From Cyclobacteriaceae bacterium HetDA_MAG_MS6 (lineage in GTDB: Bacteria; Bacteroidota; Bacteroidia; Cytophagales; Cyclobacteriaceae), in contig JAHCMJ010000011.1 in assembly GCA_019192485.1 (NCBI GenBank), positions 1-33,198 of the forward strand: a stretch of DNA of 33,198 nt, given 5' to 3'. The notes beneath the pieces were generated by a model. That model was not told the DNA's origin. It worked only from the letters and a program-made list of their open reading frames with translations, and ran no database searches. Within the stretch, counting starts at the first letter, position 1. Every line of letters begins with the position of its first letter. The position numbers and the translations under genes are program-made. Below are positions 1 through 33,198 of this stretch, piece after piece.

Positions 1-4
1 CAAA

Positions 5-949
5 ATGCCGAAAGAAAAAGTATTGATTACCGGTGGAGCTGGATTTCTAGGATCTCACCTCTCTGACCGCTTTCTAAAAGAAGGTTATCATGTAGTGGCC
101 ATGGACAACCTACTAACTGGTAGTTTGGACAATATTGAGCATTTGATGGGAGAGAAGGATTTTGAATTTCATCATCACGATGTGTCGAAATTCGTTCATG
201 TTTCTGGAAATGTAAAATATATCTTACATTTTGCCTCCCCAGCCAGCCCAATAGATTACCTCAAAATGCCTATCCAGACGATGAAGGTAGGCTCGTTAGG
301 AACGTTGAACTGTTTAGGGCTGGCTAAAGACAAAGGGGCCAGAATTTTAGTCGCTTCGACATCTGAAGTGTATGGCGACCCCTTGGTTCATCCACAAAAA
401 GAAGACTATTGGGGCAATGTCAACCCTGTAGGACCACGCGGTGTATATGACGAGGCCAAACGTTTTCAAGAAGCACTAACTATGGGCTATCATACTTTTC
501 ATGGTCTTGAAACCAGAATTGTGAGGATATTCAACACCTTTGGTCCTAGAATGCGATTGGATGATGGTCGTGTGCTACCTGCTTTTATTTCTCAAGCTTT
601 AAGGGGTGAAGACCTTACAGCATTTGGAGATGGATCGCAAACAAGATCTTTCACCTATGTCGATGATTTGGTAGAGGGTATTTACAGGTTACTTCTCAGT
701 GATTACGCTCAGCCAGTAAACATTGGTAATCCGCAAGAGATCACTATAAAAGAATTTGGTGAAGAAATATTGAGGTTAACAGGGAGCAAGTCAAAAATCA
801 CCTATCATCCATTGCCAAAAGATGATCCTAAACAGCGCAAGCCGGACATCACGCTAGCGAAAGAGGTGCTGAACTGGGAACCAAAATTTACCCGGGCAAA
901 GGGGCTGGAGCCTACTTTGGAGTATTTTAAGAAGAAGGTCAAGGTTTGA
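5..949 (+). CDS. UDP-glucuronate decarboxylase (UDP-xylose synthase)
   Basis: A 314-residue extended short-chain dehydrogenase. It probably converts UDP-glucuronate to UDP-xylose with bound NAD in the cytoplasm. Visible features: the Rossmann motif GGAGFLGSH (about residues 10-18), the family-typical STSEVYGDP stretch (about 118-126), and the catalytic pair Y148 and K152 in VYDEAKR. The length matches soluble bacterial UXS enzymes. The ATG at base 5 puts the nucleotide-binding motif at the usual distance from the N-terminus, so the gene looks complete although it starts at the window edge. It heads a run of nucleotide-sugar and sulfate-activation genes. The UDP-glucuronate source (a UDP-glucose dehydrogenase) is not certain within the window, because the next gene looks more like a HexNAc dehydrogenase. 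Confidence 0.88.
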
Positions 950-1035
950 TTCAAAAGCCCTGTCCCAAGAGATTTAATTACTGATGTTACGCATCCTTAC
1001 GATTGGCATTAATTGGTCTTTCGCAAAAACACCAC

Positions 1036-1073
1036 AAATTCCCCTTCTCGAAGGGGTGTAGGGGTAGGTTTAA
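1036..1073 (+). repeat. Palindromic intergenic repeat, family A copy 1
   Basis: A CCCCTTC/GAAGGGG hairpin followed by a G-rich tail ending in GGTAGGTTTA. It is the same layout as five other copies between 5.7 and 7.3 kb. It lies in the 172-bp gap between the decarboxylase and dehydrogenase genes; nothing else is recognisable in that gap. The repeat type is judged by eye. Confidence 0.7.
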
Positions 1074-1121
1074 GTCAAAAAAATAGTTTTTGTGTAAGAC
1101 CAGTTAATTATTGAAAAAACC

Positions 1122-2375
1122 ATGAATTATAGAGTAGGAGTCATCGGACTAGGTTATGTAGGCCTACCCCTCGCTGTAGAGACTGGCAAGAAGTACCCAA
1201 CCATTGGATTTGATATCAATCAATCTAGGATCGATGAATTGTGTAATGGAAAGGACTCAACACTAGAGGTCGAGCCTGAGGAGTTAGCTCTGGCTGAAAA
1301 ACTTAGTTTCACTGCTAATATTGACGACCTAAAAGGATGCAATTTTTATGTCGTTACGGTGCCCACACCCGTAGACCATCATAAAAATCCTGATTTAACG
1401 CCACTAAAAAAAGCCTCCCAGGCTATTGCCAGAGTTCTATCACCTGGTGATATTGTGGTGTACGAGTCAACCGTCTTCCCAGGCTGCACTGAGGAAGAGT
1501 GCGTCCCTGTCCTTGAGGAGTTTTCTGGTCTTAAGTATAACCAGGATTTCTTTTGCGGCTATTCGCCGGAGCGGATCAACCCGGGAGACAAAGCACACCG
1601 GATTTATGACATCAAAAAAGTGACCAGCGGGAGTAACCAAGAAACTGCTGAGATAGTTAATGATTTTTACAAGTCCTTCATCACGGCAGGTACACATCTT
1701 GCAACTTCTATTAAGGTTGCGGAAGCAGCCAAGGTGATCGAAAATGCCCAGCGTGATATTAATATCGCCTTCGTCAATGAGCTTTCCATGATTTTCAATA
1801 AAATGGACATCGACACATTGGAGGTTTTAGAAGCAGCAGGGACCAAATGGAATTTTTTACCTTTCAAACCTGGGCTGGTTGGCGGCCATTGCATAGGTGT
1901 AGATCCTTTTTACTTAACGCATAAGGCTTCTAGCCTGGGATACCATCCACGGGTGATCCTTTCCGGGAGAGAGATCAACGATGGTATGGGGGCGGAAGTT
2001 ACCAAAAGGGTCATTAAGCTTTTAGCCGAAAAGAAGAAGTTGACCAGTGATTGTAGAGTATTGATTTTAGGATTCACTTTTAAGGAAAATTGTCCCGATG
2101 TTCGTAACACCAGGGTAATTGATATCGTGGAGGAATTTAGACAGTTTGGCATCGAAACAGATGTTTTTGATCCTAATGCGGATTCCGAGGCTACGAAATC
2201 AGAATATCATATTGATCTCCTCCCCAAAATTGAAAGAAAGTACGAAGCAATTGTTTTGGCAGTTTCCCATGTTAACTTTGCCGACTTGAATTGGAAGCAG
2301 TTAAGAGTAGAAACCCAGGTCATTTTTGATGTCAAAGGATTTCTTCCTCCCGATCTGGTAGATGGTCGACTGTGA
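1122..2375 (+). CDS. UDP-N-acetyl-hexosamine 6-dehydrogenase (WbpO/TviB-like)
   Basis: A 417-residue nucleotide-sugar dehydrogenase of the UDP-glucose/GDP-mannose dehydrogenase family. It oxidises C6 of a UDP-sugar twice with NAD+ to give a uronic acid. The N-terminal Rossmann motif is GVIGLGYVGLP (about 6-16). The catalytic cysteine is C257 in GGHCIGVDPFYL, and the C-terminal domain carries the conserved FKENCPDVRNTR stretch. The AGTKWNFLPFKPGLVGGHC wording resembles UDP-GalNAc/GlcNAc dehydrogenases (WbpO, TviB, WbpA) more than UDP-glucose dehydrogenases. The HexNAc assignment is therefore a family-level inference; the dehydrogenase call itself is firm. Length is normal. Confidence 0.85.
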   Translation: MNYRVGVIGLGYVGLPLAVETGKKYPTIGFDINQSRIDELCNGKDSTLEVEPEELALAEKLSFTANIDDLKGCNFYVVTVPTPVDHHKNPDLTPLKKASQAIARVLSPGDIVVYESTVFPGCTEEECVPVLEEFSGLKYNQDFFCGYSPERINPGDKAHRIYDIKKVTSGSNQETAEIVNDFYKSFITAGTHLATSIKVAEAAKVIENAQRDINIAFVNELSMIFNKMDIDTLEVLEAAGTKWNFLPFKPGLVGGHCIGVDPFYLTHKASSLGYHPRVILSGREINDGMGAEVTKRVIKLLAEKKKLTSDCRVLILGFTFKENCPDVRNTRVIDIVEEFRQFGIETDVFDPNADSEATKSEYHIDLLPKIERKYEAIVLAVSHVNFADLNWKQLRVETQVIFDVKGFLPPDLVDGRL

Positions 2376-2399
2376 TCTATATCATAAAAACTTTTTGCT

Positions 2400-3017
2400 T
2401 TGAGAGACGAAAACATCATTCCGCATGATCATGCCATTAAGCTAGACGATCGGGTCAAGCTGGGGGGACATCTGCCAAAACTGATCTGGTTTACTGGTCT
2501 TTCAGGGTCCGGCAAGTCAACACTGGCTGGCGCATTCGAAGTTGAGCTGTATAAGCTTGGTTATCGTACCTATATCCTGGATGGTGATAACGTTCGATCA
2601 GGACTGAATCAGGATCTAACATTCTCTGAAAAAGATAGAACAGAAAATATTCGTAGAATCGCCGAAGTCTCCAAGTTGTTTGTGGATGCGGGTATCGTTG
2701 TATTAACAGCGTTTATATCTCCTTTTGCAGAGGACCGGAAACAAGCTCGTGATCTGGTCGGTTCCAAAAACTTTGCAGAGATATTTGTCGATTGCCCTCT
2801 GGAGGTCTGTGAAGCCCGTGATGTAAAAGGATTATACAAAAAAGCCAGAGCCGGTGAAATCCCAAACTTTACTGGAATTAGTTCGCCATTCGAAGAGCCG
2901 ATTGACCCCGATGTCCATGTCAAGACGCATGAAGAAAGCCTTGAAGAAAGCCTTAGTAAACTTAAAAGTATAATTCTTCCTAAACTTGCACCTTCATTCC
3001 CTCCGGGGAGGGTCTAG
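2400..3017 (+). CDS. cysC: Adenylylsulfate (APS) kinase CysC
   Basis: A 205-residue kinase that phosphorylates APS to PAPS, the sulfuryl donor for sulfotransferases and a substrate of PAPS reductase. The P-loop is GLSGSGKST (33-41). Further family signs are the DGDNVR motif, the FISPF stretch and a [13 protein letters not shown] motif close to the substrate loop. The chosen start is a TTG: the encoded [10 protein letters not shown] matches the usual CysC N-terminus and no in-frame ATG lies nearby. The gene begins 24 bp after the dehydrogenase stop and is followed by cysD, so it belongs to a sulfate activation operon. The C-terminal SFPPGRV tail is slightly extended and G-rich at DNA level, possibly repeat-derived. 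Confidence 0.92.
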
Positions 3018-3051
3018 AGATAGGGTCCTGTAAAATTCTTTTGTCCTAATC

Positions 3052-3954
3052 ATGAATTACAATCTTACGCACTTAAAGGAACTTGAAGCTGAGTCCATCT
3101 ATATTCTCAGGGAGGTATTTGCTCAATTTGAAAACCCTAGTATCTTATTTTCCGGAGGAAAGGATTCGATTGTGGTTACCCACCTGGCCAGAAAGGCATT
3201 CCATCCGGCCAAGATCCCCTTTCCGCTGGTGCATATCGACACGGGGCACAATTTTCCTGAGACTATCGCTTTCAGAGACAATCTAGTTGAAGAACTAGGG
3301 GCCAAACTGATCGTAGGATCCGTTCAAAAATCCATCGACGAAGGTAGAGCTGCTGAGGAAAAAGGGAAGAATGCCAGTAGGAATGCTATTCAAACTATTA
3401 CACTACTGGATACCATCGAAGAAAATCAGTTTGATGCCTGTATAGGGGGTGCCAGGAGAGACGAAGAAAAAGCAAGAGCGAAAGAGCGCTTCTTTTCGCA
3501 CCGAGACGAATTTGGTCAATGGGATCCTAAAAACCAACGTCCGGAGTTATGGAATCTTTTCAACGGCAAGCACCATCATGGCGAGCACTTCCGCGTGTTT
3601 CCTTTGAGCAATTGGACTGAGATGGATGTTTGGCAGTATATCCTAGCTGAAAACATCGCTATTCCGTCATTGTACTTTGCCCATGAACGTCAAGTCATAT
3701 GGAGAAGCAATACCTGGTTGCCAGTATCCGATTTTATCCAAATTGGAGAACAAGATGAGGTAGTAACCAAACAGCTGCGATTTCGAACCCTGGGAGATAT
3801 TACCATTACCGGAGGCATTGAGTCGGATGCTGATACTCTGGCCAAAATCGTAGAAGAAGTCGCTTCTGCGAGACAAACCGAACGCGGCAATCGTGAAGAT
3901 GACAAAAGGTCCGAGACCGCCATGGAGGACAGAAAGAAAGAGGGATATTTTTAG
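3052..3954 (+). CDS. cysD: Sulfate adenylyltransferase subunit 2 CysD
   Basis: A 300-residue ATP sulfurylase small subunit. With the GTPase subunit CysN it makes APS from ATP and sulfate. The PP-loop motif SGGKDSIV of the adenine nucleotide alpha-hydrolase fold is near residues 34-41. The GARRDEEKARAKER stretch and the C-terminal TAMEDRKKEGYF ending are classic CysD. Length is as expected. It normally sits directly before cysN, but here the S23-type gene and a repeat separate the two (56 bp gap, 357 bp gene, 1 bp gap). Confidence 0.95.
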   Translation: MNYNLTHLKELEAESIYILREVFAQFENPSILFSGGKDSIVVTHLARKAFHPAKIPFPLVHIDTGHNFPETIAFRDNLVEELGAKLIVGSVQKSIDEGRAAEEKGKNASRNAIQTITLLDTIEENQFDACIGGARRDEEKARAKERFFSHRDEFGQWDPKNQRPELWNLFNGKHHHGEHFRVFPLSNWTEMDVWQYILAENIAIPSLYFAHERQVIWRSNTWLPVSDFIQIGEQDEVVTKQLRFRTLGDITITGGIESDADTLAKIVEEVASARQTERGNREDDKRSETAMEDRKKEGYF

Positions 3955-3958
3955 AACA

Positions 3959-3990
3959 AGGGTCATTAGGACTTAGGCATTGGGTTCGAA
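3959..3990 (+). repeat. Repeat family B copy 1, left flank of the S23 gene
   Basis: AGGGTCATTAGGACTTAGG followed by CATTGGGTTCG, a G/T-rich direct-repeat-like tract. The copy beyond the S23 gene (in the start of cysN) is the same theme on the other strand. Together they form a loose inverted pair around the four-helix-bundle gene. Confidence 0.5.
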
Positions 3991-4010
3991 TAGTCTGAAA
4001 TAGAATAATT

Positions 4011-4367
4011 ATGAGAAAGTTTAAGGATTTGGAAATATGGCAATTGGGGAAAAAGCTTGCCATTGATATTTACAAATTGACCAACAGTATGCCTAAAGAG
4101 GAGGTCTATGGGATGACCTCTCAAATGCGTAGAGCAGCGGTATCTATTCCATCCAATATTTCGGAGGGCTGCAGTCGAAGGTCTAACAAGGAGTTTGCTC
4201 ACTATTTGGAAATATCATTAGGGTCATCTTTTGAGCTGGAGACGCAATTGATCATCACCGCTGAGATAGGTTTCCTCCATGACGGGGAGGTACAAGGATT
4301 AATAGGCGAAATCAACTTAATGCAAAAAAAGATTAATTCGTTCGTCACAACAGTAAGAAAACTTTGA
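4011..4367 (+). CDS. Four-helix-bundle protein, 23S rRNA intervening-sequence (S23) family
   Basis: A 118-residue protein of the family best known as the ORF inside intervening sequences of 23S rRNA genes in Leptospira and others. The family signature is clear: KFKDLEIWQLGKKLA at the N-terminus, SMPKEEVYGMTSQMRRAAVSIPSNISEG in the middle, then the helix with EFAHYLEISLGSSFELETQL. The biochemical role of the family is unknown. Here it sits between cysD and cysN with a repeat on each side, and its TGA stop is one base before the cysN ATG, so cysN translation may be coupled to it. This looks like an inserted cassette, not a sulfate-assimilation gene. Confidence 0.88.
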   Translation: MRKFKDLEIWQLGKKLAIDIYKLTNSMPKEEVYGMTSQMRRAAVSIPSNISEGCSRRSNKEFAHYLEISLGSSFELETQLIITAEIGFLHDGEVQGLIGEINLMQKKINSFVTTVRKL

Positions 4368-4368
4368 C

Positions 4369-5688
4369 ATGACAGACTCACCTAAAGCCCAAAGCCCAAA
4401 GCCCGATACCCAAAAGCCAAAAGCTAACGCCAATCACTATCTCGACATGGAATTGCTTCGCTTTACTACAGCTGGAAGCGTGGATGACGGTAAAAGTACG
4501 TTGATTGGAAGATTACTTTATGATTCCAAATCCATTTTTGAAGACCAGATAGAGCAGGTCAAACAATCCAGTGAAAGAAAGGGATTGACACACACCGACT
4601 TAGCGCTTTTAACCGATGGCTTAAAAGACGAACGCGAACAGGGAATTACTATCGACGTTGCCTATCGATATTTTGCTACACCGAAACGAAAGTTTATTAT
4701 AGCAGATACACCTGGTCATATTCAATATACTAGAAATATGGTGACCGGGGCTTCTACCGCAAATGTTGCCTTGATACTAGTAGATGCACGAAACGGCGTG
4801 GTAGAGCAAACCTGTAGACATTCGATCATCGCCGCACTCCTACAAATTCCACATGTGGTAGTCTGCGTGAATAAGATGGACCTCGTTGATTACAAGCAAG
4901 AAGTATTTGATCAGATCAAAACGGATTATGAACAATTTGCTTCCAAGCTTGATGTGAAAGATGTCCGATTTATTCCAATCAGTGCATTGAATGGTGATAA
5001 TGTGGTCAATCGCAGCGAAAAGATGACCTGGTATGAAGGGTCAACCCTACTGTACACTTTAGAAAACATCCATATCGGCAGTGATCACAATCATATCGAT
5101 TGCCGATTCCCAGTCCAGACAGTCATCCGACCAAAAAACGATGCGTACCATGATTACCGCGGTTATGCTGGCAGAATTGCAGGAGGCGTCTTTAAGCCTG
5201 GCGATTCAGTGACAGTGCTACCATCTGGATTTACCTCAAAGGTGAAAACTATCGAAACTTTCGAAGGCCCTCTTGAAGAAGCTTTTGCACCTATGTCAGT
5301 TACATTGACCCTCGAGGACAATATTGATGTGAGTAGGGGAGATATGATTGTTCGGGACAACAATCAGCCCAATCCGACACAGGATGTGGAGGTTATGTTA
5401 TGTTGGCTCAATAATAAAGGACCGATGCCACGGTCGAAATATACAATTAGGCATACTACTTCAGAAATGAAAAGTATGATCAAAGAAATTCGTTACAAAT
5501 TAGACATCAGTACTTTGCACCGTAACGAGGAAGATAAGAATATTGGAATGAATGATATCTGCAGGGTGAGTCTCAGAACGACCAAACCAATACTCTCAGA
5601 TTCGTATCGCAAAAACCGTCAAACAGGTAGTATTATTTTAGTAGACGACGCCACAAATGAGACTGTCGCAGCCGGGATGATTATTTGA
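4369..5688 (+). CDS. cysN: Sulfate adenylyltransferase subunit 1 (GTPase) CysN
   Basis: A 439-residue GTPase subunit of ATP sulfurylase; GTP hydrolysis drives APS formation by CysD. The G1 motif is GSVDDGKST (36-44), followed by the EREQGITIDVAYRYF switch I, DTPGH (G3) and NKMD (G4), then two beta-barrel EF-Tu-like domains. There is no fused CysC domain, consistent with the separate cysC upstream. The first ~22 residues (SPKAQSPKPDTQKPK...) are low-complexity and encoded by family B repeat DNA. The usual Bacteroidota protein starts just before YLDMELLRFTTAG. The ATG at 4369 is one base after the S23 stop. A later ATG at 4447 (M27) would remove the repeat-encoded tail but leave a very short N-terminus. 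Confidence 0.93.
   Translation: MTDSPKAQSPKPDTQKPKANANHYLDMELLRFTTAGSVDDGKSTLIGRLLYDSKSIFEDQIEQVKQSSERKGLTHTDLALLTDGLKDEREQGITIDVAYRYFATPKRKFIIADTPGHIQYTRNMVTGASTANVALILVDARNGVVEQTCRHSIIAALLQIPHVVVCVNKMDLVDYKQEVFDQIKTDYEQFASKLDVKDVRFIPISALNGDNVVNRSEKMTWYEGSTLLYTLENIHIGSDHNHIDCRFPVQTVIRPKNDAYHDYRGYAGRIAGGVFKPGDSVTVLPSGFTSKVKTIETFEGPLEEAFAPMSVTLTLEDNIDVSRGDMIVRDNNQPNPTQDVEVMLCWLNNKGPMPRSKYTIRHTTSEMKSMIKEIRYKLDISTLHRNEEDKNIGMNDICRVSLRTTKPILSDSYRKNRQTGSIILVDDATNETVAAGMII
4381..4426 (-). repeat. Repeat family B copy 2, inside the 5' end of cysN
   Basis: Tandem AAAGCCC units followed by ACCCAAAAGCCAAAAGC. On the minus strand this reads GGGCTTTGGGCTTTGGG..., the same style as the family B copies at 3.96, 31.16 and 32.42 kb. 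It is translated as the Ser/Pro/Lys-rich N-terminus of CysN. Confidence 0.6.
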
Positions 5689-5710
5689 TTTCCAAGTGAT
5701 TGCCTTGCTT

Positions 5711-5763
5711 TTCCTTCTCGGAGGGGCAGGGCCTGCCAGTCGGCAGACATGGGTGGGTTTAAA
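5711..5763 (+). repeat. Repeat family A copy 2 (long form)
   Basis: CCTTCTCGGAGGGGCAGG followed by a GC-rich inner palindrome (GCCTGCCAGTCGGCAGAC) and then ATGGGTGGGTTT. The inner CCTGCC..CGGCAG block is shared only with copy 4. It lies in the 210-bp gap after cysN. Confidence 0.65.
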
Positions 5764-5853
5764 ATTGTGATAGCTATCCTCCAAGAAGTGGGAATTTAGC
5801 TCAGTATATCCAGACTGACCTTTAAATGAAAATTTAAGAAACTTGCAACATCC

Positions 5854-5888
5854 AAATTCCCCTCCTGGGAGGGGTAGGGGTGGGTTAA
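5854..5888 (+). repeat. Repeat family A copy 3, 10 bp before the DUF559 start codon
   Basis: A perfect CCCCTCC-TGGG-AGGGG-type hairpin followed by TAGGGGTGGGTT. It points into the DUF559 gene and pairs with the inverted copy 4 at the end of the DUF559 domain. Confidence 0.75.
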
Positions 5889-5898
5889 TAGAAGAGAT

Positions 5899-7251
5899 AT
5901 GAAAAGAAAAATAATCCCCTACAATCCGCAACTAAGAGCATTGGCCAAAAAACTCCGTCAAAACATGACCTTATCAGAAGTTTTACTTTGGGATCAACTC
6001 AAGCAAAAAAAAATCAAAGGATTCGATTTTGATCGTCAGAGACCCATTGACGAATTCATAGTTGACTTCTACTGCAAAGATTTAATGTTGGCGATTGAAG
6101 TCGATGGAGGCAGTCATAATCACGAAGAGGAGCATCAATATGATAAAAAGCGTCAGCAAAGACTGGAAAGTCTTGGGGTACATTTCTTGAGATTTGATGA
6201 CAGGGAGGTTAAGAAAGATATTGATAATGTTATTCGCACTATTGAAATCTGGATTGAGAATAACAAACCCACCCTTGTCCGCCGGCAGGCAGGCCCTACC
6301 CCTCCCAGGAGGGGAGCAAATACTGAAATAGACATAGCCCCCTCAAAAGCAAAGTTATCTGAGCATTCAGGCACAAAATTCGACTCCTCTAAGGAGAGCT
6401 TGGTGTATGGTAGACCAGTTAATCCCATGAATAGCAAGACAGCGCACTTTACAGCCTCGAATCCCCTCCTGAGAGGGGTAGAGGTGGGTTCTTTAGACCT
6501 ACAGGACCTCCTGGAGACAGCAAAAAAGGCGGCTTTATCAGCCTCAAAACAGATTTTGAAGATTTACAACTCAGGAGATTTTTCAATAGAAGCCAAAGCT
6601 GATAACTCTCCTTTGACATTGGCAGATAAAGCTTCGCATGAAGCCATTGTAAAGATTTTGGAGGGAACTAATCTTCCTGTTTTAAGCGAGGAAGGAGCTT
6701 CTATCCCGTTCGAAGAAAGAAAAGATTGGGAATATTTCTGGATGATTGACCCGCTAGATGGCACAAAGGAATTTATCAAAAAAAACGGGGAGTTCACGGT
6801 AAACATTGCATTGATTCACCACCAGAAGCCAGTATTAGGTGTAGTAAATACTCCTGTTCTCAACGAGATGCACTGGGCCACCCAAGGACAAGGAGCCTTT
6901 AAGGATGGAAGTAAAATTCATGTAAACACCTTTGACTATCAAGATATAGACTTGAGGGTAGTAGCATCGAGATCACACTTAAACGCCGACACCGAAGAGT
7001 TCTTGAAGGCCTTGAATAGACCTTACATCGTTTCCAAAGGGAGTTCCTTGAAGCTCTTGATGGTCGCAGAAGGAAGGGCAGACCTTTACCCCAGATACGC
7101 TCCGACGATGGAGTGGGACACTGCCGCAGCGCAGATTATTGTAGAAGAAGCCGGTGGCAAAGTACTTCAAAGAGACTCACAAGACCCTGTTAGATATAAC
7201 AAGCAAGACCTCCTCAATCCTCATTTTCTGGTTACCGGCAATTCACTTTAG
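5899..7251 (+). CDS. cysQ: DUF559 nuclease domain fused in frame to CysQ (PAP phosphatase)
   Basis: One 450-codon open frame with two unrelated halves. Residues 1-120 are a complete DUF559 (Vsr/PD-(D/E)XK-like) protein: PYNPQLRALAKKLRQNMT, then GFDFDRQRPIDEFIVDFYC, then LAIEVDGGSH, with likely active-site acids D56, E67 and D69. Residues ~197-450 are CysQ, the Mg-dependent 3'(2'),5'-bisphosphate nucleotidase that clears PAP; DPLDGTKEF (284-292), PVLSEEG and the WDTAAAQIIVEEAGG region are present. The ~75-residue linker is encoded by family A repeats (PTPPRRG, NPLLRGVEVG) and is probably unstructured. CysQ could instead start internally at ATG 6427 (M177) or GTG 6484, which would give normal-length CysQ. 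Whether a fused protein is made is unknown; the absence of a stop is seen directly. Confidence 0.85.
   Translation: MKRKIIPYNPQLRALAKKLRQNMTLSEVLLWDQLKQKKIKGFDFDRQRPIDEFIVDFYCKDLMLAIEVDGGSHNHEEEHQYDKKRQQRLESLGVHFLRFDDREVKKDIDNVIRTIEIWIENNKPTLVRRQAGPTPPRRGANTEIDIAPSKAKLSEHSGTKFDSSKESLVYGRPVNPMNSKTAHFTASNPLLRGVEVGSLDLQDLLETAKKAALSASKQILKIYNSGDFSIEAKADNSPLTLADKASHEAIVKILEGTNLPVLSEEGASIPFEERKDWEYFWMIDPLDGTKEFIKKNGEFTVNIALIHHQKPVLGVVNTPVLNEMHWATQGQGAFKDGSKIHVNTFDYQDIDLRVVASRSHLNADTEEFLKALNRPYIVSKGSSLKLLMVAEGRADLYPRYAPTMEWDTAAAQIIVEEAGGKVLQRDSQDPVRYNKQDLLNPHFLVTGNSL
6265..6318 (-). repeat. Repeat family A copy 4 (long form, inverted)
   Basis: The reverse-strand version of family A: AAACCCACCC, then the inner GCCGGCAGGCAGGC block, then CTACCCCTCCCAGGAGGGG. 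It begins right where a normal DUF559 protein would end (after IEIWIENN) and is translated as NKPTLVRRQAGPTPPRRG. Confidence 0.75.
6459..6493 (+). repeat. Repeat family A copy 5, at the CysQ N-terminus
   Basis: CCCCTCCTGAGAGGGG hairpin followed by TAGAGGTGGGTT. It is translated as SNPLLRGVEVGS directly before the conserved CysQ start LDLQDLLETAKKAAL, so it has probably replaced the original cysQ start region. Confidence 0.7.
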
Positions 7252-7273
7252 TTATGCACTTCTAATTTTTCTC

Positions 7274-7309
7274 CAAATCCCCTACTAGGAGTGGCTAGAG
7301 TTGGGTTCT
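7274..7309 (+). repeat. Repeat family A copy 6 (degenerate)
   Basis: AAATCCCCTACTAGGAGTGG followed by CTAGAGTTGGGTTC. Same layout as the other copies but with a weakened hairpin. It lies between cysQ and the Uma2 gene, and the ORF track's GTG start for Uma2 falls inside it. Confidence 0.55.
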
Positions 7310-7365
7310 CAAAGAAATCTGTTTCGCAAAATACAACTATCTTTAAGATACAACTATTAAAATCA

Positions 7366-7914
7366 ATGATTGCCGGAGTTAAAAAACGATTAATTAAGGT
7401 AGATGAGTATTATCGAATGGCGGAAGTGGGCATCATCAAGCCTGGCGATCATGTTGAGTTGATCAAAGGAGAAATTTTAGAAATGAGCCCTATTGGAAGT
7501 AGACATGCTGGCACTGTTAAAAAGCTGAATAAGTTATTCAACAGGTTATTTGATGATCAAGTTGTAATTGGAATCCAGGACCCGATTCGCGTTGATGAAG
7601 AAAACGAACCTGAACCCGACGTATCCATACTCAGTCCTCGAGAAGACAGTTATACAGGTAATCACCCTACTCCAGAAGATGTCATGGCTGTCATTGAAGT
7701 AGCAGATTCCTCCTACGAATATGATTTTCATGTCAAGTCTGAACTTTATGCAAATGCTGACATTCCAGAATATTGGCTGATCAATCTTGAAAAAAATCGA
7801 ATTGAAGTATATACTTCTCCTGTTTCAGGAAGCTACGGAAAGAAACAAGATTTCTTAAAAGGAGACAAGATTCCATTCTTGGATGCTTTAATTCCGGCGA
7901 GTGATATCATATGA
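7366..7914 (+). CDS. Uma2 family (DUF820) endonuclease-fold protein
   Basis: A Uma2/DUF820 protein of the PD-(D/E)XK nuclease superfamily; function unknown in most genomes. Seen: DEYYRMAEVGIIKPGDHVELIKGEI at the N-terminus, the acid-containing EPEPDVSIL and VIEVADSS segments, and KSELYANADIPEYWLIN, which is the family's lysine/helix signature. The track begins at a GTG (7291), but its first 25 residues are translated from a family A repeat and do not resemble the family. The ATG at 7366 gives a normal 182-residue protein and is preferred. The gene follows cysQ by 114 bp and has no evident link to sulfur metabolism. Confidence 0.82.
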   Translation: MIAGVKKRLIKVDEYYRMAEVGIIKPGDHVELIKGEILEMSPIGSRHAGTVKKLNKLFNRLFDDQVVIGIQDPIRVDEENEPEPDVSILSPREDSYTGNHPTPEDVMAVIEVADSSYEYDFHVKSELYANADIPEYWLINLEKNRIEVYTSPVSGSYGKKQDFLKGDKIPFLDALIPASDII

Positions 7915-7969
7915 TCTCTGCCTAAGTGTAAGAACAATGCAAGCGAGCCTGGAGGGTGTCTCAAAAGAC

Positions 7970-8053
7970 GTCATTTCGACCGTAAAGGAGAAATCCTATG
8001 CTTTTAAGTACCGAATATCAATAATTTGAGATTTCTCGATTCCTCGAAATGAC
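7970..8053. repeat. Imperfect inverted repeat (family C), GTCATTTCGA arms
   Basis: The left arm starts GTCATTTCGACCGTAAAGG and ends GAGAAATC (7970-7995); the right arm is GATTTCTCGATTCCTCGAAATGAC (8030-8053). The arms are ~25 nt with a few mismatches and a ~34-nt loop. This is a common style of dispersed palindrome in Bacteroidota genomes (from memory, not checked here). It could form a long RNA hairpin after the Uma2 gene. Confidence 0.6.
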
Positions 8054-8381
8054 CGGGCCGCGCAGGCTTGACTTTTGGATCCTTTGTGTCAAGACAAAGG
8101 ATGATAATCCCAATAGCCCCTTTATTCAAATTTTAGAAGTTGGAAAGTTTCAAGAAAACGATCTAGCACGTGACGCTCTGGATTATGTGACCTGCTTTTA
8201 GCTTAAGGAATGGTTGGTTTGATATCTTGGGCTTACCAGAAAATGGCTTACGGTGAAGGAGGGTGGGATGTCCACGAATAGTGTGGGCCATTCGAAGGTT
8301 GTGCGATAGCAGGCTAAAGGGCTGGCTTTGAGCGATTTAGTGTGGAGAATGGGCTTTATTCGTGGTGCCTTTTTCTTTTGT

Positions 8382-8416
8382 TTCGTTTTCTTTTGGAGCA
8401 AGCAAAAGAAAATGAA
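8382..8416. terminator. Strong hairpin, possible bidirectional terminator
   Basis: TTCGTTTTCTTTTG and CAAAAGAAAATGAA form a 14-bp stem with one G-T pair and a 7-nt loop (GAGCAAG). It is A/T-rich with T-runs on one side of each strand, so it could act as a terminator. It may equally be a dispersed repeat unit. Confidence 0.45.
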
Positions 8417-8636
8417 ATGCCATCGTAGAACCTCAATTTCATATTAAAATGGATTTCACCGGGTATTGATTTAATGTTTTTTGGAAGTTAAAAGCTGTAT
8501 CCCAGTCATAAGACGATTTTTCATATTGCTCGTAGGAGGGCAGAGAAGAAAATTTGGAGGGGTGTAGATGGCATCTACTTAGAGTCTCAGATTTTTCCGG
8601 TCTGCGCAGGCCAAACCGATTTTGAGGCCGCTGCAT

Positions 8637-8658
8637 TACTTTTTGGAAATGAAAAGTA
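8637..8658. repeat. Short inverted repeat TACTTTT...AAAAGTA
   Basis: 7-bp perfect arms around an 8-nt loop, close in style to the hairpin at 8382. No T-run follows, so a terminator role is doubtful. Confidence 0.3.
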
Positions 8659-8744
8659 GAGGATCTGTTTCTTAACAATAATTTTAACTCATGAGGTGAA
8701 GAAGAAACCTGTTTGTGTTACTTCTCAAAACCCAGTCCATTTCA

Positions 8745-8774
8745 TTGCTCAATACTTTTTTCTCCATACCTTTG
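8745..8774 (+). promoter_or_regulatory. Bacteroidota-type promoter of the export operon
   Basis: A TTG at 8745-8747, exactly 19 bases, then TACCTTTG at 8767-8774. This matches the Bacteroidota sigma-factor consensus TTG-N19-TAnnTTTG. Transcription would start near 8780, leaving a leader of about 45 nt before the ATG at 8827. It fits the first gene after a long non-coding spacer. Confidence 0.7.
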
Positions 8775-8826
8775 CAGCCGATTTTAAATATCAATACTTC
8801 CTTGCGACGAAGTTATTGGCGGGTGA

Positions 8827-11301
8827 ATGAAACAACTACAACTGGCAAAGCAATTTTTATTTTTCTTGAGTATACTGGTTGCTTGCAACCTGAAAGCGCA
8901 GCAATTAGATCCATCTAATTTACAGAATCTAAATGTTGACGAACTTACTGACGAACAGGTGCAGAAGTTTGTGGATCAGGTTGAATCTAATGGGTACACG
9001 GAGGATCAACTGTTACTGCTGGCAAAAACCCGGGGAGTTTCCGATATCCAAATCCAAAAATTAAGACAACGTATTGCTAAACTACAATCCGGGAGATCAC
9101 AGACTACCGATGTGCCTAGCACAGATCGTTTAAGGGAAGACCTCGGTGTTGAGAATAGAAGGCTAGCTAACGATCCTTTTGCTTTAATAATCCCAGAAGA
9201 AAAAGAGGAAGACTCCGAAGAGCTGGAGATTTTCGGACTATCTTTTTTCAAAAATGAGAACCTCACCTTTGAGCCTAGCCTAAATATCCCCACTCCGAAA
9301 AACTATCAGATCAGTGCGGGAGACGAGATCATCATAGATGTATGGGGAGCTTCGGAGCAGACCTATCAACTAACTGTTTCTCCCGAAGGGTCGATTCGCA
9401 TCACTGGCCTAGGGCCTATATACTTAAATGGACTCACTGTTGATCGAGCTACCAGAAGAATAAAGGCTCGCCTCAAATCGATTTACAGCACGCTAGGAGA
9501 GAACACTTTTGCCGATGTCAGCTTAGGCAAGACCCGCTCCATCAAGGTGCACGTAGTGGGCGAAGTAGAACGTCCTGGAACATATCTCGTCTCTTCATTC
9601 GCAACAGCTTTCAATGCGCTTTACCAGGCCGGCGGACCGACAAAGTCTGGATCTTTACGGGATATTCGAGTTTTTCGAGGAGGTCAAAAAATCGGTACCT
9701 TAGATGCTTATCGCTATCTATCAGATGGGTTAAGTGACGGGTTGATTTTGAAAGACCAAGATGTCATTTCTGTGCAACCTTATGGCGATCGAGTCAAGAT
9801 TTTAGGAGAGGTGAAACGCCCTTCTATTTATGAAATCAGTCCGGAGGAATCTGTGGAGCAGGCCATCAATTATGCAGGTGGATTTACGGAGAAGGCATTT
9901 ACAGAACGACTAAATATCAGGAGAAACGATGGTAACTTTAAGAAAATGGTAACTGTAGATAGAATTCAATTTGGGAATACTGCTATGCAAGGAGGCGATG
10001 AAGTGACAGTTTCTCTAATTTCCAATCAATTCAAAAATCGTGTCACCATTGAAGGAGCCGTGTACCAACCAGGCGAATATGCTTGGTCAGAAGGTTTGAC
10101 ATTAAGCCAGTTATTAGAACAAGCCCAAGGACTTCAACCTGACGCCTTTAAAGATAGAGCAATTATTGTTAGGCAGAATGATGATTTCACACTTTCGAAT
10201 ACTTCGATCTCATTAAACGAGGTAATGGATGGTGAGAAAGATTATCAGCTTCAAAACGAAGACTTGATCACCATTAAATCGATCTTTGATTTACGCGAAG
10301 CGTATTTTGTGAGAGTGGAAGGCGAAGTTCTCAAACCAGGAAGATATCCATACATCGCAGGCCAAACTGTGGAAGACTTGGTTTATCTGGCAGGAGGTTT
10401 TAAAGAATCAGCCGCAAAGTCATCAATAGAAGTCGCTAGAAGGGTTGGTGAGCAAAACAATCAAAACCAGCAAGCCTCTGCGGAGATTTTTCAATTCCCT
10501 ATTCAAGAGTCACTGGCAGTTGCTGCAGAAGATGCTCAGTTCGAATTGCAAGCTTTTGACTTAGTGGTCATTCGAAAAAGTCCTTTTTTCGAGGATCAAT
10601 CTATGATTGAAGTAGAAGGTGAAGTGCAATTTCCAGGTAAATATGCGCTACGATCTAAAGAAGAACGAATTTCAGACATTATTAAAAGATCCGGTGGACT
10701 GACATCTTTTGCTTACGCCAAAGGCGCAACCTTGATCCGACAAACAGAGTATTATGCCACAGACGAGGATGGAGGCGATACCAGGGCCCGTATTAGACGG
10801 CAAGAACTCGGAGAATTATTGGAGAGAGACACTTTACTTGATAAAAGTCAACAAGACTTTAAAAAGCAAGAGCCAATCGGAATCCAATTAGAGGAAGTGC
10901 TAAAGAATCCGAAGTCCAAGTATGATCTGCTTTTGAAAGAAGGAGATGTGATCAGCATACCTAAAGAGCTGCAGACGGTAAGGGTACGAGGTGAGGTACT
11001 TTACCCGAGCAATATAAGGTTTGATAATGGCATGTCTTTCAAATCCTACATTGCTCGAGCAGGAGGATTTAGCGATCAAGCTCGCCGAAAGAAATCGTAT
11101 GTTATTTATGCCAATGGGTCTGCCAAAAAAACCGGGTCATTTTTGTGGTGGAAAACTTATCCAAGAGTCGAACCGGGAGCGGAGGTGATAGTGCCTGAAA
11201 AGCCTCAGAAAAGAAAGTTAACGCCCCAAGAAGTTTTGGGAATCACAACCGGCGTTGCAACTTTAGGGCTGTTGGTTAATCAGATTGTCAATCAACTTTA
11301 G
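8827..11301 (+). CDS. Wza-like polysaccharide export protein with six SLBB domains
   Basis: An 824-residue outer-membrane polysaccharide export protein, probably the channel for the glycan assembled by this locus. It has an N-terminal signal sequence ending LVAC (residues 17-20), which could be a lipobox; signal peptidase I cleavage after NLKA is the alternative. The Poly_export domain begins near NYQISAGDEIIIDVWG. Six SLBB repeats follow, recognisable by V-x-G-E-V-x-x-P-G plus a later AGG: VVGEVERPGTY, ILGEVKRPSIY, IEGAVYQPGEY, VEGEVLKPGRY, VEGEVQFPGKY and VRGEVLYPSN. E. coli Wza (~380 residues) has far fewer; long multi-SLBB forms are usual in Bacteroidota. A hydrophobic segment lies near the C-terminus (GITTGVATLGLLVNQIV). 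It is co-transcribed with the Wzz gene (46 bp gap). Confidence 0.92.
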   Translation: MKQLQLAKQFLFFLSILVACNLKAQQLDPSNLQNLNVDELTDEQVQKFVDQVESNGYTEDQLLLLAKTRGVSDIQIQKLRQRIAKLQSGRSQTTDVPSTDRLREDLGVENRRLANDPFALIIPEEKEEDSEELEIFGLSFFKNENLTFEPSLNIPTPKNYQISAGDEIIIDVWGASEQTYQLTVSPEGSIRITGLGPIYLNGLTVDRATRRIKARLKSIYSTLGENTFADVSLGKTRSIKVHVVGEVERPGTYLVSSFATAFNALYQAGGPTKSGSLRDIRVFRGGQKIGTLDAYRYLSDGLSDGLILKDQDVISVQPYGDRVKILGEVKRPSIYEISPEESVEQAINYAGGFTEKAFTERLNIRRNDGNFKKMVTVDRIQFGNTAMQGGDEVTVSLISNQFKNRVTIEGAVYQPGEYAWSEGLTLSQLLEQAQGLQPDAFKDRAIIVRQNDDFTLSNTSISLNEVMDGEKDYQLQNEDLITIKSIFDLREAYFVRVEGEVLKPGRYPYIAGQTVEDLVYLAGGFKESAAKSSIEVARRVGEQNNQNQQASAEIFQFPIQESLAVAAEDAQFELQAFDLVVIRKSPFFEDQSMIEVEGEVQFPGKYALRSKEERISDIIKRSGGLTSFAYAKGATLIRQTEYYATDEDGGDTRARIRRQELGELLERDTLLDKSQQDFKKQEPIGIQLEEVLKNPKSKYDLLLKEGDVISIPKELQTVRVRGEVLYPSNIRFDNGMSFKSYIARAGGFSDQARRKKSYVIYANGSAKKTGSFLWWKTYPRVEPGAEVIVPEKPQKRKLTPQEVLGITTGVATLGLLVNQIVNQL

Positions 11302-11347
11302 AGATGTACGGCGTCATAGGTGCTAATGATTCTGGCAATTGAGTAAA

Positions 11348-12427
11348 ATGAGCGAAAACAAGGAGCAAAAAAGGAATGTAGTTAGCGAAGACGAAATTGA
11401 CTTGATAGAGCTAGCCAAAGTCATTTGGTCCAGGCGAATATTTATTGCTAAAGTCGCTGGATTATTTGTTATTGTAGGTTTAGTTGTGGCATTCACTTCT
11501 AAAGTAGAATACGAAGCTTCTTGTAAGCTGTTGCCAGAAAGCCAGGAAGGAGCAAAAGGAAGTTTAGGAGGGTTAAGTGGTCTAGCAGGTTTAGCGGGAA
11601 TTAACCTCGATGCTGGCTCATCTGGAGTTTTGTCACCGGAAATATATCCGGAACTGGTTAACAGTGCTCTTTTTTTAGACAAGCTGATGGATACTCCTAT
11701 ATATTTTGAAAAAAAGGATACTACAGTTACCAGTTTTAAGTATTTCAAGGAAATAGATCGCCCTTCCCTGTTTGGAGTAATAGCGGGATATACCATAGGA
11801 CTACCTGGAAAAATAAGAGGTCTTTTTAGTAGTTCAGATGAATTAGCATTGAATGACTATGATCTGGTTCGCTTTTCGAAAAAAGACTGGGGAATCATTG
11901 AAAATTACAAGGATCGTCTATCCGTTTCAGTAGACTCAAAGACTGGAATAATCAGCATTTCCGTTGAAATGCCTGATCCGGTTGCTGCCGCTAAAGTTAC
12001 AGATTTGCTGTTAAAAGAATTAACACAAAGTGTGATCGACTACAAGATTGAAAAGTCGCAGATAAATCTGAAATTTATTCAGGAACGTTTCGAAGAGGCA
12101 AAGTTGGTCTATGAATCGAAACAAAGCCAATTAGCAAGATTTATCGATCGCAATCGAAATATCTCGAATTCAATCATCCAGATAGAATATGAGCGACTTC
12201 AAAATGAGTTAAACATTGCTTTTGAGGTTTACAAAGGGTTGGCCACTCAACTAGAGCAAGCAAAAATTAAAGTGAAAGAAGAAACACCGGTTTTTACGGT
12301 TTTAGAACCAGTGAGAGTACCAGAAGATAAAGTAAGGCCAAGGAGAGCTATTATTTTGATTCTCTGGTTATTCTTTGGAATCTTAGTTGGGTCCCTTTTC
12401 TCAACCCTCAAGAATTTACCGTCGTAA
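11348..12427 (+). CDS. Wzz-type chain-length determinant / polysaccharide co-polymerase
   Basis: A 359-residue inner-membrane protein of the Wzz/GNVR family that sets polymer length. It has two transmembrane segments, at about residues 30-50 (IAKVAGLFVIVGLVVAF) and at the C-terminus (AIILILWLFFGILVGSLF). A long periplasmic coiled-coil region lies between them (FEEAKLVYESKQSQLARFID onward). The Pro-rich EPVRVPEDKVRPRR before TM2 is typical. No cytoplasmic tyrosine kinase domain is fused and none lies nearby. The track uses a TTG at 11339; the ATG at 11348 (codon 4) is preferred. Confidence 0.88.
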   Translation: MSENKEQKRNVVSEDEIDLIELAKVIWSRRIFIAKVAGLFVIVGLVVAFTSKVEYEASCKLLPESQEGAKGSLGGLSGLAGLAGINLDAGSSGVLSPEIYPELVNSALFLDKLMDTPIYFEKKDTTVTSFKYFKEIDRPSLFGVIAGYTIGLPGKIRGLFSSSDELALNDYDLVRFSKKDWGIIENYKDRLSVSVDSKTGIISISVEMPDPVAAAKVTDLLLKELTQSVIDYKIEKSQINLKFIQERFEEAKLVYESKQSQLARFIDRNRNISNSIIQIEYERLQNELNIAFEVYKGLATQLEQAKIKVKEETPVFTVLEPVRVPEDKVRPRRAIILILWLFFGILVGSLFSTLKNLPS

Positions 12428-12667
12428 ATGCTCAATGAGGATCAAATAGCTGATTGGAACAATGTGGTTTGGGGAGCAGATTTTAACTCAATAATATCGT
12501 TTGCTAAGGATAAATTTGGCAATCGATTGGTCGTCACATCTTCTTTTCGGACTCAAAGTCTCCCACTTTTGCATCTTCTTTCTGATGGACAGGAGAGTTA
12601 TCGATAATCTTTTTAGATACGGGATTTCATTTTTAAAGAAATAATTGAGTTTCGTGATGTGCTATTA
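12428..12667 (+). pseudogene. cysH: Remnant of PAPS reductase cysH
   Basis: An ATG directly after the Wzz stop opens a 59-codon frame with SIISFAKDKFGNRLVVTSSF and TQSLPLLHLLS, the N-terminal part of phosphoadenylylsulfate reductase (PP-loop family). In the next frame IIFLDTGFHF follows, then after another shift KEIIEFRDVL. Together these match the CysH core ...FLDTGFHFPETxxFRDxL. There are two frame changes (near 12600 and 12634), and the C-terminal half with the iron-sulfur cysteines or ECGLH motif is missing. PAPS reductase produces sulfite, the sulfur donor for the sulfoquinovose synthase encoded 3 kb downstream. The identification rests on motif recall, without a search. Confidence 0.7.
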
Positions 12668-12741
12668 ATAAGTCACTTGATCTTGGTGAGTTTACATTTG
12701 ACAGGATCGTAAGTAAAGATCATAAGCTGAATTTACTGGAT

Positions 12742-14212
12742 ATGAAAAGAGAAAGAAGATATTTCGACAAGGATTATGAAGAGATGGTGGTCATTCTATG
12801 CTTGACTGGAGAATCCCCAAAAGAAGTAGCCGATGAACTTAGGAATAAGACCTGAGTTGGTAAGACGTTGGAGAAGGGAATATGTAGTACTCCCTAAAAA
12901 TCGGGCCATTGGCTTAGTTAAAATTGAAACGGCTAAATTGACTAAGACCGATGAAGAGAACACGACGAAAATTTACGCCTGACTTCAAAGCCAGAGTGGC
13001 TGTTGAAGCGATCAAAGAACACCGAACACTTGCAGAACTTTCGAAGCATTTTGAAGTAAGTCCTGTGGTGATTTCCAGATGGAAAAAAGAGTTTCTGGAG
13101 AATATGTCTAAGGCCTTTGGAGAAAAATCTGATAACGAGGAAGGTACCGTCGATACAGAGAAGCTCTATGCCCAAATAGGTCAGCTGAAGGTGGAGAATG
13201 ATTTTCTAAAAAAAAGCTTGAAGAAAACCGGGCTATGAGTGAACATAACCCCAGATCAGGAGGAAATAGCGAGACTTAAGAAGGAATTAAAGGATGCTCA
13301 AATCGAACGAGAGATCATAAAAAGGTCATAAGTATCTTCTCTAAGGGAGACAACAAATACTCAAATTCATCAGGGATATAACCACATGTTTGGAGTTTAG
13401 AAGATGTGTAAAGTTTTCAAGATAAGTCGAAGTGGTTACTATGACTGGTTGGGTCGAAATCAGGACATTATACGAAGGCAGTAAATGCAGGTATGGGAGT
13501 CCTAAGATTACCGATGAACTTCGGGACTTTGGTTGGGTTGTTTCTCGCCCTCGAGTAGCTCGGATCATACGTTCAGAGCCTAGAAGTATAATCTGCAAAA
13601 AGTTCAGAGGGATGACCACAGATTCTCGCCATAACCTTCCAGTAGCTGGAAATCTCCTGAACAGAGACTTTGAAGCCATTGCCCCATCGCAAAAATGGGT
13701 TTCCGATATTACTTATATCTCAACAGCTCAGGGTTGAGTGTACCCGACCATGGTGGTGGACTTGTTTGACCAAAAGATCATCGGATGGTCAGTGAGTACT
13801 TCCATGACTACTCAGGCTGCCATATTGGCCACCTGGAGAATGGCCAGATTAAAACACAAGGATAGCACCTAATATGATATTCCATTCAGATCAAGGTATT
13901 CAATATGCCTCCTACGCATTTAGTGATAAGCTCAAGAGCTAAGGGGTCATACAGAGCATGAGCAGACAAGGAAATTGTTGGAACAATGCCGTAGCAGAGA
14001 GCTTCTTCAAAAACTAAAGTCTGAAATGGTCAAACATATGAAGTTTTACTCCACCCTTCATGTCAGAAAATAACTGTTCGAGTTCATAGAAATCTGGTAC
14101 AGTAGAAAAAGAAAACACGCATACTTGGAATGTAAAACTCCCAAGCAATGTGGAAATGTAAATTATTCAAAATGCGCTTGACTATCTGTCCAGTTTTTTG
14201 TTGCAAATCCAC
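12742..14212 (+). pseudogene. Decayed IS3-family insertion sequence (orfA + orfB)
   Basis: Remains of an IS3-type transposase in several frames. OrfA begins MKRERRYFDKDYEEMVV and contains LTGESPKEVADEL; one extra base near 12840 shifts the frame to GIRPELVRRWRREY. It resumes at 13239 with TPDQEEIARLKKELKDAQIE. OrfB pieces include FKISRSGYYDWL, SQKWVSDITYIS (first catalytic Asp), VVDLFDQKIIGWS, then in other frames FHSDQGIQYAS-like and AESFFK-like stretches with the remaining D and E. At least six stops or shifts make it inactive. A likely right end is CTGTCCAGTTTTTTGTTGCA at 14186-14205. I found no matching left inverted repeat, so the left end may be lost. Confidence 0.8.
12951..13238 (+). 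CDS. IS3-family transposase OrfA (orphan, nested)
   Basis: An intact 95-residue OrfA-type helix-turn-helix protein: RRKFTPDFKARVAVEAIKEHRTLAELSKHFEVSPVVISRWKKEF, then a coiled-coil tail LYAQIGQLKVENDFLKKSL. It belongs to a different IS3 subgroup from the surrounding orfA and has no orfB of its own. It sits exactly where the first orfA breaks off and resumes. It may be the leftover of a nested insertion, or of recombination between two elements. It is probably not functional alone, because OrfA needs the OrfB catalytic part. Confidence 0.75.
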   Translation: MKRTRRKFTPDFKARVAVEAIKEHRTLAELSKHFEVSPVVISRWKKEFLENMSKAFGEKSDNEEGTVDTEKLYAQIGQLKVENDFLKKSLKKTGL

Positions 14213-14222
14213 TTGATGCGGT

Positions 14223-14247
14223 AGCCTTACTAGAAAATAGTAAGGCT
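14223..14247. terminator. Perfect 10-bp hairpin after the IS remnant
   Basis: AGCCTTACTA-GAAAA-TAGTAAGGCT is a perfect stem with a 5-nt loop. There is no long T-run on the + side, so termination efficiency is uncertain. It could insulate the operon at 14645 from read-through. Confidence 0.45.
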
Positions 14248-14280
14248 TCAATGCTTGCTTAAAAAGAAGAGTTTAATTTT

Positions 14281-14580
14281 TGAGATGGGACTCAAAAAAG
14301 ATCAATAACTTGAATTCATACGACCACTATGGCTATTTTGAATTGTATTAAGAATACTGGCGGACATAGTGAACTTGTAAAGGATATTGATCAGGAAATA
14401 ACTATACCATGGGAAAAGACAAGATACTTCAAGAGATTGATCCAGAGGTTGAGCTTGGGTTTATTGATCAAGATATGAGAACTAGATTTGATATCTACCT
14501 CCTAAATTCATCCAATTTAATCCTAATTTAATGAGTGAACTATTTAAAATGATTTCGACATACAGCCTTTGGCATGAATC
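14281..14580 (+). pseudogene. Unidentified coding remnant
   Basis: Short open pieces in different frames look protein-like: MGKDKILQEIDPEVELGFIDQ with DMRTRFDIYLL following, then after a shift MSELFKMISTYSLWHES ending in a stop at 14579-ish. They suggest the broken 3' end of a gene. I do not recognise the family. The remaining sequence up to 14644 is AT-rich and probably holds the promoter of the next operon, but no clear TTG-N19-TAnnTTTG match was found. Confidence 0.3.
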
Positions 14581-14644
14581 TAATTAAAATACGATCACAA
14601 AAGTTTAGATTTACACGATAAATTCAATTTGTCGCATAATCAAT

Positions 14645-15646
14645 ATGAATAACTGGAAAAACCAAAGAGTGCTTGTTACTGGTGCATGTGGCACCGTAGG
14701 GCAGGAACTTATAAATCAATTAGTAATCTTAGAACCAAGTAAAATAGTTGGGATAGACAATAATGAAAGTGAATTATTTTTCCTTTCAGAGAGATACAAA
14801 GAAAATCCAGTTGTCGATATTTCTATTTGTGATATCAGGGAAAGGGATCACTTAATTAGATTATTTGAAGATATTGACATTGTACTACATACCGCTGCAT
14901 TAAAACATGTTATAATAAATGAGAAGAACCCATCAGAGGCGATTTTAACTAACATAATTGGTACTCAGAACGTCATTGAAGCTAGCAAAGTCAATAACGT
15001 TAAAAGAGTAATCTATACGTCTAGTGATAAAGCTGTCAATCCAACCAACGTCATGGGTACTTCTAAATTAATGGGAGAACGATTGATTTCTGCAGCTAAT
15101 TCCTTCAAGCAAGGTATGCCCATTTTTTCTTCGACTCGCTTTGGTAACGTGATGGGGTCTAATGGGAGTGTCATTCCGATTTTTAAGCAACAAATCGGCA
15201 ATGGTAAACCTATTACTATTACTGATGAAGGTATGACTCGATTTATAATGACTTTGAAAGAGGCGTCCAGTCTAGTAATGGAGAGCGTCTTCCTTGCAAA
15301 AGGTGGGGAGGTTTTTGTGACAAAAATGCCGACAATTAGAATTATTGATCTTGCAGATGCAATGATTTCCGAACTATCCCCGAATAGGCCTATTTATAAA
15401 CAAATCATCGGTGCTAAGCCGGGAGAGAAGCTCTACGAAGAATTGATGAATGAGGAAGAAGTAAGAAGAACCCTTGAGCTAGAAAAATATTTTGTTGTAA
15501 AACCTGCTTTTCAGATGAAATCTTCAATCTATAATTATGATGGTGTAATCTCAGAATCATTAGACAAAATATACCGATCTGATAAAGAGCTATTAATGAG
15601 TGTAGAGGAATTAAGTAACTATTTAAAATCTAATCAATTACTATGA
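14645..15646 (+). CDS. CapD/FlaA1-type nucleotide-sugar dehydratase (Polysacc_synt_2)
   Basis: A 333-residue soluble SDR of the UDP-GlcNAc 4,6-dehydratase group (short FlaA1/PseB-like form, without the membrane domain of full CapD). Seen: VLVTGACGTVGQEL (Rossmann), IVLHTAALKHV, TSSDKAVNPTNVMGTSK and STRFGNVMGSNGSVIP, all diagnostic. Met replaces Tyr in the YxxxK motif (NVMGTSK), which is normal for this family. It probably makes a 4-keto-6-deoxy UDP-HexNAc intermediate; which sugar finally results cannot be told. It is the first gene of the long operon and overlaps sqdB by 4 bp (ATGA). Confidence 0.87.
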   Translation: MNNWKNQRVLVTGACGTVGQELINQLVILEPSKIVGIDNNESELFFLSERYKENPVVDISICDIRERDHLIRLFEDIDIVLHTAALKHVIINEKNPSEAILTNIIGTQNVIEASKVNNVKRVIYTSSDKAVNPTNVMGTSKLMGERLISAANSFKQGMPIFSSTRFGNVMGSNGSVIPIFKQQIGNGKPITITDEGMTRFIMTLKEASSLVMESVFLAKGGEVFVTKMPTIRIIDLADAMISELSPNRPIYKQIIGAKPGEKLYEELMNEEEVRRTLELEKYFVVKPAFQMKSSIYNYDGVISESLDKIYRSDKELLMSVEELSNYLKSNQLL

Positions 15647-16794
15647 AAATTTTGATACTAGGCGCTGATGGGTATTTAGGATGGCCTACAATGATGCATT
15701 TTGCAAAACAAGGACATGAGGTATATGGCATAGATGATTACAGTAGAAGGCTTATTGCAATGCAAACTTCTTCGGAAGCATTAATGCCAAATCCAAACCT
15801 GGAGGATAGGGCCAAACTATTTAATGAAGTTAGTGGGCTAAATCTTCAATGCCGTATTGGAGATCTCAAAGATTTTAGGTTGTTTGAGTCTGTCTTTAGT
15901 GAATTCAAGCCAGATGCAGTTATTCATTATGCCGAACAACCGTCAGCACCATATTCACTTAAGGGGTACGAAGAAGCACATTACACCTTAAAAAATAATT
16001 TAGAGGTTACACATAATCTACTGTGGGCTGTTATAAAATATGCGCCTGATTGTCACATAGTTAAGTTAGGCACTATGGGCGAGTATGGAACACCGAATAT
16101 CGATATTGAAGAAGGTTGGCTAGATATAGAGCATAAAGGAAGAAAGCACAAGTTCCTATACCCTCGACAGGCAGGTAGTCTATACCATACTACCAAAGTA
16201 CTTGACACGGACCTTATGTGGTTTTATGTCCGTACTTTTAATCTTAAAGTTACTGATCTGATGCAGGGGCCGGTTTATGGTTTATCTACTTCGGAAACAG
16301 ATTTAGATGAGCGATTACTGCCTAATTTTCATTACGATGACATTTTCGGGACCTTAGTCAATCGGTTTTTGGTCCAAGCGGTTGCGGGAATCCCGTTAAC
16401 TGTTTATGGCAAAGGTGGACAAATAAGGGGCTATCTCAATTTAAAGGATACCCTTCAATGTGTTGATTTGGCTACAAATAACCCAGCTAAAGAAGGAGAA
16501 CTAAAAATTTATAACCAGCTGACTGAAACTTTTTCTGTCAATCAACTTGCTGATAAAGTAAAGAAGGTGGGAGATCAAATGGGTTTAGGGGTCGAGATCA
16601 AACCAATTCCAAACCCAAGAAAGGAAGCAGAAGATCATTACTACAACCCTACTCATACGGGACTTATCGAACTTGGGCTACAGCCAAACTATTTAACGGA
16701 TGATGTACTTGTGTCAATGTTGGAACAGGTATTGAAGTATAAAAATGCTATAGTTGTCGATAAGATCATGCCTCGGGTAAAATGGAATAAATAA
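15643..16794 (+). CDS. sqdB: UDP-sulfoquinovose synthase (SqdB/SQD1-like)
   Basis: A 383-residue SDR predicted to join sulfite to UDP-glucose to give UDP-sulfoquinovose. The match to plant SQD1 and bacterial SqdB is strong along the whole length: GADGYLGWPTMMHFAKQGHEV, AEQPSAPYS, KLGTMGEYGTPNIDIEEG, VYGKGGQIRGYL, and NPRKEAEDHYYNPTHT near the end. The catalytic residues known from SQD1 (Thr145, Tyr182, Lys186) correspond to T144, Y181 and K185, only one position apart. The usual role is in sulfolipid of photosynthetic membranes. Here the neighbours are Wzx, Wzy-like and glycosyltransferases, so the sulfo-sugar should go into a polysaccharide. No SqdX/SQD2-type lipid sulfoquinovosyltransferase is evident. 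Confidence 0.9.
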   Translation: MKILILGADGYLGWPTMMHFAKQGHEVYGIDDYSRRLIAMQTSSEALMPNPNLEDRAKLFNEVSGLNLQCRIGDLKDFRLFESVFSEFKPDAVIHYAEQPSAPYSLKGYEEAHYTLKNNLEVTHNLLWAVIKYAPDCHIVKLGTMGEYGTPNIDIEEGWLDIEHKGRKHKFLYPRQAGSLYHTTKVLDTDLMWFYVRTFNLKVTDLMQGPVYGLSTSETDLDERLLPNFHYDDIFGTLVNRFLVQAVAGIPLTVYGKGGQIRGYLNLKDTLQCVDLATNNPAKEGELKIYNQLTETFSVNQLADKVKKVGDQMGLGVEIKPIPNPRKEAEDHYYNPTHTGLIELGLQPNYLTDDVLVSMLEQVLKYKNAIVVDKIMPRVKWNK

Positions 16795-18093
16795 ATGCTG
16801 GGAAGGAGCATTGGGCTTACATTTCTTTTGAAAGCCTTAGGGGCAGCCCTGTCATTTGTTCTCCATGCCATCACGGCAAGACTTATGGAGCCGAACGGCT
16901 ATGGGATTTTCGCATTGATTATTTCTTGGTCAGTAAGTATTTCTCTACTGACGAAAGGGGGCTTTGAGATATCTAGTATAAAGTTTATTTCAATTTTTGA
17001 TCGAGAAAAGGAATCTTCAAAGAAAAGTGGATTCCTTATACTGTCCTACGTTTTTTGTTTTAGTATTCTTTTGATCTTGACGGTCCTCTTGATTATTCTA
17101 AGGTCATTAGATTTAGAAGACTTTCATGGTGGCTTTTATCAATACGCTCCCTTTGTTCTAATACTAGTTGGTCTAATAAGCTTGGAGGAAATTAATTCAG
17201 GTATACTTAGAGGTATAGGTAAACTTTACTATGGAATTATTCCCAATGTTATTCTTTATCCAACCTTTTTTCTTGGGATTGTTCTTTTCAGTAAGCTCAT
17301 TCTTGGCTATTCAGTTGATGTTTATCAAGTTACTTGTTTTCTGCTTTTATCGCATTTTTTTGTGGTCTTAGTTCAATTATGGCCTATGCGATTGGTGATT
17401 ACTTCAAATCCTAAGTTTGAGGTAGAAAATTGGTTTACAACAACATTTCCTCTCTTTATAAGTAATGGTGCTCAAGTCTTGCTTAGAGAGATTGACATTA
17501 TTATTGTTGGTATTGTTCTTGGTCCTTATGAGGCAGGGATCTATGCAGCAGCAGTTAAACTAATCAAGCTTTTACGTTTTGGTTTAAGTGCATCTAATTT
17601 TGTGGTGGCACCAATGTATTCCCAACTGGCCAGCCATAATAACTTTCTCAAGATACAAGAAACGGCTTCAAAAGCGGTCTCATTTTCATTTCTTATTTCA
17701 TTACCTCTAGTTCTAGGCTTATTACTTTTTGGAGAAGTACTTTTATCTTTTTTCGGTAATGAATTTCTGGTGGCAATACCTATTCTTTATATCCTGATTA
17801 TCGGAGAGATATTCAATATACTGTCCGGCCCTAATGGTGTCTTATTGGAAATGACCGGATATCAAAAGAAAATGATGAATATTGAGTTTTTCTCTCTTTT
17901 TCTTAACGCAACTTTGTTGTACTTTATTACACAAGCCGGTAATATTATTGGGGCTGCTATAGCCACTTCTATCTCTATTCTTGTTAGAAATTTAATTGTT
18001 AATTATTCAGTAATAAAACACATGAAAGTGAATCCAACACTTTTCTCCAAAAGTGTACTGTCTATTATCAAGAGGAACGTGAAAAAGGAATGA
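16795..18093 (+). CDS. wzx: Wzx-type O-antigen/polysaccharide flippase
   Basis: A 432-residue polytopic membrane protein of the MOP superfamily with about 12 hydrophobic segments. The N-terminus SIGLTFLLKALGAALSFVLHAITARLM followed by NGYGIFALIISW is typical of the polysaccharide synthase (PST) branch. It should flip polyprenyl-diphosphate-linked repeat units across the inner membrane. Its ATG follows the sqdB stop with no gap, and its end overlaps the next GT2 gene by 4 bp. The pairing with a Wzy-like protein, Wzz and a WcaJ-type initiating enzyme indicates a Wzx/Wzy pathway. Confidence 0.88.
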   Translation: MLGRSIGLTFLLKALGAALSFVLHAITARLMEPNGYGIFALIISWSVSISLLTKGGFEISSIKFISIFDREKESSKKSGFLILSYVFCFSILLILTVLLIILRSLDLEDFHGGFYQYAPFVLILVGLISLEEINSGILRGIGKLYYGIIPNVILYPTFFLGIVLFSKLILGYSVDVYQVTCFLLLSHFFVVLVQLWPMRLVITSNPKFEVENWFTTTFPLFISNGAQVLLREIDIIIVGIVLGPYEAGIYAAAVKLIKLLRFGLSASNFVVAPMYSQLASHNNFLKIQETASKAVSFSFLISLPLVLGLLLFGEVLLSFFGNEFLVAIPILYILIIGEIFNILSGPNGVLLEMTGYQKKMMNIEFFSLFLNATLLYFITQAGNIIGAAIATSISILVRNLIVNYSVIKHMKVNPTLFSKSVLSIIKRNVKKE

Positions 18094-18956
18094 TTATAAA
18101 AAACCTAGTATCTGTCATAATTCCTACTTTCAATTCTAAACCTGAATTGTTAACAAAGACAATTCAGAGCGTATTAGACCAAACTTACTCTGAGATAGAG
18201 GTAATAGTTGTTGACGATTACTCAAAGGATCCGTTTTCTGGTGTTGATAAACATCTCAACGAGTCAAACATAACCTGGCTCAAGTCGGATCAAAACAATG
18301 GAGTTGCTAAAGCCAGAAATATTGGGATTGAAAAGAGCAAGGGAGAGTACATAGCCTTCTTAGATTCATATGATTGGTGGGAGCCTACCAAGCTTCAAAA
18401 TCAATTAGATCTTTTGACAAAGAAAGATGTAAGCTATGGCTTGGTTTATAGCTCAACCTGCATTCATTATCCTGACAAAACAATAAGAGCTCATGCAAAA
18501 GTAGAAGGTGAAGTTCATCGTGACTTGATGGTGACTCAACCTTTAACAGGTTCAGCATCATCAGTTTTGTCACGAAAAAGCTGCATAGATGAAGTAGGTA
18601 TGTTCTATGATGAACTTGATATTCCCGAAGACCGGGAATTCTGGTTAAGATTATGTCTTAAATATAAAGTGTTGCGAGATGAATCCTTTAATGTACACTT
18701 ATTAGTTCTTCCTGGCAGCAGAAGTGCCGATCCAAAGAAAAAAGCAATAACCTATTTGAGATTTTTAGAAATGTATGAAGATCAGGTTAGGAAGGAAAAA
18801 CTTTGGAACAAAGCATTGTCTGGATATTACTATGAACTTGCTTTCAAGTACAAAAAGATTGACAAACCGGTTTTGTTCTTAGTCAATTTAATTAGATCAT
18901 TTTTGCTTGATAGAACCTTTTTACTTAAGGATATCAAAAACAAATTGTATCATTAA
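18090..18956 (+). CDS. Glycosyltransferase family 2, altered DXD motif
   Basis: A 288-residue GT-A fold transferase. The N-terminal SVIIPTFNSKPELLTKTIQSVLDQTY and VIVVDDYSKD are canonical, as is NGVAKARNIGIEKSKGEYIAFLD. The metal-binding segment reads LDSYDWW where nearly all relatives have LDSDDWW; a single GAT to TAT change would do this. The acid-rich IPEDREFWLRLC later in the domain (candidate catalytic base, ED motif) is intact. Acceptor and donor cannot be told. It overlaps wzx by 4 bp. Confidence 0.85.
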   Translation: MIIKNLVSVIIPTFNSKPELLTKTIQSVLDQTYSEIEVIVVDDYSKDPFSGVDKHLNESNITWLKSDQNNGVAKARNIGIEKSKGEYIAFLDSYDWWEPTKLQNQLDLLTKKDVSYGLVYSSTCIHYPDKTIRAHAKVEGEVHRDLMVTQPLTGSASSVLSRKSCIDEVGMFYDELDIPEDREFWLRLCLKYKVLRDESFNVHLLVLPGSRSADPKKKAITYLRFLEMYEDQVRKEKLWNKALSGYYYELAFKYKKIDKPVLFLVNLIRSFLLDRTFLLKDIKNKLYH

Positions 18957-18961
18957 ACATC

Positions 18962-19813
18962 ATGAAATTTTCTCTTGTCGTATGTACTATAGGTAGAAAG
19001 GAGCCTCTTGTCAAACTATTTGAATCGCTAAAAAATCAGACCCTTAAAGATTTTGAAGTCATATTGGTGGATCAAAATGAGCCTGATTTTTTGGACGAAA
19101 TAGTTCAGGAATTTCAAAATAGTTTTGAGTTGAAACATCTTTTTTCTGAAAAAGGATTATCAAGAGCTAGGAACAAAGGACTCGAAAATGCAGTTGGTGA
19201 GATTTTTGCCTTCCCAGATGATGATTGCTGGTACGAACGTGACTTACTCGAACGAATATGGATGTTTTTCGAACGAGAAGGTGATGTTGATGGCGTTACA
19301 TCGCACACAATAGGTGAGGATGGAAAGCAAAGTGTCCAAAGGTTTGATCTTACAGATTCTAAACTTACCATTTATAATGTATGGGAAAAGGCAAATTCTA
19401 CTACTATTTTCGTTAGATCGGGAGGCTTTGATTCCTTTATGTTCGATGAGAAACTGGGAGTAGGTTCTGGCACTAAGTGGGGAGCAGGTGAGGATATTGA
19501 TTTTTTGATTAGGTTAATACGTAATGGAGCGAATCTGAGATTTGATATCAAATTCTATGTTTATCATCCACACGTGGAAGCATACGTCGATCCTGATAAG
19601 TTGCTTTCAAGGAATAAAGCTTACTCCCTTGGTGCCGGTTATGTTATTGGGAAAAATGGCTATCCTCTGTTTTATCCTTTTTATTTGTCTTTTAGATCAC
19701 TAGTTGGCTCTGTGCTTAGTTATTTAATGAGAGATCGATTAAAGTGTAGTATCCGATATATTAGAAGTAAGAGTATACTAGAGGGGTGGAAAGATGCGAG
19801 AAAATTGAAATGA
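18962..19813 (+). CDS. Glycosyltransferase family 2
   Basis: A 283-residue GT2 enzyme: FSLVVCTIGRKEPLVKLFESLKNQT, VDQNE, GLSRARNKGLENAVGEIFAFPDDDCWY (intact DXD), and GAGEDIDFLIRL for the later acid motif. The short VDQN form and PDDDCWY are typical of a Bacteroidota/cyanobacteria GT2 subgroup found in capsule loci. Donor and acceptor are unknown. It starts 5 bp after the previous gene, and its TGA overlaps the ATG of the following membrane protein. Confidence 0.87.
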   Translation: MKFSLVVCTIGRKEPLVKLFESLKNQTLKDFEVILVDQNEPDFLDEIVQEFQNSFELKHLFSEKGLSRARNKGLENAVGEIFAFPDDDCWYERDLLERIWMFFEREGDVDGVTSHTIGEDGKQSVQRFDLTDSKLTIYNVWEKANSTTIFVRSGGFDSFMFDEKLGVGSGTKWGAGEDIDFLIRLIRNGANLRFDIKFYVYHPHVEAYVDPDKLLSRNKAYSLGAGYVIGKNGYPLFYPFYLSFRSLVGSVLSYLMRDRLKCSIRYIRSKSILEGWKDARKLK

Positions 19814-21357
19814 AACCTATGCGCGTGAGACTTAAAGAACCTTTCTTTTTGATCTATTTGATAGTTGCATTGCTCTTAATCTTACAGAGTTCTTTAAGTT
19901 CTAGTAATGGGATTTCGCCGGATTCAATGAACTATATCGAAATAGCCAGGAATCACTTTAAAGATCTGGGTTTGGTTAAATCATCCATCGGGTTTAATGA
20001 AGCAAGCTTCCCGAGTGATTATAGATTGGATCATAAGCAGCCAATGTTTTCACAACCGCCCCTTTACCCTTTGATGATTTCATTTTTCATGAAAATAGGG
20101 CTTTCAGGTACTAGTTCTTCCTTGATTATTTCCTGGATTGCTTTGTTATTTACTTTAAGCTTTTGCTGGCTAATTGCTCGGAAATTTTACTCATTAGAAG
20201 CTGCCTTTCTTGTTACTGCTTTATTGCTTAATTACTACCCATTAAGGCTAATTTCGGGCTATGCATGGACAGAAGGGCTTGCCCTTTGCTTGATTTTGGG
20301 AAGTATTTGGTTCTTAGTATCAGAGAAGATTTTCTGTAAATACTTTTTTTCTGGTATGCTCGGTGGGCTTGCATTTAGTGCGCGGTACTCTATGGTCTTT
20401 TTGGTTCTAGTCTTTTTGATTTTCATTTTCACAAAAAAATATCCATTAAAACAGAAGTTAAAGTCCACAATCGTTTGGGGAATCGGTTTTTCTATTCCTT
20501 TTGTACTTGTCTTAGGTAGAAACTTCTACCATAACGCTGCATTGCTTCCCGTTGCTAACCCTTCAGAAGTATCGCTTTTTGAAAACTCAATTACGTATTT
20601 CAAAACACTTTTTTCAAGTTTAATTAGTGGTGATTTTAGTCTTATTCAATTAGCTTTTTTCTTATTATTCATAATCACAGTTGTTTTAGCGGATTTTTTA
20701 AGCAAAGTATCCATTAAAGACAAAATTTTTAAGATATTGATTTCAGGTGATAGAGTTATAATTCCATTAATGATTGTTGTTTACACAATTTTCCTCTTGT
20801 ATCAACGAACGGTTAGGCATTTTGATCCTTTGGATGAACGGTTCATAGTCCTTTCAGGGCTTATGGGATTAATGCTAATTTCAGCTTACCTCACTCTTCA
20901 ACTCAAATCAAAACTTGGTTTTAGGATAGTCTTATTCGGACTTGTTACTTTTTCAATTTCTCAAAATGTTTTAGCAATATCTAGAGCTAGCGAGGACTCA
21001 GAACAATCGGCACGCATAATGTGGATTGATAAGAATACGACTTCCTCTGATCTGATTATTGGAGATAACACAGCAGATATTCCTTACCTACTGAATAGGG
21101 ACTTTTCAGTTTCGTTTTCACCGTATCCTTATACCAATCATGTCTCCAGAAGTGATCTGAACTCAATTGTTTGTAATAACTCAGATCTTTATGAAAATTT
21201 TTACCTGGTAGTTAGAAAAAGGTATTCTTCACAAGTTGATTGGGAAAGGTACTTCGGCTCCTACATTTCTGAAATCATAAGGACATCTGATCATCAGGAT
21301 ATAAGCTTGCTTGCAGAGCTGGAAGACGCGTACATTTTTAAATTGCAATGCTTATGA
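19810..21357 (+). CDS. Polytopic GT-C-like membrane glycosyltransferase (candidate arabinosyltransferase)
   Basis: A 515-residue protein with roughly 10-12 transmembrane segments and a C-terminal soluble tail. The first extracytoplasmic loop has ISPDSMNYIEIARN and then QPPLYPLMISFF, resembling the acidic catalytic loop and PPLYP motif of PMT/ArnT-like GT39/GT83 enzymes. These use polyprenyl-phosphate sugars outside the cytoplasm. The track starts at GTG 19786; ATG 19810 overlaps the upstream stop by 4 bp (ATGA) and is preferred. It overlaps the UbiA-type gene by 10 bp, so it directly precedes the enzymes that would make polyprenyl-phosphoryl-arabinose. Use of that donor is inferred from position only; it could instead be an unrelated GT-C or hypothetical membrane protein. 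Confidence 0.65.
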   Translation: MKPMRVRLKEPFFLIYLIVALLLILQSSLSSSNGISPDSMNYIEIARNHFKDLGLVKSSIGFNEASFPSDYRLDHKQPMFSQPPLYPLMISFFMKIGLSGTSSSLIISWIALLFTLSFCWLIARKFYSLEAAFLVTALLLNYYPLRLISGYAWTEGLALCLILGSIWFLVSEKIFCKYFFSGMLGGLAFSARYSMVFLVLVFLIFIFTKKYPLKQKLKSTIVWGIGFSIPFVLVLGRNFYHNAALLPVANPSEVSLFENSITYFKTLFSSLISGDFSLIQLAFFLLFIITVVLADFLSKVSIKDKIFKILISGDRVIIPLMIVVYTIFLLYQRTVRHFDPLDERFIVLSGLMGLMLISAYLTLQLKSKLGFRIVLFGLVTFSISQNVLAISRASEDSEQSARIMWIDKNTTSSDLIIGDNTADIPYLLNRDFSVSFSPYPYTNHVSRSDLNSIVCNNSDLYENFYLVVRKRYSSQVDWERYFGSYISEIIRTSDHQDISLLAELEDAYIFKLQCL

Positions 21358-22229
21358 AGGTGGATTGGATACAAGTGATTAAGTTGCTGAGACCTAATCA
21401 TTATGTCAAGAATCTTTTTGTCTTTACACCTATTTTTTTTGGTGGAGAAATCACCAATGTAGAGCTATTGATGAATTCGCTGACAGCTTTTGTCTCTTTT
21501 TCATTGATCGCAAGCTCTATTTATATTTTAAATGATTATAAAGACGTTGAAAGTGATAAGAAGCATCCAGAGAAGGCGAATAGACCACTTGCCTCAAGGG
21601 CAGTTAATCATCGTTTTGCTCTTGTGTTAATGGTCTTGCTGGTTCTAGCAAGTTTCAGTATTGCTTTTTCTATTTCAATAAACTCCTTAGTAATTGTTGG
21701 ATTCTATTTTGTCTTAAATATTGCTTATAGCCTGGGCCTAAAACGTATTGCCATTGTCGATGTTACGATCATTGCATTAGGTTTTATTATGAGGCTATTG
21801 ATAGGAGCCGTAGCTTCCACTATTTCACTGTCATTATGGATAATAATAATGACTTTCTTGCTGGCACTATTTCTTGGATTTGCTAAAAGGAGAGATGATG
21901 TCTTGATTTATTTGAAAACTGGGAAAAAGATGAGAGCCTCCATTGATGGGTATAATTTAGAATTTGTGAGTTCAGTTTTAAATGTACTCTCTGGAGTAAT
22001 CATTGTCTCATATATTCTTTATACGACAAACGCGGAGTTACCATCTTCAGAATATTTGTATGCCACTTCTTTCTTTGTGATCCTTGGAATTCTACGATAT
22101 CTTCAAATTAGCCTGGTTGAGGAGAAAAGTGGTTCTCCTACTTCAGTGCTTCTAAAAGATAATTTTATTAGAATCTGTTTACTTGGCTGGGTCATTCTCT
22201 TTTACTTTATTATTTATATTCAGTTGTGA
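21348..22229 (+). CDS. UbiA-type polyprenyl-phosphate phosphoribosyltransferase (DPPR synthase-like)
   Basis: A 293-residue UbiA-superfamily membrane enzyme with about 8-9 helices. It most resembles decaprenyl-phosphate 5-phosphoribosyltransferase (Rv3806c of M. tuberculosis), which transfers phosphoribose from PRPP to polyprenyl phosphate. Seen: RPNHYVKNLFVFTPIFFGGE at the start, the first Asp-rich motif NDYKDVESDKKHPEKANRPLAS, and the second-half motif LFLGFAKRRDD. The function is strongly supported by the following genes, which are the rest of the D-arabinose donor pathway. ATG 21348 and ATG 21354 are both possible starts. It overlaps the next gene by 4 bp (GTGA). Confidence 0.87.
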   Translation: MLMKVDWIQVIKLLRPNHYVKNLFVFTPIFFGGEITNVELLMNSLTAFVSFSLIASSIYILNDYKDVESDKKHPEKANRPLASRAVNHRFALVLMVLLVLASFSIAFSISINSLVIVGFYFVLNIAYSLGLKRIAIVDVTIIALGFIMRLLIGAVASTISLSLWIIIMTFLLALFLGFAKRRDDVLIYLKTGKKMRASIDGYNLEFVSSVLNVLSGVIIVSYILYTTNAELPSSEYLYATSFFVILGILRYLQISLVEEKSGSPTSVLLKDNFIRICLLGWVILFYFIIYIQL

Positions 22230-23905
22230 TAATATACCTGGCATTTGCCCTTTTATCTACTCTATTCAATCTTTCATTGCAGTATCTATGGGTAAGTATT
22301 TACAACGGTAGATATGAGCTAGAGTCGGCCATTCTTATCGGTACTTTAGGAGGATTCGTTTTAAAGTACCTGTTAGATAAGTTTTTTGTTTTTAAACGGT
22401 CTGAGAAAAAAGTTGATATTAAAGAGCTTTTTTTCTACGGATTCACTAGTTTCTTTACCACTATCATTTTTTGGGGGGTTGAATGGTTTTTCCACTTTGC
22501 TTATGAAAGCGAGTATTCAATGTATTTGGGGGGGTTCATTGGCCTGTCCATTGGATATATTTTAAAATTCTATTTGGATAAGAATTTTGTGTTTAATGTT
22601 TCTAGTCGCAATCTGAATAGTTGGGGGAATTATCCCAAAATTGATAACAGTAGCATTGAGCCGGTTTCTAAGAGTTCTTTAAAGGATATCATTGGAGATC
22701 ATGTGAAATACATTCCCTACGGGAATGGTAGAAGTTATGGTGATTCTGCCCTATCAAAGAATATCATTAAATCTTCTGAGCTGAATAAGTTCATCGGGTT
22801 TGATCCAGATTCAGGATTACTCGAAGCACAAGCGGGGGTTTTATTATCGGATATCATAAAAATTTTTGTTTCAAAGGGTTGGTTTTTGAAAATTTCGCCA
22901 GGTACCAGTTACATCACTTTAGGGGGTGCTATAGCAGCGGATGTTCACGGGAAAAATCATCATATTGATGGATGCTTTAGTAGTTGTTTGGAATCATTTA
23001 CGTTGATGCTTGCCAATGGCGATGTGAAGGAATGCAGCAGGCTAGAGAATAAGGAGCTATTTTATGCTACTTGTGGAGGTATGGGGCTGACCGGAGTAAT
23101 TATTAATGTTAAGATTTATTTAAAAAAGATAAATTCTAAGTGGATCACGCAAAACTTAGTTTCGTGTAAAAACCTTAAAGAGCTTTTTGCTGCTTTTAAA
23201 ACACATCAAAATGTGACTTACTCAGTCGCTTGGATTGATTGTTTGGCGAAAGGAAGCTCTATTGGAAGAAGCATATTGATGCTGGGTGAATTTGGAGAAG
23301 ATGGAGATTTGAATTACAAGCCAAAAAGGAGATTAAATGTCCCATTCTTCCTACCAAGCTTTTGTTTAAATTATATTACCATCAAAGCATTTAATACCCT
23401 ATACTATTTTATCAAAAGAGGGAAAAAATCTAGCTTCAAAGTAAGCATCGACGATTTTTTTTATCCTCTTGATGCAATTAGAAACTGGAATCGCTTATAT
23501 GGTAAAAACGGATTCCTTCAATATCAATTTATTCTCCCAGAAAAAGTCAGCTATGAGGGTCTCCTTAAAATCTTAACGATCATTGCAAAGAAGAAGAAAG
23601 GTTCTTTTTTGGCAGTACTGAAACTTTATGGAGAAGAAAATGAAAATTATCTCTCATTTCCCATTAAAGGATACAGTCTTGCTTTAGACTTTAAAATTGA
23701 AAGAGGTATTTTCGAGTTGCTTGACCACTTAGATCAAATAGTTGTTGAACTTGGGGGGAGAATCTATCTTGCTAAAGATGCGAGAATGTCTCGTGAAACT
23801 TTCGAGCGGACATATCACAAACTCTCAAATTTTCGGAGAATAAGGCAAGAGATAGACGTATCAAATAAGTTTGAATCATTGCAATCAAAAAGACTAGGAC
23901 TATGA
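22226..23905 (+). CDS. dprE1: GtrA-DprE1 fusion: polyprenyl-phosphoryl-ribose 2'-oxidase with N-terminal GtrA domain
   Basis: A 559-residue two-domain protein. Residues 1-125 form four transmembrane helices of the GtrA family, with the internal repeat GGFVLKYLLDKFFVFKR and IGYILKFYLDKNFVFNV. Residues ~130-559 are an FAD-dependent DprE1, which oxidises C2' of polyprenyl-P-ribose. Seen: YGNGRSYGDSA and SPGTSYITLGGAIAADVHGK for FAD binding, and YGKNGFLQYQFILP. C-terminally the series K466, Y468, S484, A486 and K517 lines up at a constant offset of 99 with M. tuberculosis K367, F369, N385, C387 and K418. The benzothiazinone-target cysteine is thus alanine here. Start is GTG (22226), overlapping ubiA. 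In M. tuberculosis GtrA (Rv3789) and DprE1 (Rv3790) are separate neighbours. Confidence 0.88.
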   Translation: MIIYLAFALLSTLFNLSLQYLWVSIYNGRYELESAILIGTLGGFVLKYLLDKFFVFKRSEKKVDIKELFFYGFTSFFTTIIFWGVEWFFHFAYESEYSMYLGGFIGLSIGYILKFYLDKNFVFNVSSRNLNSWGNYPKIDNSSIEPVSKSSLKDIIGDHVKYIPYGNGRSYGDSALSKNIIKSSELNKFIGFDPDSGLLEAQAGVLLSDIIKIFVSKGWFLKISPGTSYITLGGAIAADVHGKNHHIDGCFSSCLESFTLMLANGDVKECSRLENKELFYATCGGMGLTGVIINVKIYLKKINSKWITQNLVSCKNLKELFAAFKTHQNVTYSVAWIDCLAKGSSIGRSILMLGEFGEDGDLNYKPKRRLNVPFFLPSFCLNYITIKAFNTLYYFIKRGKKSSFKVSIDDFFYPLDAIRNWNRLYGKNGFLQYQFILPEKVSYEGLLKILTIIAKKKKGSFLAVLKLYGEENENYLSFPIKGYSLALDFKIERGIFELLDHLDQIVVELGGRIYLAKDARMSRETFERTYHKLSNFRRIRQEIDVSNKFESLQSKRLGL

Positions 23906-24633
23906 GCTATATATTAATACTTGGTGCAAAAAGTGATGTAGCAAAAGCTTTAGCTAAGGAGTATGCTGAATTGGGATATAACCTTTATTTAATGTCCAGA
24001 AAGGTATCGGATTTAGAATTGTTTGCTAATGATTTGAAAATCAGATCAGGGAAAGAAGTCTTACTAAAAGAATTGGACATTTTAAAGTGGGAAAACCATG
24101 CAGAGATTTACAATAATCTAGAGCCTAAGCCTATTGGTTTAATTTCGTTGATCGGATTGCTGGGTGATCAAAAAATAGCAGAAAATGACTTTAATCACGC
24201 GCTAAGAATTATGAATACAAACTTCGTAGCCATAACGAGTTTTTTAGAAATCGCTGCGAATGATATGAAGGAAAAGAAAAATGGGTTTATTGTTGGAGTT
24301 AGCTCAGTAGCAGGTGATCGGGGCAGAGCGAGTAATTATTATTATGGAGCCGCAAAAAGTGGTTTTTCTACATTCCTTTCTGGGTTGCGAAATAGGCTGA
24401 ATCCATTTGGAGTAAAAGTACTTACCGTTAAGCCTGGATTTATGAAAACCAAAATGACAGAGGATTTGGAACTCCCTTCATTTCTAACAATTTCAGCAGA
24501 AAAAGCAGCTCACCTAATAGTGAAGGCTCAAAAGAAAGGTCGAGATGTTGTTTACATTTTTTGGGTATGGCGTTGGATTATGATGTTGATTGGAAACATA
24601 CCCGAATTTCTCTTTAAAAAAATGAAGCTATGA
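23902..24633 (+). CDS. dprE2: DprE2-like short-chain dehydrogenase (2'-keto reductase of the arabinose donor pathway)
   Basis: A 243-residue classical SDR. It would reduce the keto intermediate made by the preceding oxidase to polyprenyl-phosphoryl-D-arabinose. Seen: ILILGAKSDVAKALAKEYA for cofactor binding, the catalytic GVSSVAGDRGRASNYYYGAAKSG with SYK residues, and VKPGFMKTKMT. A C-terminal hydrophobic stretch (VVYIFWVWRWIMMLIGNIPEFLFKK) matches the membrane-associated ending of DprE2 proteins. It overlaps the dprE1 gene by 4 bp, the same order as in mycobacteria, and overlaps the next gene by 4 bp. Confidence 0.87.
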   Translation: MSYILILGAKSDVAKALAKEYAELGYNLYLMSRKVSDLELFANDLKIRSGKEVLLKELDILKWENHAEIYNNLEPKPIGLISLIGLLGDQKIAENDFNHALRIMNTNFVAITSFLEIAANDMKEKKNGFIVGVSSVAGDRGRASNYYYGAAKSGFSTFLSGLRNRLNPFGVKVLTVKPGFMKTKMTEDLELPSFLTISAEKAAHLIVKAQKKGRDVVYIFWVWRWIMMLIGNIPEFLFKKMKL

Positions 24634-25241
24634 CTTATAAGAGTCAAGGAGACAAAGCAATTGCTTTTTTTGATTTTGATGGAACAATTACTATTAAGGA
24701 CAGTCTATTTGATTTTTTAGTTTATTCTTTTGGTACTTATAAAGTGGTGCTAAGTCTCATCGTATTGAGTCCTATGTTAGGCTTGTATTTACTAAAACTT
24801 GTTTCTAATGAGTATGCGAAAAAAAAATTATTGTCCTACCACTTAAAAGGACGGAAAGTGAGCTCAGTAAGCAGACTTGGAGAAAAATATTCAAAAGACA
24901 GAATAGATACTATTGTTAAGAAAAGTGCTTTGAATCGACTGAATGAACATAAGATTGAGGGGCATAAAGTAGTTGTAGTAAGTGCTTCACTTGAGCTATG
25001 GCTCAAGCCTTGGTGTGATGAACTAAACCTTGAGTTGATTGGAACAAAACTTGAAATTAGAAACGAAAGAATAACCGGACAATTTGATGGGCCTAATTGC
25101 TATGGGGCAGAAAAGAAAAGAAGAATTTTGGAAAAGTATGATCTGGATAATTACCCTGATATATATGCTTATGGGGACAGTAAAGGGGACAGAGAAATGA
25201 GCTCTTTAGCAAACCACTCATTTTACAAATATTTTACTTGA
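24630..25241 (+). CDS. HAD-IB family phosphatase, candidate polyprenyl-P-ribose-5-phosphate phosphatase
   Basis: A 203-residue HAD-superfamily IB hydrolase (SerB-like): FFDFDGTITIKDSLFDFL (nucleophile DxD), VVVVSASLELWL (motif II), and AYGDSKGDREM (motif IV). A hydrophobic cap stretch VLSLIVLSPMLGLYLLKLV suggests membrane association. Position suggests removal of the 5-phosphate from polyprenyl-phosphoryl-phosphoribose before DprE1 acts. In mycobacteria that step is assigned to the unrelated PAP2-type Rv3807c, so this would be a non-homologous replacement. The family is firm; the substrate is inferred. Confidence 0.82.
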   Translation: MTYKSQGDKAIAFFDFDGTITIKDSLFDFLVYSFGTYKVVLSLIVLSPMLGLYLLKLVSNEYAKKKLLSYHLKGRKVSSVSRLGEKYSKDRIDTIVKKSALNRLNEHKIEGHKVVVVSASLELWLKPWCDELNLELIGTKLEIRNERITGQFDGPNCYGAEKKRRILEKYDLDNYPDIYAYGDSKGDREMSSLANHSFYKYFT

Positions 25242-25251
25242 TTTATTCTCG

Positions 25252-26556
25252 ATGAGTTTCTCTTTGACAATAAAGATTGATCAACTACTAGAGATCGCTG
25301 TAGTCCTGTTATTCTCGATTTTGTTATTAGTTGATCCTGAATTGTTATCTATTTTGTCGGTCGTATGGATCTTATGGCATGTTGTTAGATACATCATCAG
25401 ACCTAATGAGTTATTTTCAATAGTAAGAATATTAATTGTTTTATTGTCATTATACTCTACCATGGCATTCCAAGTTTCCTCACTGTTGGAATTTCAATAC
25501 TACGGCGTGAGCAGAGAAACTGTTGAACAGTCTTCCTACTTCAGTATACTAAGCATAATGGGATCAGTATTAATTATTGTAATCTTCATTTACAAACGAG
25601 GCCAGGAAAAAATTTCATCTATCAGAGAAGCCATTATACAAAAAATTAACTCAGTATCAGTAGCCAGATCTTATTTGATAATATTCTTAATGATATTGCT
25701 TTCAGTTTTGATGTGGCTAAATATTTGGCGGTCCATTGGAAATTTTCTTCCTGTTGGAAACAGGGATTTTGCAGGTGAATTATTCTTTATCAGTAATCAC
25801 TATATGCAGATACTAATTCTGAGTCTTTCATTCTATTCTATTTTTAGAATTTTAAGTAAACGAAGCAGAGTTGAGACATTATTATACATCGTTCTTTTAA
25901 TATTTTTGTGGTATCCATTCGCAGTAGTGGGAGCAAGGAAGGAGATCTTTCTGCTTGTTTTGTGTATTTTCTTTTTTTTAGAAACAACATTAAAGCAGAA
26001 AACACTATTGGGGGCTGCAGTTGTTGTTTATATGTTCGGAATCCCACTCTTAAGAGAAGGTGTTTCAAGTACCGTTTTTAACATTCTTTCTATCCAAGAA
26101 TTTATCCTTCCACAATACACACACCTATTATTATCCGAAAGCTCTGATTTAACAATTTCCGAAATTCTAGATCAGTCCTCTTATCAGTCAGGCCTTTGGG
26201 TCTTTATTCCTGGGACTTTTCGCTTAACAGAATTCGTTCCTTTGGGGAAAAGCTTTTACAACCTGGATTTGACGAATGTTGCTTTAGGTGCACACCCGAT
26301 AGGTGAAGCATGGATTAATTATGGAGACTGGGGATACTTTTTTTTTGCATTTTTATTCTTTTTTCTAATTAGGTTCCTTATCACAGGTGGTGCAGGAATC
26401 ACAGAGTTGGTAATAGTTAGTTGTTCTTATCTAGCGGTTTTTGGAAGAAGCGATTTATGGATCACCTTATTTTTCATCATTTATACTTCTTTGTTTTTTT
26501 TCCTTTTAGCTACCCCGATCAGAATTAGATACAGAAAAACCAATTTCGTTTTCTAG
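25252..26556 (+). CDS. Polytopic membrane protein, probable Wzy-like polymerase
   Basis: A 434-residue protein with about 11-12 transmembrane helices and a large loop between residues ~285 and 360. The loop carries GLWVFIPGTFRLTEFVP, then ALGAHPIGEAWINYGDWGYFF, the HP-GEA-NYG style seen in many O-antigen polymerases. Upstream is VGARKEIFLLVL, where a loop arginine is expected. Sequence identity among Wzy proteins is too low for certainty; an O-antigen ligase-like role is the alternative. Context (Wzx, Wzz, an initiating transferase and no other polymerase candidate) favours Wzy. It starts 10 bp after the HAD gene. Confidence 0.7.
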   Translation: MSFSLTIKIDQLLEIAVVLLFSILLLVDPELLSILSVVWILWHVVRYIIRPNELFSIVRILIVLLSLYSTMAFQVSSLLEFQYYGVSRETVEQSSYFSILSIMGSVLIIVIFIYKRGQEKISSIREAIIQKINSVSVARSYLIIFLMILLSVLMWLNIWRSIGNFLPVGNRDFAGELFFISNHYMQILILSLSFYSIFRILSKRSRVETLLYIVLLIFLWYPFAVVGARKEIFLLVLCIFFFLETTLKQKTLLGAAVVVYMFGIPLLREGVSSTVFNILSIQEFILPQYTHLLLSESSDLTISEILDQSSYQSGLWVFIPGTFRLTEFVPLGKSFYNLDLTNVALGAHPIGEAWINYGDWGYFFFAFLFFFLIRFLITGGAGITELVIVSCSYLAVFGRSDLWITLFFIIYTSLFFFLLATPIRIRYRKTNFVF

Positions 26557-26557
26557 C

Positions 26558-27586
26558 ATGATATGGTTTAACGGGAAATATCTACAGAACTCATTCCCCA
26601 CAGGTGTGGATAGAGTTGCAAATGCATATATTAATTATCTATCCAATAGATATGAAACAAGAGTATTTAATTTCCAATACAGTAATACGTTATTCAAAAA
26701 TCTTGAAGAACAAGCTTTTCTTTTAAACAGCAGGTCGAATGATATAATTATACATCCTACCAACAGCGGCCCTTTACGAAAGATGACAGGTAAAGAAATC
26801 TATGTCTTGCACGATACTGCTTACCTTGATTATCCGGATGGGTTCAGTAAACTTTTTGTTAAGTGGTATTCCTATATGATCCCAAGGCTTTTAAGTTCTA
26901 AGGATCTAATCTTGACTGTTAGTGAATTCTCGAAAAATTCAATTATTGAAAAATTCAATATACCTGATTCGAAGATTGAAGTTGTTAGGAATGGGATTCC
27001 AAAAGTGTATGAAACGGATTTTAATAACTACCAACCTCAACACTTTCTTTGTGTTGGATCTTTCTCATCAAGGAAAGCTTCTTCAGTTGCAATAAAGGCC
27101 CATAGACTTCTTCCGAAAGAGATCAGGAGGCAGTATCCATTGGTGATGGTTGGCTCGTTCAATTCATATTTCAATGAAGAAGGCGTTAAGTCATTAATCG
27201 ATGATCACATTGTACTTAAAGGTTTTGTTGAAGAACCCGAACTTCATGATCTTTATCTAAACTCTGTAGCACTTATTTCAACTTCTCGATTCGAAGGTTT
27301 TGGTTTACCTCTTGTTGAATCGTTTGCTAGAGGCAAACATGTTATTTGTACGGACATAAATCCACATGTTGAAATTCTTGGAGAAAATTATCATTATTTC
27401 TTTAAGAAGGATAATATTGATGAATTGAAATCTCTTATGGAAAAAACAATACTTGATCTGGACAATTTGTTTTTCAATGCTGAAACGATTCATAACAGGT
27501 ATTTGATTGCCAATAAGTTTTTGTGGAGTAAAACATTGACTAAGCTTGATGATGTGATTAAAAAACTAAGCTCAAATGGCCATTAG
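26558..27586 (+). CDS. Glycosyltransferase family 4 (GT-B)
   Basis: A 342-residue retaining GT-B enzyme. The N-terminus has NGKYLQNSFPTGVDRVA, which is typical of a mannosyltransferase-like GT4 subgroup (PTGVxR). The middle has LHDTAYLDYPDGFSKLF and LTVSEFSKNSI. The C-terminal donor domain has CVGSFSSRKA and the E-x7-E motif in STSRFEGFGLPLVESFARG. Donor and acceptor are unknown. It starts 1 bp after the preceding stop and overlaps the next gene by 11 bp. Confidence 0.87.
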   Translation: MIWFNGKYLQNSFPTGVDRVANAYINYLSNRYETRVFNFQYSNTLFKNLEEQAFLLNSRSNDIIIHPTNSGPLRKMTGKEIYVLHDTAYLDYPDGFSKLFVKWYSYMIPRLLSSKDLILTVSEFSKNSIIEKFNIPDSKIEVVRNGIPKVYETDFNNYQPQHFLCVGSFSSRKASSVAIKAHRLLPKEIRRQYPLVMVGSFNSYFNEEGVKSLIDDHIVLKGFVEEPELHDLYLNSVALISTSRFEGFGLPLVESFARGKHVICTDINPHVEILGENYHYFFKKDNIDELKSLMEKTILDLDNLFFNAETIHNRYLIANKFLWSKTLTKLDDVIKKLSSNGH

Positions 27587-28685
27587 TAAAGGAAATAGGG
27601 AAGAAAGAGTTTCACTTGCACATCATTGGTTGGTTTCTCAGAGAGGTGGTGAGAGCGTATTTGCTGAAATTTGCAAAGAGTTTCCTTATGGAGAAATTCA
27701 TACGTTAGTGAAAACGGATGACTTAGGTTCCCTTGATAGAGCTTTTTCCGTGAGGAAAATCAAGACGTCTCTGCTCAATTTCATTCCAAAGTCAGAGAAG
27801 TTTTACAAACTATTTTTACCACTTTACCCTGTTGTAATCAGCTTGATGAAGGTATCAAATAGAACGACATTGTTGATAAGTTCTGACGCTAGCATGATTA
27901 AGGGGATAAGAAAACCAAGAATAACTAAACATGTTTGCTATTGTCACTCTCCTCCCAGATATATCTGGGATCTATCTTCTGAATATTTAGATTCGTTTGG
28001 CAGCGTCGGTCGACTTATATTCAAGCTCCTATTACCATATTTGAAGTGGTTTGACCTGAAGTCTTCAAGAAATGTTGACCATTTTATTGCTAATTCTGAA
28101 TTTGTAAAGGAAAGAATACAGAGAATTTATAATCGTCAATCAACTGTTCTTTATCCTCCAGTCTCTCTCAAAGAATTTACTCTTGGAAAGAAAAGTGAAG
28201 ATTTTTACTTAATTGTTTCAGCGTTAGTTCCTTACAAGAGAATAGACCTTGCAATAGAAGCATTCAATAAATTAGGGAAGAGATTAATAATAATAGGTGA
28301 CGGTAGTGAACTGCCTAGGCTAAAAGCAATAGCACAATCAAACATTTCTTTTATGGGAAAAGTGAAACGTGAGCTCATTGTGGATCATTATCAAAGATGT
28401 AGAGGATTTGTTTTTCCTGGAATAGAAGATTTTGGTATCACTCCTGTAGAGGCCCAGGCATGTGGAAAGGCCATAATAGCATTCAAGGCCGGAGGTGCTT
28501 TGGAAACAGTTATTGAAAATGAAACGGGCATTTTCTTTGATGTTCAGGATGCGGACTCACTAGAACAAGCTATTATTAACTTTGAAAAGTTGTCTTTTGA
28601 TCCGAATATTTGTCGTCAAAATGCAAATAGGTTTAGTCAAGTTGTTTTTAGAGAGAAGTTTAGGAAGTTTATAAGACAATTATGA
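27576..28685 (+). CDS. Glycosyltransferase family 4 (WbaZ-like)
   Basis: A 369-residue GT-B enzyme resembling WbaZ/mannosyltransferase-type proteins: SLAHHWLVSQRGGESVF, then CYCHSPPRYIWDL, HFIANSEFVKERI, and PGIEDFGITPVEAQACGKAIIAFKAGGALETV with the E-x7-E motif. The mannosyl-like specificity is only suggested by subgroup resemblance, although a GDP-mannose-using gmd lies downstream. It overlaps both neighbours (11 bp upstream, 4 bp downstream). Confidence 0.87.
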   Translation: MAISKGNREERVSLAHHWLVSQRGGESVFAEICKEFPYGEIHTLVKTDDLGSLDRAFSVRKIKTSLLNFIPKSEKFYKLFLPLYPVVISLMKVSNRTTLLISSDASMIKGIRKPRITKHVCYCHSPPRYIWDLSSEYLDSFGSVGRLIFKLLLPYLKWFDLKSSRNVDHFIANSEFVKERIQRIYNRQSTVLYPPVSLKEFTLGKKSEDFYLIVSALVPYKRIDLAIEAFNKLGKRLIIIGDGSELPRLKAIAQSNISFMGKVKRELIVDHYQRCRGFVFPGIEDFGITPVEAQACGKAIIAFKAGGALETVIENETGIFFDVQDADSLEQAIINFEKLSFDPNICRQNANRFSQVVFREKFRKFIRQL

Positions 28686-29662
28686 ATGTATTAGTTACTG
28701 GAGGGTCCGGTTTCATTGGGACCCACCTAATTGCGTTTCTCTTAGAGAATAATAAGGAAGCTTTAATCACGAATATTGATCTGGAAGAATCAAAAATTCA
28801 AGATCAGAGATTAACATCATTGATATGTGATATCAGATCAAAAGAACTATTCTCTTTCTTTACCAATAAAGTTCAGTTTGATATTTGTATTCATTTAGCC
28901 GCTTTATGTAAGGAGCCAGGATTCGAATGGGAAGAATATTTTGAAACCAATCATACGGGAACAATTAATACTATTAAATTATGTAAGAGACTTGGAATAG
29001 AAAACATACTGTTTATGAGCACAATGATGGTATACAAAGCTGATGAGATAAGGCGGACAGAAGAATCTGAAACAGCTCCGGATACTGCGTATGGAATTTC
29101 AAAGTTACTAGCCGAAAAGGAATTAAAGGTATGGCAGTCTAGAAAAAAAGGAAGGCAGTTGAAGATTATCAGGTCAGCAGTAGTTTTTGGTAAAAACGAA
29201 AACGCTAATTTCACTAGGTTACATAACTCTTTAAGGAAAGGATTCTTCCCATATGTGGGTAAATCAAATACGGTTAAATCCAATATTTACGTGCTTGAAT
29301 TGGTTAATTTCATCCATTTCCTAATCAAAGAAAATACCAATGATGAGTTGTGTTTTAATTTTTCTTTTCCTGAGAATAGTGAAATGAGGACCATCGTAAA
29401 AACTTTCAAAAAAGTGTTTGGCTTTAAGTCGCTAAATCCTGTTTTACCGTATACTTTGCTACTTCCTGTTTCTAGAATTTTTGAGTCAATGAATTCACTT
29501 GGCCTTAAAAACTCCATTCATCATCGTCGTATTCAAAAGCTCTACCATAGTACAGATATCTATCCTGAGAATGGCTTAAAATTAGGGTATAAATTTAAAT
29601 ATGATCTTGAATCATCATTACGAGATTGGAAACTCACTGATGATCCAAATATTAAATCGTAG
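28682..29662 (+). CDS. NAD-dependent epimerase/dehydratase
   Basis: A 326-residue extended SDR: VLVTGGSGFIGTHLIAFLLE (cofactor site), CIHLAALCKEP, FMSTMMVY, and AYGISKLLAEK with Y/K of the active site. The catalytic residues look intact. It probably acts on a nucleotide sugar as 4-epimerase or reductase (UDP-Glc 4-epimerase-like fold); the substrate cannot be told. Compared with GalE it is short in the sugar-binding region and divergent in its C-terminal third. It is the last gene of the overlapping operon and follows the GT4 gene with an ATGA overlap. Confidence 0.8.
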   Translation: MNVLVTGGSGFIGTHLIAFLLENNKEALITNIDLEESKIQDQRLTSLICDIRSKELFSFFTNKVQFDICIHLAALCKEPGFEWEEYFETNHTGTINTIKLCKRLGIENILFMSTMMVYKADEIRRTEESETAPDTAYGISKLLAEKELKVWQSRKKGRQLKIIRSAVVFGKNENANFTRLHNSLRKGFFPYVGKSNTVKSNIYVLELVNFIHFLIKENTNDELCFNFSFPENSEMRTIVKTFKKVFGFKSLNPVLPYTLLLPVSRIFESMNSLGLKNSIHHRRIQKLYHSTDIYPENGLKLGYKFKYDLESSLRDWKLTDDPNIKS

Positions 29663-29745
29663 GTACCTCAGATTCACTTTTTTTCTACACATTTAGCTTC
29701 TTTGATTTGCATACATACTTCATTAATTACGGACCTGGTGTAAAG

Positions 29746-29784
29746 TTGCTATCTTAGCAATCTTTTGAATTTCACGAAATTCAA
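29746..29784. promoter_or_regulatory. Two adjacent inverted repeats just before the initiating sugar transferase
   Basis: TTGCTA-TCT-TAGCAA (29746-29760) is followed 4 bp later by TTGAATTTC-AC-GAAATTCAA (29765-29784), whose right arm touches the A of the ATG. Both are perfect. The second would hide the ribosome-binding region and start codon if folded in mRNA, or serve as a protein-binding operator on DNA. The 121-bp gap also has a TATCTTAG that could be a -7-like box (29750-29757) inside the first repeat, with no matching -33 element. Confidence 0.45.
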
Positions 29785-31157
29785 TGTCGCGAAGGAGATT
29801 ATCACCATATTTCCCCCTCTTCTTTATTTTCTTCGATTTGTTGTCGTTGAATCTTGGTTTTGGTTTTGCTAATTTCATAAGGTTTGGGACTTTCCTATAT
29901 TATCACGACAACTATAATACATTACAGATTCTTCTGAATGTCCTGTGGCTACTCGTGTTCTTTTCATCCAAGCTGGATGAGATTAATAGGGAGCAGAGAC
30001 TTTTAGACCACTTAAATAAAATACTTACAGCTCTTGTTATCAATTTAGCGATCGTTTTTGCACTATGGTTTGCTACCAAGCCTTTTTACTATTCAAGAGA
30101 GCATCTTTTCTACACCTATCTTTTTTTCTCGGTCTTACTGCTTTCATGGAGGACTTTTTGGCATTTCCTCATCCGATATTATAGAGCCAAAGGTTTTAAC
30201 CTTAGGAATGTTGTTATTGTAGGTCATGGTGACTTAGCAAATGAATTGCTTTACTTCATCCGCGTAAATCGAGAACTAGGTTATCGGTATCTTGGATTTT
30301 TTGACAGCGACAGGCAAGGTGCGCTGGGTAAAATATCTGAGGTAGATACTTATGTGGACCAAAATCCTGTTGATGTTATTTTTTGTTGTTTACCACAGCT
30401 GTCAGACGATGAGATTAAAGAAGTCATAGATTACGCTGATAGTAACTTAATCAAGGTAAAAATTATATCTCAGTTTAGCAGATTGGCCAATAGAAATCTG
30501 GCTATTCAAAATTATGGCCCTATACCAGTGCTGAATGTCAATGCCATTCCACTGGATAGCAAGATCAATCAGTCTATCAAAAGAGGCTTTGATATCATTT
30601 TTTCAGGTCTGGTGCTATTTTTTGTGCTTTCTTGGCTTATTCCAGTTATTGGTTTGCTTATTAAGTTAGAATCTAAAGGTCCTATTTTTTTTAAACAATT
30701 TCGTCATGGAAAAGACAATCGAAAATTTCTTTGTTGGAAATTTAGAACCATGGTAGTAAATCAGGATGCCGACTTAAAACAAGCTACAAAGCATGACTCT
30801 AGAATTACGAAGATCGGCGCGATTCTCAGAAAGACAAGTATTGATGAATTGCCACAATTTATTAACGTGTTTCTGGGTGATATGTCCGTTGTCGGTCCTA
30901 GACCTCATCCGATCAAGTTAAATGAAAAATTTCAGCCTTCTATTGAAAAATTTTGGCAGAGACATGCAGTTAAGCCAGGGATCACCGGCTTGGCTCAAGC
31001 AAAAGGTTTTAGAGGCGAAACTTCGGAATTCAGTGCCATGAGCGGGCGAGTTCGGCTAGATAGGTTTTATGTGAGAAATTGGTCACTCCTCCTAGATTTC
31101 AAAATAATTTTACTTACCGTTATCTCCATAGTTCGAGGTAGCGAGAATGCGTATTGA
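29784..31157 (+). CDS. Polyprenyl-phosphate sugar-1-phosphate transferase (WcaJ/WbaP-type)
   Basis: A 457-residue polyprenyl glycosylphosphotransferase that starts repeat-unit assembly on undecaprenyl phosphate in the inner membrane. The N-terminal half has four to five transmembrane helices and a CoA-binding-like Rossmann region (VVIVGHGDLANELL). The C-terminal catalytic domain starts at KRGFDIIFSGLVLFFV. It contains KGPIFFKQFRHGKDNRKFLCWKFRTM, LRKTSIDELPQFINVFLGDMSVVGPRPHP and VKPGITGLAQAKGFRG, all canonical. Donor sugar (often UDP-glucose or UDP-galactose for WcaJ/WbaP) is not determined. It stands 121 bp from the upstream operon with its own inverted repeats, so it may be separately regulated. 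Confidence 0.92.
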   Translation: MSRRRLSPYFPLFFIFFDLLSLNLGFGFANFIRFGTFLYYHDNYNTLQILLNVLWLLVFFSSKLDEINREQRLLDHLNKILTALVINLAIVFALWFATKPFYYSREHLFYTYLFFSVLLLSWRTFWHFLIRYYRAKGFNLRNVVIVGHGDLANELLYFIRVNRELGYRYLGFFDSDRQGALGKISEVDTYVDQNPVDVIFCCLPQLSDDEIKEVIDYADSNLIKVKIISQFSRLANRNLAIQNYGPIPVLNVNAIPLDSKINQSIKRGFDIIFSGLVLFFVLSWLIPVIGLLIKLESKGPIFFKQFRHGKDNRKFLCWKFRTMVVNQDADLKQATKHDSRITKIGAILRKTSIDELPQFINVFLGDMSVVGPRPHPIKLNEKFQPSIEKFWQRHAVKPGITGLAQAKGFRGETSEFSAMSGRVRLDRFYVRNWSLLLDFKIILLTVISIVRGSENAY

Positions 31158-31158
31158 A

Positions 31159-31181
31159 ATTGGGCTTTTGGCATTAGGCTG
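31159..31181 (+). repeat. Repeat family B copy 3
   Basis: ATTGGGCTTTTGGCATTAGG begins just after the sugar-transferase stop. It has the same wording as the family B tracts around the S23 gene. Confidence 0.5.
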
Positions 31182-31221
31182 TTGACCTTGGCTAGAGAAA
31201 TCCTGAGGATCAAGTGCGAAA

Positions 31222-31254
31222 TTGTTTCTCAAATTGATGTTAGTTTTATCTTAG
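31222..31254 (+). promoter_or_regulatory. Possible promoter of gmd
   Basis: TTG at 31222-31224 and TATCTTAG at 31247-31254 resemble the Bacteroidota promoter pattern, but the spacing is 22 and the -7 box has A in place of the third T. The gmd ATG is 45 bp downstream. Weak call. Confidence 0.3.
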
Positions 31255-31299
31255 TTGACTAATTCATCTAACTTGATCTTCTCTTAGAAACAGGACTCC

Positions 31300-32412
31300 A
31301 TGAAAAAAGCGTTAATAACAGGTGTTACAGGTCAAGATGGTGCATACCTGAGTGAATTGTTGATTTCTAAAGGCTATGAGGTTCATGGACTAAAAAGGAG
31401 ATCCTCTCTATTCAATACCAGTCGTGTAGATCACCTATATGAAGACCCTCATAGCAGTCATACCAGATTTTTCCTCCACTATGGCGACCTAACTGACTCT
31501 ATGAGCGTAACAGGGTTGATCCAAAAGATTCAACCAGATGAAATCTACAATTTGGGTGCTATGTCGCATGTTCGGGTAAGCTTTGAAATGCCGGAGTACA
31601 CAGCAGATGTGGATGGTATTGGAACGCTTAGGGTATTAGAGGCAGTGAGGTTACTTGGGCTGACAGAAAAAACGCGAATTTACCAAGCGTCTACATCGGA
31701 GCTTTATGGATTAGTACAGGAAGTACCTCAAACAGAAAAGACACCATTTTATCCTCGTTCTCCGTACGGTGTAGCCAAGTTGTATGGCTACTGGATCACG
31801 GTAAATTACAGGGAAGCCTACAACATGTATGCGTGTAACGGGATTCTTTTTAATCATGAATCTCCTTTGAGAGGAGAGACTTTTGTGACCCGGAAGATCA
31901 CAAGAGCCGTGGCGAAAATGGCCTTGGGCTTGCAGCAGAAAATGTATATCGGTAACCCGGATGCCAAGCGCGATTGGGGACATGCTAAAGACTATGTTTA
32001 CGGCATGTGGCTTATGCTACAGCAAGATGATCCTGAGGATTTCGTTTTGGCGACTGGTGTTACTACTTCTATTCGTGATTTCATCAGAATGTCTTTTTCT
32101 GAAGTGGGAGTGACTCTGGCGTTTGAAGGTGAGGGTTTGGATGAAAAAGGTATTGTGTCTAAGATTGAAAATGCTAACTATAGTTTTAAGGAAGGACAGG
32201 TAGTGCTTAAAATTGATCCTAAATATTTCAGACCAACAGAAGTGGATCTACTCATCGGTGACCCTACCAAGGCCAAAGAAAAACTAGGCTGGAAACCAAA
32301 ATACGATTTAAACGGTCTCGTAAAAGAAATGATGACGTCGGATCTCAAGCTTTTCAGCAAGGATAAGTATCTCTTGGAGGGAGGACATGACGTTTTGAAG
32401 CAGGCGGAGTAA
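31300..32412 (+). CDS. gmd: GDP-mannose 4,6-dehydratase
   Basis: A 370-residue SDR that converts GDP-mannose to GDP-4-keto-6-deoxymannose, precursor of fucose, rhamnose or perosamine. Seen: [71 protein letters not shown], and [21 protein letters not shown] with catalytic Y and K. The length and full-length match make it near certain. The usual next enzyme, GDP-fucose synthase (fcl), is not in the window; family B repeats lie on both sides of gmd. Confidence 0.96.
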
Positions 32413-32416
32413 GAGT

Positions 32417-32450
32417 TGGGCCTTTGGCTTTGGGCGTAGGCTTGGTCATG
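32417..32450 (+). repeat. Repeat family B copy 4
   Basis: TTGGGCCTTTGGCTTTGGGC then GTAGGCTTGG, immediately after the gmd stop. It has the same G/T-rich unit as copies 1 to 3. Confidence 0.5.
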
Positions 32451-32457
32451 GCTATTT

Positions 32458-32481
32458 GTTAAAAGGAGTGTTACTTTTAAC
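32458..32481. terminator. Short hairpin after gmd
   Basis: GTTAAAAG and CTTTTAAC are perfect 8-bp arms around an 8-nt loop. AT-rich and without a T-run, so only a weak terminator candidate. Confidence 0.3.
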
Positions 32482-32603
32482 ATAAGATACAGAGCTAGAC
32501 AGATACAAGTGAAATTGAACTTTTATCTTTGATATGTGATTTAGCATGTTAAACCGTGAAATGTCCATATCCCGTATATGACCACCGAAAATGAGCTTAC
32601 CAT

Positions 32604-32792
32604 ATGAAAGGACTCAACCTCCAGCAGATTGCGGAATTTTTAGCAGATCATAAAGTTCTTATTCAGGAGTTAAAGATCAATAATTTGAGATTACAGGAAA
32701 TTGATAAGATCGATCGGAAAAGACTGGAACTGCTGGAGCGTCCATGGTGGAAGAGATCATTGTTATCCCGATCGATAGTTTTGGAGGGATAG
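32604..32792 (+). CDS. Small protein upstream of an AbiEii-type gene, possible antitoxin partner
   Basis: A 62-residue, helix-rich, charged protein (LNLQQIAEFLADHKVLIQELKINNLRLQEIDKIDRKRLELL) of no family I recognise. Its TAG stop abuts the ATG of the following nucleotidyltransferase gene (no gap), which suggests a two-gene unit. By position it could be the antitoxin-like partner, but it is much shorter than known AbiEi proteins. A TATCTTTG box lies at 32524-32531 and a CATAT-N5-ATATG palindrome at 32566-32580, either of which could serve expression or self-regulation. Confidence 0.55.
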   Translation: MKGLNLQQIAEFLADHKVLIQELKINNLRLQEIDKIDRKRLELLERPWWKRSLLSRSIVLEG

Positions 32793-33198
32793 ATGAATCA
32801 GGAGAATTACCATTTCGAGATACTGCCTTCCTCACAGAAAGAACTGTGGTTAAAGTTGAGCCAGATCCCAAAAGATTTTGTCTTATATGGAGGGACAGCT
32901 ATAGCAATCAGGCTTGGACATAGGGAGTCCATCGATTTTGATTTTTTTTCCAATAAAGCATTCAATACCAATATGCTTTATCAAGAAATTGATTTTTTAA
33001 AGAATGGCAAAGTAATTCAAAGTGAAAAAAACACATTAAGTGCTATTGTCAAGGAAGGTCAAGGAAATGTCAAAGTGTCTTTTTTTGGAAACCTGGGGTT
33101 GAAACAAATCGAGCAACCGGACGACATGAATAATGGTATAAAAATGGCCTCCCTTATCGATCTCTTAGGGATGAAATGTGCAACGGTGCCACAACGCG
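32793..33198 (+). CDS. Nucleotidyltransferase, AbiEii/AbiGii toxin family (3' end outside the window)
   Basis: An open frame from ATG 32793 to the window end (135 complete codons, no stop), absent from the ORF track because it is unfinished. Early residues FVLYGGTAIAIRLGHRESIDFDFFS are the AbiEii-type nucleotidyltransferase motif: GG-T-A, then the metal-binding D-x-D in SIDFDFF. Later, MASLIDLLGMKC matches the usual helix after the strand region. AbiEii proteins are toxins of type IV-like toxin-antitoxin and phage-defence systems. Some family members may have other roles, and with only the N-terminal half visible the call is at family level. Confidence 0.75.
   Translation, partial: MNQENYHFEILPSSQKELWLKLSQIPKDFVLYGGTAIAIRLGHRESIDFDFFSNKAFNTNMLYQEIDFLKNGKVIQSEKNTLSAIVKEGQGNVKVSFFGNLGLKQIEQPDDMNNGIKMASLIDLLGMKCATVPQR

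Follow-up and report, generated by a model that had tools for sequence, protein, structure and literature searches.

A DUF559 nuclease gene bracketed by inverted palindromes as a candidate nuclease-driven mobile element

The cysN-cysQ locus

The stretch of DNA analysed here (the window) comprises 33,198 nucleotides of contig JAHCMJ010000011.1 from Cyclobacteriaceae bacterium HetDA_MAG_MS6, whose draft genome amounts to 4.69 Mb in 460 contigs. Some 800 bp separate cysN, which ends at 5688, from cysQ and hold, in this order, two forward copies of a short palindromic repeat (copies 2 and 3), a small gene of the DUF559 family, and two further copies in reverse and forward orientation (copies 4 and 5, respectively). 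The features of the repeat family and of the gene are as follows.

1035-1072, +, palindrome copy 1, solo, intergenic
2998-3013, +, degenerate palindrome at the cysC 3' end, 2 mismatches
5711-5760, +, palindrome copy 2, outer left, broken by the nested palindrome GCCTGCCAGTCGGCAGAC
5855-5887, +, palindrome copy 3, left bracket, AATTCCCCTCCTGGGAGGGGTAGGGGTGGGTTA, ending 11 bp before the ATG at 5899; hairpin CCCCTCC-TG-GGAGGGG plus the G-run tail TAGGGGTGGGTT, which is directed into the DUF559 gene
5899-~6270, +, DUF559 (PF04480) gene for a nuclease of the Vsr/EDxHD fold, Pfam E = 2e-30
5932-6246, Pfam DUF559 domain, residues 12-116
5977-5979, 6064-6066 and 6097-6099, +, candidate catalytic residues E27, D56 and E67, invariant
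6103-6105, 6115-6117 and 6142-6144, +, candidate catalytic residues D69, H73 and D82, invariant
6265-6315, -, palindrome copy 4, right bracket, in opposite orientation, tail directed into the DUF559 gene; holds a nested second palindrome
6462-6490, +, palindrome copy 5, whose right end abuts the first native cysQ codons (judged against the CysQ start MHKLDLQNLL of genome G543)
7273-7306, +, palindrome copy 6, a decayed solo copy after cysQ and before a Uma2 gene

The original prediction placed the DUF559 gene between palindromes of one family in opposite orientation, and the coordinates of the two brackets (5855-5887, +; 6265-6315, -) bear this out; the four further copies that it noted nearby are also clear (1035-1072, 5711-5760, 6462-6490 and 7273-7306), with the degenerate one at 2998-3013 in addition. 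Delimited more narrowly, the first and last of these four are 1041-1056 and 7278-7306. Its statement that copy 4 begins exactly at the end of the DUF559 domain needs correcting, the actual start lying 18 bp past the domain (6265, the domain ending at 6246). The hairpin and first tail bases of copy 4 (22 nt, 6294-6315) are 100% complementary to 5858-5879 of copy 3, and copies 2 and 4 form a 48-bp inverted pair at 85% (5713-5760 and 6265-6312) by way of a common nested palindrome, GCCTGCCnGyCGGCrGAC. This small palindrome sits in the tails of both copies (5731-5749 and 6275-6293), possibly as a repeat-in-repeat insertion. Copies 4 and 5 are a pair with tails outward, the sole REPIN-like doublet in the window.

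A search of the window with CCCCTCCNNGGAGGGG at up to 3 mismatches returned 7 matches against 0.37 expected from shuffling, and no shuffle reached 7, while the hairpin plus tail, again at up to 3 mismatches, was found at only three places in the whole genome, two of them adjoining the window DUF559 gene. Copy 3 matches exactly the patterns used for the genome-wide and phylum-wide searches, and the genome-wide palindrome counts are counts from such pattern searches. Hairpin energies of single copies showed no excess over shuffles, and no terminator-like signal was found at the palindromes.

A single open frame without a stop (5899-7251, +; 450 codons) runs through DUF559, copy 4, copy 5 and CysQ (Inositol_P family); the unit is intergenic, yet in frame with cysQ. 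The only other DUF559 gene of the genome (locus L001), located between hsdS and hsdR, is similarly bracketed by a different palindrome, ATTCCCCCTTATCAAGGGGGCTAGGGGGAT, which is built like the window type and encodes the C-terminus of that DUF559 protein.

Several other features of the window are recorded as observations in their own right. A 23S_rRNA_IVP four-helix-bundle gene (4011-4367) lies between cysD and cysN as another small hitch-hiker of the cys operon and is followed closely by a short tandem repeat (AAAGCCCAAAGCCC...). A gene for a putative endonuclease of the Uma2 family (7291-7914) starts right behind copy 6, and at 7970-8056 an inverted pair, GTCATTTCGACCGTAAAGGAGAAATC / GAGATTTCTCGATTCCTCGAAATGACC, follows CGTC and looks like a published CGTC-tagged REP doublet beside the DUF559 cluster. 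A 15-bp hairpin, TTTCGTTTTCTTTTG/CAAAAGAAAATGAAA, occurs at 8381-8417 within a long gene-poor stretch (~7920-8820). Farther away are apparently broken fragments of an IS3-type transposase (12951-13737; HTH_Tnp_1 and HTH_21 matches) and an AbiEii-like nucleotidyltransferase gene (type IV toxin family; 32793-33197) cut by the window end.

A compact Vsr-like nuclease

The protein was predicted to be a Vsr-like nuclease and not a Y1 transposase, with which the results agree: Pfam gives DUF559 and MTES_1575 only, the fold matches 3hrl, 3r3p and Vsr, and no HuH (Y1) tyrosine transposase was found in the unit. The AlphaFold2 model (pLDDT 91) matched only three PDB chains at E <= 0.001 in Foldseek, namely 3hrl, which is itself from the DUF559 family, and two chains of 3r3p, in which the homing endonuclease I-Bth0305I is represented by its catalytic domain. 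The 3r3p match (E = 3e-4, TM 0.64) agrees with a profile search (E = 3e-5); E. coli Vsr is a weaker structural match. DUF559 is a single domain of ~110 residues in a protein of ~120 aa, without an extended DNA-binding region, and it gives weak PADLOC matches to a methyl-directed enzyme.

Across 47 homologues 14 columns are invariant (R20, E27, W31, F44, Q47, D56, E67, D69, G70, H73, D82, R98, F99 and V111). Considered as an E-D-x-H-D active site, the six candidate catalytic residues (E27, D56, E67, D69, H73, D82) keep their order, but the alignment to 3r3p leaves D56, D69 and H73 unpaired with the same residues. Pairs of DUF559 genes have dN/dS of 0.04-0.12, a sign of strong purifying selection, and therefore the gene is kept functional. 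Nuclease activity finds support in the literature: a Caulobacter DUF559 protein (VsrA) causes SOS induction and DNA damage in vivo when a methylase is missing (PMC12907096), and a Thermosynechococcus DUF559 gene has been assigned to the EDxHD homing family (PMC9403480).

Hairpins are enriched on both sides of DUF559 genes

PF04480 was found in 222 of 396 Bacteroidota genomes. A sample of 79 DUF559 loci, mostly stand-alone genes, was compared with 173 neighbouring genes as controls. The enrichment of repeats at DUF559 genes, a check set beforehand, was met: strict pyrimidine/purine hairpins lie no more than 150 bp away on both sides of 23 of the 79 short DUF559 genes and of none of the controls (Fisher 2e-13). 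Hairpins are also densest at the two DUF559 flanks, well above the surroundings. Comparison of the left flank with the reverse complement of the right (score >= 15) gave a match in 47% of DUF559 loci, in 0/173 controls, and in 1% of comparisons between loci of other genera; direct flank matches are as frequent as inverted ones because the repeats are palindromic. With a relaxed hairpin detector the DUF559 counts were 23/78 and 27/75, the controls remaining at 0/173, and 14 of the 173 controls had one downstream hairpin. Inspection of the flanks by eye suggests that the true bracketed fraction is higher than the detectors report.

Tail-inward and tail-outward arrangements both occur; by the relaxed detector the tails nearest the DUF559 gene point mostly inward (12/23 and 21/27). 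On flank inspection no GTAG or CGTC tag is conserved at the hairpin foot, which reads TAGGGG in many loci, not in all, with CTAGGGG, ATTCAGGGG and ACAGGG also present.

The palindrome type follows the nuclease clade

Similar DUF559 copies within one genome have common palindromes (examples from three genomes are at 93%, 85% and 65% identity: G078, G122 and G166, respectively), and dissimilar copies mostly do not; in G166, the palindrome of locus L047 matches that of L104 in another species and not those of its genome-mates. Among named genomes, the window protein has its 80 closest relatives (54-76% identity) in groups that include Chlorobiota, Ignavibacteria, Brocadia, Scalindua, Neomarinimicrobiota, cyanobacteria and an acidobacterium. 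The window stem and tail stand on both sides of 26 of 79 close relatives, as against 3 of 79 other DUF559 loci, and outside Bacteroidota this holds for Chlorobiota, Brocadia, Scalindua, Ignavibacteriales, Neomarinimicrobiota and one cyanobacterium; proteins 54-76% identical are bracketed by the window type in Bacteroidota, Planctomycetota, Neomarinimicrobiota and one cyanobacterium.

The exact window palindrome occurs in 18 of 396 genomes (its reversed control in 0), 16 of which hold DUF559 (base rate 56%; p = 0.003) and 15 close DUF559 relatives (p = 5e-5), both without phylogenetic correction; co-occurrence in family f15, likewise not corrected for phylogeny, has a Spearman coefficient of 0.65. 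The palindrome was present without a detected DUF559 gene in one genome of family f15 and in two of the phylum set, and the copy number of the cognate palindrome is modest, with 5-17 exact matches in the richer genomes. Judged by sequence alone, the palindrome tracks the DUF559 clade, not the host, across hosts and phyla.

Filled and empty sites

The check for empty-site polymorphism, also set beforehand, was fulfilled at four loci with filled and empty alleles: cysN-cysQ, the pdxJ-era site, the L059 site and metH. In a genome of the same family as the window (G543), the cysN-cysQ gap is 3 bp and has no palindrome, and a unit of the window type, with the same palindromes and a DUF559 gene at 70% DNA identity, is carried at another locus. 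Genome G078 holds two units on different contigs that are 85% identical over ~488 bp, from palindrome through gene to palindrome, and unrelated outside. At the pdxJ-era site the palindrome is missing from one species, three species show only a doublet, decayed in one of these, and three have doublet-DUF559-doublet; at the L059 site one doublet in G054 stands against doublet-DUF559-doublet in G163. For these single-doublet alleles, loss of DUF559 by recombination between the flanking doublets is an equally good reading. A further site surveyed in five species has a two-palindrome unit in two and lacks it in three. In genus g69 five of the eight species contain an inverted doublet of ~120 bp in many places, and one other has no match to it; solo palindromes and doublets are more numerous there than DUF559 genes, and dispersed gene-less inverted doublets are present in family f15 as well.

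No target-site duplications or uniform junctions were seen in the alignments of units and empty sites. A DUF559 gene of G405 (locus L377, contig C96) split by a palindrome was considered as a palindrome insertion and rejected: the insert is a MITE that holds a palindrome pair and has its own TIRs (TGCTGTTCC...GGAACAGCA, a 13-bp TIR TGCTGTTCCAA) and an apparent CTAG duplication, and is therefore no proof of palindrome mobility. In another member of the family the cysN-cysQ gap (L373; G561, C18, 331500-335000) contains a GxxExxY gene, PDDEXK_3-like from its sequence, between the arms of a separate inverted repeat, AACCGCAAAGACGCAAAGGCGC ... GCGCCTCTGCGCCTTAGCGGTGAGGTT; this may be a second element of nuclease plus repeat that uses this site.

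Many of the very long DUF559 frames proved to be in-frame insertions into MetH, LeuRS, HsdR and DNA methylases that carry the full DUF559 domain and have the palindromes translated as linkers; DUF559 proteins above 1000 aa, intended as negative controls, were dropped for this reason. In one locus (L008) the sequence suggests an HsdS insertion, although Pfam detects nothing but DUF559, and in another (L029) DUF559 follows a CobB/CobQ-like domain. A survey of metH in one genus searched 121 genomes, of which 111 matched; of 30 loci read base by base, 8 have the in-frame DUF559-palindrome insert and 22 are empty, and for one filled allele the empty relatives have flanks ~90-92% identical. By inspection, about eight codons of the empty linker are missing from the filled alleles. 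A simple loss would therefore leave behind a scar, and on this account gain is favoured over loss, the replaced linker being the sole argument for it; the tree of the 30 loci requires 2 changes, or 3 if only losses are allowed, and so leaves gain versus loss undecided. The empty metH and cysN-cysQ alleles are without a palindrome, and therefore gene and palindromes arrive together. In the DUF559-domain tree a single clade (support 0.93) unites 12 of the 13 copies borne by MetH; the three carried by LeuRS also group together (0.89), within the same larger group as the MetH clade, while HsdR-borne copies arose at least twice.

Sequence comparison alone thus establishes palindrome-DUF559-palindrome as a discrete segment found at different places, with sites that exist with and without it. 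By such comparison, too, gene-less inverted pairs resembling REPINs are dispersed in DUF559-holding genomes, and the unit also stands in frame inside conserved genes. The suggestion that the nuclease gene and its palindromes are a mobile unit is supported by the enrichment and by the filled and empty sites.

The E. coli gene ycjD

The DUF559 gene ycjD of E. coli has a TTAGGGTGAGGGG-tailed hairpin, the tail being a G-run, downstream of it, between ycjD and fabI; the gene is not bracketed on both sides by this repeat, whose median count over 5395 E. coli genomes is 16 places per genome. Directly upstream of ycjD in K-12 (L036, 5760-5815) there is a near-perfect palindrome, CACCTCATTCTGACAAAAGATTAAATCTTGTCAGAATGAGGTG, of a type unlike the downstream repeat. 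Of 5395 matching E. coli genomes, 3363 have one place that spans at least 80% of a sapF-ycjD-fabI query. Presence and absence of ycjD was set aside as a source of clean empty sites: in both other genomes examined, E. coli 536 and O157:H7 (L117, L118), the position after sapF that ycjD occupies in K-12 is taken by an efflux operon (MFS, outer-membrane and RND genes).

How the unit may spread

The reading that we prefer, as the probable though not secure one, is that the DUF559 gene and its palindromes constitute a small nuclease-driven mobile element, the reaction itself being inferred. The element would be apparently undescribed and selfish, spread over several bacterial phyla and able to lie in frame even within essential genes, with an enzyme that resembles a homing endonuclease and not a transposase. 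DUF559 (Vsr/EDxHD fold) would be its motor, recognising the cognate palindrome or a target and nicking or cutting there; repair from a palindrome-bearing DNA copy, with or without the gene, would then install a new copy in a homing-like manner, and REPIN-like doublets would move in trans as non-autonomous elements. In the window, such a unit would have entered the gap between cysN and cysQ, immediately at the start of cysQ. The loyalty of MetH and LeuRS clades to their sites is what homing predicts, and scattered intergenic sites with REPIN-like doublets are what REP-type spread predicts. That DUF559 itself moves DNA by cutting the hairpin is an inference that the sequence does not demonstrate, with no cleavage data for palindromes or target sites. 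Counting against the preferred reading are the need for a single mechanism to cover both tail-inward and tail-outward forms, the modest palindrome copy numbers, the genomes with the palindrome and no detected DUF559, the absence of any observed target-site duplication or uniform junction, a metH tree of 2 changes or 3 losses, and the lack in DUF559 of the long DNA-binding extension of phage EDxHD enzymes.

True transposition, in which DUF559 would bind folded single-stranded hairpins, excise the unit or doublet and join it elsewhere as a transposase with strand transfer, as proposed for RAYTs, would account for an anatomy shared with REPIN/RAYT systems (inverted end hairpins, dispersed doublets and clade-specific ends; PMC3116915) and for scattered intergenic sites, which need no homologous flanks; we hold it unlikely, though not negligible, for the fold is without HuH or other strand-transfer chemistry, its matches being hydrolytic endonucleases, and the site loyalty of MetH and LeuRS clades is unlike free transposition. 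DUF559 might instead be a passenger, using palindromes spread by another enzyme as landing sites or travelling along with them. A preference for palindromic repeats is indeed seen in some insertion sequences (ISPpu9 in REPs, PMC8450116), and in g69 solo palindromes and doublets outnumber DUF559 genes; the joint arrival of gene and palindromes, the tracking of DUF559 clades by palindrome type across phyla and the failure of any other gene to recur in units nevertheless make this quite unlikely.

We give little credence to DUF559 as a restriction-like nuclease kept for defence against phage, with the palindromes as protective or regulatory sites: the several copies within or next to type I restriction and methylase genes, the DNA damage attributed to the Caulobacter protein when a methylase is missing (PMC12907096) and the weak PADLOC matches speak for it, but an in-frame place within MetH or LeuRS is not a setting for defence and most copies have no methylase partner. 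Scarcely credible, and disfavoured, is the idea that ordinary transcription terminators or mRNA-stabilising hairpins flank a small gene by chance; hairpins at 3' ends of genes are common (14/173 controls have one downstream in the relaxed test), but terminator-like signal is missing at the palindromes, and hairpins stand on both sides of the gene, an arrangement seen in none of the 173 controls, and in frame inside MetH, LeuRS and HsdR.

If the nuclease-driven element is generalised, it would be a new class in several phyla, with a Vsr-fold nuclease of ~120 residues as its sole motor and pyrimidine/purine hairpins as its cognate ends, and its non-autonomous offspring would make up a share of the untagged palindromic repeats that lack any known transposase, among them possibly the TTAGGGTGAGGGG-tailed repeat next to ycjD in E. 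coli; on this wider claim we are evenly divided. Many bacterial genomes are full of short palindromic repeats, for most classes of which no spreading enzyme is known. DUF559 is a candidate enzyme, and a testable one, for one large class of them, with E. coli ycjD as a tractable model; it remains of 'unknown function' in Pfam despite a solved structure and its presence in over half of the sampled Bacteroidota genomes. The MetH and LeuRS inserts, central enzymes carrying an apparent selfish nuclease domain, matter for annotation, and the site-loyal clades make the homing question directly testable.

Comparison with known systems

No earlier description linking DUF559 to palindromic repeats was found in the open-access literature, so far as its texts were accessible and with subscription papers outside the scope, and within that literature REPtron-like anatomy had not been combined with a homing-like enzyme. 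Caulobacter VsrA and the Thermosynechococcus gene belong to the DUF559 family, and the accessible parts of their descriptions mention neither palindromic ends nor repeat-unit mobility (PMC12907096, PMC9403480). E. coli YcjD resembles the unit in having a hairpin with a G-run tail downstream of the DUF559 gene, and differs in that the TTAGGGTGAGGGG-tailed repeat is not on both sides. Rickettsia palindromic elements and CGTC-tagged REPs (PMC3733652, PMC10969869) also lie in frame in coding genes, as the palindromes of other DUF559 loci do, but carry no gene, and the stems of the DUF559 units are other pyrimidine/purine hairpins. A 2013 survey (PMC3733652) found CGTC REPs without a dedicated transposase and raised the question of whether untagged repeats go with specific DNA-binding proteins.

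EDxHD (Vsr-like) homing endonucleases of the I-Bth0305I type (PMC3943268) have the same catalytic fold, and filled and empty alleles of a conserved gene (metH) and clades loyal to one target gene are further points of likeness. Unlike them, the DUF559 gene is in no self-splicing intron, its product is a single domain of ~120 aa without the long DNA-binding extension of the phage enzymes, and its unit has palindromic ends and gene-less repeat relatives. From REPIN/RAYT systems (REPtrons; PMC3116915, PMC3733652, PMC8266576) the unit departs in its enzyme, a Vsr-fold endonuclease with no relation to the HuH tyrosine transposase, in the want of a conserved GTAG or CGTC tag, and in that the DUF559 gene itself occurs in several copies, also in frame inside other genes. 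The analogy to REP and RAYT with a different enzyme, drawn in the original prediction, is supported: in both, a nuclease-type gene is flanked by cognate short palindromes, the palindrome co-varies with the enzyme, and gene-less inverted doublets are dispersed in the genome.
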